Of a stretch of DNA of 54,218 nt, positions 1 through 54,218 are shown piece by piece. The notes under the pieces are model-generated. The model was given only the letters and a program-made list of their open reading frames with translations, was not told the origin of the DNA and did no database searches. The number at the start of each line of letters is the position of its first letter. Positions within the stretch are counted from its first letter, which is position 1. Source of the DNA: Arthrobacter sp. PM3 (GTDB lineage Bacteria > Actinomycetota > Actinomycetes > Actinomycetales > Micrococcaceae); assembly GCF_003352915.1 (NCBI RefSeq), contig NZ_CP022314.1, positions 2,896,679-2,950,896 on the forward strand, given 5' to 3'. The position numbers and the translations under genes are program-made.

Positions 1-728
1 CGTTCGATCCGGTCGCTGATGCGCAGGGCGCCCATCTTGTCGCAGATCTGGATGATGTTGTGCTTCTCGTGCGTGGCGAACGCGACGTGGTGCATGCGGG
101 GTCCGTTGCCGCCGGTCAGGGCGGTGTCGTGGACGGTCTGCTTGCGGTGCATCCAGGCGGCGTACGTGACGCCGTCGGAGTCCTGGATGTCTTCGGAGAC
201 TCGGAAGCCGAGGTCTTCGAGGTACTTGCGGCCGCGCGGGACGTCCGGGGTGACCTGGTTGAAGTGGTCCAGCCGGACGAGTTCGCCGGCGGAGTAGAGG
301 TCGTAGCGCTGGGTGAGGCGCTCCACGTGCTCGACCTCGTAGAAGAACTCGTAGGGGAAGCCCAGCGGGTCCTCGACGCGGACGGAGTCGCCGATGCCCT
401 TGGTGAAGCCGTCCTTGCGGCGTTCGGTGCGGCAGCCGAGTTCCTTGTAGTAGGCCTCGGCGGCGTCGACCTCGGCGGGGGATTTCACCCGGTAGGCGAA
501 GGCGGCGACGGCGGCGATGGGGCCCTTGCGGAGCACCAGGTTGTGGTGGATGAACTCCTCGAGGGAGCGCAGGTAGATCGCGTTCTCGTCTTCCTCGGTC
601 ACGTGCAGGCCGAGCAGGTCCACGTAGAAGGCGCGGGACTTGGCGAGGTCGGTGACCACGATTTCCATGTAGGCGCAGCGGACGATGTCCGGGGCCGGGA
701 CGCTGGGGGTGGGGATGACGTTGCTCAT
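1..728 (-). CDS. hpaD: 3,4-dihydroxyphenylacetate (homoprotocatechuate) 2,3-dioxygenase, partial
   Basis: Extradiol ring-cleavage dioxygenase of the vicinal-oxygen-chelate fold. It would open homoprotocatechuate to 5-carboxymethyl-2-hydroxymuconate semialdehyde in the cytoplasm. The frame starts at ATG 728 and is open to the window edge, so about 242 residues are present and the C-terminal third is missing. The translation (start MSNVIPTPSVPAPDIVRCAY, later VRLDHFNQVTPDVPRG and GPRMHHVAFATHEKHN) closely follows my memory of the Brevibacterium fuscum and Arthrobacter globiformis enzymes. The two histidine metal ligands of that family are visible; the glutamate ligand lies beyond the edge. In the family the metal is Fe(II) or Mn(II), and sequence alone cannot say which. 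hpaE follows 52 bp upstream on the same strand and acts on the product, so the two are probably co-transcribed. Confidence 0.93.
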   Translation of the reverse strand, partial: MSNVIPTPSVPAPDIVRCAYMEIVVTDLAKSRAFYVDLLGLHVTEEDENAIYLRSLEEFIHHNLVLRKGPIAAVAAFAYRVKSPAEVDAAEAYYKELGCRTERRKDGFTKGIGDSVRVEDPLGFPYEFFYEVEHVERLTQRYDLYSAGELVRLDHFNQVTPDVPRGRKYLEDLGFRVSEDIQDSDGVTYAAWMHRKQTVHDTALTGGNGPRMHHVAFATHEKHNIIQICDKMGALRISDRIE

Positions 729-780
729 GGTGTTCTCTCTTCGTTGAGTGAGGGTTCTGCTGCAGCGGCTGGATGTGGTC

Positions 781-2298
781 CTACTTGCGTGTGCCGAAGC
801 GAGGGGAGTGGGCTTCGTTGAGATTGATCTGCACGGACTGCTGTGTCGTGTAGAAATCCACTGAGCGGTAGCCGCCTTCGCGACCGAGACCGGAGGCTTT
901 GACGCCGCCGAAGGGGGTGCGGAGGTCGCGGACGTTGTTGGAATTGAGCCACACCATGCCTGACTCGATGCCGTTGGCGAAGTTGTGGGCCCGCTTGAGG
1001 TTTTCGGTCCAGACGTAGGCCGCGAGCCCGTACTTGGTATTGTTCGCGAGTTCGAGGGCCTCTTCATCGTTCTCGAAGGGTGTGATCGCCACGACGGGAC
1101 CGAAGATCTCCTCCTGGAAGATCCGCGCGTCAGGGGCCACATCCGCGAAGACGGTCGGGGCGACGTAGTTTCCGGAGGTGAAGCCCTCGGCGCGGCCACC
1201 GCCGGCGAGGAGCCGGCCCTCGGACTTGCCGATCTCGATGTAGCTCAGGACCTTCTCGCAGTGGTTGGGATGGACGAGCGATCCTACTTCCGTGGCCGGG
1301 TCGCTGGGCAGCCCGACGACGATGTTCTTGGCGCGTTCGGCGAAGCGGGTGACAAAGTCGTCGTAGATGTCCCGGTGCACCAGCACCCGGCTGCCGGCGG
1401 TGCAGCGTTCGCCGTTGAGGCTGAAGACGCCGAAAACGGTGGCATCCAGGGCCGCTTCGATATCCGCATCGGCGAAGATCACGGCCGGGCTCTTGCCTCC
1501 CAGTTCAAGGGAAAGGCTCTTGAATTGCGGCGCGGCCGCGGTGGAGATCGTCGCCCCGGTCGAGCTGTCGCCCGTGAAGGAAATGATGGGCACGTCGGGG
1601 TGCCTGACCAGGTAGTCCCCGGCAACGCCGCCGGATCCAAAGACCAGGTTGAAGACGCCGTCGGGCAGGCCGGCCTCGCGGAAGATCTCCGGCCAGAGGA
1701 CGGCGGAGAGGGGGGTGTAGCTTGCAGGCTTCATGACCACGGTGTTGCCGGTGGCGATGGCCGGGGCGAGCTTCCAGGACTCCTGCATGAACGGGACGTT
1801 CCAGGGGGTGATGAGGCCGGCGACGCCGATCGGCTTGCGGTTCACGTAGTTGATCTGGCGGCCGGGGACCTTGAAGGCGTTGTCTTCCTGGGCCACGATC
1901 AGGTCGGCGAAGAAGCGGAAGTTCTCAGCAGCACGGCGGGCCTGGCCCTTGGCCTGGGTGATGGGAAGCCCAGAGTCGAAGCTTTCGAGTAAGGCAAGTT
2001 CGTCGTCGCGGGATTCGACGATGTCGGCGATCTTGTGCAGCACACGCGAGCGTTCCCGTGGGAGCATCTTCGACCACGGGCCTTCCTTGAACGCGCGCAA
2101 GGCGGCCGCCACGGCGAGGTCGACGTCCTCCTCGTGGGCAGAAGCGGCCGTCGCGTAGTTCTCATTCGATACCGGGTCCAGGACGGCGAAAGTCTTGCCA
2201 CTGATCGAGTCGACGAATTTCCCATCTATGAAGTGCTGCAGGTGTGTCGGGAGGTTTTCGGGAATGAAGTGTTTAGCGGTCTCTACTGAGGTCGTCAT
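781..2298 (-). CDS. hpaE: 5-carboxymethyl-2-hydroxymuconate semialdehyde dehydrogenase
   Basis: NAD-dependent aldehyde dehydrogenase, 505 residues, full length for the family. It would oxidise the ring-cleavage product of HpaD to the dicarboxylate. Visible landmarks are the oxyanion asparagine in TPWNVPF (N167), the general base in LSLELGGK (E265) and the catalytic cysteine in GERCTAGSR (C299), followed by the EEIFGPVV block near the C terminus. ATG 2298 starts the frame. The gene lies directly before hpaD on the same strand, which is the main reason for this substrate; on sequence alone many ALDH substrates are possible. A palindromic site lies about 100 bp upstream, in the region shared with a divergent hydroxylase. 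Confidence 0.85.
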   Translation of the reverse strand: MTTSVETAKHFIPENLPTHLQHFIDGKFVDSISGKTFAVLDPVSNENYATAASAHEEDVDLAVAAALRAFKEGPWSKMLPRERSRVLHKIADIVESRDDELALLESFDSGLPITQAKGQARRAAENFRFFADLIVAQEDNAFKVPGRQINYVNRKPIGVAGLITPWNVPFMQESWKLAPAIATGNTVVMKPASYTPLSAVLWPEIFREAGLPDGVFNLVFGSGGVAGDYLVRHPDVPIISFTGDSSTGATISTAAAPQFKSLSLELGGKSPAVIFADADIEAALDATVFGVFSLNGERCTAGSRVLVHRDIYDDFVTRFAERAKNIVVGLPSDPATEVGSLVHPNHCEKVLSYIEIGKSEGRLLAGGGRAEGFTSGNYVAPTVFADVAPDARIFQEEIFGPVVAITPFENDEEALELANNTKYGLAAYVWTENLKRAHNFANGIESGMVWLNSNNVRDLRTPFGGVKASGLGREGGYRSVDFYTTQQSVQINLNEAHSPRFGTRK

Positions 2299-2394
2299 CG
2301 ATGAAGTCCTTTTCGCTAAGGGTGGGCTGGTTGGTCGGAGCTTGCGGGGCGGGAGCTGAGGGCGGCAACCCGCGCCGAAGAATCAAGTACGAAA

Positions 2395-2404
2395 TCGTAT
2401 ACGA
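2395..2404. promoter_or_regulatory. GntR-type operator candidate upstream of hpaE
   Basis: The sequence TCGTATACGA is a perfect 10-bp palindrome, 97 bp upstream of the hpaE start. The flanking bases extend it, with TTTCGTA repeated on the minus strand. The form TNGTATACNA is typical of operators for GntR/FCD regulators. No GntR gene is seen in the window, so the regulator would lie beyond hpaD or elsewhere. Confidence 0.45.
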
Positions 2405-2530
2405 AACTATGCACTGTCACTGTGATGCGGGTCAAGCTTTTTTCCCAGCCTCGCAACCCCCATGTCCGCGTCTTGTGGCTTGGCCCACAGTCAACCGAGC
2501 TAGTGCTCAATTGTTCTTTTATAGAATATG

Positions 2531-2549
2531 GTGTTCTATTATCGAACAC
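2531..2549. promoter_or_regulatory. Operator-like inverted repeat upstream of the hydroxylase gene
   Basis: GTGTTC and GAACAC flank a 7-bp A/T-rich centre, and the inner bases also pair except one position. It lies 32 bp before the GTG start of the flavoprotein hydroxylase. A related TTCT...AGAA pair lies just upstream, near 2513-2527. The arrangement resembles IclR-family operators of aromatic pathways (GTTCGATnATCG type), but that is inference. It overlaps a possible -10 (TATTAT, 2537-2542). Confidence 0.5.
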
Positions 2550-2580
2550 TAAGCTAGCCACGAAGAAGTGAGGAAAGCCC

Positions 2581-4485
2581 GTGCAGTTCCACCATCACGG
2601 CTACGTATCCGGAGACCCGAGGGCCCAGGCGCCCGCGGGAGTCGGCATTGAGCGGCTCAGTGAGCTCCCTGATGAAGTCGATGTGCTCATCGTGGGCAGC
2701 GGGCCTGCCGGCATGCTGACGGCCGCACAATTGTCGCAGTTTCCAGGTGTTACCACCCGGATCGTCGAGCGCCGGCCCGGCCGCTTGGCCATTGGGCAGG
2801 CTGACGGTATCCAGGCCCGGAGCGTAGAGACGTTCCAGGCCTTTGGTTTCGCGGAGCAAATAACAGCTGAGGCGTACCGGATTACTGAGATGGCGTTCTG
2901 GAAGCCGGACCCCGCCGACCATTCAAAAATCGTCCGCAGTGCGCGGGCAGTCGACGACCCGGCAGGGATCAGCGAGTTCCCGCACCTGATCGTGAACCAG
3001 GCACGCGTGTTGGACTATTTCGCCGAGTTCATGGCCAACTCTCCGGCCCGTATGCGGCCGGACTACGGGTATGAATTCGTGGGCCTGGAGGTCACTGGTG
3101 AGGGTGAATACCCCGTCACGGTGACCCTTGCCCGCACCTCGGGCCCGGATGAAGGCCGCGAACGCGTGGTCCGTGCCAAGTACGTCGTCGGTGCGGACGG
3201 GGCGCGCAGTAAGGTGCGTTCAGCGATTGGTTGCACGTTGGCCGGGGACCAGGCCAACCACGCATGGGGTGTCATGGACGTGCTGGCAGTGACAGACTTC
3301 CCGGATATCCGTTTGAAGTGCGCCATACAGTCCGGAGAGGGCGGGAGCATCCTGCTGATTCCCCGCGAAGGCGGACACCTGTTCCGCATGTACGTAGACC
3401 TCGGAGAAGTCGCTGCCGACGATCACGGCGCGGTCCGCAAGACCACCATCGAGCAGATCATCGCCAAGGCCAACGACATCCTCCGCCCGTACACCCTCGA
3501 TGTCCGCAACGTGGCGTGGCACAGCGTCTACGAGGTAGGCCACCGCCTCACGGACAGGTTCGACGATGTCCTCCCGGAGGAACGCGGTACGCGCAGTCCC
3601 AGGGTGTTCATCACCGGCGATGCCTGCCACACCCACAGCGCCAAAGCCGGCCAGGGCATGAACGTCTCCATGCAGGACGGGTTCAACATCGGCTGGAAGC
3701 TCGGTCACGTCCTGGAGGGCCGCAGCCCCGAAACCCTCCTGGACACCTATTCCGCCGAGCGGCAGATCGTGGCGAAGAACCTGATCGACTTCGATAAAGA
3801 ATGGTCCACGCTCATGGCCAAGAAGCCGGAGGAGTTCACGGATCCCACCGAACTGGAAACCTTTTACACCAGCACCGCGGAATTCCCCGCCGGCTTCATG
3901 ACCCAGTACGGGCCCTCCATGCTCATTGCCGAACCTAAGCACCAGGACTTGGCCACCGATTTCCCGATCGGCAAGCGCTTCAAGTCCGCCCCCGTGCAGC
4001 GGGTCTGCGATACCAACCCCGTCCACCTCGGCCACCATGCGAAAGCAGACGGCCGCTGGCGCATCTACGTCTTCGCTGATACCGCAACGGCCGGCACCCC
4101 GGGACCCGTGGCGGACTTCGCCGAGTGGCTCGCGACCGCGAGTGACTCCCCGCTGGCCGCGACACCGTTAGACCTTGATCGCGACGCCTGGTTCGACGTC
4201 AAGGTGATCTATCAGCAGGACCACACCGGTGTGGACATCAACGCCGTCCCGGCCGTCTTCAAACCCACCGTCGGGCCGTTCAAGCTCACCTACCTGGAGA
4301 AAGTCTTCGGAACCGATCCAGCGGCCGACATCTTCGACCAGCGCGGCCTCAGCCGCGACGGCGTGGTCGTCGTCGTGCGCCCCGACCAGTACGTCGCGAA
4401 CGTTCTCCCCCTGACCGCGACGGCGGAACTGGCCCTGTTCTTCGCCGGGCTCCAGACCACGGCGCGGAGCTACGAGTTGGCCTAG
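2581..4485 (+). CDS. mobA: FAD-dependent aromatic hydroxylase, 3-hydroxybenzoate 4-monooxygenase type
   Basis: NAD(P)H-dependent flavoprotein monooxygenase, 634 residues, the same length class as MobA (about 639). Landmarks are the FAD-binding GSGPAG (39-44) in a Rossmann start, the DG motif in VVGADGARS (206-207), and the GD motif in ITGDACHTHSAKAGQGMN (346-347). A C-terminal thioredoxin-like domain follows, as in phenol hydroxylases. It starts at GTG 2581 behind GAGGAAAG. MobA makes protocatechuate from 3-hydroxybenzoate. Because this gene is divergent from hpaE/hpaD, hydroxylation of a hydroxyphenylacetate to homoprotocatechuate is an alternative role. Family is secure, substrate is not. 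A strong bidirectional terminator follows. Confidence 0.8.
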   Translation: MQFHHHGYVSGDPRAQAPAGVGIERLSELPDEVDVLIVGSGPAGMLTAAQLSQFPGVTTRIVERRPGRLAIGQADGIQARSVETFQAFGFAEQITAEAYRITEMAFWKPDPADHSKIVRSARAVDDPAGISEFPHLIVNQARVLDYFAEFMANSPARMRPDYGYEFVGLEVTGEGEYPVTVTLARTSGPDEGRERVVRAKYVVGADGARSKVRSAIGCTLAGDQANHAWGVMDVLAVTDFPDIRLKCAIQSGEGGSILLIPREGGHLFRMYVDLGEVAADDHGAVRKTTIEQIIAKANDILRPYTLDVRNVAWHSVYEVGHRLTDRFDDVLPEERGTRSPRVFITGDACHTHSAKAGQGMNVSMQDGFNIGWKLGHVLEGRSPETLLDTYSAERQIVAKNLIDFDKEWSTLMAKKPEEFTDPTELETFYTSTAEFPAGFMTQYGPSMLIAEPKHQDLATDFPIGKRFKSAPVQRVCDTNPVHLGHHAKADGRWRIYVFADTATAGTPGPVADFAEWLATASDSPLAATPLDLDRDAWFDVKVIYQQDHTGVDINAVPAVFKPTVGPFKLTYLEKVFGTDPAADIFDQRGLSRDGVVVVVRPDQYVANVLPLTATAELALFFAGLQTTARSYELA

Positions 4486-4590
4486 AAACCTGAGTTCGCC
4501 AAGCGGCCTCCTGGCCGTTTAATGGTGACCTGACGGGATCGCGTCGAAGCATCAAGCTAAAGCGTTGAATAGCAGCCTAGGGGCGAACAA

Positions 4591-4628
4591 AAGGTGGCCT
4601 CGAACAGATTTGTTCGAGGCCACCTTTT
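4591..4628. terminator. Bidirectional rho-independent terminator
   Basis: A perfect 16-bp stem (4591-4606 with 4611-4626), loop GATT, with TTTT on the right and AAAA on the left. It lies between the convergent hydroxylase gene and the small gene at 4636-4956, so it can end both transcripts. Confidence 0.93.
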
Positions 4629-4635
4629 CGTGAAC

Positions 4636-4956
4636 CTACACTGTGCCGTGGGATGGCAGTCGCCAGACTTCTTCCCCTTCACTTCTCAAGTACAGACGGC
4701 GGCCGCCGCCGTCACTGAGGTGAAGCCAGAGGATTTCACCGTCTTCGGTCACGGTGTCCACCGATCCTGCTGACACCTCCGTACCGTTCATGACTAGCAG
4801 TACTTCATCACCGGGACCTAACTTCGTCCAATCAGAGATGTACTCGCCGGTTTCCGTACTTGGTTCCCCAACCTTTGGGTTCGTTCCACCCAGGGGTTGA
4901 ATAAGGGACGGCCGCCGTCCCTGGAGCAGGGCACCGGGCGAGCCGTGGTGCCTCAT
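4636..4956 (-). CDS. Small hypothetical protein
   Basis: 106 residues, unrecognised. The N-terminal half is proline/glycine-rich and low in structure. From about residue 40 the chain looks like a small beta domain (GPGDEVLLVMNG, then GEILWLHLSDGGGRRLYLR). Its ATG overlaps the stop of the upstream SDR gene (ATGA), which suggests translational coupling and a real gene rather than a chance frame. It is followed directly by the bidirectional terminator, so it is the last gene of its transcript. No signal peptide, membrane segment or catalytic motif is visible. I cannot assign a function. Confidence 0.6.
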   Translation of the reverse strand: MRHHGSPGALLQGRRPSLIQPLGGTNPKVGEPSTETGEYISDWTKLGPGDEVLLVMNGTEVSAGSVDTVTEDGEILWLHLSDGGGRRLYLRSEGEEVWRLPSHGTV

Positions 4957-5765
4957 GGCTGGCCTGCGTGCTTGAGCGAATCACCGGGGCTAAGGGCAAG
5001 ACCGCCTGGATCGACTGATATCATCCCGCCGTCCACCGGTATCACGGCGGCATTAACGTAGGAGGCCTTGTCCGAGAGCAGCCAGGCGATAACGTCGGCT
5101 ACTTCTGCGGCCTCTGCGGGCCTGCGGGCCGGCACAAAGGAGGTTGCTGCCTTGTATGCGTCGTCGGAGCTTAACCCCAGTTCTGCTCCGTATTCCTTCA
5201 TCTCCATGTCGGCCATTTCGGTCCTTGTCCAACCGGGGCAGACGACGTTGGCCCTCACGCCACGGGGACCGTAGTCAACGGCGATGGACTGAACCAGCAT
5301 CGCCAGGCCGGCTTTGGTTGCGCTGTAGCCGGCCGTGCCTGCCGTCGCCCTAAGGGCAGCCGCGGAGGACACGCCGACGATCGCGCCGTTGGTATCGAGC
5401 AAGTGGGGCATCGCTTCACGGATCAGGCGGAAAGGACCCGTGAGGTTTGTTCCGATCATGGCGTCCCAGTCCTCGTTCGACAATTCCCCTGCTGATCCCG
5501 GGCGGACAATTCCGGCGTTCAGAACCAGTCCGCTGACAGAGCCAAATCGGGCGAGCGCCGACTCGACAAGCCTGCTCACATCCTGCTGCAAGCAGGCGTC
5601 GGCTACCACCGGGAAAGCGCCGGTTGCCTCCGCTATCCGCTGCAACGGCTCGGCGCGGCGACCGGAGATTACCACCTCCCATCCCTGTGCCCTAAGCGCG
5701 CCCGCCGCGGCGCTGCCTATCCCCGTGCCTCCTCCTGTAACGATTGCGACTGGACGGTTGCTCAT
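4953..5765 (-). CDS. SDR family oxidoreductase
   Basis: Classical short-chain dehydrogenase, 270 residues from the chosen start. The nucleotide-binding motif TGGGTGIG is near residue 12, NAG (LVLNAGIV) near 85, the catalytic serine in VSSAAALR, and YSATK gives the Tyr and Lys. The end of the fold, PVDGG, is followed by a 20-residue tail. ATG 5765 is chosen over an in-frame ATG 15 bp upstream because AAAGGAAC lies at the right distance before it. NAD(P)-dependent alcohol or ketone chemistry is expected; the substrate cannot be read. It is separated from the upstream aldehyde dehydrogenase by a hairpin, so it may have its own promoter. Confidence 0.85.
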   Translation of the reverse strand: MSNRPVAIVTGGGTGIGSAAAGALRAQGWEVVISGRRAEPLQRIAEATGAFPVVADACLQQDVSRLVESALARFGSVSGLVLNAGIVRPGSAGELSNEDWDAMIGTNLTGPFRLIREAMPHLLDTNGAIVGVSSAAALRATAGTAGYSATKAGLAMLVQSIAVDYGPRGVRANVVCPGWTRTEMADMEMKEYGAELGLSSDDAYKAATSFVPARRPAEAAEVADVIAWLLSDKASYVNAAVIPVDGGMISVDPGGLALSPGDSLKHAGQP

Positions 5766-5804
5766 GTGGTTCCTTTGCATTGATGGCTAACGTGCTGTGT
5801 TAAA

Positions 5805-5844
5805 GACCGATGCCCACGCTTCAGGGGAGGCGTGGGCATCGGTC
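5805..5844 (-). terminator. Rho-independent terminator after the aldehyde dehydrogenase gene
   Basis: Perfect 15-bp stem (5805-5819 with 5830-5844) and a 10-nt loop. On the minus strand it comes 20 bp after the aldehyde dehydrogenase stop and is followed by a short T run (CTTTAAC). The weak T tract makes attenuation possible. Confidence 0.75.
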
Positions 5845-5864
5845 AGGTGCTTGGGTGCGTCCGG

Positions 5865-7274
5865 TCAGCCGTTGATGACTTGGGGGACACCGACGGCTTT
5901 GAGGCCTTCGACGCCGAACTCGAGGCCGTATCCTGATTGCTTGGCGCCACCGAACGGGATGCGGGGGTCAACGGTGCCGTGCTTGTTGATCCACACCGTG
6001 CCTGCTTCGATCCGGCCTGCAACTTCGCGTGCAAGGTCGAGGTTGCTGCTCCAGACGGAAGCGCCGAGGCCGACATCCAGGCCGTTGGCTTTCTCTACGG
6101 CTTCATCGATGGTGCTGTATTTGATGATTGGCAGCGCGGGACCGAACTGTTCCTCGGCGACGAGCGGGTTGTCGTTGTCGATGTCGGCCACGAGGGTGGT
6201 GGGGTAGAAGTAGCCGGGCTGGCCGGTGTCCGGGTTCCCGCCGAGCAGCACGCGCGCGCCGGAATCCTTGGCCGCGTTTACAAGGTTGGTCACGATGTCG
6301 TACTGCGACTTGTTCTGCAGCGGTCCGAGGACGTTTTTCTCGTCCAGGCCGTTGCCCATTGGCATGGCGGCGGCAACCTTGGTCAGCTCATCGCATACTG
6401 CCTCGTAGATGTCTTCGTGGACGTAGAGTCGCTTGAGGGCTGCGCAGGTCTGGCCGGTGTTGATGAATGCACCCCAAAAGACGTCCTCGGCGATGGCCTT
6501 CGGATCGGCATCCGGCAGCACGATGCCGGCGTCGTTGCCGCCCAGTTCCAAGGTCAGGCGTTTGACGGTGTCGGCAGAGGACTTGATGATAGCGCGCCCG
6601 GCGGCGGTGGAACCGGTAAACATAACTTTGCCGATCGCCGGGTGCTCAGTGAGGCGCGCCCCTACGTCCCGTCCACATGAAACAGCCGTCAGGATCCCCT
6701 CTGGCAGAGCTTCGTTAATAACCCTGACCAAGGCCAAGACGGACAGGGGAGTGTTCCCTGAAGGCTTGACCACCACCGTATTGCCCATCCGCAAGGCCGG
6801 CGCAAGCTGCCATACGGCGATCATCATGGGCCAGTTCCATGGTCCGATCGCGGCCACGACGCCGATCGGCTTGTAGTGGAGCTGGGCGCGGGTTTCACCG
6901 TCGTCGACGACAGTTTCCGGCTTCAGTTCGATGGTTGCCGCCGACCGCAGCCAGGCTGCGCAGGCGCCGACCTCGAAGCGTGCGTTGGGTCCGTTCAGGG
7001 GTTTGCCTTGCTCGCGGGAGAGGATCTGTGCCAGTTCCTCGGCTGAGCGTTCCACGGCGTCGGCTGCTTTCAGCAGCGCCTCGGACCGTCCCTCATGGCC
7101 GAGAGCGGCCCACGAGGGCTGGGCGGCTTGGGCTGCAGCTACCACCGTTTCCAGGTACTCGAGATCATGGATCGGCGCCTCACCAACAACCCCTCCGGTA
7201 GCAGGATCAAGAATCGTGCGCGTCGGGCCGGTAAATGAGGTGATGTCATCCAGTAGTGATTCGTGAGTTTTCAT
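5865..7274 (-). CDS. Aldehyde dehydrogenase family protein
   Basis: NAD(P)-dependent aldehyde dehydrogenase, 469 residues from ATG 7274 (preceded by GAGGAGAA). An upstream in-frame start is rejected because its extra 86 residues look unrelated to the family. Catalytic residues are N147 (GPWNWPM), E243 (LTLELGGN) and C277 (NTGQTCAAL). The C terminus KHGTVDPRIPFGGAKQSGYG is family-typical. It differs clearly from HpaE above, so the two are not recent duplicates. Flanked by two SDR genes on the same strand, it could complete an alcohol-to-acid oxidation. The aldehyde substrate is unknown. Confidence 0.85.
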   Translation of the reverse strand: MKTHESLLDDITSFTGPTRTILDPATGGVVGEAPIHDLEYLETVVAAAQAAQPSWAALGHEGRSEALLKAADAVERSAEELAQILSREQGKPLNGPNARFEVGACAAWLRSAATIELKPETVVDDGETRAQLHYKPIGVVAAIGPWNWPMMIAVWQLAPALRMGNTVVVKPSGNTPLSVLALVRVINEALPEGILTAVSCGRDVGARLTEHPAIGKVMFTGSTAAGRAIIKSSADTVKRLTLELGGNDAGIVLPDADPKAIAEDVFWGAFINTGQTCAALKRLYVHEDIYEAVCDELTKVAAAMPMGNGLDEKNVLGPLQNKSQYDIVTNLVNAAKDSGARVLLGGNPDTGQPGYFYPTTLVADIDNDNPLVAEEQFGPALPIIKYSTIDEAVEKANGLDVGLGASVWSSNLDLAREVAGRIEAGTVWINKHGTVDPRIPFGGAKQSGYGLEFGVEGLKAVGVPQVING

Positions 7275-7329
7275 GTGGTTCTCCTCTTCGAGTGGTGTTT
7301 TGCGTTGTCCGGGGGGCCGGGCTGGAGAT

Positions 7330-8094
7330 TTACGAGAATTCGAGTGCCGGTTGGGCTGATCGTGCCAAATATCCGAAGTCAGCGACGATGCTGGTCCCGT
7401 TGATGGGCGCGCTGACCGGGGATGCGAGGAATGCTGCGTGGCGCCCGATCTGCTGTGCATCAATAACGGGAAGCCCGGTGCCCGCAAAACCTTGCGGCCG
7501 ACCAAGGTCCGCGCGGGACATCGGAGTGTCAACCACGCCCGGGCACAAGCAGTTCACCCTCAGTCCGTCGTGATCGACGCTCAGAGCCTTGGTCAGCATC
7601 AGCACGGCACCCTTGGAGGTGCTGTACGGCGTCATGCCCTCGAACGCCACGAGCGCGGAGTCGGAAGCGAGGAACACGATGGATGCAATGTCACTTCGCT
7701 TTAGCAGCGGTATGGTGTGCTTGGCGACCAGGAAGTTCCCGCGGACGTTGACAGCCATAACGCGGTCCCAGTCTTCGACGGTAATGTCCTCTGCCGTTGC
7801 CCCCACGGGGCCTGATACTCCGGCGCAGCCGATAACGGTGTCCAGTTGACCGTAAAACTCGTCCAACCTTTGCACGACGGCGCGCACGTCGCTTTCGTCC
7901 GTGACGTCCGCTTGGGCGAATTCGACATCATGGCCCCTGCTGATCAGCTCCTCCGCAACTGCAGCGCCCGCCGTGTTCCGGTCAACAATGAAAACCTTCG
8001 CTCCTTCGGCGGCAAGGGCTTCGACGCACGCCCGTCCGATGCCGGAGCCGCCCCCCGTCACCAGAGCTACACGGTTTCGCAGTCCCATATCCAA
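7330..8094 (-). CDS. SDR family oxidoreductase
   Basis: Classical SDR, 254 residues. TGGGSGIG (about 15-22) binds the cofactor and DRNT after beta-2 suggests an NAD preference. GCAGVSG stands where NNAG is usual, followed by the Ser region FLASDSALV and the YSTSKGA catalytic Tyr/Lys. The start is TTG 8094, with AGGAGA about 12 bp before it; ATG 8088 is the alternative. It lies 55 bp upstream of the aldehyde dehydrogenase start and is likely co-transcribed with it. A terminator separates it from the upstream moaF-like gene. Substrate unknown. Confidence 0.83.
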   Translation of the reverse strand: MDMGLRNRVALVTGGGSGIGRACVEALAAEGAKVFIVDRNTAGAAVAEELISRGHDVEFAQADVTDESDVRAVVQRLDEFYGQLDTVIGCAGVSGPVGATAEDITVEDWDRVMAVNVRGNFLVAKHTIPLLKRSDIASIVFLASDSALVAFEGMTPYSTSKGAVLMLTKALSVDHDGLRVNCLCPGVVDTPMSRADLGRPQGFAGTGLPVIDAQQIGRHAAFLASPVSAPINGTSIVADFGYLARSAQPALEFS

Positions 8095-8180
8095 GGTCTT
8101 GTCCGATCTCCTGCTTACTGCCGGGGCCGTGGGCGTCCCGGCGCCCCACCTGGCATGGAGGAAGGTGCCCAGTCCCGGGC

Positions 8181-8214
8181 GGGAGGTGTCCAGCCGAGCG
8201 GCTGGACACCTCCC
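8181..8214 (-). terminator. Hairpin terminator after the MoaF-like gene
   Basis: Perfect 15-bp stem (8181-8195 with 8200-8214) around loop GAGC, beginning 6 bp after the moaF-like stop on the minus strand. No long T tract follows, so termination may be partial. Confidence 0.65.
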
Positions 8215-8219
8215 AATGA

Positions 8220-9020
8220 TTAATGCTTGTGAGTGTCCGCCGGGTACACGGTGGTGTTAAGGACGCTGAGCCGCGAGTTGAACGGCAGGATGACCGGTTC
8301 GTTGGCGGGGTCGTCCCAACCGAACATCCGGCCAATGGAACGCTCCTCGCGCAGGTCAACCAACAGCACGGCCTCAACACACATGACCTTTTCCGTCCAG
8401 AAGAAGATGAACAGGTCCTCGGCAACTTCCCAGGTCATGCAGCGGTCAGTGTCAGCCAGACCGGCCTCGCCGCCGCGAATGCAGTTCCAAGTGAACGTGC
8501 CCGGGTTGAGGTAAATGTGCTCGTAGGTTTCGACGTCGCTGTAGCGGTAGAAGATCCGCTTGCCAACCAGGCCGCTGGAACGCTCGTGCTTCACATCGGC
8601 ACCGTTGATGTTGACCTGGCTGAAGTCCGTGGTGCTGCGGGTCCTGCCGTCAACGTCGAGGAAGCGCGATACGCCGGTGGTGGCGGCGCCGGTGTTGCGG
8701 TCAAGGATGACGGTGATGTTTTCGGCGTTGAACCCTTCGCCCCGTACGAAGTCGATGATGAAGATGCCGGGCCTTGCCTCGATGGCCTTGTAGGTGGCCT
8801 CGCCGCTGGTCTTTTCCTCGCCCCGCCTCTCGGTCCAGAGAAGGGAGGACTCGTTCTGGAATGCGTAGTCGGCTGTGTAACCGTCGGCAGGCAGCGTCAG
8901 GGTCGTGCCCGCGAGAGCGGCGGAGGCCGGAAGGGTTTGGTCCCCGAAGCCTTCGAGCATGGCGGATACCGGCGGCCACTGATCTTCCGGAATGAAGTCC
9001 TGGATGTCAACTGAAGTCAT
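8220..9020 (-). CDS. MoaF-like protein
   Basis: 266 residues. The chain has two consecutive beta-rich halves, N-terminal DGYTADYAFQNESSLLWTE and C-terminal TFTWNCIRGGEAGL, which match my recollection of the MoaF N and C domains (lipocalin-like folds). In Klebsiella MoaF belongs to a monoamine-induced operon. Despite the name, its part in molybdenum cofactor synthesis is unproven. No other cofactor gene is nearby; the neighbours are an amino acid/amine permease, SDRs and an aldehyde dehydrogenase, so binding or modifying a small aromatic or amine compound is plausible. Start ATG 9020 behind AAGGAAAAC. A terminator follows. Confidence 0.65.
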   Translation of the reverse strand: MTSVDIQDFIPEDQWPPVSAMLEGFGDQTLPASAALAGTTLTLPADGYTADYAFQNESSLLWTERRGEEKTSGEATYKAIEARPGIFIIDFVRGEGFNAENITVILDRNTGAATTGVSRFLDVDGRTRSTTDFSQVNINGADVKHERSSGLVGKRIFYRYSDVETYEHIYLNPGTFTWNCIRGGEAGLADTDRCMTWEVAEDLFIFFWTEKVMCVEAVLLVDLREERSIGRMFGWDDPANEPVILPFNSRLSVLNTTVYPADTHKH

Positions 9021-9080
9021 GGTTGTTTTCCTTGTTCTTGTTACTTTGTGGGATGGACTGATGGAAGTTGCAGGCGGCGC

Positions 9081-10535
9081 TCAGCCGACGACAGCGGCGA
9101 AGTCAATTTCCTTCTTTTGTGCCCCTCGGGCGAGGCCGGCGACGAAGAAGAGGGGGATGGCCAGCAGCAGCCACCGGGCGGCACCGCCCGCGCCGCCGAG
9201 CAGCGCGTCGTAGTTATCCAGGGTCAGGTACCCGATGACGATGAAGGCGAGGAAGGACAACGCGGGCGCGATGACCGTAACCCAAAGGTTGTCCCGCATC
9301 CGGTTCCGTGCAAAGAACACGATGATCGCGGCCGAGGTGACCAACAGGATGGTGATGAATCCCGCGGTGCCCAGTGCGACGAACCAGGAGAAGACTGTGG
9401 TGATGGGGTCGGCGCCGGCAAAAAGGAAGGCGCTGATGATCAGCAGAACGACGATGCCGTTGATCAGGCCGGCAACGTGCGGTGCACCGGTCGTTGACAC
9501 GGCAGACAGCCGTGCCGGCAGCGCCCCGGAGCGTCCGAGCGAGAAGAGGTACCTCGAGAACATGTTGGACAGACCCAGCAGCATGGCGAGGAAGCTGGTG
9601 ACGACCAGGACCTGCATGGTCATGCTCAGCCAGTAGCCGGCACTGTTGTCCGCCAGATCGAAAATCATGCTGGCAGGATTTTCGGTCGCAACGGTTTGAA
9701 TGTTGTCAATGCCGATGGCGCCACTGATGGCCCAGGTCGAGATGGTGTAGAAGATGCCGACGAAGGCAATAACGAAGTACGCGGCGCGGGGGATGGTCCT
9801 GCGCGGGTCCTTAGCTTCCTCAGCGAACACCACGGTGGCTTCGAAGCTTGTAAAGCAGGCGAAAGCGAACAGCAGGGAAATACCCAGGCCCGGACCAAAG
9901 ACGTTGGCTCCGGTAAAGCCATCAAAGCTGAAAATGCCGAAGCCCTTTTGTGCGATGAGCGAGATCACGAGGGCTGCCACCGCGAATGCCTCACCCAGGA
10001 TGAGAATCCCCAGGACCTTAAGGCTCGCGTCCACGCCCCGCATCGTCAGCCCGGTGACCACTGCAAGCAGTACAGCGATCCAGATGTAAACCGGCACACT
10101 GATTCCCGTAAGTCCTTCAACCAGGAGCTGCGCGAAGACACCAAACTGGGACCACAATCCGATTTGCAGGCTGAGGTACGTGACGATGGCGATCCCAGCA
10201 CCGCCGGTAGCCCACTTGGTGCCAAGCCCTTTCGCCATGTAGGCGACGAAGCCGCCCGCGTTGGTGATGTGCTGGCTCATCCGCAGGTACCCCACGGAGA
10301 ACAGTGCAACCAGAAGGGCGGCAATTACATAGATCACGGGCGTTCCAGCTCCGGTCGCCGAAAACAGGACGGGGCTGGCGCCTACCACGGCCGCCATGGG
10401 AGCTGCCGCAGCGATGGCAAAGAACGCGATGGCTATGACACCGAGCTTGTTGGCCCTCAACCGCACGGGAACGTCTATGGGGCCGTGCGCTTCAAGCCCG
10501 GGCTGCACTGCAGATACGACTGGTTCTTGATTCAT
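9081..10535 (-). CDS. APC superfamily amino acid/amine permease
   Basis: 484 residues with about twelve hydrophobic segments and almost no large loops: a cytoplasmic-membrane secondary transporter. Family marks are AAAPMAAVVGASPVLF in the first helix and FEATVVFAEEAKDPRRTIPR in the cytoplasmic loop after helix 6. The basic N terminus (residues 1-30) lies inside. It takes up an amino acid or amine by cation symport; the substrate is not readable. The moaF-like gene begins 60 bp downstream, so they probably form one transcript. A palindromic operator and a divergent TetR gene lie upstream, suggesting control by that regulator. Confidence 0.88.
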   Translation of the reverse strand: MNQEPVVSAVQPGLEAHGPIDVPVRLRANKLGVIAIAFFAIAAAAPMAAVVGASPVLFSATGAGTPVIYVIAALLVALFSVGYLRMSQHITNAGGFVAYMAKGLGTKWATGGAGIAIVTYLSLQIGLWSQFGVFAQLLVEGLTGISVPVYIWIAVLLAVVTGLTMRGVDASLKVLGILILGEAFAVAALVISLIAQKGFGIFSFDGFTGANVFGPGLGISLLFAFACFTSFEATVVFAEEAKDPRRTIPRAAYFVIAFVGIFYTISTWAISGAIGIDNIQTVATENPASMIFDLADNSAGYWLSMTMQVLVVTSFLAMLLGLSNMFSRYLFSLGRSGALPARLSAVSTTGAPHVAGLINGIVVLLIISAFLFAGADPITTVFSWFVALGTAGFITILLVTSAAIIVFFARNRMRDNLWVTVIAPALSFLAFIVIGYLTLDNYDALLGGAGGAARWLLLAIPLFFVAGLARGAQKKEIDFAAVVG

Positions 10536-10679
10536 CCGTTGGCTCTTTCAAAGAGTGCATGGCCTGTAGCCGATGCGGAAGACATATGGAAAATCCCTGC
10601 GCCACCCGCGCCGCACTGCGCTGGGGAAATGGGAGGGGAAACGTTCACTCCGGCTGCGGTCGGGGTAGTGATCCCAACC

Positions 10680-10701
10680 ACAAGCGAAACTCTACGCTTG
10701 T
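10680..10701. promoter_or_regulatory. TetR operator candidate between permease and tetR
   Basis: ACAAGCG and CGCTTGT form a perfect 7-bp inverted repeat around 8 bp. It lies in the 223-bp divergent gap, 58 bp before the TetR gene and about 145 bp before the permease start. The size and position fit a TetR-family autoregulatory site. Confidence 0.6.
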
Positions 10702-10758
10702 TTAGTTCTTGCTGTCAACGACTCCTATTTCCCGCCCTGGGCACGATAAACTCGGTTC

Positions 10759-11400
10759 ATGAAGCAACCTTCAGGCCGCCTGCCTTACGGCGACGGGCGG
10801 GAAGCCCTGCTCGCCGCTGTCATCGACGTGGTGGGCCGAAAGGGACTCAGGGGCGTCACCTACCGTGCCGTTGCGGCGAAGGCCGGCGTTAACCACACCC
10901 TGGTGACTCATCACTTTGGTTCAATCGAGGGCCTCTTGTCGGCCACCATGGAATGGGCAGTCCAAAGGTCCATCGAGGAAACAGGACTGGAAAGGATTGG
11001 GGACTTCGACGAGGAGTTTGCTGATTCGCTGATTGCAACCGTGTCGGCCGAGCCGGAATTGCAGCTGTTCCAGTTTGAAATGCTGCTGGAGTCGAGACGC
11101 AATCCTGAGGTACGGAAGCTGGTGCAGCGGCTGTACGCCAATTACATGCAGACCGTGGAGGACGCCCTTCTGAAGCGGGGGCTGCCGGCAGATGATTCGA
11201 TATCCCTTGCCATCTTTGCCGCTTTGGACGGGCTCATGCTTCAGTTCCTGACAATCAGCGACCCGGTCAGGATCCGGGCCGCTGTTGTGCAGGTCGGTAA
11301 GCTCGCCGCCGAACTCGAAGCGCGACGCGGAGCGTCCCGCGACCCCGGCGATGAGGTCCAGCCGATATCGGAGAAGGCCGGGACTTTCCCCGTAGCTTAG
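10759..11400 (+). CDS. TetR family transcriptional regulator
   Basis: 213 residues. The N-terminal helix-turn-helix is clear: GREALLAAVIDVVGRKGLRG then VTYRAVAAKAGVNHTLVTHH (about 15-60), ending HHFGSIEGLL. The rest is an all-helical ligand and dimer domain. The last 25 residues are charged and probably disordered. It is divergent from the permease/moaF transcript, with a 22-bp palindrome between them. It most likely represses that operon and itself until an inducer, perhaps the transported substrate, binds. Confidence 0.88.
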   Translation: MKQPSGRLPYGDGREALLAAVIDVVGRKGLRGVTYRAVAAKAGVNHTLVTHHFGSIEGLLSATMEWAVQRSIEETGLERIGDFDEEFADSLIATVSAEPELQLFQFEMLLESRRNPEVRKLVQRLYANYMQTVEDALLKRGLPADDSISLAIFAALDGLMLQFLTISDPVRIRAAVVQVGKLAAELEARRGASRDPGDEVQPISEKAGTFPVA

Positions 11401-11520
11401 CGGCGGCCCGGAGGAAGTCAGGCTATGCGGCGACGGTCGTGGTCGTGTCTCCGGGCGGGCTTGCCATGCTGGGCAATCCCGTGCCCGGCCCAGGCGCATC
11501 CCCACCCAGCGGCAAAACAG

Positions 11521-11692
11521 GGTGTGGACATTGTCAACACTTATATCCGCTTTATTGAGGGTAGTAGGGGCGGCGTCCGGTGTCAGGTTTGGACCTCCGG
11601 GGTCATTGTGGCTGAGTCAGAACAGAACGAAACCGAGCCAAATCCGACGAGCTCTCACCACAGCCTGGCGTCAGCTTGGGGCGTGCCTCAGC
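11521..11692 (+). repeat. Dispersed repeat R1, copy a
   Basis: About 170 bp, matching 29987-30156 with about 17 mismatches and no gaps in my hand alignment. It opens with an imperfect palindrome, GTGTGGAC-ATT-GTCAACAC, then TTATATCCGC. Both long copies are open in one frame for about 60 codons, but most differences change the residue, so I read it as non-coding. It fills most of the 375-bp gap between tetR and the Lrp gene. Confidence 0.85.
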
Positions 11693-11775
11693 TGTACTGA
11701 AGAATATGTCCGGTTCTCCGAACGCCTCCCTTGGAGCCCTCGGTGGCGCGACCATTGGTTGCTGACAGATCGCGT

Positions 11776-12915
11776 TCACCCTTCGTCAGCTGAAGCTTCA
11801 GCATTCGGCGACGTTGAGTGCGAGGCGGCCCCGTGAAGTTTCTTTCTACCTGGGTGCACTGTAGTGCCGAAGCCCGGGCCGGTCTCCGGGTATGGATGGA
11901 CGAAGCCCAGGGTGGCCCGGCCGTTCTCGTCGATGAGCCGGCCAAGGTGCTTGCTCATTCCGAAAACTACGCTCCGATCCACAATCCGGGCGCTGGGAAC
12001 TGCTGCTTCCAGGGCCGCCTCGAACCGCATGACATCGGTGAGTTCCCGCAGCCATACGGCCACGACCATGTTGTACTGGCTTGCCACGGCCAGCGCCGTC
12101 CGGGCCTCGGGGATCCGCGCCATGAGTCCGTGCATTTGCTCGATGTGTTTGGCCGCGGTGCGCACGAAGTACCAGGCATAGACTGGCCAGCCGGTCACGC
12201 TTCTGGCCACGTCGGTACGGATCCGCAGTTTGCCGTCGGCTCGCATGCGGGCCATGCCGTCAGCCACCCGTTGTTCGCTGAGGCCGTGTTCGGCTGCGAT
12301 GCGGCTGACGGGACGGCGGCCGTCCTCCATCAGGCAATGCACCAAGGCGAGTTCGACGTCGGGATGCACAGTCCGCGGTGCCCGCGCCCGAGGCGGCTTG
12401 GGCTTGGCGATCTTGGCCGCCTCCTGCGAAGAGAGAGAGCGCAGTCTCCAGTCGGAGGCCTCCATGATCATTTCGGTGACCAGATGCGTTTGGGTGTTCC
12501 GGATTCCTTCCAATGCGCCGATTTGGTTGGTGACTACATCCCAAACAGCCCTGGGGTTCTCGGCCAGTACGGTGGCGAGCAGGTCCCGCCCTCCTGAGGT
12601 GTGGTCGAGGGTCATCACGGCGGGTAGTTGCGCCATCTGACGTGCAACGTCACTGGTGTGTTGCGGCAGGCAGGTGATGTCCACCAAGGCCGAGGCGCCT
12701 GTCGGGAAGATCCCCGTGACCCACGCGAGGCCACGTTCCCGCAATGATTCCCAGCGCCGGGCCAGCGTCACGGCGTCAACGCCAATCACCGGTGCCAGCT
12801 CAGTCCACGGTGCCCGGCCCTCAATCTGCAGAGCATGGATCATGCGTTCCTCGAGCGGGTCCAGCACATATTCCTTCACAGGATGAAGACTATCCGGGGA
12901 AAGCTTCAATTTCAC
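11776..12915 (-). CDS. Lrp/AsnC family transcriptional regulator, tandem double-length form
   Basis: 379 residues, about twice the usual length. Two units follow each other: HTH 1 (about 20-70, LDPLEERMIHALQIEGR), a RAM-like domain (about 90-160), then HTH 2 (about 185-240, HPDVELALVHCLMEDGR) and a second RAM-like domain (about 250-330). The last 40 residues look disordered. Tandem Lrp proteins are common in actinobacteria. The gene is divergent from the MFS/M20 operon with only 67 bp between, where GTGA and TCAC face each other across 6 bp (12946-12960). It probably controls uptake and hydrolysis of the amidohydrolase substrate, using an amino acid as effector. Confidence 0.85.
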   Translation of the reverse strand: MKLKLSPDSLHPVKEYVLDPLEERMIHALQIEGRAPWTELAPVIGVDAVTLARRWESLRERGLAWVTGIFPTGASALVDITCLPQHTSDVARQMAQLPAVMTLDHTSGGRDLLATVLAENPRAVWDVVTNQIGALEGIRNTQTHLVTEMIMEASDWRLRSLSSQEAAKIAKPKPPRARAPRTVHPDVELALVHCLMEDGRRPVSRIAAEHGLSEQRVADGMARMRADGKLRIRTDVARSVTGWPVYAWYFVRTAAKHIEQMHGLMARIPEARTALAVASQYNMVVAVWLRELTDVMRFEAALEAAVPSARIVDRSVVFGMSKHLGRLIDENGRATLGFVHPYPETGPGFGTTVHPGRKKLHGAASHSTSPNAEASADEG

Positions 12916-12982
12916 CTGTCAGAAACATACCCCCTTGATGATTGTGTGATCCCGTTCACTACTCATAAAAATCGGAGTGCAC

Positions 12983-14431
12983 ATGCGTTCACTTGCGCAG
13001 ACATCCAAACCGGCTGGGGGAGTTGTTGGCTTTCTGGTTGTCATGGAGATCGGCAGCGGCATCCTGCAGGGCTGGCTGAGTCCACTGTTTTCCTCGATCG
13101 GACAGCATTACGGCGTGTCGGCCGCGTCCCTGAACTGGATCAGCGCGGCCTACCTGCTGTCCACAGCGCTGGTGGTCCCCCTGCTCTCAAAACTGGGTGA
13201 CATCTTCGGCCACAAACGTCTCCTGATGATCTCCACCGCGATCGTCGCCGGCGCATCAGTCCTTGTGGCCGTGGCACCGAGCTACGAGCTGTTCCTTCTG
13301 GGCCGGGCCATCCAGGCGCCATTGGCCGTCTTCCTGCCCCTTGAGTTCGCGATTGTCCACCAGCGCGACTCGGAAAGATCAGGACGCAGCATCGGCAGGC
13401 TCGTGGCGGCCCTAACCTTGGGCGCCACATTTGGCGGTCTGCTGTCCGGCTTTGTCCTGGACGCCGTAGGCAGCCTCTCGATAACCCTGCTCGTGCCGGC
13501 CATCTTCGTTGCCCTCTGCGTCCCGGGTATCGCGATCTTCGTGAGGGAGACCCCGCTGCGCACCCAAGGCCGGGTCGATTATCTCGGAGCCGTACTGCTC
13601 GGCGGTGGCCTGGTGGCCGTCCTGGGTGGGGCATCCAATCTTGCAACGTGGCCTCCGCTGGCAACCGCAGCGGCCATGCTGGTGGGCGGCCTCCTGCTGG
13701 TGGCCTGGGTTGTGTCTGCCCGACGCATCCAACACCCACTGGTGGACCTGAACATGCTGCTCCGCGGCGGTATCGGTTTGCCCATCTTCGTCGCATTCCT
13801 CTACGGAGCCACGCTCTTCGGGGCCCAGGCGCCCATCTCCATCTACCTTCGCACAGATCCTTCCACCCAAGGCTTCGGCTTCGGCGCGTCGGCATCCACT
13901 GCCGGACTGGTACTGAGCGTCCTTGCCGTCGCAGCCTTCATTGGCGCTTCCCTTGGGGACCGTGTTTCAAGGGTCCTCGGAGGTGCACGCACCGTGGCGT
14001 TGGGCGGCGCGCTTGGGGCGATCGCATTCGTGCTGATGATCCTCATCCCAGGCAGCCTTGTAATCTTCACGGTGTGGCTGGCGGTCTCGGGCCTGGGTTC
14101 AGGCCTTGTCATCAGCTCTCTGCCAACGCTGGTGGTTCAACGCGCCAAAGCCGATTCAGTCGGCATCGCCTCGGGACTCTACAACACCGCACGCACGGCG
14201 GCAGGCGGCGTCGCGGGGGCGCTCTTCGCCCTGCTGATGGCGGCCCTTTCAACACCCACCACAACCGGCACACGCGCGGCCACACAGCTTTCTTTCCACG
14301 CGGTGTGGTGGATCTGCGCCGGACTCTCTGTCGCTTTCGCCCTCGCCGTCCTCTTCATCAAGCGCCCGCAAGCCGTCGCTCCGGCGGTCCAGCCGGTCGC
14401 CGTTGCCGAAACCCTCGAACCCATCAACTGA
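12983..14431 (+). CDS. MFS transporter
   Basis: 482 residues with about fourteen hydrophobic segments, the DHA2-like 14-TM form. The loop 2-3 motif is GDIFGHKRLL, and an RAIQAPLAVFLPLEF helix follows where DHA2 members have RxxQG. ATG 12983 is chosen, with CGGAG ahead of it; a GTG six bases upstream is the alternative. Two M20 amidohydrolases follow within 22 and 213 bp. Although DHA2 proteins are often drug exporters, this context favours transport of an amide-linked substrate or a product. Direction is not decidable from sequence. The Lrp-type regulator is divergent. Confidence 0.87.
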   Translation: MRSLAQTSKPAGGVVGFLVVMEIGSGILQGWLSPLFSSIGQHYGVSAASLNWISAAYLLSTALVVPLLSKLGDIFGHKRLLMISTAIVAGASVLVAVAPSYELFLLGRAIQAPLAVFLPLEFAIVHQRDSERSGRSIGRLVAALTLGATFGGLLSGFVLDAVGSLSITLLVPAIFVALCVPGIAIFVRETPLRTQGRVDYLGAVLLGGGLVAVLGGASNLATWPPLATAAAMLVGGLLLVAWVVSARRIQHPLVDLNMLLRGGIGLPIFVAFLYGATLFGAQAPISIYLRTDPSTQGFGFGASASTAGLVLSVLAVAAFIGASLGDRVSRVLGGARTVALGGALGAIAFVLMILIPGSLVIFTVWLAVSGLGSGLVISSLPTLVVQRAKADSVGIASGLYNTARTAAGGVAGALFALLMAALSTPTTTGTRAATQLSFHAVWWICAGLSVAFALAVLFIKRPQAVAPAVQPVAVAETLEPIN

Positions 14432-14452
14432 TCAGGCAAAAGGAAGAACATC

Positions 14453-15685
14453 ATGACAATTTCAGTGGACACCCGGACAATCAGCCAGCAACTGCGCGAG
14501 ATTGTACGAACCTCGGTTGCCGACGCCGGACCTTCCCTCCTCGAACTCAGCCACAAGATCCACTCTCTCGCCGAGGTCTCCTGGGAAGAGCACCAATCCG
14601 CCTCGCTAGTAGCATCGTTCCTGCGTGAGAACGGCTTCGACGTCACCGAGGCCGCCTATGGGTTGCCTACTTCCATCGAAGCCGTGTACGGCACCGGTGA
14701 GCTGACTGTCGTCGTCTGCGCCGAGTACGACGCACTGCCGGAAGTCGGCCACGCCTGCGGCCACAACATGATCGCCGCCGCAGGAGTTGGCGCCGTGTTG
14801 GCCCTCAAGCCAGTGGCCGACTCCGCCGGACTGCGCATCAAGCTCCTGGGCACGCCCGCCGAGGAACACGGCGGAGGCAAAGTGTCGCTGCTGCAGGCCG
14901 GCGCGTGGGAAGACGCTGCCTTCTCCCTCATGGTCCACGGTGCAACCGGCCCCGACCGTAGCGTCGCAGCTATGGGGGTCGCCGCCGTCGAACGTTTTGA
15001 AGTGCAGTACAAAGGCAGCGAAGCCCACGCAGCCGGAGCCCCCGACAAAGCCATCAACGCCGGGGCCGCCGCGAGCCTTGCCTTGGTGAACATGGCCATG
15101 CTGCGCCAGCACCTCCCGAAGAACGCCAACATCAACGCCTTCATCTCCCACGGTGGAGGAGCCACCAACGTCATCGCCGGGGAAACCACTCTCCAGGTGG
15201 AAGTTCGTGCCGGGGACATCGACGTCTGGCGTGGCCTCAAGCGCCGCGTGCTGGCCTGCTTCGAAGGCGCCGCTATCGCCACTGGATGCACCTGGACGCA
15301 CCACCAAACCGAACACCCTTACGCACCCCTGAATACCCACAATGGGCTGGGTAAAGCCTGGGACAACAACATGGGAGAAATCGGCCGGCCCGTGGACACC
15401 ACCCCGATCTTCGGCGGCGGATCCACGGACATGGGCAACGTCTCTCAAGTCATCCCCGCCCTGCACGGCATGGTCTCGGTCCGCGACAGCACAGCCGTAC
15501 CGCACCACCCGAACTTCACCGCTGCAGCATCATCCCCGGAAGGCGACCAAATGGTCCTCGATGGCGCAACCGTCATGGCCCTGACCGTCCTGGACGCCGC
15601 CCTCGACCCAGCACTCCGGGCCGAACTGCTGGAACTGCAGGCCGCCCGGGAGCCGGGCGCTACGACAACCACGCTGGAAGCCTGA
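14453..15685 (+). CDS. M20 family amidohydrolase, AbgA-like
   Basis: 410 residues, a zinc/manganese-dependent peptidase-fold amidohydrolase. Metal-site motifs visible are AEYDALPEVGHACGHNM, PAEEHGGGK and the dimerisation-domain start GSEAHAAG. The length and motifs resemble subunit A of p-aminobenzoyl-glutamate hydrolase (AbgA) and the IAA-amino-acid hydrolase group. It begins 22 bp after the MFS gene with AAAGGAAG before the ATG. A second, longer M20 protein resembling AbgB follows, which is the best argument for a two-subunit enzyme. Cleavage of an aromatic acyl-amino acid to its acid and amino acid is likely; the exact substrate is unknown. Confidence 0.85.
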   Translation: MTISVDTRTISQQLREIVRTSVADAGPSLLELSHKIHSLAEVSWEEHQSASLVASFLRENGFDVTEAAYGLPTSIEAVYGTGELTVVVCAEYDALPEVGHACGHNMIAAAGVGAVLALKPVADSAGLRIKLLGTPAEEHGGGKVSLLQAGAWEDAAFSLMVHGATGPDRSVAAMGVAAVERFEVQYKGSEAHAAGAPDKAINAGAAASLALVNMAMLRQHLPKNANINAFISHGGGATNVIAGETTLQVEVRAGDIDVWRGLKRRVLACFEGAAIATGCTWTHHQTEHPYAPLNTHNGLGKAWDNNMGEIGRPVDTTPIFGGGSTDMGNVSQVIPALHGMVSVRDSTAVPHHPNFTAAASSPEGDQMVLDGATVMALTVLDAALDPALRAELLELQAAREPGATTTTLEA

Positions 15686-15898
15686 GGTCAGGTTCCGCAA
15701 CCAGAGCCGCTAGGCAGGCGCAGTTGTCGAAGGCTCCGAATTCAGGATGGCCGGCCACACGTGATGATGAGCCTGCCATCTCACCGGGGCCGCGGCGATT
15801 CTGACGTTCACACCGGAGCCACAGGCTCACGCCCATTAGGGCCGGCCCCCTTCTTCCTCCCGCGCCAGCGCGGAACCAACCCCCTCGAAAGGAAAGCA

Positions 15899-17386
15899 AT
15901 GACCATCGACAGCACCACGCCACCCGGCACCCTGCACACCGACCACCTGGGCGCGCTCACCGAGCGGACGTCGGCCGCCGCCCCTGAGTTCACGGCGATG
16001 GCCGACGCGATCTGGGACGACCCGGAAATGCGCTGGGAGGAATTCCGCGCCCAGGAAAAGCACCAAGCTGCCGCCCGATCACACGGATTCACGATCACAG
16101 AGAAGGTGGCCGGCATTCCGACGGCCTTCCACGCAGAACGCGGAACCGGGGGGCCCGTCATCGCCTTCCTGGGTGAATACGACGCACTGGCCGACATCAG
16201 TCAGGAGTCCGGGAACCCGCTGCGCACCCCGGACCCGGCGAACACCTCCGGCAACGGGCACGGCTGCCACCACCACCTGCTCGGCTCCGGTGCGCTGCTA
16301 GCCGCTGTGGTCACCGCCGAGTACTTCGAGGCGGCGGGCATCGAGGCCCGGGTGCGCTACTACGGCTGCCCGGCCGAGGAGGCGGCCGCCGGAAAGACGT
16401 TCATGGTCAAGGCCGGGGCGTTCAATGACGTCGACGCGGCCGTGACCTGGCATCCGACGCCCCTCACCCGAAGCCGCCAGTCCCTGACGCTGTCGTACTC
16501 GCAGGTCTACTTCCACTTCACGGGCCTGGCGGCCCACGCAGGAGCGATGCCCCATCTCGGGCGCTCCGCGCTGGACGCCGTCGAACTGATGAATGTCGGC
16601 GTAAACTTCCTGCGGGAGCATATGCCCGACTCCGCACGCGTGCACTATGCGATCACCGATGCAGGCGGCCGTTCCCCCAATGTGGTCCAGGCCCATGCCA
16701 GCGTCTACTACGTGATCCGCGCCGAGGACACGCGCCAAATGAGGGACCTCCACGAGCGGGTTGTGCGGATCGCCCGCGGTGCAGCGCTGATGACGGAGAC
16801 GGAACTGGAGATTGAGTTCGACGGCGCGTGCGCCGAGGTGCTGCCCAACGAGGTGCTCGAGCGCACCCTGGAGGGCGTCCTGCAACAGCTCGGCCCGGTG
16901 CCGTTCGATGCCGCCGACCAACTCGCCGCCACCGAGTTCGCTATTGGCCTTGATGGCCGGGAGATTGCCGCAGCGAAGCGGCTCGTCGGCTGGGACGTGC
17001 GCGATGAACGCGCCCTGCACGACGAGGTCGCCCCGTATTCTCCGGAACAGCCGCGCCCGCAGATGACAGGCTCAACGGACGTGGGCGACGTCAGTTGGGT
17101 GGTGCCCACGGTACAGATCTCGTCCGCCACCGCGGCGCTGGGCACTCCTTTCCACGCTTGGCAAACCGTGGCGCAGGGCAAAATGCCGGCCGCGCACAAG
17201 GGCATGATCCATGCTGCTACCTCGATGGCTGCCACAGCCGCTGCCATCGTCATCGACCGCGAAGTTCTGACAGCGGCACAGCGGGAGCATTCGGACATCC
17301 TCGCGCTAACCCCGTACCTCGAGCCGATCCCCGACGGCGTCGTGGCCCCGCCCCTGCGCGCCGACGGCCGCTCGACTAAGCACTAG
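15899..17386 (+). CDS. M20 family amidohydrolase, AbgB-like
   Basis: 495 residues from ATG 15899, which has GAAAGGAAAG ahead of it. A longer in-frame start 138 bp upstream is rejected because the added segment is low-complexity and has no good ribosome site. Motifs are FLGEYDALADISQ, NGHGCHHHLLG, GCPAEEAAAGKT, TWHPTP and AAHAGAMPHLGRSALD. The length fits AbgB (about 480). In the second motif the usual Gly-His-Asn becomes HHH, which may alter the metal site. With the AbgA-like gene 213 bp upstream and an MFS transporter, it forms a likely uptake-hydrolysis unit, but with an MFS rather than an AbgT transporter. Confidence 0.83.
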   Translation: MTIDSTTPPGTLHTDHLGALTERTSAAAPEFTAMADAIWDDPEMRWEEFRAQEKHQAAARSHGFTITEKVAGIPTAFHAERGTGGPVIAFLGEYDALADISQESGNPLRTPDPANTSGNGHGCHHHLLGSGALLAAVVTAEYFEAAGIEARVRYYGCPAEEAAAGKTFMVKAGAFNDVDAAVTWHPTPLTRSRQSLTLSYSQVYFHFTGLAAHAGAMPHLGRSALDAVELMNVGVNFLREHMPDSARVHYAITDAGGRSPNVVQAHASVYYVIRAEDTRQMRDLHERVVRIARGAALMTETELEIEFDGACAEVLPNEVLERTLEGVLQQLGPVPFDAADQLAATEFAIGLDGREIAAAKRLVGWDVRDERALHDEVAPYSPEQPRPQMTGSTDVGDVSWVVPTVQISSATAALGTPFHAWQTVAQGKMPAAHKGMIHAATSMAATAAAIVIDREVLTAAQREHSDILALTPYLEPIPDGVVAPPLRADGRSTKH

Positions 17387-17504
17387 CCCTTCCCGCAGCT
17401 GCAAACGCTGGCCGTGTCGGGGTGGATGGTTGAACGCCTCGTGCTTTCCAACTTCTACCCCTACACGGTGGCTTTGACTGCCGCCCCAGCGCGCCGTCGT
17501 CGGC

Positions 17505-17749
17505 GTGCTCATTCTCGCCGCTAGCTCGGCCGCGGCAGCGCGGCGCGTAAGGGAGATTATTGACCAAGGCGTGATGTCCGGACAGTTCCGGGCCGTTGAG
17601 GCGGCCTTTGCTTCAGAGCTGGTTGTTCTAGCCATCGACGGGGTGCAGCCCGGTCGGCTGCTGCGCCCCACCGGGCTCACCGCGGGTGAAGCATTCGCGG
17701 GGTAGCCGACGTCGCGCTCGACGGGCTGCAGAACCAGTCGCCCCGTTAA
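17505..17749 (+). pseudogene. TetR-family regulator remnant, C-terminal part
   Basis: The reading REIIDQGVMSGQFRAVEAAF followed by GLTAGEAFAG looks like the ligand domain and the last helix of a TetR regulator. A frameshift at about 17702 moves the end (VADVALDGLQNQ, stop 17747-17749) to another frame. No helix-turn-helix part is found upstream. I read it as a decayed gene. Confidence 0.5.
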
Positions 17750-18022
17750 AAGGCGTGTGTGACTAGCCGAGGCATCCTCTGTCAGGTTGGGCTGTATTCC
17801 AATCAGACGGAGCCGGAGAAGACCCCGCGCAACGGCCGCGGCATTTACTGCCAACCCGGTATTGGCTTGCGGCCGGTCGTGAGCTCGTTGATGGCGGTGT
17901 ATTCGTCGCGGGAGGAACTATCCTTGCGGAATCGAATTTCCGTTCGAGATGTTCTAACGGGGTTGTGCCTGGGCTGGGGCAGGACTACGGGCGACCGGTG
18001 CAGTAACAGGGCCCGTGGCAGG
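17750..18022. other. Gene-free stretch
   Basis: No convincing gene on either strand. A short minus-strand stretch reading SSRDEYTAINELTTGRKPIP (about 17860-17925) looks protein-like but ends in a stop and is not identifiable. It probably belongs to the same decayed zone as the TetR remnant. Confidence 0.4.
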
Positions 18023-18451
18023 TCATTGGAGGTACCTGAACGCGCTCCACTTCGGGGTGATCACCTTGCAGCCTGCTGCGTGCCGGGCCCCGAAACTGGG
18101 AAGTGCGTTGCGTCCGGACTTGCGAAAGAACGCTTTGCCCCCGCAAGCGATGCATATGAGATGGGAACGCCGGCCATGGATTTCGGATTGTCCAAGAGCA
18201 CTGAATTCATCGACTTCCCATTCTCTTTTATCGGTCACGCATAGAACCAACTTCACACCCCGTTCCTCCTTCATTACTGCGCCGCTGAGCAAATCTCGGT
18301 CCTTCGTTGCGGCCCGCAGAACCGGGCTTTGGGAGTGCGGGATCTCTTGCTCTCGCAGTTGCCTGGTGCAGTGCGCTTTGACCAGCGGCGTCGGGCCGGC
18401 GTCCTCGCTGAGTTCGGCGTGCACAACACGAGCGAATCCGCGGGAATTCAT
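18023..18451 (-). CDS. Hypothetical protein with C-terminal zinc-finger-like motif, possibly a fragment
   Basis: 142 residues, function unknown. The interesting part is the C-terminal third: ICIACGGKAFFRKSGRNALP, then FGARHAAGC. The CxxC plus His...Cys spacing suggests a zinc-binding unit. I remember similar Cys/His blocks at the start of longer bacterial proteins, so this may be a truncated gene that ended early. No good ribosome site precedes ATG 18451. It lies in a decayed zone between the M20 operon and an SDR gene. Either a real small protein or a remnant. Confidence 0.4.
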   Translation of the reverse strand: MNSRGFARVVHAELSEDAGPTPLVKAHCTRQLREQEIPHSQSPVLRAATKDRDLLSGAVMKEERGVKLVLCVTDKREWEVDEFSALGQSEIHGRRSHLICIACGGKAFFRKSGRNALPSFGARHAAGCKVITPKWSAFRYLQ

Positions 18452-18836
18452 CAGTCGATGGCATGATCTCGCCAGGGACGTTCTGTGGAGGCTGCTTGCG
18501 GCTGGTTATCCGGTCAGTGGACCGGCTTGGGGGCTGCTGCATGGTGGTTCGGTGCAGCGATGGCCTCGACCGGGACCGGGTCGAGGGCATCCCCCTAGTG
18601 TGGGGCGTCAGGGGTCGGAAGTGCAGCAGTGCCGGGAGGACACTTTTAGGCTTCCGGCCCGACGACGGGACAGGCGAGGGGGACCGCCCCGTGCAGCGGT
18701 GCTCTGCCCGCAAGGGCGGGCTCGGGCAATGCCTGGGTATGGCGGGCGCTGTGGTGGCGGGCGCTGTGGTGGCGGGGCTCCCGCCACTCCCGGGCGACGG
18801 CTACGTCAATTCCCCGGTATCGGTAAAGATCGGGCT
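18452..18836. other. Gene-free stretch with a short tandem repeat
   Basis: No gene recognised. At 18741-18770 a 15-bp unit, GGCGGGCGCTGTGGT, occurs twice in tandem and begins a third time. The rest is GC-rich unique sequence; the possible frames have biased composition and no start signals. Confidence 0.5.
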
Positions 18837-19628
18837 CTAAGACTTGGAGCTGGGTCGACCAGGAATGTGGCTAAGAATAGACTTGGAGAAGCCGCCATCG
18901 ACACAGATGTCCTGCCCGGTGACATAACCCGATAGCGGACCTACAAGTAACTCGATCACGTTCGCAATGTCCATGGGATCACCAATTCTTGCCAGCGGGA
19001 TGATATCTTCCCTTGCCTTCTTGATTTGGGGATCTTCATACATTTTTTCCGTCATCCGTGTATGGGTCATGCCCGGGGAGACGACGTTTGCACGGATTCC
19101 GTCAGGCGCCCATTCCAGCGCGAGCGTTTGGGCCAGCATCGTCAACGCAGCTTTGCTTGGGCTGTAAGCGCCTGATCCCGCATGTGGTTGTTGACCGGAC
19201 ATTGAGGAGGTAAAACAGGCGGCGCCGCGGCTCTGCTTCAAGTGCGGGTAGCTTGCTTTGGCAAGAAGCCATGCGCCGCGAAGGTTGACGGAGAACATCC
19301 TCTCCCAGTCCTCAAGCGACACGTCACAGATGGGGCCCGGGTTGGCGATTCCGGCGTTCGCTACCAACGCGTCCAGGCCACCGAATTCCGCTACTGTAGC
19401 CTCTATCAGTTGGCTTGGTACGTCGGGGTCGCCGAGATCGCCGGCCATTGCGATGGCGGAACCGCCCATGGACTGGATTGAACGAACGATTTGTTCTTGA
19501 CTGCTGTTCGATTCCTGTCCACATACGGCAATCATCGGGTGCACGCCCCGGGCAAGAGCCGCCTCTGCGAGTCTCAGGCATGCAGCTGCGCCTATGCCGC
19601 TAGTTCCGCCACTGACCAGTGCTCTCAT
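18837..19628 (-). CDS. SDR family oxidoreductase
   Basis: 263 residues from ATG 19628, which has AAGGAGT at the right distance; a GTG nine bases upstream is the alternative. Cofactor motif SGGTSGIG, NAG in LVANAGIAN, catalytic serine region FTSSMSGQ, YSPSK with Tyr and Lys, and CVDGG at the end. It fits the glucose/ribitol dehydrogenase branch of the family. It follows the TIM-barrel gene at 19800-20621 on the same strand and is separated from it by 171 bp of AT-rich DNA. Likely role: oxidation or reduction of a sugar-like intermediate of the neighbouring island. Substrate unknown. Confidence 0.83.
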   Translation of the reverse strand: MRALVSGGTSGIGAAACLRLAEAALARGVHPMIAVCGQESNSSQEQIVRSIQSMGGSAIAMAGDLGDPDVPSQLIEATVAEFGGLDALVANAGIANPGPICDVSLEDWERMFSVNLRGAWLLAKASYPHLKQSRGAACFTSSMSGQQPHAGSGAYSPSKAALTMLAQTLALEWAPDGIRANVVSPGMTHTRMTEKMYEDPQIKKAREDIIPLARIGDPMDIANVIELLVGPLSGYVTGQDICVDGGFSKSILSHIPGRPSSKS

Positions 19629-19799
19629 TGCACGCACTCCTTATTAACATCGATTCATATGAAACTGTTTTAACCATCAAATATGGTAGAAAATCATGGA
19701 CCGCAAAGTCGGCCACTTTGCAGATTCGCAGCAAATGTAAACCGATTCTATTATTTCCTCGCAAACATCGGCTCATCGGCCGCGATCTCAAACGCTGGG
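19629..19799. other. AT-rich intergenic stretch upstream of the SDR gene
   Basis: 171 bp with much lower GC than the surroundings. TATGAAACTGTTTTAACCAT on the plus strand and its complement offer promoter-like hexamers on both strands, but I cannot place a promoter securely. Composition suggests transferred DNA or a strong promoter region for the SDR gene. Confidence 0.35.
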
Positions 19800-20621
19800 T
19801 TAGCTACCCAGATCCCAGCCTTGGTTCTTGAGATCCTGCATTGCTTTCTTGAATTCCTGCACTGGGTTCTCTTCGCGGATGATCTCAAGGACTACGTTAT
19901 TGACGCCGCACGTTGCGTCGACGGCTTTGCCCAATCTATTCCAGTCGATTACTCCGGTGCCGATTGGATCATGCCCCCAGATTTCCGTGCCGGTATCGGA
20001 AATATGCACAAGTCCAATTGACTGGTGGTTGGAGAGCAGACTTTCGACGGGATCCTCTCCAATGTAGGCGGCGTTGGCGACGTCGTACACGATCTTTACA
20101 GCATCGTCGTTGATAGTGCTTACCACGCCTGCCAGGTCCTGGATGGTTGGGGTGAAGCAGTATGGAGTGTTTTCGAAAAGCAGTCGTGTGCCGGCCTGTT
20201 TGGCCAGCGGAATGAGAGCCTCCAGACTCTCGTACATCCACCCGTAGGTCTTCTCGAGTGAAGGTGAGATCATTGGGCGTCTTGTGCCGGGGGATATCAC
20301 AACGTCGCGGACATCCCAGGCTGCGGCCAGGTCGATCACCGATTGAATGTGCTCGATGCTTTTGCGGCGCATATTGGCGCCCGGGCTGGCCAGGTTAATG
20401 TCGTATCCACCGGCGTTCAGCGACCTGATTGTGGCGCCGTATTCAGCGAGTCTTGCACGAGTCTCCGCGCGCTTCGCGTCGGGAATTTCATCCGGCCAGC
20501 AATGTGGAGAGCTGACCGGAACCTCAAAGGTGTTGTAACCGTTGTCGACCAGTTCAGCTATCGCATCAATTGCCGTAGATGACCATAGATAAGAGAACGT
20601 GTTAATAATCATTTGGTTCAC
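19800..20621 (-). CDS. Sugar phosphate isomerase/epimerase-type TIM-barrel protein
   Basis: 273 residues, xylose-isomerase-like TIM barrel (AP endonuclease 2 superfamily). Start MNQMIINTFSYLWSSTA; GTG 20621 has GAGAGGATG upstream. Metal-site elements visible are FENTPYCFTPT, VYDVANA, GLVHISDTG and LEIIREENP, giving the Glu, Asp, His and Glu usual for the divalent metal centre. Members isomerise or epimerise ketoses, dehydrate inosose (IolE type), or cleave 3-keto-glycosides. It lies in the same orientation as the MHS transporter gene behind it, with a hairpin between. Together with Gfo/Idh/MocA genes 4-8 kb away it probably belongs to the same catabolic island. Confidence 0.8.
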   Translation of the reverse strand: MNQMIINTFSYLWSSTAIDAIAELVDNGYNTFEVPVSSPHCWPDEIPDAKRAETRARLAEYGATIRSLNAGGYDINLASPGANMRRKSIEHIQSVIDLAAAWDVRDVVISPGTRRPMISPSLEKTYGWMYESLEALIPLAKQAGTRLLFENTPYCFTPTIQDLAGVVSTINDDAVKIVYDVANAAYIGEDPVESLLSNHQSIGLVHISDTGTEIWGHDPIGTGVIDWNRLGKAVDATCGVNNVVLEIIREENPVQEFKKAMQDLKNQGWDLGS

Positions 20622-20690
20622 TTGAAGGCATCCTCTCTATTCTTCGCCTATCGAGAAAAAGTGTTATAACGCAACGTGAGTTTCCATCCT

Positions 20691-20711
20691 GCCAAGGGAC
20701 CGCCCCTTGGC
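20691..20711 (-). terminator. Hairpin after the MHS transporter gene
   Basis: GCCAAGGG and CCCTTGGC pair (8 bp) around 5 bases, about 85 bp after the transporter stop on the minus strand. No T run follows, so it is only a candidate terminator. The following GTTATAAC could be part of the promoter of the TIM-barrel gene. Confidence 0.45.
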
Positions 20712-20796
20712 GAGCCGGACGGCTCGACGAGGCCCGGGGCAGACACGCCCCTTCTTGCCCGGTCGAGCCGCCACGGCTTCCTGGGGACCAGCGTTC

Positions 20797-22212
20797 CTAC
20801 CGGGAACGCTTCGCCTGGTCAGTGGCCGACGAAGTGCCCAAGAGCAGGTGTTCGCCTTCGAGTACCTCGGTGTCGGCGGGAGCCACGGTGACACGCCCGG
20901 CCCGGCTTCCGGTCTCGGGGAGGGTGAAGTAGACGATGAGGCAGAGCGCGACAATGGCGATCATGTAGACCGCGACGAGCATCGGCTGTCCGGCGCCGAC
21001 GAACGCGGCGGCGATCAGCGGGGCGGTTCCACCGAAGACGGCGATGACGATCTGGTGTGCGAATCCGATGCCCGATACCCGTACCGCAGCCGGGAACAGC
21101 TCTGCCTGGATGGTCGGGTAGACGGCCTGCCAGATGCCGAGAACCACCCACCCGGACGCCGATACCAGGACGTAGACGCCGAAGCCCGGCTGGTTCAGCA
21201 GCAAGAGCATGGGGTAGAAGAGGACGATCATGCCGATGGCACCGATGATGGGGAAGATCTTGCGTCGGCCGAGCCGGTCCGAGAGCGCGCCGCAGACCGG
21301 CACGATGATAACGAGCAAGGCCAGCCCGATAACGTTTCCGGCCAGGGTGGAGGACAGGTCCCGGCCGGTGGTCAGCTTGGCGTAGGTGGGAAGGAAGGTG
21401 GCCCAGGTGTAGTAGGCCACGGCCGGGGCAGAGAGCGCTGCCGCCTGCAAGAGCGCCTTCGGGTGTTCGCGAAGCAGGTCCATCAGGCGGGCGGGGGCGG
21501 ACTTGTGATCGACGAGGGCAGTTGCCTCAAACTCAGGGGTTTCATCCGAGCGGGCCCGCAGGATGAGACCGGCGATGCCGAGGATGCCGCCCACGATGAA
21601 CGGGATGCGCCAACCAAAGGCGGCCAGGTCCGCTGGGGCAAAGGCCGAGGTCACCATTGCCGCTGCGCCGGTCGCTGCGAGGGTCGCGAGGCCGCTTGCC
21701 ATGTTGGTGAACGAACCGAACAGGCCCCTCCGGTTTGCCGGAGCGTGTTCAACCATGAATGCGATGGCGCTCTGTCCCTCGCTGCCGGCCGAGATGCCCT
21801 GGAGGATGCGTGCGACCAGAAAAAGAATCGGTGCTGCGTAGCCGATGGTCGCAAATGACGGCGTGAGGCCGATGATCAGAGCACCTAGCGCCATGCCGGA
21901 GATGGACAGTGTGAGGATCAGCCGTCGTCCGAAGCGGTCGGCCAGTGGAGAGATGATGATTCCGCTGAGCGGGCGTACAACAAACCCGAGTGCGTACGTG
22001 AGCAGCGCCGCGATCAGGGACGCGAACGGGGAATCGCTTGGAAATATCTGCGATGAGAACACCGCTGCCAGCAGCCCGTAGACGTACCAGTCGTACCACT
22101 CCACGAAGTGGCCGATCGTGCCTGCCACCATATTGACGTTGCGGCGACGGTGGTCAGGCACTTCGGAAAGCTCCGAGTCTGGACTGTCTACGGCTTCTTT
22201 TGAGGTCTTCAT
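20797..22212 (-). CDS. MHS-family MFS transporter (metabolite:H+ symporter)
   Basis: 471 residues with about twelve membrane helices. The start GTIGHFVEWYDWYVYGLLAA, the loop 2-3 motif SPLADRFGRRLIL and LQGISAGSEGQSAIAFMVEH are diagnostic for the MHS subgroup (ShiA, KgtP, ProP, PcaK-like carriers). Members import organic acids, betaines or shikimate with protons. ATG 22212 is chosen because GGAGAG precedes it; an in-frame ATG 12 bp upstream would overlap that site. Three LacI-like operator copies lie 160-215 bp upstream, so the regulator at 24898 probably controls it. A sugar acid is the natural guess for substrate given the KDPG aldolase nearby. Confidence 0.87.
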   Translation of the reverse strand: MKTSKEAVDSPDSELSEVPDHRRRNVNMVAGTIGHFVEWYDWYVYGLLAAVFSSQIFPSDSPFASLIAALLTYALGFVVRPLSGIIISPLADRFGRRLILTLSISGMALGALIIGLTPSFATIGYAAPILFLVARILQGISAGSEGQSAIAFMVEHAPANRRGLFGSFTNMASGLATLAATGAAAMVTSAFAPADLAAFGWRIPFIVGGILGIAGLILRARSDETPEFEATALVDHKSAPARLMDLLREHPKALLQAAALSAPAVAYYTWATFLPTYAKLTTGRDLSSTLAGNVIGLALLVIIVPVCGALSDRLGRRKIFPIIGAIGMIVLFYPMLLLLNQPGFGVYVLVSASGWVVLGIWQAVYPTIQAELFPAAVRVSGIGFAHQIVIAVFGGTAPLIAAAFVGAGQPMLVAVYMIAIVALCLIVYFTLPETGSRAGRVTVAPADTEVLEGEHLLLGTSSATDQAKRSR

Positions 22213-22371
22213 TGAACTCTCCATACTTTCACGTTTGCTGGGGAGGGGAATTGGATTATTCGGGACAACCGAAGCGACGTGGTGGGCGGCTCCCTTGGCC
22301 GCCCTTTTCTCGCTTTAAGGTGTTGCTAACGGCCAACTTTTGGGGGACCGATGCGGCTGCTCTGGTGCTGA

Positions 22372-22425
22372 TGAGATCGGTTGCAGTAATCACGTCGCTG
22401 AGATCGGTTGCTGAGATCGGTTGCA
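22372..22425. promoter_or_regulatory. Cluster of three LacI-type operator candidates
   Basis: Three copies of TGAGATCGGTTGC(A/T) at 22372-22385, 22399-22412 and 22412-22425; the last two share one base. Each has a TGnnATCGnTnnC core, a skewed LacI-like palindrome. The same sequence appears inverted at 23851-23877. They precede the transporter gene on the minus strand. Confidence 0.7.
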
Positions 22426-22555
22426 AGCAACGATACGTAGGCTCGTCAGCTCTGTCAATGGGTCATTTTGGATTCCGGGAACGGGGGTCCGAACCTTTCG
22501 CCGGCATATAGCAGGAGGACGAGCGGGGACCGATCCGCGAGCCCGACCCGCAGGG

Positions 22556-23104
22556 TCATCCCTGAGTTGGCAGGGACTTTTCATTGTTGAGATCAAGGAA
22601 GCGGACTCCGGACCAGGTGCAGTCCAGGCTGCCGTAGGATGCCCAGTACTCGTCCCAGTGCGCAAGTTTCCACCGGTCCCTGTCCAGGCCGCGCTGAAGA
22701 AGTCGTCCTCGGAGCACGTCCTGGGGGACCTGAACCCGCACCACGGTGGTCTCCGATGCGGGCCAGTCGAATTCTTCCGCGGCGCGGATCAGGTAGTCCG
22801 GTACGGCGAAGTACGCCCCGAAGGGTGCATCGAGTACGACCGATCGTCCCAGCCGCAGGTTCGCTCCGGCGACATCCATGAGTGTCTGGTACTCCAGGGG
22901 CAGCAGATTGTCCCGGTAGAAAGCGTTGGCTTCGCGGTCGGTGGGGTCGTGTCCGGTTGCCTTCAGCGCGAACTCGACGAGGCGGCCGCAGATCCGGTCC
23001 TTGTCCAGATATGCGGCTCCATGCTCTTTTGCTGTTTGCTGGGCAATGGACGTCTTTCCGGAGCCGGCAGGGCCGATGACGATGAAGACTTTCGGGGCTG
23101 TCAT
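22556..23104 (-). CDS. P-loop kinase, gluconokinase-like
   Basis: 182 residues from ATG 23104. The Walker A motif IGPAGSGKTSIAQ is at about residues 10-18, LDKDRI follows at the usual place for an adenylate-kinase-like fold, and SVVLDAPFG may be Walker B. The chain is the size of shikimate kinase or GntK, but lacks the typical gluconate-binding sequence I would expect. Its ATG overlaps the KDPG aldolase stop (ATGA), so the two are translated together. The appealing idea is that it phosphorylates 2-keto-3-deoxygluconate or a similar acid for the aldolase, in place of a ribokinase-type KDG kinase. This is inference from position; a nucleotide-binding protein with other duty is possible. Confidence 0.7.
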   Translation of the reverse strand: MTAPKVFIVIGPAGSGKTSIAQQTAKEHGAAYLDKDRICGRLVEFALKATGHDPTDREANAFYRDNLLPLEYQTLMDVAGANLRLGRSVVLDAPFGAYFAVPDYLIRAAEEFDWPASETTVVRVQVPQDVLRGRLLQRGLDRDRWKLAHWDEYWASYGSLDCTWSGVRFLDLNNEKSLPTQG

Positions 23105-23748
23105 TGGCGTGCCTTTGCCACTGCTGAGAGGAACTCCTCGGCGGCCTCGGTGACGCGGGAGAAGTCGCCGTCGGGTTGCCATGCTTTGGTCACGTAGCTG
23201 CCGACGCCGACACCTGCTACGCCGGCGGCGAACCATTCGCCAACGTTCTCTACAGTTACGCCGCCTGCCGGCATGATCGGCAGGTGCGCGAGCGGGGCGA
23301 GGACTGACTTGGTGTAGGGGATGCCACCGGCTTCGGTGGGGAAGAGCTTGAGGATGTCAGCGCCTGCCTCGGCGGAGTTAACGAGCTCAGTGGGCGTGTA
23401 GGCGCCGCTGATGGTGGGTATCTGGTAGCGGTTGGCTGTCCGGATCATTGCCGGGTTCAGCTGGGGACTGACCAGGAAATCGGCGCCGGCGCGGATGCAT
23501 TCGTAGGCTGAGTGCTCGTCCAGGACGGTTCCCGCCCCGACCGCTACTCCGTCGGGCCCGTGCTTGGCGGAGAGTTGGCGGATCACGTCCACGGCGCCCG
23601 GGATCGAGAGCGTGATTTCCAGGGCGCGGAAACCGCCGGCTATCGCCGCTTCCGCCACCCGTTCTGCCACGTCAGCGTTTTCGAGGCGGACGATGAGGAC
23701 GGCACCGGATTCGTCGATGGTCTGCAGGGTGCGAAGTTTTCTGTACAT
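23101..23748 (-). CDS. eda: 2-dehydro-3-deoxy-phosphogluconate aldolase
   Basis: 215 residues, class I aldolase with a TIM-barrel fold. The Schiff-base lysine is K134 in ADILKLFPTE, the catalytic glutamate E44 in RALEITLSIP, and the phosphate-binding loops are VGAGTVLD and MPAGGV. It cleaves KDPG or its C4 epimer to pyruvate and glyceraldehyde 3-phosphate in the cytoplasm. ATG 23748 is chosen over an in-frame start 120 bp upstream because GAAAGG precedes it and the family start matches. The gene is first of a two-gene transcript with the P-loop kinase and is divergent from a Gfo/Idh/MocA gene, with two LacI-like sites between. Confidence 0.88.
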   Translation of the reverse strand: MYRKLRTLQTIDESGAVLIVRLENADVAERVAEAAIAGGFRALEITLSIPGAVDVIRQLSAKHGPDGVAVGAGTVLDEHSAYECIRAGADFLVSPQLNPAMIRTANRYQIPTISGAYTPTELVNSAEAGADILKLFPTEAGGIPYTKSVLAPLAHLPIMPAGGVTVENVGEWFAAGVAGVGVGSYVTKAWQPDGDFSRVTEAAEEFLSAVAKARQ

Positions 23749-23850
23749 TGCTGGCCTTTCTTCTGGCCCAGCCGGTCGGCTCATTCCGGAGCGTCCGCGG
23801 GCCGCTGTTGAAGTGTCGTTGACAAACTCTCCCACCATCCATACTGTTAT

Positions 23851-23877
23851 TGCAACCGATCTCAGCAATCGATCTCA
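23851..23877. promoter_or_regulatory. Tandem LacI-type operator candidates in the divergent promoter
   Basis: TGCAACCGATCTCA (23851-23864) and AGCAATCGATCTCA (23864-23877) share one base and repeat the 22372-22425 motif in inverse orientation. TGnnATCGATnnC with the central ATCGAT is LacI-like. They lie 102 bp before eda and 48 bp before the oxidoreductase gene, whose operon encodes a LacI protein. Confidence 0.75.
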
Positions 23878-23924
23878 CGCTGAGTCACACAATCGAACTC
23901 CTACTTAGCAAAGGGGCTGGCAGG

Positions 23925-24911
23925 GTGGGTAAAACTCGCACGATCATCCTTGGTGCTTCACACTGGCACGTCCCGCTGTGTGCGCGTGCGATCGCCGAAG
24001 AGCACCAGGTCGTCGGCATCAGTGACGGGGACGTATCGCGTGTACGGGGACTTGCCGAAGCGTGGGGCGCCCCGGTGGAGGCTGACTGGCGGCGCCTGGT
24101 GGATCTTCCGGATCTCGGGCTTGCCTACGTCTTCGGCCCGCACAGTGGCATGGCGGAAAAGTGTTTTGCCCTGATCGAGCGCGGCATTCCGTTCGTGGTG
24201 GAGAAGCCGCTGGGAACGTCCCTGGCGGAACTTTCCCGGGTGCGGAAGGCTGCGGAGGCAGCCGGGGTACCCGCGACGGTTCCGCTCGTTCAGCGGGGCG
24301 GTCCCGTCGACCGGTGGCTGGCCAAGGCGGGCCGGCCGGCGTACCAAAGGATGTCCTTTATCGCCGGACCGCCCTCGCGTTACCTGGATAGCGGCAATTC
24401 CTGGATGCTGGACCCTGCTGCCGCAGGGGGCGGGTGCCTGGCCAACCTGGGGCCGCATTTCGTTGACCTGTTCCTGCGGGCCTGCGACGAGTCAGCGGAG
24501 AGCGTCGATTCCCGGCTATCTTCCATACTGCACGGCGGGGCTGTTGAGGATCATGCCAGCCTCATCATTACCACCCCGGGCGGGCGTGAAGCCATCGTGG
24601 AGGTGGGATACGCCTTTCCGGGTTCGCCGTTGAAGCGGTACTGCAGCTACACGTCGGCGGGCGCGGCGGGATTCGCCGCCATCAGCTCGGACGGTTCGGC
24701 CACGTTCACGGCGTTGGACGGTACAACGGAGTCCGCAGTGATCGAGGTGGACAGCGACCCCCTCTACGATCCGTTTGTGCGCCGTGTCGCGCAGACGCTG
24801 GAAGATGGATTCGGGGGGCTGCCGACACTGGCGCAGCTCGAAGATGTGATGCGCCCGATTTGGCAGGCATATGACGACCAGCATGGAGGAAAAGAAAATG
24901 GCCGACCTTAG
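23925..24911 (+). CDS. Gfo/Idh/MocA family oxidoreductase
   Basis: 328 residues from GTG 23925 with AAAGGGG ahead. An N-terminal Rossmann domain starts IILGASHWHVPL (the usual GxGxxG is modified to GASHWH), then VEKPLGTS supplies the EKP lysine near residue 90. The C-terminal alpha/beta sheet domain includes LANLGPHFVDLFLRA with a likely catalytic histidine. The family oxidises hydroxyls of sugars and cyclitols with NAD(P). It is the first gene of a compact operon: its stop overlaps the LacI gene start by 14 bp. The unusual dinucleotide loop makes cofactor preference uncertain. Confidence 0.82.
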   Translation: MGKTRTIILGASHWHVPLCARAIAEEHQVVGISDGDVSRVRGLAEAWGAPVEADWRRLVDLPDLGLAYVFGPHSGMAEKCFALIERGIPFVVEKPLGTSLAELSRVRKAAEAAGVPATVPLVQRGGPVDRWLAKAGRPAYQRMSFIAGPPSRYLDSGNSWMLDPAAAGGGCLANLGPHFVDLFLRACDESAESVDSRLSSILHGGAVEDHASLIITTPGGREAIVEVGYAFPGSPLKRYCSYTSAGAAGFAAISSDGSATFTALDGTTESAVIEVDSDPLYDPFVRRVAQTLEDGFGGLPTLAQLEDVMRPIWQAYDDQHGGKENGRP

Positions 24912-25893
24912 TATTGACGTTGTCGCGAAGGCGGCCGGTGTCCACCGTTCCACGGTTTCCCGGGCATTCTCCCGCCCGGAAGCGGTAAAGAGTGAGACCC
25001 GTGAGCACATTCTGCGGGTCGCCGAGGGGCTCGGTTACACGATGAGCCCACTCGCCCAGGCGCTTCGCCGAAAAACTAGCACCTTCGTCCCGCTGATCGT
25101 GCCTGACATCACCAACCCGTTCTTTGCGGAACTTGCCAAGACGATGACGCAGGCCGCTGATGAGCGCGGCTACCAGCTGCTGCTGTGCGTCACGAACGGA
25201 GACCCCGCCAAGACCGACGGCTACTTCACCGCGATGCAAGCCATGTACGCGCCCTTCGGGATCGTCGCACCCTCCACAAAGGTCGATACCGAGGCCCTAA
25301 AACGCTTCGATTTCGGCCACAAGGTGGTCGTGATTGACCGCGTGGAAGGGGACACTTCGGTCCCAACGGTCACCGTCGACAGCCGCCGCGGAATCATGCT
25401 GGCCCTGGACCACCTGCATTCGCTGGGTCACACCTCGATCGGCTACGTTTCCGGTATCGCCGGGACCCACACCGCCCAGGACCGGATGGACGCCTACCTG
25501 GAGCTGTCCGCCGAAGGCAACGGCACGCCCCTTGTACTCGAAAGCGGCTCCGATCCGGATGCAGGAGCGCGCGCGGCGAAACACTACCTGGAGATGGAGA
25601 ATCCGCCCACGGCCATTATCGCCGCCAATGACATGGTCGCCTTCGCGGTCATCTCGGCCCTGGGCCAAAGCGGCATCCGCGTACCGGAGGACGTATCGGT
25701 CATCGGCTTTGACGGCCTGGCGCTGGGGGCCCGGTTCAACCCGCCCCTGACCACGGTGCGCCAGCCGATCGCAGACATGGGAAACATCGCCATCGAACTG
25801 GCAGAAAAGCAGAACCTGAACGGCTCGGTGGACCACGTCGTTCTGGAACCTGAACTGCTGGTGCGCGCCTCGACTGCAGGGCCGCGCAAATGA
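24898..25893 (+). CDS. LacI family transcriptional regulator
   Basis: 331 residues from ATG 24898, which has GGAGGAAAAG ahead and lies inside the end of the upstream gene. HTH (about 5-50): IDVVAKAAGVHRSTVSRAFS, hinge helix AQALRRKT, then a periplasmic-binding-like domain with PDITNPFFAEL and IGFDGLALGARFNPPLTTVR. It binds a sugar or sugar-acid ligand. Because it sits inside the operon preceded by two LacI-like operators, and three more precede the divergent transporter, it probably represses both the 23925-28356 operon and the eda/kinase and transporter genes. Confidence 0.9.
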   Translation: MADLSIDVVAKAAGVHRSTVSRAFSRPEAVKSETREHILRVAEGLGYTMSPLAQALRRKTSTFVPLIVPDITNPFFAELAKTMTQAADERGYQLLLCVTNGDPAKTDGYFTAMQAMYAPFGIVAPSTKVDTEALKRFDFGHKVVVIDRVEGDTSVPTVTVDSRRGIMLALDHLHSLGHTSIGYVSGIAGTHTAQDRMDAYLELSAEGNGTPLVLESGSDPDAGARAAKHYLEMENPPTAIIAANDMVAFAVISALGQSGIRVPEDVSVIGFDGLALGARFNPPLTTVRQPIADMGNIAIELAEKQNLNGSVDHVVLEPELLVRASTAGPRK

Positions 25894-26465
25894 CCGCGAC
25901 CAGCGTAAGGACGCTGCGCCGGCTGCCCGGGCTGCGGCACACCGACCACGTCGGCCTGACCGTTCCAAACCTCGAGGACGCCATCCGGTTCTTCGTCGAG
26001 GTGCTCGGCGCCGAGGAGCTGTACCGCTCCGACCGCGGACCCGACGAAGAGTTCATGCCCACGAATTTCGCTGTCCCTGCTGACGCCCGGCTCACCCTCG
26101 CGATGCTGCGACTGCCCCCTAACCTGAACATCGAACTTTTCGAATGGAGCAGCACCGAGCGGCGGGAAACCCCGCCGCGGCACTGCGACGCCGGCGGGCA
26201 CCACCTGTGCTTCGTGGTCGACGACGTCGACGAAGCGATCGCGGTGCTACAGGAAATACCCGGCGTCCGCGTGCTGGGGGAGCGTAAGGAAGTCGCCGGC
26301 GACAGTCCGCGCGTGGCCGGCAACCGCTGGACCTACTTCATCACCCCTTGGGGGCTGCTGATGGAAATCGTCGACCGATCCCGCGTCGCAGCCCCACCCC
26401 GGCTCGTCGGTCCCTCGGACTGGACAGCCACCCAAAACACATCCCGGAAGGACATTCAACAATGA
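25890..26465 (+). CDS. VOC (glyoxalase-like) family protein
   Basis: 191 residues, one vicinal-oxygen-chelate domain pair. Metal-ligand candidates are H17 in LRHTDHVGLTV, ELFEW near residue 85, the histidines in AGGHHLCFVVDD and the glutamate in LLMEIVD near the end. It starts at ATG 25890, overlapping the LacI stop by four bases. Proteins of this fold act as lyases, isomerases, epimerases or dioxygenases. Position between a LacI regulator and a TIM-barrel isomerase suggests isomerisation or lyase chemistry on a keto-sugar. A VOC domain next to a xylose-isomerase-like barrel recalls QuiC dehydroshikimate dehydratases, where the two are fused. Function unassigned. Confidence 0.78.
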   Translation: MTATSVRTLRRLPGLRHTDHVGLTVPNLEDAIRFFVEVLGAEELYRSDRGPDEEFMPTNFAVPADARLTLAMLRLPPNLNIELFEWSSTERRETPPRHCDAGGHHLCFVVDDVDEAIAVLQEIPGVRVLGERKEVAGDSPRVAGNRWTYFITPWGLLMEIVDRSRVAAPPRLVGPSDWTATQNTSRKDIQQ

Positions 26466-27364
26466 GGCTTGCAGGTCACACACTCGGCACCCCGGACCAT
26501 ACGGTCCCCCAGGCACTAAAGCTCTTCCGAGCCGCCGGGCTGGATGCCGCCGAAGTCATCTACCAGGACGGCTACACCTCAGGACTCCCCCAGGGAGACC
26601 GGCGCGCCGCGATGGAGGCACTGAAAGCGGCAGAGGGCGAGGGCCTGCCCATCATTGGCCTCACGCCCTACACCACAGCCATCAACTCCTTGGATGACAG
26701 TGAGTGGCGTGGGGGAGTCGACGAATTCCGCGGCGCGATTGAGACCGCTCACCTTCTCGGGGCCGACCGGGTGCGCGTGTACGCGGGATCCTGGCATCCG
26801 GGCGACTCCGATCATGACCGGCGATGGGCCAAACTGCGGGAGGCCCTGCAGACCCTGGCACCCGAGGCTGAACAGGCCGGCGTGCGGCTGTGCGTGGAGA
26901 ACCACTTCGGCACCATGACCCAGACCGCGGCAGAAACCGCCGCGCTCGTCCGCGAAGTTGCCCACCCCGCCGTTCGCGTTCTCTACGACCAGGCCAACCT
27001 CACCTTCACCCACGACGAGACGTTCGAGGAGGCCTTTGCTGTCCAGGGCGACCTGATCGGTCACGTCCACGTTAAGGACCTCGTCTTCACCGATCCCTCG
27101 GCGGCCTTCCGCGCCACGGAAACGGCCCGCGTCGACGCATCGGAGCGTGCCGTTCGGTCCCGGGTCGTCGGCACCGGTGTCCTTCCCTGGCCACAGATCC
27201 TCGCTGCCCTGCTGCGCCACGGCTACGATGACCTGCTGAGCATCGAGTACGAGTACCGCTGGCACCCGCAAGACCTCCCAAGCCCCGAGACAGGTTTCCG
27301 GGAATCCGCGACCGCAATGCGCGCAATGCTTTCTGAACTGGCAGAAATGGAGAACGCCCGATGA
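26462..27364 (+). CDS. Sugar phosphate isomerase/epimerase-type TIM-barrel protein
   Basis: 300 residues from ATG 26462, four bases inside the VOC gene. The xylose-isomerase-like barrel shows RLCVENHFGTMTQT (Glu and His), VLYDQANLTFTHDE (Asp), IGHVHVKDLVF (His, His, Asp) and SIEYEYRWHP (Glu), a complete divalent-metal site. Similar proteins include inosose dehydratase, ketose 3-epimerases and the lyases that cleave 3-keto-glycosides after Gfo/Idh oxidation. It is directly coupled (ATGA) to a Gfo/Idh/MocA gene downstream. That pair is the pattern expected for oxidise-then-eliminate chemistry. Only about a third of its residues match the other TIM-barrel protein (19800-20621) by eye. Confidence 0.82.
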   Translation: MRLAGHTLGTPDHTVPQALKLFRAAGLDAAEVIYQDGYTSGLPQGDRRAAMEALKAAEGEGLPIIGLTPYTTAINSLDDSEWRGGVDEFRGAIETAHLLGADRVRVYAGSWHPGDSDHDRRWAKLREALQTLAPEAEQAGVRLCVENHFGTMTQTAAETAALVREVAHPAVRVLYDQANLTFTHDETFEEAFAVQGDLIGHVHVKDLVFTDPSAAFRATETARVDASERAVRSRVVGTGVLPWPQILAALLRHGYDDLLSIEYEYRWHPQDLPSPETGFRESATAMRAMLSELAEMENAR

Positions 27365-28356
27365 ACGGCCAGCGCCTCCGCGTCGGCGTTATCGGCGCTG
27401 GCAACATCGCCACCATTGCCCAACTGCCCACACTCGTCCAGCGCGAGGATGTCGAACTGGCAGCCCTGGTATCCCGGCGCGAGGACCCGGGGCACCTGGT
27501 CCGGCGCTGGGGTTTCGGCGCCGCCTATCGGTCAGTGGAGGACATGCTGGAGGCGCAGGATCTGGACGCCGTCTTCGTCCTCACACCCCGGTCCGAACAC
27601 GCCCACGCCGTCCAGCTGTGCCTTAACAACGACGTCGACGTGTTCTGCGAAAAGCCCCTTGCCCCGGCCACGGAAGAAGCCGAGCGTCTGGCGGACCTCG
27701 CCGACGAGCGCGGCCGCATCCTGATGGTCGACTTCAACCGCCGCTACGCACCCGTCTACACCGCCGGCCGCGAGCTGTTCGGCGCGAAAGGCGCGACTTT
27801 CTGCGTCGCCCAAAAGAACCGCCCCGGATCGGAATACCGCGCGACGTTCGAGAACGCCATCCACATGGTCGACCTGCTGCGCTGGTACTGCGGCGGCGAA
27901 CCGGTGGACGTGGCCGCCCACGCCGCCGGTAATGACCCCTGGGAAGAAGACGGCACCGCAGCCATCATCCGCTTCAGCACCGGCAACACCGGGGTACTCC
28001 TGGCGGCCCGAACCGCGGGCGCCTGGAACGAGAAACTCGACGCCTACGGCGACGGCAAGACCGTGGAAGTGCGCGCGCCCGAAACAGTGTCGACCACCGT
28101 CCGGGGAGTCACCACATCACGCGAACTCAGCTCCGAAGCCTACGGCTGGGCAACAGCGACCGACACACTCGGCTTCTCCGCCGCCGTCCACCACTTCCTG
28201 GACCGGGTTGCCGACCGGGAACAGCCACTGACCTCCGGTCGCGAAGCCGTCCACACCCAGCGCCTGCTCGACCGGATCCTCGCCGCCTCCGGACTGCCCA
28301 CCGAAGAACAAGAAGGCCGGCAATGGGCAAGCCACGCCACCAGCGGCAACAGATAG
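27361..28356 (+). CDS. Gfo/Idh/MocA family oxidoreductase
   Basis: 331 residues. The N-terminal dinucleotide motif VGVIGAGNIATIAQLP is canonical, unlike the first Gfo/Idh/MocA protein of the operon. CEKPLAP (about 94-100) supplies the EKP lysine and FENAIHMVDLLRWYCGG the catalytic His-containing helix. ATG overlaps the stop of the TIM-barrel gene. It ends the tightly packed block; 210 bp then separate it from an SDR gene. With two oxidoreductases of this class and two TIM barrels, the pathway may oxidise, isomerise and eliminate a glycoside or cyclitol. Substrate unknown. Confidence 0.85.
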   Translation: MNGQRLRVGVIGAGNIATIAQLPTLVQREDVELAALVSRREDPGHLVRRWGFGAAYRSVEDMLEAQDLDAVFVLTPRSEHAHAVQLCLNNDVDVFCEKPLAPATEEAERLADLADERGRILMVDFNRRYAPVYTAGRELFGAKGATFCVAQKNRPGSEYRATFENAIHMVDLLRWYCGGEPVDVAAHAAGNDPWEEDGTAAIIRFSTGNTGVLLAARTAGAWNEKLDAYGDGKTVEVRAPETVSTTVRGVTTSRELSSEAYGWATATDTLGFSAAVHHFLDRVADREQPLTSGREAVHTQRLLDRILAASGLPTEEQEGRQWASHATSGNR

Positions 28357-28566
28357 ACGGTGTTTGCCCCTTGGGCTGCGGACGCCGCCCAGCCCGGGCC
28401 TGAAGGCATGCACGTGCCCTGCGCGTTCATGACAGCAGCGACGACTACAGGCACGCCACACCTGCCAACAAACACCCGTATAAGGAACTCTGAAGGTGAA
28501 ACGAGCTACCCGCAAACCACCACCTGGAGAGCAGTACACCAGCCAGCACAGGAGCGGAATATTCAA

Positions 28567-29316
28567 ATGAGTCTCAAGGACCAGATCGTTCTGGTGACGG
28601 GATCGAGCGGCGGCATCGGCAATGCGCTCGTCGATGCACTCACAGCCGCCGGCGCCATGGTTGTCGGCGCCGACCGCGCCCCCAAGGAGAGCCAAACGCT
28701 GGCCGACTTCTTCCCGCTCGACGTCACCTCGGAAACGCAATGCGCCGCCGTCGTCCGCGACACCACAGCGAAGTACGGGCGCATCGATGCCCTCGTGCAC
28801 GCAGCCGGAGTCCTGGGCGTCACGCCCGAGATCATGGAGACAACGACGGAAGAATTCGACTCCATCATGCGGATCAACGCCTCCGGCACATTTTCAATGG
28901 TCCGGGAAACCGCCCAATCAATGATCGGGACCGGAACGGCCGGCGCCATCGTTATCCTCTCCTCAGTGGCAGCCAAAGAAGCACGCCTCAACTACTTGCC
29001 CTACAACGCAAGCAAACTCGCGGTACTCCACATCATGTGGTCCTTCGCTCAACTGCTTGGCCCCAACGGCATATCGGTCAACGCCATCGCGCCTGGCCCG
29101 GTAAACACTCCCATGTGGGCACAATTTGCAAAAGACTCAGGACCGGACGCAACCGCCAACCGGGCCAAGCGCGCCGCCCAACTTCCCATGCGCCGGTTCG
29201 CCGAACCAGACGAAGTCGCCCGCGCCATCCTTTTCCTGGCCGACCCGGACAACCGTTACATAACCGGCGTATCCCTGGATGTGGCAGGCGGCGCGCACCT
29301 CGGTATGGGGACCTGA
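28567..29316 (+). CDS. SDR family oxidoreductase
   Basis: 249 residues from ATG 28567, preceded by GGAGCGGAA. An earlier in-frame start about 200 bp upstream is rejected because its N terminus is not SDR-like. TGSSGGIG binds the cofactor, HAAG stands for NNAG, SSVAAKEARLNYLPYNASKL gives Ser, Tyr and Lys, and DVAGG closes the fold. NAD(P)-dependent oxidation of a sugar or sugar-acid hydroxyl (2-keto-3-deoxy pathways use such SDRs) fits the context. It is the last gene of the island; past it begins repeat-rich, gene-poor DNA. Confidence 0.84.
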   Translation: MSLKDQIVLVTGSSGGIGNALVDALTAAGAMVVGADRAPKESQTLADFFPLDVTSETQCAAVVRDTTAKYGRIDALVHAAGVLGVTPEIMETTTEEFDSIMRINASGTFSMVRETAQSMIGTGTAGAIVILSSVAAKEARLNYLPYNASKLAVLHIMWSFAQLLGPNGISVNAIAPGPVNTPMWAQFAKDSGPDATANRAKRAAQLPMRRFAEPDEVARAILFLADPDNRYITGVSLDVAGGAHLGMGT

Positions 29317-29520
29317 GAGCAGCGAGGCAAGGAGGAGGAGATCTTGGCCTCGCGAAGGGACCGTGGATACGAGCGGTGGCTGCGTGTGGTCGATTCTGGC
29401 GGAACAAACCCTTAGAATCGCCAAAATGTAATCACCTGCTTGGTGCTCCCGCTGAACTTTCACACTCGAAGAAACCGACCCATTCCCAATTGCGGTTGCA
29501 CCGGACTCAACCGGCACTAC

Positions 29521-29665
29521 TGTCCACACTTTTTGTCTCGGAATGGCTCGTATAGTCCTCAGACTCTTTCGGATTCCGCATGCTCTCGCGGACTTCCACT
29601 GTTTTAAGGGTGGGAATGTAGTTCGAGTCCCACCTCGGGCACGACGTTTTCCCTCGTCAGAGGGA
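29521..29665 (+). repeat. Dispersed repeat R2, copy A, with tRNA-Leu-like 3' end
   Basis: Shares GTCCACACTT, GGATTCCGCATG, GGGAATGTAG and the core GTTCGAGTCCCACCTCGGGC (29621-29640, followed by AC) with copies near 34 kb, 36.4 kb and 48.6 kb. The core reads as the T loop, T-stem 3' side and acceptor 3' strand (CTCGGGC) of an actinobacterial tRNA-Leu. The 5' T-stem and the rest of a tRNA are absent. Confidence 0.7.
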
Positions 29666-29986
29666 ATTTTGCTTTGACGTGTGTACAAAGCTTGTTCGCG
29701 TCGCTCTGACGCGAGTTGCGCGGGCTGTGGCCTGGCCGCCGCAGTGGCCTGTTCAGGTGTGTGGGTGGCGGGTTCAAGTCCTTGGCTGGTGGTCTTCCGC
29801 CTGCTGAGGTGGGGTTATTCGGTTCCTCGTTCCGGTTTGGTCGGGTGGGCCTGGGGTGGCCTACACCTATTCATGGGCCGGCGGAGCAGGGACGACATGA
29901 CCACAGCGATGTCGACGTTGGCTTCCGGGTAAGTGTTCCGGGGACCGTTCGAGAAGCCCTGTACCTGTGTTAGTCCAGCCAAAGAG
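29666..29986. other. Gene-free stretch between repeats
   Basis: No gene recognised on either strand. The frames that are open have skewed composition and no ribosome sites. It separates repeat R2 copy A from R1 copy b. Confidence 0.5.
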
Positions 29987-30156
29987 GGTGTGGACATTTT
30001 CCACACTTATATCCGCTTTATTGAGGGTGGCAGGAGCCGCGTCCGGTGTCACGTTTGGACCTCGGAGTTCCTTGCGGCTGTGTCAGAACAGAACGAAACC
30101 GAGCCAAATCTGACGAGCTCTCACCATAGCCGGGCGTCAGCTTGGGGCGTGTCTCA
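29987..30156 (+). repeat. Dispersed repeat R1, copy b
   Basis: Matches 11521-11692 with about 90 percent identity by hand. Here the opening palindrome is perfect, GTGTGGA-CATTT-TCCACAC. Its halves TGTGGACA and TTTTCCACA resemble DnaA boxes, but nothing else origin-like is near. Confidence 0.85.
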
Positions 30157-30285
30157 AATGGACATGAGGCGACGACAGCAGGCTTACTAACAGTCCGGGT
30201 CGACGCCTTCACCGTAAGTAGAACCTGAACGCTGCCCGTTGCCGCCGGTCATCGGTTCTGGCGGGAGATGGGCTTAGGGCCCACA

Positions 30286-30590
30286 CTATGGATCGATCTG
30301 GTAAGACTGAAGCCGTCCGACTGCTGGAGCAGCCGTGATTTTTACCTTGTCCCAGCGAGTTGGGCTCAACTCGATTTGGATTGCCAGGGCAGTGCAAACG
30401 GCAGCGGCTTGGAGGACTTCAGCTTCGCGTTCCGGTCCGGGGCTGGCGTCGAGTAGGAAGGCTATGCCGTTGTTGTGGGCGAATCCTGCAGACGCCCACA
30501 GGAGTGTCTCTTCCGGGTAGCCCCGGCCCCCGCCGTAGCCGGCGTATTCAACGAGGGTGGGCAGGGGGCCGGTGGCGCCCCGGGGACTAC
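30286..30590 (-). pseudogene. Unrecognised C-terminal protein fragment
   Basis: An open frame of about 100 codons without a start codon, stop TAG at 30286-30288. It reads convincingly as protein: LPTLVEYAGYGGGRGYPEE, LLWASAGFAHNNGIAFLLDA, then EVLQAAAVCTALAIQIELSP. It touches the end of the SDR remnant upstream, so both are probably broken genes joined by deletion. I do not recognise the family. Confidence 0.5.
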
Positions 30591-30862
30591 GCAGCCAGGC
30601 TGTTGACCAGGATGTCCAGCCGGCCGAACCGTTCCACGGTCTGGTCCACGGCGGACTGCGCCTGGGCGTGGTCGGTGATGTCGGCTTCGATGACCAGCGC
30701 GGTGCCGCCGGCCTTCTCGATCTCGGCGGCGAGGGCCTGCAAACGGTCCCGTCAGCGGGCCACGAGCGTCACGGAGGCGCCGAGCTGCCGGGCTGTGGCC
30801 GCGCCGATGCCGCTGCTGGCACCGGTGACGAGCCCTGCGGTTCCGGTCAGTTTCGATGTCAT
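30587..30862 (-). pseudogene. SDR gene remnant with nonsense mutation
   Basis: ATG 30862 begins an SDR N terminus: TGTAGLVTGASSGIGAATAR. Codon TGA at 30752-30754 interrupts it where CGA (Arg) is expected, and the frame then continues DRLQALAAEIEKAGGTALV and FGRLDILVN before ending just where NNAG should follow. The C-terminal 60 percent with the catalytic Tyr/Lys is missing. It lies just upstream of an intact SDR gene's end and is a different paralogue. Confidence 0.85.
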
Positions 30863-30977
30863 GTGTGGGTTCTCCCTAGGTGTTTGTACCCGTTTTGGGC
30901 AGCCGCAAGCCATTGGCGTCCCTCGGGTCTGTAGTGGGCGACGGCGGGAGTCCCCGCCGTCGTCCCTTGCCTAGGTG

Positions 30978-31841
30978 TCAGGCGTCGTCGTGCGCGAGGT
31001 TGCTGGAGAGCTCGCGGTGGGCGTTGGCCTGGTCTTGGAGTTGTTTGGCCCTGGAATCGAACAGGCCGACAGCATCGGCGCCGGCGGCGAACCGCAGGGG
31101 CAGCTCGTCCAGTTCGGCCAGGTGGATCAGGGCGGCGGCGAGTTTGGCCGGGTCCCCGCCCTGTTGTCCGTTCATGCCCTTCCACGCGGTGACCGTCTGC
31201 TCGGTCCGCTCGGCGTAGTCCTCGATGGTGGATGCGGCGTAGCTGGTGGATTCGGGGGTGAGCAGCTCGGTGCGGAAGAACCCCGGCTCCACGATCATGG
31301 TGCGGATGCCGAACGGGGCGACTTCGGTAGCCAGGGACTCCGCCCAGCCCTCGACACCGAACTTCGACGCCGCGTAGGCGGTGAGGAATTCCCCGCCGGC
31401 GATGCCGGCGGTCGAGGAGATCGTGACGAGCAGGCCGGAGCGCTGGGCCCGCAGGACCGGCAGGGCGGCGCGGGTGACGTTCATGGGCCCGAACATGGTG
31501 GTTTCGACCTGGGCACGGAAGTCCTCCGGGGTGATTTCCTCGAAGAACCCGGCGTAGAAGTTCCCGGCGTTGTTGACCAGGACGTCGATCCGGCCGAACC
31601 GGTCCACGGCGGCTTGTACGGCGGCCGTGGCGTCGGCGGGGTCGGTGACGTCCAGCCTGACGGCCAGAAGGGCGTCGTTTTGGCCGATCGCCCGGGTGAC
31701 CTTTTCCGGGTTTCGGCCGGTGGCAACCACGGCGTGGCCGGCGGCCAGGGCCGCCTTGGCGATGTCGGTGCCCATGCCGCGGCCGGCACCGGTGATGAAC
31801 CAGACCTTCTTGCCGGCCACGGTTTCGTTCTGTTCAGTCAT
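30978..31841 (-). CDS. SDR family oxidoreductase
   Basis: 287 residues from ATG 31841, preceded by AGGAAAGA. TGAGRGMG cofactor motif, NNAG in LVNNAGNF, ISSTAGIAGG, YAASKFGVEG catalytic Tyr/Lys. The rest, EPGFFRTELL, fits the subgroup often annotated as oxidoreductase in XRE-regulated pairs. The start overlaps the end of the XRE/MmyB-like regulator gene by eight bases, a gene pairing common in actinobacteria. Both are probably controlled by the palindrome upstream of the regulator. Substrate unknown. Confidence 0.87.
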   Translation of the reverse strand: MTEQNETVAGKKVWFITGAGRGMGTDIAKAALAAGHAVVATGRNPEKVTRAIGQNDALLAVRLDVTDPADATAAVQAAVDRFGRIDVLVNNAGNFYAGFFEEITPEDFRAQVETTMFGPMNVTRAALPVLRAQRSGLLVTISSTAGIAGGEFLTAYAASKFGVEGWAESLATEVAPFGIRTMIVEPGFFRTELLTPESTSYAASTIEDYAERTEQTVTAWKGMNGQQGGDPAKLAAALIHLAELDELPLRFAAGADAVGLFDSRAKQLQDQANAHRELSSNLAHDDA

Positions 31842-32823
31842 GTGTTGGTTCTGTCTTTCCTGGAGTGTGTGTCCCTGGCTGGGCGCGGGGGCGCGTTTCG
31901 GGGACGGTGGATCCACCGGCAGGACCGCCGGCGGTGGCTGTGTCGGGCGGCGATGCCGCCCAGCTGGCGAGGAATGCCAGCGCGTTTTCGGATGCAGAGC
32001 CCGGCTCCGCTGTGAAGGTGAACAGGGTCTGTCCCTCGTCGCCGGGAAGGTCCAGCGTCTCGTACTGCAGGGACAAATCTCCGGCGACCGGGTGGTGGAA
32101 GCGCTTGGTCCCGGTGGTGTGGATGCGTACGTCGTGCCCGGCCCATAGCGCGGCGAACAGCCCGCTGCGCGTGGTCAGCTCTCCGACCAGCTCGTTCAGG
32201 GCCCGGTCATGGGGGTTCCGGCCCGCTTCCAGGCGTAGCATCGCGACCGTGGTGGCCGCGATCGCGCGCCAGTCCGGGTAGAAGTCTGCTGCGCCCGGGT
32301 CGAGGAAGATGTAGCGCGCCTGGTTCGGCAACCGGCGCGGAGCGTCCGGCGCCGGCGGTTCGGCAAAGGTGAACACCGGCCCGTACAGCGCCCGTCCCAG
32401 CGGGTTGGCTGCCAGCACGTCGGAACGGCCGTTTTGCACCATGGCGGCCACTCCGGTCATGCCGTCCAGCAGGCGAAGCACCCCGGGACGGACCCGCTGC
32501 TGCGGCGGCCGGCGGGCCATACGGCGCGCCGGCGTTTTGGATGTCCGTGCCAGGTCCATCAGGTGGGCCCGCTCGGCATCGTCCAGCTGAAGCGCTGAGG
32601 CCACTGCCTCAAGCACAGAATCTGAGACGCCGCGTAGGCTGCCGCGTTCCAGCCGCGTGTAGTAGTCAGCGCTCACCCCGGCAAGCTGCGCCACTTCTTC
32701 CCGGCGCAGGCCGGGCACACGCCGCAACTCCCCGTAGCTGGGGATGCCGGCCTGCTCCGGGCTGATCTTCGCGCGACGCGAGATCAGGAAATCACGGATG
32801 TCGTTCTTTCTGTCCACATCCAC
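31834..32823 (-). CDS. XRE family regulator with MmyB-like ligand domain
   Basis: 329 residues. The helix-turn-helix includes RRVPGLRREEVAQLAGVSAD and YYTRLERGSLRG (about 30-70). The C-terminal MmyB-like domain (about 105-280) includes NPLGRALYGPVF and the end YETLDLPGDEGQTLFTFTAE. GTG 32823 is chosen (GTG 32817 and TTG 32826 are near). Longer upstream starts lack homology and would cover the palindrome at 32854. It probably represses itself and the coupled SDR gene. The last 40 residues are Pro/Thr-rich tail. Confidence 0.87.
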   Translation of the reverse strand: MDVDRKNDIRDFLISRRAKISPEQAGIPSYGELRRVPGLRREEVAQLAGVSADYYTRLERGSLRGVSDSVLEAVASALQLDDAERAHLMDLARTSKTPARRMARRPPQQRVRPGVLRLLDGMTGVAAMVQNGRSDVLAANPLGRALYGPVFTFAEPPAPDAPRRLPNQARYIFLDPGAADFYPDWRAIAATTVAMLRLEAGRNPHDRALNELVGELTTRSGLFAALWAGHDVRIHTTGTKRFHHPVAGDLSLQYETLDLPGDEGQTLFTFTAEPGSASENALAFLASWAASPPDTATAGGPAGGSTVPETRPRAQPGTHTPGKTEPTHD

Positions 32824-32853
32824 CAAGCTACGCAGCCCCGGCAGCCGGTGGTA

Positions 32854-32868
32854 GTGTCTATCAGACAC
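32854..32868. promoter_or_regulatory. Operator candidate for the XRE/SDR pair
   Basis: GTGTCTATCAGACAC: perfect 6-bp arms around ATC, 31 bp upstream of the regulator start. The position is that of a promoter for a short-leader transcript, as expected for autorepression. Confidence 0.65.
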
Positions 32869-33013
32869 CCCCAAGCCGGGCGGAAAGGGCACGGTACCGG
32901 ACGCCGGTGGCTGGTCCGGGCTGGTGCATGCGGGGCATTGATGGAGGTGTTCTCCGGCGGGTAGGCCGCAGGTCAGGCTTTTTGCAGAGGGGATCGGGCT
33001 GCAAGGGCCTGCG

Positions 33014-33032
33014 TGGTACTGGTTTGGTACCA
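33014..33032. promoter_or_regulatory. Operator candidate of the antitoxin/toxin pair
   Basis: TGGTAC and GTACCA pair across 7 bp, eight bases before the antitoxin ATG. The same arrangement is kept at 52376-52392 before a decayed copy of the antitoxin gene, which supports it as the autorepression site. Confidence 0.7.
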
Positions 33033-33039
33033 TGGGTGT

Positions 33040-33246
33040 ATGGCTATGAATCTGCGTGTTCCCGAAGAACTGGACCGGCGTCTGGAACAGCTCGCTGCCG
33101 AAGAGCATACATCCAAGTCCGCATTGCTGCTCCAGGGTGCAGAGCTTGTGCTGCAGCGTCACCGGCGCAGCCGTGACATCGGAGAGGGTTTGGATTTCGT
33201 CATGAGCCATGACGCGGAGCTCCTCACCCGCCTTGAGGATGCGTGA
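33040..33246 (+). CDS. Ribbon-helix-helix antitoxin
   Basis: 68 residues. The N terminus NLRVPEELDRRLEQLAAEEH is a ribbon-helix-helix DNA-binding fold of CopG/Arc type; the C terminus (RDIGEGLDFVMSHDAELLTR) is the probable toxin-binding tail. It overlaps the toxin gene (GTGA). Such antitoxins dimerise, block the toxin and repress their own promoter, here probably at the palindrome eight bases upstream, where the ribosome site would also lie. ATG 33046 is an alternative start. Confidence 0.87.
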   Translation: MAMNLRVPEELDRRLEQLAAEEHTSKSALLLQGAELVLQRHRRSRDIGEGLDFVMSHDAELLTRLEDA

Positions 33247-33611
33247 CCGCGTCCCTCGAAATCGAAGATGCGTTGCAGGTCGTTGACCGGTATGGGTTCC
33301 ATATCCGTGACATCGGGCTCCTGGCCTCGGCATTGGCGCGGCCGGCAACAACAGTCTTGGGTGCAGAGGTCTATCCGCAGCTGCCTATGAAGGCGGCAGC
33401 CCTAATGGAGTCGGTGGCGCGGTTCCACCCGCTGATCGATGGCAACAAGCGCACGGCGTGGACTCTGATGGTTTTGATGCTCTGGATCAATGGCTACCGG
33501 CATGACTTCACCACGGATGCGGCATTTGACCTCGTCGTGGGTGTGGCCGCCGGCGATGTCCCGCTTGAAGTCAGCGCCGGGCTAATTGCCACGCATCTCG
33601 TCAGGCGCTAG
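33243..33611 (+). CDS. doc: Doc-type (Fic fold) toxin
   Basis: 122 residues, full length for Doc. The Fic core motif is HPLIDGNKRTAW (about 61-72), with the catalytic histidine followed by DGNKR; upstream LMESVARF gives the preceding helix. Doc from phage P1 phosphorylates EF-Tu and stops translation. It starts at GTG 33243 inside the antitoxin stop, so it cannot be made without the antitoxin. In Doc systems toxin:antitoxin ratio tunes repression. Whether this one phosphorylates EF-Tu or AMPylates another target cannot be told. Confidence 0.9.
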   Translation: MTASLEIEDALQVVDRYGFHIRDIGLLASALARPATTVLGAEVYPQLPMKAAALMESVARFHPLIDGNKRTAWTLMVLMLWINGYRHDFTTDAAFDLVVGVAAGDVPLEVSAGLIATHLVRR

Positions 33612-33904
33612 CTAGACACCAGGCCCGTGGGCTTTCCCGGCTGGCTGCTTCTTGATCCATCAGGCGAGTCGGCGGAGGTCAGGTCATGAGCTGACTGAAC
33701 AGAGGCGACAGCGACCATGAAGGTCCAGGAAGCTGGCCAGGACGCTTGGCAAGCGTCTGGCTCTTTTGCGGCGTCCCGTCGGTCTCGGGGTGAAACCCAG
33801 AACTTCCTCAAGCGGAGCAAAATCTGTCAGGACAAAGAAGGACCGCGTCCCGTTGTTGCGGCGTGCGGTCGTTGGGCTGAGAGCTTTGAGGCGGCCAATT
33901 TGGG
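33612..33904. other. Gene-free stretch after the toxin gene
   Basis: No gene recognised. Weak hairpin at ACGCTTGGCAAGCGT (33742-33756), arms ACGCTTG/CAAGCGT overlapping at the centre, could act as a terminator or be chance. The rest carries no protein-like frame. Confidence 0.4.
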
Positions 33905-34060
33905 GTGTGTGCAACGTACACACTTTGGGCTGCGGATCGGGCCGTATATGGGTCAGACTGGGCCGGATTCGTTATGTTTCCGGGACTTGCCAGTGATTGC
34001 GGGGCCGGGAATGCAGCTCGAGTCCCACCTCGGGCACAGTGTTTCCGCAGGTCAGGAGCC
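33905..34060 (+). repeat. Dispersed repeat R2, copy B, next to an integrase fragment
   Basis: Begins with GTGTGTGCAACGTACACAC, then TTTGGGCTGCGGATCGGG, TTATGTTTCCGGG, CGGGAATGCA and core CTCGAGTCCCACCTCGGGC (34017-34035, followed by AC). The integrase fragment starts 65 bp after the core, the layout of an attachment site in a tRNA 3' end with its integrase gene. Confidence 0.7.
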
Positions 34061-34101
34061 TGTTGGGTCGCCAAGTGTGTACTCGAGCGTACCGTGTTCC
34101 T

Positions 34102-34320
34102 ATGGCCAGCATCGCTACACGCACCAAAAAGGACGATTCCAAGTCCTATATGGTGCGTTGGCGGGATCCGAAGACCCAGTCCAACCAAGGGCCCACCGTC
34201 GGAACGCTTCTTGAAGCCAAGACTCTGAAAAGGCTGCTGGACGCCAACGGCCAGTCCTTCGAGATTGCGCAGCATGCCAACCTCTCCAACGCCATGGGTG
34301 CATGTGCGGCGGGCATGTAA
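34102..34320 (+). pseudogene. Tyrosine recombinase (integrase) N-terminal fragment
   Basis: The frame MASIATRTKKDDSKSYMVRW followed by VGTLLEAKTLKRLLDANGQS and FEIAQHA looks like the arm-binding N terminus of an actinobacterial phage-type integrase. Homology stops near 34280; the rest of the frame is a read-through into another remnant. Core-binding and catalytic domains are missing. It lies directly after a tRNA-Leu-like 3' end, as expected of an integrase next to attL. Confidence 0.7.
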
Positions 34321-34412
34321 TGTCCAAGGCGACCGGTGGTCTCTTGGCCCAATTCGAGGCGAAGGAAGTCGTGGGCAGCCCGCCGCCGTCCTGGAAGGTG
34401 GCGCCCACGTCC
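34302..34412 (+). pseudogene. SRAP (YedK/HMCES) N-terminal fragment 1
   Basis: ATG 34302 starts MCGGHVMSKATGGLLAQFEA, followed by PPPSWKVAPTS. SRAP proteins start with the catalytic Cys2 (MCGRY) and cross-link to abasic sites. Only about 37 residues remain before homology ends. It is fused to the integrase fragment by deletion and is matched by a second fragment at 35885. Confidence 0.75.
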
Positions 34413-34515
34413 TCGCTTGGAATGGGAAGTGCGACAGATTGGAACTGCCGGCCTCCGGATACGCCGAGGGCCAATCGCGCAACAAGCTGCTGCGCGGTTG
34501 GCCCCGCGTTTTCGG

Positions 34516-35772
34516 CTAGCCGACGTTGACCGGTGCGCTGGATACCCGCAATCCGGTGAACGAGACGCCCGGCACGATGATGTACGAGACGACGGTGATG
34601 GACTTGCCCTTGTCGGCGGCCGTCAGCTTGTACGTGGCCGCGCCGGCGCCCTTGATGTCCACGCCGTTGCGCTGCCATTTGAATCCGACGTTTGTCGGCA
34701 TCCGCCAGATGCCCTTCTTGGCGGTCAGTATGGATCCGACCTTGGCCGTGCCGGAGATCGTGGGAGCGGCCTCCTTGGGGGCCCCGGCCTTCACCTTGGG
34801 CAGGAAGGTGCCGACCTCGACCGTCAGGGGCGCGAAGCCGGCCAGGGAGCCGGTGATGGCGGCCGTGAGCCTCTTGCCCACATCAGCGGCGACCGGGTCG
34901 TAAGACGTGCCGGTTGCGCCGGGGATCGGTTCGCCGTTGCGCAGCCACTGGTAGGTGGTCTTGACGCGAGGGTCACCCCAGATCGGCGGGATCGGAAGCG
35001 AGGTGGTGGCGCCGACCGTCGGGTAGCCCAGCAGGCTTGGCATGTACCCCTTCGGCACCTTCGGGAGCGTTGAAGGCTTCACGGGGAGGGAGTAGACGGC
35101 GTCGATGACTGCCTTGCTGGGGCCGATTCCCTGGGTGCGAAGCACGAGGGAAGCCTTCAGGTCAGCGGCCGTGAGCTTGTAGTTGAGGGAAGTCGCCCCC
35201 GGGATAGCGACGCCGTTGCGCAGCCACTGGTATTTCATCGTCACCGGCACCGTGGCGATCCAGGGGTCCACAGAGGGGTATCCGACGAGCTCCGAGCCGA
35301 CGGTCTGTCCCGTTTCAAAGACGGTCGGTGACGGGGTCCGGTTGTTGATCGGGGCTGTGCTGTCGGAGGTAAGGGTGACGGACTTGTACCCGGGAGCCGA
35401 CCCGGTCACCCGGAAACTGATCTTAGCTCCGACGTCGGAGGCCCTGACCTCGTAGTAGGCCGACGTCGCGCCGGGGATTACGGCCCCGTTGCGCAGCCAC
35501 TGGAAGGTCCGCTTGGTGCCCTTGGTCGTCCACGGGCTCGGGACGCCGGCCAGGCCGGAGGCGTCGTTGGCGTACAGCTGGAACCCAATATCAGAGGCTC
35601 CAGAGACTGCGACGGCGGGCGGGGCGGCGACCGGCTTCAGGGCGGCGGCTTCGGCGGTGACAGCGGGCCTCGCCCGCTGGGCTTCGGCGGCCTGGGCGGG
35701 AAGGCCCACGGCGGTTACGGACAATGCGGCTAGCGTTCCGGCTACGCCGAGACGGATGACTCTTCGTATCAA
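34516..35772 (-). CDS. Secreted protein with four Ig-like repeats
   Basis: 418 residues. A Sec signal peptide covers about 1-29 (MIRRVIRLG, hydrophobic core, LPAQAAEA cleavage). Four repeats follow, each with a W-R-N-G-x-x-I-P-G-A-T block: FQWLRNGAVIPGATSAYYEV, YQWLRNGVAIPGATSLNY, YQWLRNGEPIPGATGTSY and FKWQRNGVDIKGAG, each then AAD-x-G-K and a beta-rich segment. Such repeats are common in actinobacterial surface or secreted proteins. No enzyme domain, sorting signal or lipobox is seen. TTG 35772 is the start, behind GGGGG. It is flanked by two SRAP fragments. Confidence 0.8.
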   Translation of the reverse strand: MIRRVIRLGVAGTLAALSVTAVGLPAQAAEAQRARPAVTAEAAALKPVAAPPAVAVSGASDIGFQLYANDASGLAGVPSPWTTKGTKRTFQWLRNGAVIPGATSAYYEVRASDVGAKISFRVTGSAPGYKSVTLTSDSTAPINNRTPSPTVFETGQTVGSELVGYPSVDPWIATVPVTMKYQWLRNGVAIPGATSLNYKLTAADLKASLVLRTQGIGPSKAVIDAVYSLPVKPSTLPKVPKGYMPSLLGYPTVGATTSLPIPPIWGDPRVKTTYQWLRNGEPIPGATGTSYDPVAADVGKRLTAAITGSLAGFAPLTVEVGTFLPKVKAGAPKEAAPTISGTAKVGSILTAKKGIWRMPTNVGFKWQRNGVDIKGAGAATYKLTAADKGKSITVVSYIIVPGVSFTGLRVSSAPVNVG

Positions 35773-35884
35773 AGTTCCCCCAGGTCAGGACCACGCCGGG
35801 ATGGCATGGCATTCGAGATCAGCGTAGCCGGGAAGCACACCTGTCCTAGCGCTTACGCGCCATGACATGGGGCAGAATCGTCTT

Positions 35885-36120
35885 ATGTGCGTTCGCTACG
35901 TGATGAGCAGGGCCACCGGAGACCTTCTGGCCCGTTTCGAGGCCAAGGAAGTCGAGGGCACCCCCCGCCGCCGTCCCGGAATGTGGCGCGCACGCAGGAC
36001 GTGCCGATTATCGCCGAGAGGCTGGACGAGGACGCGGTGGCTCGCCCGCTCCTGACCGCCCGCTGGGGGCTCGTCCCGTCAGCATCTGCTGAGCACCGTC
36101 TGCAACGTCGTGAAGAGTGA
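35885..36120 (+). pseudogene. SRAP (YedK/HMCES) fragment 2, frameshifted
   Basis: ATG 35885 starts MCVRYVMSRATGDLLARFEA. After a C-rich run at about 35960-35970 the frame changes, and homology continues as ARTQDVPIIAERLDED and LLTARWGLVPS. Truncated after that. The N-terminal 30 residues are very like fragment 1 but not identical, so the two descend from related genes or an old duplication. Confidence 0.8.
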
Positions 36121-36379
36121 CCCCAACGCTCTCGGTGTCGTTGACGTCGGTCGTATCCGGTACTCGTCTTCAACAGGAGGGAACGAGTTCCGGTGTGTCG
36201 GGACGGCTTCAGGCGCCTCGACGTGTGTCTCATAACTGACGGTGAATACCAAGATTCAACCAGATGGTTTCGAGACGTAGTTATGAGAATCGGCAGTGCC
36301 TGGAAGTTTCACAAGAACCGCATCCTTTCGTTGCAGGGGCGCGGCCGTTGGTTCGTGTGTCGTGAAGGAGCGGGAATTG
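36121..36379. other. Gene-free stretch
   Basis: No gene recognised on either strand; codon-like structure is absent. It lies between the SRAP fragment and repeat R2 copy C. Confidence 0.5.
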
Positions 36380-36515
36380 GGCTGTGTACAGTGTGCACAC
36401 TTCGGGCGTCTGACCGGATCCTACTGTTGCCCGACTGGTCAGGATTCCGCATGTTTCCTGGGGAGCCCAGTGTTTGCAAAGCGGGGAATGCAGTTGGATT
36501 CCCAGCGTCTCCGGG
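36380..36515 (+). repeat. Dispersed repeat R2, copy C, degraded
   Basis: CTGTGTACAGTGTGCACAC, CTTCGGGCG, GGATTCCGCATGTTTCC, CAGTGTTTGCAAAGCGGGGA and ATGCAGTTGGATTCCCA follow the order seen in copies A and B. The tRNA-like core is decayed: CACCTCGGGC is no longer intact. Confidence 0.65.
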
Positions 36516-36554
36516 ATGTCAGGGGGTTGCGGGTGCCGTTTGTCCTGCCAAATC

Positions 36555-36592
36555 GGGTGTGGACGCTGTCAACACTTACGTCTGATTTACAG
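36555..36592 (+). repeat. Dispersed repeat R1, copy c, short
   Basis: GGGTGTGGAC-GCT-GTCAACAC then TTACGTCTGATTTA matches the first 38 bp of R1 copies a and b. It lies 40 bp after R2 copy C, so the two families are physically associated here. Confidence 0.65.
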
Positions 36593-36788
36593 AAAACGTG
36601 TCCGTGGCGACTCTCGCAGTCCGAAATTCCTCTGGGCGTGCTGCGGCCTGGCTGCGGCTCGGGGCGGCTTAGCGAACCAGAAAATCCGGAATCGGAAGTA
36701 GCCAGTTTGCTGTGATTTTTGGCGCTACGTGGCGGGGTTTGATAGCGGTATTTGCCGTGTGCCCCTAGGCTCACGCGTCTCGTGCTTC
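36593..36788. other. Gene-free stretch before the MFS gene end
   Basis: About 200 bp without a gene. No clear terminator for the MFS gene is visible. Confidence 0.45.
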
Positions 36789-38114
36789 TTAACTCGAAAG
36801 AGGCTTGACCGGCGCTTGGTTGTCGCTGGATGTTTGTAAGTTCTTCCTGTGATCGCTGCCGCGCATGCGGACGGCAACGATGAGGCCCGACCCGGCGGTC
36901 AGCAAGGCGACGGCGGTGACGGCAGCCGGGATGCCGTAAAGGTCGGCGAGGACACCGGACAGCAAGGCACCGACGGCGAATCCGCCGTCGCGCCACAGCC
37001 GGTAGACACCCAATGAGCGGGCCCGCCAGGCCGGGTGGGACACGTCTCCGATGGCGGCCAGCAGGGTGGGGTAGACCAGTGCGGTACCCAGGCCGAGGAC
37101 GACGGCGGCGGCGAGCCAGGGCGCGAAGCCGTGGGCTGAGGCGATGATCCCCAGGGCGGCGGCCTGGACCAGCATGCCGGCGGTGATAAACCATTTGCGG
37201 CCCCACCGGTCGGAGGCGGCGCCCGTAACGAGTTGTGCCGCGCCCCAGGCGGCGGGGTAGGCGGCGGCCAGGATGCCGATCTGGCCAAGGCTCAGCCCGG
37301 CCCCGGCGAACAGGATCGGGAAGAGACCCCAGGCCAGGCCGTCGTTGAGGTTGTTCACCAGGCCGGCCTGGCTGGCTGCCGAGAGTGAACGGTCCTTGAA
37401 GCTCGTGAGGGCGAAGACCTGGCCGGTGGTGAGCCCGGCGTGGGCGATGTCCTGGCCGCTGACGTGCTGCGCGGCTTCGGTCCTGGCGTGGTGGTGGGTC
37501 TCCTTCACGGCCAGGACTGTCAGTCCCAGGCCGAGGGCGATGTACGCTGCACCCAGCAGGAAGGGGGCGGGGCGCAGGCCGTAGGCGGTGGCCAGGTAGC
37601 CGGTGGCCAATGCGGTGACGGCCACGCCCAGGTAGCCCGCCGCCTCGTTGAAGCCCATGGCCAGGCCGCGCTGTTTGGGGCCCACCAGGTCCATTTTCAT
37701 GATTACGGCGGTGGACCAGGTGAGGCCTTGGCTGATGCCCAGCAGGACGTTGGCCGCCACGATCCAACCCCACGAGGGGCCGAAGATGAGCATCAGCGGG
37801 ACGGGAACTGCTGCAAGCCAGCCGGCCACGTGGACGGGTTTGCGGCCGTAGCGGTCGGAGAGGGTGCCGGCGAAGTAGTTCATGGCTGCCTTGGACAGGC
37901 CGAAGGCCAGGATGTACGTCAGCGCACCGGTGTACAGGTCGAGGTGGAAGGTCTGGGACGCGAGCAGCGGCAGTACGGTGCGTTCCTGGCCCAGCGTGCC
38001 GCCGACCAGTGCGTTCACGGCCACCAGCAGCATGAACTGTGCCAGGTTTTGCCGCAGGCCCAGCACTGCATCGCCCGGACTGGCGGTGTGGCGGGGAAGT
38101 GTTCTGCCCGGCAT
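36789..38114 (-). CDS. MFS transporter at the end of the sulfur cluster
   Basis: 441 residues, about twelve membrane helices. FAGTLSDRYGRKPVHV is the loop 2-3 motif and SQGLTWSTAVIMKMDLVGP follows helix 4; the loop 8-9 copy is TGAASDRWGRKWFIT. It lies on the same strand as the CstB-like gene but after a good terminator, so it may be transcribed separately or by read-through. A role in sulfite, thiosulfate or organosulfur export is a guess from position only. Confidence 0.82.
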   Translation of the reverse strand: MPGRTLPRHTASPGDAVLGLRQNLAQFMLLVAVNALVGGTLGQERTVLPLLASQTFHLDLYTGALTYILAFGLSKAAMNYFAGTLSDRYGRKPVHVAGWLAAVPVPLMLIFGPSWGWIVAANVLLGISQGLTWSTAVIMKMDLVGPKQRGLAMGFNEAAGYLGVAVTALATGYLATAYGLRPAPFLLGAAYIALGLGLTVLAVKETHHHARTEAAQHVSGQDIAHAGLTTGQVFALTSFKDRSLSAASQAGLVNNLNDGLAWGLFPILFAGAGLSLGQIGILAAAYPAAWGAAQLVTGAASDRWGRKWFITAGMLVQAAALGIIASAHGFAPWLAAAVVLGLGTALVYPTLLAAIGDVSHPAWRARSLGVYRLWRDGGFAVGALLSGVLADLYGIPAAVTAVALLTAGSGLIVAVRMRGSDHRKNLQTSSDNQAPVKPLSS

Positions 38115-38140
38115 TGGAGGTGCTCCATTCGTGGGGTGGC

Positions 38141-38178
38141 AAAAAGGTGGCCCGGGCGTGTGGGGGCACGCCCGGGCC
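38141..38178 (-). terminator. Rho-independent terminator after the CstB-like gene
   Basis: 12-bp GC stem (38149-38160 with 38167-38178), loop TGGGGG on the plus strand, and TTTTT on the minus strand after ACC (complement of 38141-38145). A second hairpin, GGGCAGGC with GCCTGCCC (38187-38206), lies just before it. Confidence 0.85.
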
Positions 38179-38228
38179 GGAACCCGGGGCAGGCGGGGGC
38201 CTGCCCGGGCGGTATTGCCGTGGTCTGG

Positions 38229-39629
38229 TTAGACGGCGGGGACGCTGTTCTGCCAGGCGTTCCACGCGTTGTAGCTGCCGTCGAGTTCGACGACGTTGTA
38301 CCCGGCGCGGCGCAGGGCGCTGGCGGCGACGGAGTTCCGTACACCGGACTGGCAGTAGGAGACGATGGTCCCGCCGGCGGGGAGTTCGTCCAGGTGCCAC
38401 ATGACGCGGCCGCCGCTGAGCTGGTGGGAGCCGGGAATGTGTCCGGCGTTGTGCTCGGTTTTGTTGCGGACGTCCAGGATCATGGCGGCGTTGAAACCGT
38501 CGAGTTCCTCGGGCTGGATCAGGGCCGGGGTGAAGGCGGGCAGTCCCTGGATGCCGGTCAGGTAGCCGGCGACGTTGTCGATGCCGACCCGGACCAGGTG
38601 GTCCCACATGTCCTGGGCCTGTTCCTGGTCGTTGGCCAGCAGCACCAGGGGGTTCGTGTCCGTTTCCGGGTTGATGACCCAGGCGCCGTAGCTGGCGACG
38701 GACTTGCCGGCCGGGACGTTCAGGGACCGGGCCACGGTGCCGTCGTGGACTTCGCTGTTGGAGCGGGTGTCGATGAAGGTCAGGGTGTCGTCGGCCAGGC
38801 CTGCGGCAACGATGTCGGTGGAGAGTTCGGGCAGCGGGGCGCGTTCGCCCATCACGTCCGGGCCGACGCGGTTTTCGCGTTTCATCCGGCCGAAGTAGGC
38901 GTGGGCGTCGGGCTGGCCGTCGAGGAGTTCATCGATAAAGCCCTGTTCGTCGTTGGCGGCCAGGTAGGGGCCCCACCAGGCGTAGAGGCGCTCGTAGCCG
39001 ACCGTGGAGGAGGGGATGGCGCCGAGGGCTTTGCCGCAGGCGCTGCCGGCGCCGTGGGCGGGGTGGACCTGGACGTAGTCGGGCAGGGTGAGGAACTTGT
39101 CCCGCAGGCTGGCGAAGAGCTGCCTGGCGCCGGCGAAGCGGGTGTCGATGCCGCCGGCGGCCTCGTCGAGCAGGTCGGGCCGGCCCAGGTCGCCGGAGAA
39201 GACGAAGTCTCCGGAGAGCAGGTAGCCGGGCTTGTCGCTGAACGCGCCGTCGGTGACCAGGAAGGACAGGTGCTCCGGGGTGTGGCCGGGGGTGTGTACC
39301 GCCTTGATGCTGATGTTGCCCAGGGCGATGGTGTCGCCGTCGTAGAGCCGCTCGCCGTCGAACCCGTACTGCCAGTCCGGGCCGCCCTCGCCCGAGACGT
39401 AGATCCTGGCGCCGGTCGCGGCGGCCAGTTCGCGGGTGCCGGAGAGGTAGTCGGCGTGGATGTGGGTCTCGGTCACGGCCACGATCTTCATGCCGTTCTT
39501 CGCGGCAAGGTCCTGGTAGACGGCGATGTCGCGCCGGCCGTCCACCACGATCGCTTCACCCTTGGCCTGGCAGCCGATCAGGTAGCTGGCCTGGGCAAGG
39601 TCTTCATCGTAAATGCGCTCGATAAGCAT
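38229..39629 (-). CDS. cstB: CstB-like persulfide dioxygenase-rhodanese fusion
   Basis: 466 residues: an N-terminal metallo-beta-lactamase domain of persulfide-dioxygenase type (about 1-240), a rhodanese-like domain without a catalytic cysteine (about 265-350, LLANDQEQ at the active loop) and an active rhodanese (about 365-460, C426 in SYCQSGVRN). Iron-site motifs are ETHIHADY (H56, H58, D60), HTPGHTPEH and SGDLGR; Tyr replaces the final His of HxHxDH, as in ETHE1-type proteins. This is the order of staphylococcal CstB, which turns low-molecular-weight persulfide and O2 into thiosulfate. Likely last gene of the transcript starting at 41856. Confidence 0.88.
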   Translation of the reverse strand: MLIERIYDEDLAQASYLIGCQAKGEAIVVDGRRDIAVYQDLAAKNGMKIVAVTETHIHADYLSGTRELAAATGARIYVSGEGGPDWQYGFDGERLYDGDTIALGNISIKAVHTPGHTPEHLSFLVTDGAFSDKPGYLLSGDFVFSGDLGRPDLLDEAAGGIDTRFAGARQLFASLRDKFLTLPDYVQVHPAHGAGSACGKALGAIPSSTVGYERLYAWWGPYLAANDEQGFIDELLDGQPDAHAYFGRMKRENRVGPDVMGERAPLPELSTDIVAAGLADDTLTFIDTRSNSEVHDGTVARSLNVPAGKSVASYGAWVINPETDTNPLVLLANDQEQAQDMWDHLVRVGIDNVAGYLTGIQGLPAFTPALIQPEELDGFNAAMILDVRNKTEHNAGHIPGSHQLSGGRVMWHLDELPAGGTIVSYCQSGVRNSVAASALRRAGYNVVELDGSYNAWNAWQNSVPAV

Positions 39630-39709
39630 GGGTGCTCTCCTTCATTTTGAAAGGGGATTGGGGGTGTTCTGAATCAACGGTGCCGAACGCGTGGTGGCCC
39701 GTCGTGGTG

Positions 39710-40072
39710 TCAGTTGTGCTGGTGTCCGGCTTCGGCGCGGAGTTTGTCGATGTCCAGGTTCTTGACAGCCTGGATGACTTCTTCGAGGCTGGCGGCGTTG
39801 AGTGCTCCGGGCTGGGAGAAGACGAGGGTCTTGTCCTTGAAGGCCATCAGGGTGGGGATGGAGGTGATGTTCGCTGCGGCGGAGAGTGCCTGTTCGGCTT
39901 CGGTGTCCACCTTGGCGAAGGTGATGTCCGGGTGCCGTTCGGCAGCGGCGCCGTAGGTGGGGGCGAACATGCGGCAGGGGCCGCACCATGCTGCCCAGAA
40001 GTCGACGAAGACGATGTCGTTCTCCTCCAGGGTCTGGGCGAAGGTTTGGTCGGTGATGTCGATGGTTGCCAT
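39710..40072 (-). CDS. Thioredoxin
   Basis: 120 residues with the active site FWAAWCGPCRMF (C30, C33) and the cis-proline loop SIPTLMAF: a complete thioredoxin, with a short C-terminal extension ending in His-rich HQHN. It lies between the rhodanese gene and the CstB-like gene, same strand, with 80 and 51 bp gaps. Here it probably reduces protein or thiol persulfides, or regenerates the rhodaneses. Start ATG 40072 behind GAAAGGAC. Confidence 0.92.
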   Translation of the reverse strand: MATIDITDQTFAQTLEENDIVFVDFWAAWCGPCRMFAPTYGAAAERHPDITFAKVDTEAEQALSAAANITSIPTLMAFKDKTLVFSQPGALNAASLEEVIQAVKNLDIDKLRAEAGHQHN

Positions 40073-40123
40073 GATCTGTCGAGTCCTTTCGGGCGGGTGG
40101 GGCGGGTGCCCTGCGGCGTGGGC

Positions 40124-40420
40124 CTAGGTGGTGGGGAGTCCGGCGCGGGTCCAGGCGGTCATGCCGCCGGCCATGGTGTCGGCTTTGTAGCCGGCGCCGT
40201 TGAGGGCATCGGCGACGGCGGCGCTGCGGTTGCCGCTGCGGCATACGGCGATCACGGGGACTGCCGGGTCCAGCTCGCCCAGGCGCGCCTGCAGTTGGCC
40301 CATGGGGATGTGCAGGGCGTCGGGGATCATGCCCTCGGCGACCTCGAAGTCCTCTCGGACGTCCAGGATGCGGGCGGTGGAGCGGCGCTGTTCGGCTTCG
40401 GTGATGGTGATTTCAGCCAT
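40124..40420 (-). CDS. Single-domain rhodanese
   Basis: 98 residues, one rhodanese domain. Substrate loop AVCRSGNRS with catalytic C60; ILDVREDFEVAEGMIPDALH at the start and GGMTAWTRAGLP at the end complete the fold. It carries sulfane sulfur between thiols. ATG 40420 has GAAGGAGAA ahead. Between TauE/SafE and thioredoxin genes, it is likely a persulfide carrier feeding the CstB-like enzyme. Confidence 0.92.
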   Translation of the reverse strand: MAEITITEAEQRRSTARILDVREDFEVAEGMIPDALHIPMGQLQARLGELDPAVPVIAVCRSGNRSAAVADALNGAGYKADTMAGGMTAWTRAGLPTT

Positions 40421-40483
40421 GGTGGTTCTCCTTCGAAATGGTTTTGGCTGGTGGTTGAGGTGGTGTTGGCCTCTAGGGATGGG

Positions 40484-41242
40484 TCAGGCGGTGACCGTGC
40501 CGGCGGTGACCCACGCCGCGACGGCGAAAATGAGTACTGCGAACGAGATTCGGATGTGCTTGTCGTGCAGGCGCCGGGCAAACCGGGCGGCAACCACTGA
40601 TCCCACGATGGCCGGGATGGCGAACGCCAGGGTGGTGGCCCAGTCGATGGTGTAGCCGGCCGCGTGGGCGCTGAACCCGGCGGCGGAGTTGACCACGATG
40701 ATCGCCAACGATGTGCCAACGGCCTGTTTCATGCGCAGGCCCAGGAAAATGGTGAGCGCGGGGGTGATGAGGAAGCCGCCGCCCACGCCGAGGAGCCCGG
40801 TGAGGAACCCGACGAGCAGGCCCACCCCTACGGCCTTGGGGGCGCAGGACCGGAAGGCCCGGTGCGGTCCGGTGCTGCAGGAGCCTTCGCTTTCGCGGGG
40901 TTTGCTGAGCATCCGGATGCCCGCGGCCACCATGATCCCGGCGAAGGCGAGCATCAGGATGTTCGGGTCCAGCAGCTTGCCCACGGCCGCTCCGGCCCAG
41001 GCCGCCGGGATTCCGGCAGCCCCTACCAGGGCGATGACAGGCCAGTTTAAACCCTCGCGAATGCGGGGAAGCAAGGCGGCCAGCGAGGAGATGCCCACCA
41101 CCAGCAGTGAGGTGGGGATGGCCTGGGCGGGACTCATGCCCACGCCGTATACCAGGGCCGGAACAGCGATGATGGACCCCCCGCCGCCCACAACGCCCAG
41201 TACGACGCCGACGACGAGCCCCAGTCCCAGGGCCGGGATCAT
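40484..41242 (-). CDS. TauE/SafE family sulfur-anion transporter
   Basis: 252 residues, about eight membrane helices in two halves: [20 protein letters not shown] and [20 protein letters not shown] are the paired signature helices. ATG 41242 overlaps the stop of the rhodanese-DUF2892 gene, so translation is coupled; a longer start adds only basic sequence. In cst operons this family (CstT-like) moves sulfite, thiosulfate or a related anion across the membrane. The cytoplasmic loop with [13 protein letters not shown] holds two cysteines. Confidence 0.88.
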
Positions 41243-41856
41243 GCCGCTGCGCCCTCTTCGGCCCTCTTTACGGGCAGCTGCAGGATGGCGCTTTCGCGGG
41301 TGGGTTCCTTGGCAGACGTGTTCCACGGCATGGCAGACAGGGCTTTGCCCATGGCGCAGGTGTTTGTCGCAGCCGAGAACGTCAGCCCGGTGCCGATGGC
41401 GCCGGCCAGCATGCGGACCTTGGGGGAGAGGAACTTGCCTCCGGCCAGGCCCAGCATCACCAGGGAGCCGGCGGCCAGGCGGACCTGGCGCTCCAGGTCC
41501 CAGCGGTCCCTGCCCTTGACCACGTCGCCGCCGGCGGCGGCGAAGCCGGGAACTCCGCCGGTGAGGACATAGGCGGTGTCCAGGCCGACGGTGGCCAAGC
41601 GCTGGCGGGCCTGTTCGGCGCGGACGCCGGACTGGCAGACCAGGACCACGCGGGAGCCCAGACGGGCGGCGAGCTCATCGGTGTGCTCGGCAAGCAGGGG
41701 AAGCGGCACGTTGTAGGAGCCGCGGATGTGCATGGATTCGAACTCGGCGGCCGAGCGAACGTCGATCACCACCAGGTCCTGGTGCTCCTTGACCCAGGAC
41801 TGGAGGGTCTCGGGAGCCAGCGCGGTCACGGCGTTTGCCTTGGAAGGGGGAGTCAT
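41239..41856 (-). CDS. Rhodanese with C-terminal DUF2892 membrane domain
   Basis: 205 residues. Residues 1-115 form a rhodanese domain with catalytic C74 in [10 protein letters not shown]. About 120-190 carry a DUF2892-like two-helix membrane domain ([40 protein letters not shown]) with another cysteine. It would bind persulfide sulfur at the inner membrane face, next to the TauE/SafE transporter it is coupled to. First gene of the minus-strand operon; two CsoR-type operators lie 50-86 bp upstream of its start. An upstream in-frame start would cross those operators and is rejected. Confidence 0.88.
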
Positions 41857-41906
41857 AAGTGGCCTCTCGGAAGGGGTCTGGTGGATACCCCACCGAGTAT
41901 TACAGA

Positions 41907-42239
<333 letters not shown>

Positions 42240-42296
42240 TTAGCTGTCCAAATCAGCCCCCTAGGCACCGACCGTCCGGCAACTTCGAGGAGCACC

Positions 42297-42713
42297 ATGA
42301 CCTACACCCTGGCCACCGCCGTCGACCTTCCCTGGGCCGAAGCGCTGGAACGCACCCGCGAAGCCCTTGCGGCGCAGGGATTCGGAATCCTGACCGAGAC
42401 TAATGTCCGATCCACCTTCGAAGCCAAGCTGGGCGCTGAAGCCGCGGACGCCGTCGGCGACTACGTCATCCTCGGCGCTTGCAACCCGTCCCTTGCCAGC
42501 CGTGCCCTCGCCGCCGAGCCGGAAATCGGCGCGCTGCTCCCGTGCAACGTCGTCGTGCGCCGGAACAAGGATGCCGGCGTAACCACTGTGGAAGCCATCG
42601 ATCCGCAGACCATGGTCCAGTTAAGCGCTACCCCATCAGTCAAAGAAGTTGCCGACGACGCCGGAAGGCGCCTCCGGAAGGCCCTCGCCGACTTGGGCAA
42701 GGCGGCGAACTAG
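42297..42713 (+). CDS. DUF302 family protein
   Basis: 138 residues. Family features are VDLPWAEALERTREALAAQG near the start and LGACNPSLASRALAAEPEIG followed by LLPCNVVV, both with conserved cysteines. DUF302 proteins often accompany sulfur oxidation and rhodanese genes; the biochemical role is unknown. It lies 57 bp after the cstR-like gene with GAGGAG before ATG 42297, so it shares the repressor's transcript and the persulfide response. Confidence 0.85.
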   Translation: MTYTLATAVDLPWAEALERTREALAAQGFGILTETNVRSTFEAKLGAEAADAVGDYVILGACNPSLASRALAAEPEIGALLPCNVVVRRNKDAGVTTVEAIDPQTMVQLSATPSVKEVADDAGRRLRKALADLGKAAN

Positions 42714-42747
42714 GGTGTCCGTGCAAACAACGGTTCCAGAGACAGCG

Positions 42748-42764
42748 CAGGCCCCACCGGCCTG
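42748..42764 (+). terminator. Weak hairpin after the DUF302 gene
   Basis: CAGGCC and GGCCTG pair around CCACC, 35 bp after the stop. Only CTCATT follows, so termination is doubtful. Confidence 0.35.
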
Positions 42765-42915
42765 CTCATTCACTCAGCCGGCCCGCTCGAGAAGGATGCC
42801 CTGACCGGCATCCTGCCGGGTATGGCTTCATTATTGCCCGGAGCGGGTCAGCCGGTGCGGGGGGAACGAGCTGGCTGCACGCGCGCCGGTGCCGGGAACG
42901 GCGCGGGCCGGCGAC

Positions 42916-43231
42916 TTAAGAAGCGGGGGAGCGGCGTTCAATCAGGATGGTGTCGCGCCATTGTCCGGCGAGCGGGCCGTGGGTCATCCTCGCGATGCGT
43001 TGCCTGCGTCCGACGACGGTGTAGCCGTTGGCGAGATGCACATTGAGGCTGGCTGCATTTTCAGGAAAGACGCTGGCCTGGATGGTCCAGATCCCGTCAG
43101 TCTCGGCGGTGTTCCGAGCCGGGGGCCCGGGCTTCGAAGGTGGCGTGGCCGGTATCGATTCCTTCCTGGTAGATGCGCCGGACGTCGGGCCGGTCGGCGG
43201 GTTCCATGGCCCGGATCGCCCCGGAGCTCAC
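42916..43231 (-). pseudogene. GNAT acetyltransferase remnant, internally deleted
   Basis: GTG 43231 overlaps the arsR stop and starts an acetyltransferase N terminus: IRAMEPADRPDVRRIYQEGI then TGHATFEARAP. The frame stops, and homology continues in another frame as DGIWTIQASVFPENAASLNV and GRRQRIARMTHGPLAGQW. The middle, about 70 residues with the acetyl-CoA loop, is missing. The ends resemble the phosphinothricin/arsinothricin N-acetyltransferase (ArsN) type, which would fit the arsenic cluster. Confidence 0.75.
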
Positions 43232-43581
43232 AGCTTGGCGAGGAGGCCGGCGACGTCGTCCAGCGCACCGGGGGCCAGGGAGAAGTAGGCCCAGGTGCCG
43301 CGCTTTTCCCGGTGCAGCAGTCCCGCTTCAACCAGGATCTTCAGGTGGTGGGATACCGTGGGCTGGCTCAGGTCCAGTGGGTCGGTCAGGTCGCACACGC
43401 AGGTGGCCCCGGTGGATGAGGCCTTGATGATGGAGAGCAGCCTCAGCCGGTTCGGGTCGGCCAGTGCTTTGAACACCAGGGCGTGGTGCTTCGCTTCCTC
43501 CGCGCCCAGGGCAGGCTGGCCTGCCGGTCCACAGCAGGCGTCATCCGTGGCGGGTTGGGCGAGGACGGGCAGCAGGTTCAT
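43228..43581 (-). CDS. arsR: ArsR-type arsenic-responsive repressor
   Basis: 117 residues from ATG 43581. Winged helix-turn-helix: FKALADPNRLRLLSIIKASS, SQPTVSHHLKILVEAGLLHR. Metal-binding Cys61 and Cys63 in ATCVCDL lie at the start of the recognition region as in classic As(III) sensors, and a CC pair (16-17) sits in the N terminus as in the Corynebacterium ArsR site. It would bind DNA without arsenite and release it with arsenite. It lies downstream of the aquaporin gene with a perfect palindrome in the 30-bp gap, and its stop overlaps an acetyltransferase remnant. Confidence 0.9.
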   Translation of the reverse strand: MNLLPVLAQPATDDACCGPAGQPALGAEEAKHHALVFKALADPNRLRLLSIIKASSTGATCVCDLTDPLDLSQPTVSHHLKILVEAGLLHREKRGTWAYFSLAPGALDDVAGLLAKL

Positions 43582-43597
43582 GTACCCATTATGCGCC

Positions 43598-43609
43598 AAT
43601 ATCGATATT
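43598..43609. promoter_or_regulatory. ArsR operator candidate
   Basis: AATATCGATATT, a perfect 12-bp palindrome within TTGATGAATATCGATATTGG on the minus strand, 17 bp before arsR and 3 bp from the aquaporin stop. AT-rich palindromes of this kind are typical ArsR sites, suggesting an internal promoter for arsR. Confidence 0.7.
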
Positions 43610-43611
43610 CA

Positions 43612-44409
43612 TCAATGTAGGGTCGGAGGCGCGGCAGGTGCCCGTCCTCCCGCCGGCACAGCTTCGGTCTGGGAAATGGCCTTTCCGGCTTCATGGGGAA
43701 GGATGACGTCATTTGCGGCGCGGCCCGCCGAGGGAAGCAGGAGGGTGAGGAGGCCCAGTCCGACGGCCCCGCCGATGAGCTGGGCGAGAACGAAGCCGGG
43801 CACGGAGCCCGGTGCGATGCCCGCGGCGGTGTCGGTGAAGATGCGCCCGATCGTCACGGCCGGGTTGGCGAAGGACGTCGAGGAGGTAAACCAGTATGCG
43901 GCCCCGATGTAGGCGCCCACGGCGGGCGCGGCCAGGGTGCCCCGCCGTGTCGCCGCGAGAGTGAAGATCAGCAGGATGAGTCCGGCGGTCGCGACGACTT
44001 CACCGAGCAGGTGGCCGTCGGTGGCGCGGGGCGTGGCGGAGATGGAGGTGCCCACCTCGAACATGGCATTGGCGATGATGCTGCCGCTGATGGCCCCTGC
44101 GGTCTGCGCCGCCGCGTATGCGCCGAGCTCCGGCAGGGTCAACCCGGTGCCGCTGCGCCGCCCCAAGGCCCAGTCGACGAGCGAGACCACCGGGTTGAAG
44201 TGCGCGCCGCCCAGGGGCCCGAAGATGAGGATCAGCACGGTGAGTCCGAGCGCGGTCGCGGTGCTGTTCTGCAGTAGCTGCAGCCCGGCGTCGCTGGGGG
44301 AGAGTTGCTGCGCAGCGATTCCGGAGCCGACGACGATCATCACGAGAAGGCTGGTGCCGAGCAGTTCGGCGACGGCGCGGCGCCACAGCGCCGGCTGGTT
44401 GGAAGTCAT
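43612..44409 (-). CDS. Aquaporin (MIP family), AqpS-like
   Basis: 265 residues, six membrane helices with the two half-helices carrying HFNPVVS (NPV instead of NPA) and FANPAVT (NPA). The C-terminal 40 residues are Pro/Ala-rich. MIP channels inside ars clusters (AqpS of Sinorhizobium) let As(III) leave the cell after arsenate reduction. That role fits here because no ArsB or Acr3 pump is present. It is divergent from the ArsR-ArsC fusion gene with 45 bp between, which contain an inverted repeat, and is followed by arsR. Confidence 0.87.
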   Translation of the reverse strand: MTSNQPALWRRAVAELLGTSLLVMIVVGSGIAAQQLSPSDAGLQLLQNSTATALGLTVLILIFGPLGGAHFNPVVSLVDWALGRRSGTGLTLPELGAYAAAQTAGAISGSIIANAMFEVGTSISATPRATDGHLLGEVVATAGLILLIFTLAATRRGTLAAPAVGAYIGAAYWFTSSTSFANPAVTIGRIFTDTAAGIAPGSVPGFVLAQLIGGAVGLGLLTLLLPSAGRAANDVILPHEAGKAISQTEAVPAGGRAPAAPPTLH

Positions 44410-44434
44410 GGCACCAGCTTGACCGAGAAAATTA

Positions 44435-44467
44435 ACTCAGTCAAAATTGAATCAATGAACACTGAGT
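44435..44467. promoter_or_regulatory. Inverted repeat between aquaporin and arsR-arsC fusion genes
   Basis: ACTCAGT (44435-44441) and ACTGAGT (44461-44467) face each other, with TCAAAATTGA (44441-44450) between. It covers the start codon of the fusion gene. Probable binding region of the fusion's own ArsR domain. Confidence 0.45.
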
Positions 44468-45129
44468 CAGCTGATGCTTTCAAGGCGCGGGTTGCCAAGC
44501 ACGCGGCCCTGGCCGATCCTGCACGGCTGCGCATCGTCGACCTGCTGACCCTGGGTGACTTGTCGCCCACGGAACTGCAGGCCGAACTGGGCATGCCCTC
44601 AAACCTGCTGTCCCATCACCTGCGGACCTTGGAGTCCGCGGGCCTGACCACCCGGCACCGCTCCGAAGCCGACCGGCGCCGCAGCTACGTCCGGCTGGCC
44701 GCCGGCGCGACCGAGGGGCTCGTTCCCGGCGTCGAACATGGCGTCGGCCGGATTCTGTTCGTTTGCACGCGGAACAGCGCCCGGTCCCAACTGGCCGCGG
44801 CGCTCTGGGGGCAGGTCAGCGACATCCCCTCGGTGTCGGCAGGAACGCACCCGGCCGAGCGCATCGCCGAGGGGGCGCTCAATGTCGCCCGACGGCACGG
44901 ACTGGACCTGGCCGACCGCCGTCCCCGCGGCCTGAACGAGGTCGGCGGCGACTGGGGCTTCGTCGTGACCGTGTGCGACAACGCCCACGAGGAACTCACC
45001 AATCCCGGCGACGTCCACTGGTCCGTGCCCGATCCCCTCCGGCTCAACACCGACGAAGCCTTCGAGAACGCCTTCACCGACATCTCCCACCGCATCAACG
45101 ACCTCGCGCCCCGGCTGCACGCCGCCTGA
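44455..45129 (+). CDS. ArsR-ArsC fusion: ArsR-like HTH joined to LMW-phosphatase-type arsenate reductase
   Basis: 224 residues. Residues about 10-85 are an ArsR winged helix (LADPARLRIVDLLTLGDLSP, MPSNLLSHHLRTLESAGL) without the CxC metal site. From about 98 a low-molecular-weight phosphatase domain follows with P-loop VCTRNSARSQ (C104, R110). The later NPGDVHWSVPDPLR holds the acid Asp. Such fusions occur in actinobacteria; the regulator may sense through the phosphatase-like domain, or the protein may reduce arsenate. ATG 44455 sits inside the shared promoter region. Divergent from the aquaporin gene. Confidence 0.88.
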   Translation: MNTESADAFKARVAKHAALADPARLRIVDLLTLGDLSPTELQAELGMPSNLLSHHLRTLESAGLTTRHRSEADRRRSYVRLAAGATEGLVPGVEHGVGRILFVCTRNSARSQLAAALWGQVSDIPSVSAGTHPAERIAEGALNVARRHGLDLADRRPRGLNEVGGDWGFVVTVCDNAHEELTNPGDVHWSVPDPLRLNTDEAFENAFTDISHRINDLAPRLHAA

Positions 45130-45178
45130 CCCCGGGATCCCCTCCCGGGCACGAGGCACGCCGGGGCGCAAGCCATAT

Positions 45179-45194
45179 ATTGACAATTATCAAT
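45179..45194. promoter_or_regulatory. ArsR-type operator candidate upstream of arsC
   Basis: ATTGACAATTATCAAT has arms ATTGA/TCAAT with one imperfect inner pair, 122 bp before arsC. Another AT-rich half (ATCAGCATCAATATT) follows at about 45218-45232. The gap from 45130 to 45315 holds no gene, so this is probably the promoter of the arsC transcript. Confidence 0.65.
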
Positions 45195-45315
45195 GAATCG
45201 TCCGATACTCCATACATCGATCAGCATCAATATTTGCGTGGCGATGCAGGACGCGGACGCTTCCACCGAACCAGACCGTTTCACCCGTCCCCTAACTAAC
45301 TCCAGGAGAAAACCA

Positions 45316-45738
45316 GTGAGCACCGAAGCCGCCAAGAAGCCTTCCGTCCTGTTCGTCTGTATCCACAATGCGGGCCGCTCCCAGATGGCCGCCGCCTTCC
45401 TTACCACCCTCGGCAAGGGCCAGATCGAGGTCCGCTCTGCCGGGTCCCAGCCCGCCGACAAGATCAACCCGGCCGCCGTCGAGGCCATGGCCGAGCTGGG
45501 CATCGACATGTCCGCCGAGATCCCCAAGGTCCTGACCACCGAGGCCGTGAAGGAGTCCGACGTGGTGATCACCATGGGCTGCGGCGACGAGTGCCCGTAC
45601 TTCCCGGGCAAGCGCTACGAGGACTGGGTCCTGAAGGACCCTGCAGGCAAGGGCGTGGAGTCCGTCCGGCCGATCCGGGACCAGATCAAGACCCGGATCG
45701 AGGGCCTGATCGAATCCCTCGTCCCGGCCGCCAAGTAG
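45316..45738 (+). CDS. arsC: Arsenate reductase, LMW-phosphatase fold
   Basis: 140 residues from GTG 45316, behind CAGGAGAA; an in-frame ATG 123 bp upstream is rejected because it lies over the operator region. P-loop [13 protein letters not shown] (C15, R21); a second Cys region [20 protein letters not shown] (C89, C93) supplies the resolving cysteine. It reduces arsenate to arsenite with mycothiol/mycoredoxin or thioredoxin. GKGVESVRPIRDQI contains the loop usual in the family. A 22-codon cysteine-rich frame starts 36 bp downstream. Confidence 0.92.
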   Translation: MSTEAAKKPSVLFVCIHNAGRSQMAAAFLTTLGKGQIEVRSAGSQPADKINPAAVEAMAELGIDMSAEIPKVLTTEAVKESDVVITMGCGDECPYFPGKRYEDWVLKDPAGKGVESVRPIRDQIKTRIEGLIESLVPAAK

Positions 45739-45774
45739 CATGCCCAACACCCGGACGGGGAGGAGGTGAGCTGA

Positions 45775-45843
45775 ATGAGGACAGGATGCTGCGGCGACGG
45801 CTGCTGCGATGGCGATCAGGACTGTGACCAGGACTGCTGCTGA
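45775..45843 (+). CDS. Cysteine-rich 22-residue peptide in the ars operon
   Basis: A complete small frame, ATG 45775 to TGA 45841-45843. AGGAGGTGA (45761-45769) is a near-perfect anti-16S match five bases before the ATG, the best ribosome site in the window. Seven of 22 residues are Cys (positions 5, 6, 10, 11, 17, 21, 22), as two CC pairs split by GDG, one single Cys and a terminal CC. Asp is six of the remaining residues, with Gly and Gln; there is almost no hydrophobic residue. It resembles a tiny metallothionein-like metal or As(III) binder, or a leader peptide sensing Cys/thiol state. It lies between arsC and the flavoprotein gene on the same strand. Not known to me. Confidence 0.7.
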   Translation: MRTGCCGDGCCDGDQDCDQDCC

Positions 45844-45923
45844 ACCTCCGTCTGCCGGATCCCGAATAGATCCGGCAGGCACCCCACACCCGACACCACC
45901 AAATGATGAGAAAAGAGGACAGC

Positions 45924-47309
45924 ATGGACGCACCAAAGACCGTTCCGGTTGCCGTGATCGGCGCCGGACCCGTAGGCCTGGCCGCCGCAGCCCACCTGAT
46001 CGAACGCGGCCTCGAACCGCTGATCCTCGAAGCCGGCCCGACGGCGGGCGCCGCCATCGAGCAGTGGCGCCACATCCGGCTGTTCTCGCCCTGGAGGTTC
46101 AACCTCGACGCCGCCGCCGTGCGGCTCCTCGAGGCGTCCGGCTGGGAATCTCCCCGCCCGACCGCCCTGCCCTATGGGGGCGAACTCATCGACAAATACC
46201 TCGCACCCCTGGCCGCCCTGCCTGAGATCGCCTCCCGGCTACAGACCGGCGCCCGGGTCGTCGCCGTCACCCGGCAGGGCATGGACAGGACCCACAGCCG
46301 GGACCGCGGCACCACACCCTTCGTGGTCCGGGTCGAACGCGCCGACGGCGAGGTTAGGGAGTACCAGGCCGCCGCTGTCATCGACGCGTCCGGCACTTGG
46401 TCCACCCGCAACCCGCTCGGAACCTCCGGCTTGCCCGCGGTTGGCGAAGACGCCGCCGCTGCCCACATTTCATCGCCGCTGCCGGACGTCCTGGGCCGGG
46501 ACCGCGAAGCGTTTGCAGGGCACACCGCCGTCGTGATCGGTGCGGGCCATTCCGCCGCCAACACCCTGATCAACCTGTCGGAGCTCGCCGCCCAGACGCC
46601 CGGGACAAAGATTGTGTGGGCGATCCGCGGCGCTTCCGCGGCCAAGGTCTACGGGGGAGGCGACGCCGACGGCCTCGCCGCGCGCGGCCAGCTCGGCAGC
46701 CGGCTCCGCGCCCTGGTCGAATCCGGCACCGTGGAACTGCACACCGGCTTCGGGATCGCCTCCCTCGCCACGGCCGACGGCGCCGTCACCCTGACCGCCA
46801 CCAACAGCCGGACCCTGAAGGCCGACGTCGTGGTCCCGGCCACCGGCTTCCGCCCCGATCTGGACATCCTCCGGGAACTTCGGCTCGAACTGGACCCCGC
46901 CGTGGAAGCCCCGCGTGAGCTCGGCCCGCTGATCGACCCCGAATTCCACTCCTGCGGCACCGTCGAGCCCCACGGCGCCAGGATGCTGGCCCACCCGGAA
47001 CAGGACTTCTACATCGTCGGCATGAAGTCCTACGGCCGGGCCCCCACCTTCCTGCTCGCCACCGGCTACGAGCAGGTCCGCTCCGTCGCGGCCGCCCTGG
47101 CCGGGGACCGCGAGGCCGCCGACACCGTCCAGCTCGACCTTCCCGAAACCGGCGTCTGCTCCTCGGACATCGGCACCAGCTGCGACGTCCCCGCAGCCGT
47201 ACCCGCAGGGTTTGTCGTCGAAACCGCCGGCGGCTGCTGCGGAGCACCCGAACCCGTCCTCGTCGGATTCCCCACCGGACTGGCCCACGGTCGCTCCGGC
47301 GAAAACTGA
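45924..47309 (+). CDS. FAD-dependent monooxygenase/oxidoreductase of ars operons (ArsO-like)
   Basis: 461 residues from ATG 45924 with AAGAGGA ahead; an in-frame ATG 21 bp upstream would leave that site inside the gene. FAD motif VIGAGPVGLAAAAHL (about 10-24), a second dinucleotide motif VVIGAGHSAANTL (about 205) for NADPH, and ATGFRPDLDIL. This is the layout of flavin monooxygenase-like proteins found in actinobacterial arsenic clusters. The C-terminal 40 residues hold VCSSDIGTSCDVP and GGCCGAPEP with several cysteines, possible arsenic contacts. Substrate unproven; oxidation or reduction of an arsenical is inferred from position. Confidence 0.78.
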   Translation: MDAPKTVPVAVIGAGPVGLAAAAHLIERGLEPLILEAGPTAGAAIEQWRHIRLFSPWRFNLDAAAVRLLEASGWESPRPTALPYGGELIDKYLAPLAALPEIASRLQTGARVVAVTRQGMDRTHSRDRGTTPFVVRVERADGEVREYQAAAVIDASGTWSTRNPLGTSGLPAVGEDAAAAHISSPLPDVLGRDREAFAGHTAVVIGAGHSAANTLINLSELAAQTPGTKIVWAIRGASAAKVYGGGDADGLAARGQLGSRLRALVESGTVELHTGFGIASLATADGAVTLTATNSRTLKADVVVPATGFRPDLDILRELRLELDPAVEAPRELGPLIDPEFHSCGTVEPHGARMLAHPEQDFYIVGMKSYGRAPTFLLATGYEQVRSVAAALAGDREAADTVQLDLPETGVCSSDIGTSCDVPAAVPAGFVVETAGGCCGAPEPVLVGFPTGLAHGRSGEN

Positions 47310-47353
47310 CCACTGTCCCTTGCTGCGTCCACTGAACACACTGGAGAGCCGAC

Positions 47354-48028
47354 ATGACTGACCACCACGAACACCGGGGCCTGCAGGACAACACCGAACT
47401 CCTGCACCGGATCAGCGCGCGCCTGGCAGACCGGTTCGCCGGGGTGTTCGCGGCGGAGACGGTCGAACGCTACGTCTTCGAGTCCTACACGGCCCTGGCC
47501 CGGACGGCGAAGATCACCACGCACCTGCCATCCACCACCGAGCACTTCGCCGGCGACCGTCTTAATGCCCTGGTCAAATCTAAGGACGCCGTCGCGTCCG
47601 AGGTCCCCGAAGTGCTGTTTGTCTGCGTGCAGAACGCCGGCCGGTCCCAGATGGCCGCGGCCCCACTCACCGTCGAGGCCAAAGGCAGGATCCACGTCCG
47701 GTCCGCCGGCTCCCTGCCGGCTGCCGAGCTGGACCCGGCCGTCGTCGCTGCGATGTCCGAAATGGGCCTCGACCTGACCAAGGACTACCCCAAGCCCTTG
47801 ACCGACGACGTCGTGCGCGCCTCCGACGTCGTGATCACGATGGGCTGCGGCGACTCCTGCCCCATCTACCCCGGCAAACGCTACGAGGACTGGGAACTGG
47901 CCGACCCGGCCGGTCTGCCCGTCGCGGCCGTGCGGATCATCCGCGACGAGATCCACGACCGGGTCAAGGCGCTGGCTTCATCATTGCTCCATGACCCCAG
48001 CTCAGAAAAGGAAGAATCAAGCGCATGA
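47354..48028 (+). CDS. arsC: Arsenate reductase with N-terminal three-helix domain
   Basis: 224 residues. The first 80 residues form a helical domain ([34 protein letters not shown]) found before ArsC in mycobacteria and corynebacteria. From about 86 an LMW-phosphatase domain with P-loop [13 protein letters not shown] (C91, R97) and [20 protein letters not shown] follows. Likely a mycothiol-dependent arsenate reductase. [12 protein letters not shown] has a Pro where neighbours have Leu. It starts 45 bp after the flavoprotein gene and its stop overlaps the next start. Confidence 0.9.
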
Positions 48029-48447
48029 CCGAGACCACGACAACGCCTGGCGTCCTGTTCGTCTGCAGCAAGAACGGCGGAAAATCCCAGCTCGCCGCCG
48101 GCCTCATGAACCAGCTCGCCGGCGGAGACGTCACCGTCTACTCGGCAGGGACCAAACCCGGGACATCCCTGAACCCGCAGGCCGTGGAATCCCTGGCCGA
48201 ACTTGGCATCGACATCACCGGCGAACACCCCAAGCCCGTATCCGGGGAGGTGCTCGACGCCGTCGACGTGGTAGTGGTGCTGGGCACTGAAGCGAAACTC
48301 GAATCCCGCGGGGGCGCCCGCTTCGAGGTGTGGGAAACGGACGAGCCCTCCGAGCGCGGCATTGAAGGCATGGAGCGGATGCGCCTGGTCCGGGACGACA
48401 TCAAAGCCCGGGTCCAGAAGCTCCACACGGAGCTCACCGGGCACTAA
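48025..48447 (+). CDS. LMW-phosphatase-fold protein with CX5K active site
   Basis: 140 residues, coupled to the upstream arsC by ATGA. The P-loop reads [14 protein letters not shown]14 followed after five residues by K20, not the Arg that binds phosphate or arsenate in almost all the family. The second Cys region is absent ([20 protein letters not shown]). The fold is complete and the gene is intact. It may be a weak or specialised arsenate-thiol transferase or a binding protein. Last intact gene of the ars transcript. Confidence 0.82.
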
Positions 48448-48449
48448 GC

Positions 48450-48590
48450 ATGCCGGCCCCAGCGGTATCCCGGGCACTGGCCGCGGTCCGGCCCATCAGC
48501 GCCGACACCGGCTGGGACCCGGCGCTGGTCACCGGGGCATTCTCCGCCGGGCTCGTGGTGTCCGCCGGGGCTGGAATCGCGGTTTTCTAG
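48450..48590 (+). pseudogene. MFS transporter N-terminal remnant
   Basis: 46 residues from ATG 48450, right after the ars operon. SADTGWDPALVTGAFSAGLV followed by VSAGAGIAVF looks like the first helices of an MFS carrier, and the frame ends in TAG where repeat R2 copy D begins. A transporter gene, possibly for arsenicals, was probably cut off here by the repeat or the event that brought it. Confidence 0.6.
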
Positions 48591-48690
48591 AGTTTCCAGT
48601 ATTTGCAAGGCCTGGAATGCAGTTCGATTCCCACCTCGGGCACGTGTTCTCCCTGTTCAGGGGCTTGGTGCCTCTGAGTGTGCACATAGC
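48591..48690 (+). repeat. Dispersed repeat R2, copy D, with tRNA-Leu-like 3' end
   Basis: AGTTTCCAGTATTTGCAAGG, CTGGAATGCA and core TTCGATTCCCACCTCGGGC (48623-48641, followed by AC), then GTGTTCTCCCTGTTCAGGGG. The order of segments agrees with copies A and B. It abuts the end of the MFS remnant. Confidence 0.7.
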
Positions 48691-49015
48691 TCCATTCCGG
48701 GTCGGACGTTCCACGCTCTCGGCGGTTGTGGTGGGACCGGGCTTTGGCCGGAGCGGCGCCGCCAGCGACGGGCATGGCGGCGGTATCGATGGAGGATGGG
48801 TCGAGCTTGAGCGTTGTGAGCGGATATCCCGCAGCATGGCTCAGGACGAATACGCTCCTCGTAGTCATCCAGGGCGACGCTTCCGGCGTCGATAATGTCC
48901 CTTAGCTGGGCTGCAGCGGAAACCGTAGGCAGGGCGGCCCACTTTTGGTATTCGTCTGGCCGAGTTGCCTTGCTAAACTGCCCCCGACGGTTCGTTGAGC
49001 CGGAAGGAGACCCGG
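48691..49015. other. Intergenic stretch upstream of ppk2
   Basis: No complete gene. A minus-strand stretch reads QKWAALPTVSAAAQLRDIID then AGSVALDDYEERI (about 48850-48950) and looks protein-like, possibly a gene fragment; I do not recognise it. CTTGCTAAACTGCC (48969-48982) may include a -10 for ppk2. Confidence 0.4.
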
Positions 49016-49951
49016 ATGTCGCAGGGAAGCGCGCCGTGGACGCCACGGGACCAGTGGTGGGTTAGGGACAACCTGCGGGAGGCCATCGACCATCTCGTGG
49101 AGCTCGGTTACTCGGTGCGCGGGGGACAGGGCGAGGACCCGGAACTGATCGATCCCGGCGGTTCGGCCGTGGAGACGTGGCGTGAGGGCTATCCCTACGA
49201 GGAACGGATGTCCCGCGAGGACTACGAGCTGGAGAAATACCGGCTGCAGGTTGAGCTGCTGAAGTTCCAGTACTGGGGCCAGGACCGGGAACTCCGGAAC
49301 GTGATCGTTTTCGAGGGTCGGGATGCCGCCGGCAAGGGCGGAACGATCAAACGCTTCACCGAACACTTGAATCCCCGCTCGGCCCGTGCCGTTGCGCTGG
49401 CCAAACCCTCCGACCGTGAACAGGGCCAGTGGTATTTCCAGCGCTACATCCAGCACCTGCCCTCGGCAGGGGAGATCGTGATGTTCGATCGCTCCTGGTA
49501 CAACCGGGCGAATGTCGAGCGGGTCATGGGTTTCTGTTCGGACCAGGACTACGAGACCTTTATGGTTCAGGCGCCGCTCTTCGAGAGGATGCTGGTGGAC
49601 TCCGGTATCCACCTCACTAAGTTCTGGTTTTCGGTGACCCGCCACGAACAGCGCACCCGCTTCGCCATCCGGCAGATCGACCCCGTGCGGCGCTGGAAGC
49701 TCTCGCCGATGGACCTGGCTTCCCTGGATCGGTGGGAGGCGTACACAGCGGCCAAGGAAGAGACGTTTCTGCGCACCGATACGGACCATGCACCATGGAT
49801 GACTATCAAGTCCAACGACAAGAAGCGGGGGCGAATCAACGCCATGCGCTTCTTCCTCAACCAGTTCGACTACGAGGATAAGGACACCTCGGTGGTCCAC
49901 GACGCCGACCCGCTCATCGTGCGGCGTGGGCGCGAGGCCGCTGGCGACTGA
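49016..49951 (+). CDS. ppk2: Polyphosphate kinase 2
   Basis: 311 residues from ATG 49016, with GAAGGAGA five bases before it. Walker A EGRDAAGKGGTIKRF (101-110), Walker B VMFDRSWYNRANVERV (D158), lid region WYNRANVERVMGF. Full length for class I PPK2, which moves phosphate between polyphosphate and nucleoside di/triphosphates. The N-terminal 60 residues form the usual extension. It stands alone between repeat R2 copy D and a convergent ZIP-like gene; no functional link with neighbours is visible. Confidence 0.93.
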   Translation: MSQGSAPWTPRDQWWVRDNLREAIDHLVELGYSVRGGQGEDPELIDPGGSAVETWREGYPYEERMSREDYELEKYRLQVELLKFQYWGQDRELRNVIVFEGRDAAGKGGTIKRFTEHLNPRSARAVALAKPSDREQGQWYFQRYIQHLPSAGEIVMFDRSWYNRANVERVMGFCSDQDYETFMVQAPLFERMLVDSGIHLTKFWFSVTRHEQRTRFAIRQIDPVRRWKLSPMDLASLDRWEAYTAAKEETFLRTDTDHAPWMTIKSNDKKRGRINAMRFFLNQFDYEDKDTSVVHDADPLIVRRGREAAGD

Positions 49952-50004
49952 GCCAGGCGGATATTCGCGGCAAGCCGGACAGCGTTTCCCCGGGCTTCCC
50001 GGCC

Positions 50005-50724
50005 TCAGTGCCCGCCGAGGATCTCCACGAGTGCGAACGAGAGGCCGAAGCCGACGGCGATCGCGATGCCGGCGGCGGCGCCGGCATCGCGGGTCCCCTC
50101 CGGCACCATGCGGACCGTCACGTTAGTCAGGATGCCGCCGCCGGCGAAGGCCAGCGCGAAGGCCACGACCTCGGGCCGGGCTGCCCCCAGCAGCACCATG
50201 AAGACGGCAACCGACGCGGCGCATAAGAACGCCATGGCCAGCCAGGCAAACAGGACATGGCGGGTGGTCATGCCTGATTCGCGCAACGGTCCGGTGTCGG
50301 CCATGGCCTCGGGCACGCCGCAGAGGAAGACGGCGGCAAGCACCGCGGCACTGATGCCGGAGCCGCTCAGCAGCGCCCCTGTGATGACAACACCTTCGGC
50401 GACCACGGACAGCCCGATCACAAGGAATCTCGGCTCGTGGACGACAGGCGCGGTCAGCCGCCGGCCGCGCACGGCACCGGTCACAACCCACGCCGTCGCT
50501 ACGGCCCCGCCGATCAGTCCCACCCCGACATAACCGCTTCCGCCGGCCAGCCTGCCGGCCTCGGAGACGAGCTTGTAGGCGACGGCCGAAAGCAGGGCGC
50601 CGGCGCCGAAACCGGTCAGGATGCCGAGCAGGACGCTGTTGCCGACGCGCCACCGCAGGGCGAGCAGTCCACCCAGGAAATACGAGGACCCGGCAAGCAT
50701 CCCCCAGCCAAATGCCTGCAGCAT
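50005..50724 (-). CDS. ZIP family metal transporter-like protein lacking the usual histidines
   Basis: 239 residues, about seven to eight membrane segments. The architecture follows ZIP permeases, with FGAGALLSAVAYKLV in helix 2. The metal motifs are changed: helix 4 has VVAEGVVITGALL where HNxPEG is usual, and helix 5 has FLCGVPEAMADTG where HExPEG is usual, so both His are replaced while Glu remains. This may be a non-transporting relative or one with another substrate. The His/Asp-rich loop between helices 3 and 4 is short and without His. Start ATG 50724; a hairpin lies 19-41 bp upstream. Confidence 0.75.
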   Translation of the reverse strand: MLQAFGWGMLAGSSYFLGGLLALRWRVGNSVLLGILTGFGAGALLSAVAYKLVSEAGRLAGGSGYVGVGLIGGAVATAWVVTGAVRGRRLTAPVVHEPRFLVIGLSVVAEGVVITGALLSGSGISAAVLAAVFLCGVPEAMADTGPLRESGMTTRHVLFAWLAMAFLCAASVAVFMVLLGAARPEVVAFALAFAGGGILTNVTVRMVPEGTRDAGAAAGIAIAVGFGLSFALVEILGGH

Positions 50725-50742
50725 TGGCGGCCCCTTTCGGCT

Positions 50743-50765
50743 TAGGCGCTAAAGCACCGCGCCTA
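50743..50765. repeat. Inverted repeat in the leader of the ZIP-like gene
   Basis: TAGGCGC and GCGCCTA pair across TAAAGCACC. It lies in the 144-bp gap upstream of the ZIP-like gene and could be an operator or a leader hairpin. No known riboswitch pattern is recognised. Confidence 0.4.
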
Positions 50766-50868
50766 GGCATCATCCCGAACGGCCGGGGGAAATGGCAAGG
50801 GCCGCGAGGCGCCACGGGATGGACGATGTGCTCCGGCCCCGCGGGAAGGGGGCCGAGCATCGTTCCCG

Positions 50869-52056
50869 TTAGGTTGCTTGTAGGGGCCGGGCCCGGTGAT
50901 GCGCGGTCTTGGCCGTACCGTGGGTGTGTTCGATGGCATCGAGCACGACGGCGGTCAGACGCTGGGTGCTCAGCATGGTTTCGCGTTGCCGGCGTGATCC
51001 CGTACCGGACGCGAGGATCCCGGCGACGTCTTGGGCCACTTGCTCCTCCTCCCCACTGCTGGCCAGGGCTGGCCGGATGTGGTTCAGGAGGGCCTGAATG
51101 GCTTCGGCGGCCGGGCACGGCGTGTTCAGCAGGGGGTGCAGCAGCGTGTCCTCCACCCCGGACTTGCTGGCCTGCCATCCAGCCAGGCCCAGCTGCGCGG
51201 CGGACAGGCGGGGCGCGGGTATTCCGGCGGACCATTCCTGGGCAGCCCGTTCGACGAGGGCCCGGACGATGGCAGCGATCGCGGCCGTATGCGAGGCCTC
51301 CATGCAGACGTCGGCGATGCGTACCTCCACAGTTGGGTGATTGCGGGACAGGCGCGCGTCGAAATACACCATGCCTTCATCGAGGAGTACTCCGGTAGCC
51401 AGCAACGATTGCACGTAACGGCGGTATGCGCGTTCTGATCCAAATCTTTCGCACGGACCGGCGGTCTGCCAGCGGCTCCACGCCTGGTAGCGGAAGCTCG
51501 CATAGCCTGTGTCGGCGCCTTGCCAGAACGGCGAATTCGCGCTGAGCGCCAACAGGACGGGCAACCAGACGCGAATCCGGTCCAGGACTGCCACGCCTTC
51601 CTCACCGTCGGTGACACTGACATGAACGTGGACGCCGCAGGTGAGTTGCTCCCGGAGGGTCAATCCGAACCGGTCGGCCATGTTTAAGAAGCGCGGCTGC
51701 GGAACGAGGGTAGGGGTGGCCGGGACCGGGCTGGTAGCCAGGGCGACCGCTCTTGCGCCTACCGACCGTGCTGCCTCATCGGCGAGGCGCCGGCCCTCCC
51801 GGATGCCCGCTGCGATTTCCTGCAGGGTGGAACAGACAGGACCGACGGCTTCGAGCTGCTCCTGTTTGACCTCCAGGGCCAAAGTGGGTGCGCTGCCGGT
51901 TTCAGGGCGCCGTGGTTCGTTGGCCAAGCACTTTTCCGCGGCGGCTACGGGCTGTCCTGTCGCCGGGTCGACGAGCAGGAATTCCTCCTCGACGCCGAAG
52001 GTCCTCTGAAGCCTGCCACCAGAAGCGATGTGTGGTCTGTTCGTCGAAGGTTTCAA
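50869..52056 (-). CDS. Carboxylate-amine ligase, GCS2 / YbdK type
   Basis: 395 residues from TTG 52056, which has AGGAA at the right distance; ATG 52122, 66 bp upstream, is the alternative but has no ribosome site. The domain start QRTFGVEEEFLLVDPATG is diagnostic for glutamate-cysteine ligase family 2. LALEVKQEQLEAVGP, CGVHVHVSV and PTVEVRIADVCMEASHTAAI complete the ATP-grasp-like site. Members make gamma-glutamyl amides with ATP; in actinobacteria that make mycothiol the physiological product is unclear. It stands alone, about 145 bp from the ZIP-like gene. Confidence 0.85.
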   Translation of the reverse strand: MKPSTNRPHIASGGRLQRTFGVEEEFLLVDPATGQPVAAAEKCLANEPRRPETGSAPTLALEVKQEQLEAVGPVCSTLQEIAAGIREGRRLADEAARSVGARAVALATSPVPATPTLVPQPRFLNMADRFGLTLREQLTCGVHVHVSVTDGEEGVAVLDRIRVWLPVLLALSANSPFWQGADTGYASFRYQAWSRWQTAGPCERFGSERAYRRYVQSLLATGVLLDEGMVYFDARLSRNHPTVEVRIADVCMEASHTAAIAAIVRALVERAAQEWSAGIPAPRLSAAQLGLAGWQASKSGVEDTLLHPLLNTPCPAAEAIQALLNHIRPALASSGEEEQVAQDVAGILASGTGSRRQRETMLSTQRLTAVVLDAIEHTHGTAKTAHHRARPLQAT

Positions 52057-52298
52057 GGCGGTTCCTAACGCCAGGGGCCTCCAGCCGGGCGAACGCAGGC
52101 GGCTGCCGGTGAAGCGATACATCACTGCTACACAAGGCACGCTCTCTGGCCCGAATAGGCTGCTGATCTCCTCAGGCTAACCCCGGCAGCAGGCTGCCGG
52201 AAGTGGAACTCCTGAAGGGCCTCGGGCGGAGGGACGTCAGGCGCGGCCCGGTAACGTCCACGGTGGCCCACCTGTCTGTAGCGGTCGGCGGCAGCGAC

Positions 52299-52375
52299 GA
52301 GCATGGGTGCGCTGTCCACACTGCGGGCTGTGGATCGAGTCGGGCAGTGTTCCGCATGTTTCCGGGGAAATCGGC
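52299..52375 (+). repeat. Dispersed repeat R2, copy E, partial
   Basis: GTCCACACTGCGGGCTGTGG, GTTCCGCATGTTTCCGGGGA follow the order of copies B and C but stop before the tRNA-like core. It runs straight into the operator of a decayed antitoxin gene. Confidence 0.6.
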
Positions 52376-52392
52376 GGTACTGGATTGGTACC
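52376..52392. promoter_or_regulatory. Conserved operator in front of the decayed antitoxin gene
   Basis: GGTAC-TGGATTG-GTACC repeats the site at 33014-33032 with the same spacing and only small changes. It still has perfect arms although the gene behind it is broken, so it could still bind the intact antitoxin. Confidence 0.6.
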
Positions 52393-52400
52393 CCTGGTGC

Positions 52401-52530
52401 ATCGCTATGAATTTGCGTGTCCCGCAGGCCTGGATCGGCGTTTGGACATGCTTGCGATTGCGGGAACACACACAGAAGTATGCCTTGCTGCTCCAAGGTG
52501 CAGAACTTGTGCTCCGCATCACTGGGCCTC
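52401..52530 (+). pseudogene. Decayed copy of the ribbon-helix-helix antitoxin gene
   Basis: Aligned with 33040-33169: the first ATG is now ATC (52401), MNLRVP follows from 52407, then a frameshift gives AGLDRRLDMLA in another frame, and a second shift restores YALLLQGAELVLR. No downstream toxin gene remains. An independent paralogue that lost both its partner and its frame. Confidence 0.88.
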
Positions 52531-52682
52531 TGAGTTTGGCCTGTTCGCTGGCGTTCCGGGCTTAGGCGGGAAGAGCTGAGAAGAAGCAGGTGGGATTTCT
52601 CTTCAGCGTCGTTGGCTGTTCCCCTGACTTCTCCCTACGCCGCTCGTGGTGACTTTGCTGATTCTTCAGGGTGGGGCAGACG
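52531..52682. other. Gene-free stretch
   Basis: No gene or signal recognised in about 150 bp between the antitoxin remnant and the truncated nucleotidyltransferase-like gene. Confidence 0.5.
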
Positions 52683-53042
52683 TCAGGGAAACCATTCGTC
52701 GGGTTCGAGGGTGGTGGCGGCGTCGAGGGCGTCGTCGACGACGATGAGGTAGTTGTCGCGTCCGGCGGCCATGGGGACGGAATGGTCGCCGTATTTGTTG
52801 TAGGCGAGGTCGACGGCGTCGTTGGCGTTGGTGATGTTGAGTTTGGGGAGGAGTCGGGCGATGTCGAGGGTGTCCTTGTCGCGTTCGGCGGCGATTTTCA
52901 TTGCCAGGAGTGTTTCGGTGTCCGCGGCCTGGATGGTCAGTCCATCCAGTTGTTCCAGTTGAACCCAGGTGGCGTAGTCCGAAACGACGGCTGAGGTGTT
53001 GGAGTTCAGCCAGTAGGGGGAGAGGCCGTAGTCTGCGGCCAT
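52683..53042 (-). pseudogene. Truncated nucleotidyltransferase-like (DUF6036-type) gene
   Basis: 119 residues with LTIQAADTETLLAMKIAAER, DKDTLDIARLLPKLNI and NANDAVDLAYNKYG. This looks like the C-terminal two thirds of a small nucleotidyltransferase-like protein of toxin-antitoxin type; the N-terminal GG-containing nucleotide site is absent. Upstream, ten more codons (SDAGTPIVTE) follow directly after a TGA, so the 5' part was lost. An IS end lies about 170 bp upstream. Confidence 0.45.
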
Positions 53043-53209
53043 TTCGGTGACGATGGGTGTCCCCGCGTCGGATCAGCGTGTCGGCCGCGCACCCGATCAA
53101 AGGATTGGACGGGCTCGGAGTTGAACGAGGGCCCCGCGGCTGCCTGTCCATCCAAAGACTGTCATAGGGTGCTTCCATTCAGCGGAAACGACCCAGCGGC
53201 ACGTACTAG

Positions 53210-54218
53210 GAGACTGCTGAATTAGTCGCGGGGCGGGCGTGTCCGCTGGACTGGTGGGCCTGGTGGTTAAGACTGGTCTTATGCAGGGACGCGAGGAGGC
53301 GCAACGCGGGTATTTGGATGTGGAGGCGCTGGCCGGGGAGTTGTTGGCTCCGGGCAGCGTCTTCGCGTTTCTGGCCAGTCATCGGGGGCGGTTGTTTCCG
53401 GATTCAATGATGGAGGACCTCTTCCCGTCGCGGAGGGGCCGGCCTTCGGTTCCGGCGCCGGTGATCGGGTCGGTGCTGGTACTGCAGGCGTTGCAGGGCC
53501 TTTCAGACCGGGAGACCGCGGAGGCGTTGACCTATGATCTGCGCTGGAAGGCCGCGTGCGGGTACGGGCTGACCGACACGGCGTTCCATCCGAGCACGCT
53601 GACGTATTGGCGGCGCCGTCTTGCCGGATCGGGAAATCCGCACCGGATTATGGAGGCCATCGCGGAGGTCGTTGCCGAGACCGGAGTCCTGAAGGGCAAG
53701 CGGCGGCGGGCGGTGGACTCCACGGTCCTGGACGACGCGGTGGCCAGGCAGGACACCATCACGCAGCTGATCGCCGCGGTCCGCCGCTTCGGCCGGGACG
53801 TTCCCGGCGGCCAGGACCTGGTCGGCGTCCACGCGAAGGGGTATGACTACACCCGCACCGGCAAACCGGACATCGCCTGGGATGATCCGGACGCCAAAGA
53901 CGGACTGATCTGCGTGCTGGTGACCGATGCGTTGGCGCTGCTGGCGGTGGTCGATCCCGAAACCCTGGAGGGCACGGCCGCTGATGCGTATGCGCTGCTG
54001 GCCTTGGTCGCCGGGCAGGATGTCGAACCGGCCGAGGATTCGGACGGGACGGACGGGCGGTGGCGGATCGCCCGGAAGGTCGCCCCGGACCGGGTCATCT
54101 CCACGGTGGACCCGGATACCCGGCACGCGCATAAGACCCAGTCACGCCAGCAGGACGGCTACAAAGCCCACATCGTGATCGAGCCCGACACCGGGCTGAT
54201 CACCGTCGCGGAACTGAC
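53210..54218 (+). mobile_element. IS1182-type insertion sequence, left part
   Basis: Left end GAGACTGCTGAATTAG begins at 53210, directly after CTAG (53206-53209), the kind of 4-bp palindromic target duplicated by this family. The transposase gene starts 71 bp inside. The right end is beyond the window, so completeness and the second CTAG cannot be checked. Confidence 0.65.
53281..54218 (+). CDS. IS1182 family transposase, partial at window end
   Basis: At least 312 residues from ATG 53281, open to the window edge. N-terminal domain: LASHRGRLFPDSMMEDLFPS, GRPSVPAPVIGSVLVLQALQ, GLSDRETAEALTYDLRWKAA; DDE region begins RRRAVDSTVLDDAVARQDTI with the first Asp, and later STVDPDTRHAHKTQSRQQDG then YKAHIVIEPDTG carries the middle Asp region. 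Typical of IS1182/IS5-like transposases (about 500-560 residues). No frameshift is seen so far. The remaining catalytic Glu lies past the edge. Confidence 0.92.
   Translation, partial: MQGREEAQRGYLDVEALAGELLAPGSVFAFLASHRGRLFPDSMMEDLFPSRRGRPSVPAPVIGSVLVLQALQGLSDRETAEALTYDLRWKAACGYGLTDTAFHPSTLTYWRRRLAGSGNPHRIMEAIAEVVAETGVLKGKRRRAVDSTVLDDAVARQDTITQLIAAVRRFGRDVPGGQDLVGVHAKGYDYTRTGKPDIAWDDPDAKDGLICVLVTDALALLAVVDPETLEGTAADAYALLALVAGQDVEPAEDSDGTDGRWRIARKVAPDRVISTVDPDTRHAHKTQSRQQDGYKAHIVIEPDTGLITVAEL

Follow-up and report, generated by a model that had tools for sequence, protein, structure and literature searches.

A conserved cysteine-pair mini-peptide gene in the ars operons of Arthrobacter and its near relatives

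A genuine gene for a very small peptide built around pairs of adjacent cysteines is almost certainly present in ars operons of Arthrobacter and closely related genera, and its product is probably an As(III)-binding thiol peptide that serves as a buffer or a chaperone. The gene was picked out in a 54,218-nucleotide stretch of Arthrobacter sp. PM3 (contig NZ_CP022314.1, positions 2,896,679 to 2,950,896), hereafter the window, by a first-pass annotation that took a 22-residue frame in the ars operon for a Cys-rich peptide gene of a size that gene finders skip. This proposal is borne out by conservation, by purifying selection acting in the peptide's own frame, by the Cys pairs, and by the ribosome site.

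Translation of positions 45775-45843 on the forward strand gives MRTGCCGDGCCDGDQDCDQDCC and then a stop, with Cys at residues 5, 6, 10, 11, 17, 21, and 22, and places the frame between arsC1 and the ArsO-like flavoprotein gene (Table 1), all as first read. The 80 bases reported between the peptide stop and the next start likewise hold if the flavoprotein is taken to start at 45924; an alternative in-frame ATG lies at 45903. The ribosome site had been called the strongest in the stretch, and its computed pairing with the 16S tail (−16.0 kcal/mol) indeed exceeds that at the eleven other start sites scored out of all the window genes (−0.8 to −7.1 kcal/mol), two of which are alternative starts of one gene and one of which was taken a base off. 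The Shine-Dalgarno (SD) sequence AGGAGGTGA, separated from the ATG by a spacer of five bases, has its sole exact copy in the window here when both strands are checked. By chance, it would be expected at a mean of 0.29 copies per shuffle of the window, with at least one copy in 26 of 100 shuffles.

Gene names in the window are given by similarity, the NCBIfam ArsO and ArsC models having matched below their cut-offs, with YpdA ranking second among the NCBIfam matches of the window's ArsO. Just one promoter-like site was recognized in 45130-45960, by consensus match, and it lies upstream of arsC1; this is perhaps the start of the transcript carrying the peptide, which would probably put the peptide frame in mid-operon. 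No trxB was found in the window and no Acr3 in the window's genome, and the two PF02040 (ArsB) matches in that genome both fall outside the ars locus. Further vicinal Cys pairs occur in the locus: the ArsO C terminus (window 47150-47260) bears a Cys-containing tail, CSSDIGTSC...GGCCGAPEP, and the ArsR N terminus (window 43520-43580) starts DDACCGPAG. Window 48450-48590 holds the remnant of an MFS transporter gene, internally deleted and truncated, of which residues 39-74 share 92% identity with the MFS transporter of plasmid NZ_CP084562.

Table 1. Features of the ars locus in the window (window coordinates)
Feature	Position	Strand	Remarks
ArsR-family regulator	43228..43599	−	Profile matches
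Aquaporin (MIP), probable As(III) channel of the locus	43612..44409	−	PF00230 passed
ArsR-ArsC fusion gene (ArsR plus ArsC-like domain in one gene)	44455..45129	+	Profile matches
Promoter-like site TTGACA-18-GATACT, upstream of arsC1	45180..45209	+	Consensus match only
arsC1, LMW-phosphatase-type arsenate reductase, upstream neighbor	45316..45738	+	PF01451 passed; NCBIfam arsC models below cut-offs
Shine-Dalgarno AGGAGGTGA of the mini-peptide	45761..45769	+	Full complement of the 16S tail
Cys-pair mini-peptide gene	45775..45843	+	22 codons, MRTGCCGDGCCDGDQDCDQDCC; conserved family, in-frame purifying selection
G+C-rich hairpin after the peptide stop	45850..45880	+	12-pair stem; no T run after it
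ArsO-like FAD/NAD(P) oxidoreductase, downstream neighbor	45924..47309	+	Best NCBIfam model ArsO, far below cut-off; Pfam Pyr_redox_3
Second ArsC, with N-terminal three-helix domain	47354..48028	+	Profile matches
Third ArsC-like LMW phosphatase	48025..48447	+	Profile matches

A strict CCGDGCC pattern run over 206 same-genus genomes matched at 12 places in 11 of them. Seven of these places are frames of 18 to 22 residues with a similar ribosome site and with arsC1 within about 1.2 kb upstream. The other five (L001, L006, L008, L009, and L012) are unrelated, consisting of another sequence, ...GCCGDGCCVVSGV, and the opposite strand of the two that were checked (L006 and L009) reads as Thr-rich, so these are not family members. 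Because the peptide gene is more variable than the pattern, arsO, which had a match in 172 of 204 same-genus genomes, was used as the anchor. Within 1,900 bases upstream of the first 110 arsO loci, a short frame with at least five Cys was present on the arsO strand in 51 loci and on the other strand in 6, and a single family made up 50 of the 51. The peptide was then counted as present wherever an ATG frame of 14 to 40 residues with at least five Cys and a CC end lay within 300 bases before arsO; it was found in 64 of 149 same-genus arsO loci, among the matches listed, as 58 distinct sequences. The 149 loci comprise 147 of the best 150 arsO places listed plus L216 and L224, with G098 (peptide present), G109, and G096 left out. 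Since they were found via arsO, their context counts are biased, and a pattern scan of GTDB R220, described below, served as a check on this bias.

The 64 members are 17 to 31 residues long, carry a net charge of −3 to −8, and consist of 32% Cys, 27% Asp, and 13% Gly. Most have six Cys (46 members), the others seven (13), five (4), or ten (1). Three CC pairs occur in 56 members and two in 7 (L046, L067, L086, L245, L252, and L255 among them), while L138 has five through a repeated TDTGCC unit. An alignment of 58 typed members, which differ as a set from the 58 distinct sequences among the 64 loci, has the consensus MxTGCCxDxGCCDDDQDCC; M1, C5, C6, D8, C10, and C11 are conserved in at least 90% of them and C21 and C22 in all. 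The window frame shares the defining traits of length, a CC near residues 5 and 6, a terminal CC, a strong SD, and ars neighbors. Conservation in related clusters, which the first-pass annotation had set as the test of its proposal, is evident in these same-genus arsO loci not only from the 64 frames but also from six Cys columns that hold Cys in 297 of 300 cells (first 50 members) and from a GGTGA that precedes the start by no more than 18 bases in 62 of 64. At all 64 loci, the computed pairing of the peptide SD is stronger than that of the arsO SD.

Selection acts on the peptide frame in particular. In four length classes, which cover 40 of the first 50 members, in-frame pN/pS is 0.37 to 0.58, against 0.87 to 0.95 and 1.62 to 1.86 in the other two same-strand frames, and dN/dS, taken over every pairing of the first 50 members (pairs that are not independent), is about 0.31. 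Length differences among the same 50 members always amount to whole codons. Taken together, the selection, the conserved residues, and the whole-codon length changes point to a translated peptide in which residues beyond Cys matter. It is accordingly extremely improbable that we are dealing with a chance frame or a DNA-level repeat that happens to resemble a Cys peptide. GC-rich DNA does yield such frames, as the five unrelated strict-pattern places and most of the looser-pattern places read (see below) illustrate, but none of 4,470 dinucleotide shuffles of the same upstream segments gave a peptide-like frame by the same criteria without the SD, the synonymous bias is present in one frame only, and the SD and ATG are conserved while the stop codons vary (TAA in 24, TGA in 20, and TAG in 6 of the first 50 members).

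The neighborhood of the gene says something about its partners. The next gene upstream is trxB in 40, arsC1 in 22, aquaporin in 1, and another gene in 1 of the 64 loci with the peptide; the corresponding counts in the 85 loci without it are 47, 28, 1, and 9. As trxB is similarly common with or without the peptide, it is no special partner, and a link between the two was dropped. The same counts weigh on the idea that the peptide is an encoded low-molecular-weight thiol, that is, a redox partner of the arsenate reductases or ArsO that is re-reduced by TrxB or ArsO and is not a metalloid ligand. The frequent position between arsC or trxB and a flavin disulfide-reductase-like protein would suit such a role, as would the YpdA match of ArsO and the ability of vicinal Cys pairs to cycle between thiol and disulfide. 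We nevertheless consider it quite unlikely, given the trxB counts, the lack of trxB in the window, the absence of arsO from four peptide loci, and the strained character of disulfides formed by adjacent Cys.

Those four loci (L170, L174, L196, and L199) extend the range of layouts in which the peptide is intact, which includes positions after arsC1, after trxB, and after aquaporin. L170 and L196 share the order arsR-aquaporin-peptide-arsC-trxB. In L174, a contig of a metagenome-assembled genome (MAG), trxB, the peptide, and a hairpin are followed by no recognized ars gene, and in L199 trxB and the peptide precede what by eye is an apparent arsC3 remnant.

The peptide is commonly followed by a stem-loop. 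One text pattern found a G+C-rich hairpin after the peptide stop in 36 of the 64 loci, another palindrome in 18, and neither in 10, compared with 4, 5, and 76, respectively, of the 85 loci without the peptide, among which the pattern missed at least three imperfect hairpins seen by eye (L051, L052, and L064). The hairpin sequence is single-copy in both of the genomes where it was matched, out of seven searched. At L088, L090, L132, and other loci, the place that the G+C-rich hairpin has in other species is taken by a palindrome with ends like CCCAACTAGGTAGC; copies of this end sequence are scattered over some Arthrobacter-type genomes, its 14 bases occurring at 35 places in G114, 5 in G044, 3 in G043, 1 in G177, and none in three other genomes.

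This co-occurrence of peptide and stem-loop was counted alike for a message-protecting role of the hairpin and for a regulatory leader, one of the interpretations originally offered for the frame. Under the latter, translation of the Cys frame would control the downstream gene via the hairpin, with ribosomes stalling when Cys is short or when the nascent chain binds arsenite. By the text pattern, a hairpin or palindrome follows in 54 of 64 loci with the peptide versus 9 of 85 without (at least three more by eye), and there are precedents: as PMC9094748 relates in citing Canestrari 2020, poly-Cys short frames are cysteine-responsive attenuators in mycobacteria, and PMC4562236 describes an intergenic hairpin as an attenuator of the ars1 operon in Bacillus CDB3. 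In the predicted fold of the window, the peptide SD also pairs with ACCUCC after the stop. Across the family, this pairing is slightly better than in shuffles (mean of −19.9 versus −17.9 kcal/mol), but the difference is weak (mean z of −0.70, below −1.6 in 13 of 64 members), and we set it aside as a conserved switch. The frame, moreover, sits mid-operon behind varied upstream genes and has an SD, so it is not leaderless; Asp-8 is conserved besides the Cys; 18 loci have another palindrome and 10 have none; and no T run follows the hairpin in the window. The leader reading is further weakened by the peptide's persistence intact in the four loci without arsO, or before another gene, the L174 hairpin even preceding no recognized ars gene. 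On balance, a regulatory leader seems unlikely even though the stem-loop is common, while the interpretation of the frame as a peptide gene stands.

To survey the taxonomic spread independently of arsO, GTDB R220 species representatives were scanned for the combination of SD, ATG, first CC, and last CC. The scan returned 48 stretches, of which 45 lie in Arthrobacter, Pseudarthrobacter, or Paenarthrobacter, and 44 of these 45 are short frames with a CC end; the remaining one (L180) has lost its stop and continues into ArsO. Recognized ars genes are present on the fetched piece in 42 of the 45, and of the three without them two lie directly after trxB and the third at a contig end. Since the pattern fixes the SD and the CC spacing, relatives with other ribosome sites would escape it. 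The three stretches from elsewhere come from Geodermatophilus sabuli and from two MAGs, one of Chloroflexi and one of Planctomycetota. Near the Chloroflexi match MPRGCCDPDCCPGDCC (L153), an ArsR-type gene was seen about 1.85 kb away but no ars operon by eye, the Planctomycetota match (L163) is a six-residue frame, and both were rejected as probably due to chance. The G. sabuli lookalike MNDECCEGCTTEECGTGCC (L176:3844-3903), 19 residues with six Cys, is the last gene of an ArsI-like/acetyltransferase group beside an ArsR gene, with a strong hairpin directly after it. Reading 30 loci with related ArsI-like genes, taken from the matches in 149 genomes, turned up no similar frame, so a wider class is unsupported, and the lookalike may be convergent or due to chance.

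Other searches speak less clearly. A looser pattern matched 61 places in 395 genomes of the taxonomic family, but its reversed-pattern control also matched often; among the 30 places read, the members were the window copy and one known genus member (L019 and L028), with none outside the genus, and the pattern, fitting only CCGDGCC-like members, is a poor test of absence. No member was found in 21 arsO loci from other genera of the order (the best-scoring of the matches in 142 genomes). A profile search of 394 genomes of the class with the peptide alignment matched only weakly, in 13 of them, and failed to recover the copy in the window, which makes it uninformative on distribution, and tblastn of a 20-residue member against plasmids gave no match although NZ_CP084562 carries a relative, so this search is insensitive. 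Evidence for absence outside the genus is thus thin.

Within the genus, the peptide is inherited with the operon but is often lost or gained. On an arsO tree of 143 rows, its presence switches at least 27 times, fewer than in 100 shuffles (mean of 47, minimum of 37); the tree leaves out 6 of the 149 loci, those without a 300-residue ArsO from the predicted start, none of which has the peptide. Of the 149 loci, 85 lack the peptide by our criteria. Relics are recognizable at some loci: L091 retains the SD alone, L133 the SD and ATG with the frame gone, and L108 a decayed frame. In two of the 85 (L111 and L128), the frame runs into ArsO. In L128, where the peptide start precedes the aligned ArsO start by 18 bases, a natural deletion joins the first peptide residues, MDNGCCTGSG, in frame to ArsO, which thereby gains the peptide's ribosome site. 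In L180/L111, the peptide stop has changed from TGA to TGG and the frame continues into ArsO, the ArsO match in that genome having one internal stop (TAA). The absences, the frequent changes of presence, and the relics together indicate that the peptide is dispensable.

The first-pass annotation also held that gene finders skip such a frame and that it belongs to no described family. The former applies to the one annotated record we inspected, plasmid NZ_CP084562, whose gene table is incomplete: the frame there (L227, 5455-5514) occupies a featureless gap between trxB and the flavoprotein gene. The latter agrees with our searches, in which five family peptides, as very short queries at E values up to 10, gave one irrelevant match (E of 6.9) and no metallothionein in Pfam and zero matches in NCBIfam; no fitting family emerged from either, although queries of this shortness make for a weak test. 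A PDB search returned one meaningless match (E of 5.7), and no match to PF06953 (ArsD) was seen among the peptides tested.

The conservation of Asp along with Cys, the strongest SD among those scored, the persistence without arsO, and the company of ars genes all suggest that the peptide itself is the product. As(III) prefers three thiolates, and an As(III) ligand would be expected to resemble this acidic, flexible chain with its six thiols arranged as three vicinal pairs. From composition and operon context we infer the following course of events. Once ArsR releases the operon, the peptide would be translated at a high level, and its vicinal Cys pairs would bind As(III), or Sb(III), arriving from the arsenate reductases, with three thiols per metalloid, while Asp and Glu keep it soluble and Gly keeps the chain flexible. 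Binding would lower free cytosolic arsenite, which should help the cell, and the bound arsenite could be handed over to the flavoprotein or to an export route, perhaps the aquaporin. With no Acr3 in the genome and its two PF02040 matches located elsewhere, the aquaporin or remote exporters may be the way out for arsenite. As for the hairpin behind the stop, it may shield or punctuate the message and in this way let arsC and the peptide outnumber arsO. A ligand of this generic thiol kind might equally serve Cd, Hg, Cu, or Zn and sit in the ars operon for convenience only, its metal preference being illegible from sequence; we think this very unlikely given that recognized ars genes accompany 42 of the 45 pattern matches.

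These results describe a gene of 17 to 31 codons, below the usual annotation size, that is conserved over dozens of species in one of the most thoroughly studied types of resistance operon. Should its product bind arsenite, few dedicated metalloid-binding gene products would be smaller; it would offer a natural template for arsenic biosensing or remediation and would hint at hidden mini-peptides in other resistance operons as well. The proposal is directly testable, as the peptide is short enough to be synthesized and natural pairs of species with and without it exist.

Cys-rich metal-binding peptides as a kind are known, while no description of this peptide was recognized in the literature searched, whether for the family, its size, or its place in the operon. 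The closest comparisons are metallothioneins, ArsD, and phytochelatins in function and the mycobacterial poly-Cys attenuators in size. Like the bacterial metallothioneins (SmtA, MymT, and the Pseudomonas MTs), the mini-peptides are small, Cys-rich, and presumed soft-metal ligands. Bacterial metallothioneins, however, have about 50 residues or more and C-x-C or C-x-x-C patterns, whereas the mini-peptides have vicinal CC pairs at less than that length, match no metallothionein profile, and lie in ars operons. ArsD, the arsenite metallochaperone that works with ArsA in As(III) delivery, is folded and about 120 residues long. The mini-peptides resemble it in their operon and in their vicinal Cys pairs, which PMC4562236 mentions for ArsD, but they are far shorter and are without a PF06953 match. 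The mycobacterial poly-Cys attenuators, compared here through the citing text, are likewise actinobacterial, very short Cys-rich frames beside operon genes; they are leaderless and act on downstream genes, whereas the mini-peptide follows a very strong SD in mid-operon, with its promoter-like site ahead of arsC1, keeps Asp-8 as well as Cys, and occurs in four loci without arsO.

A further likeness is to the phytochelatins, short acidic Cys-Gly peptides with repeated Cys units that chelate As(III) and Cd. Phytochelatins are made enzymatically and non-ribosomally with gamma-Glu bonds; the mini-peptide, in contrast, is encoded codon by codon, has Asp mostly in place of Glu, and carries its Cys in pairs. 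One might picture, as a tentative and rather doubtful extension of the As(III)-binding reading, a ribosomal analogue of phytochelatin: an expandable chain of Cys pairs that would act as a dedicated arsenic thiol, be made from the strongest ribosome site scored, and have the neighboring TrxB or ArsO-like flavoprotein, where present, as its reductase or As-transfer partner.
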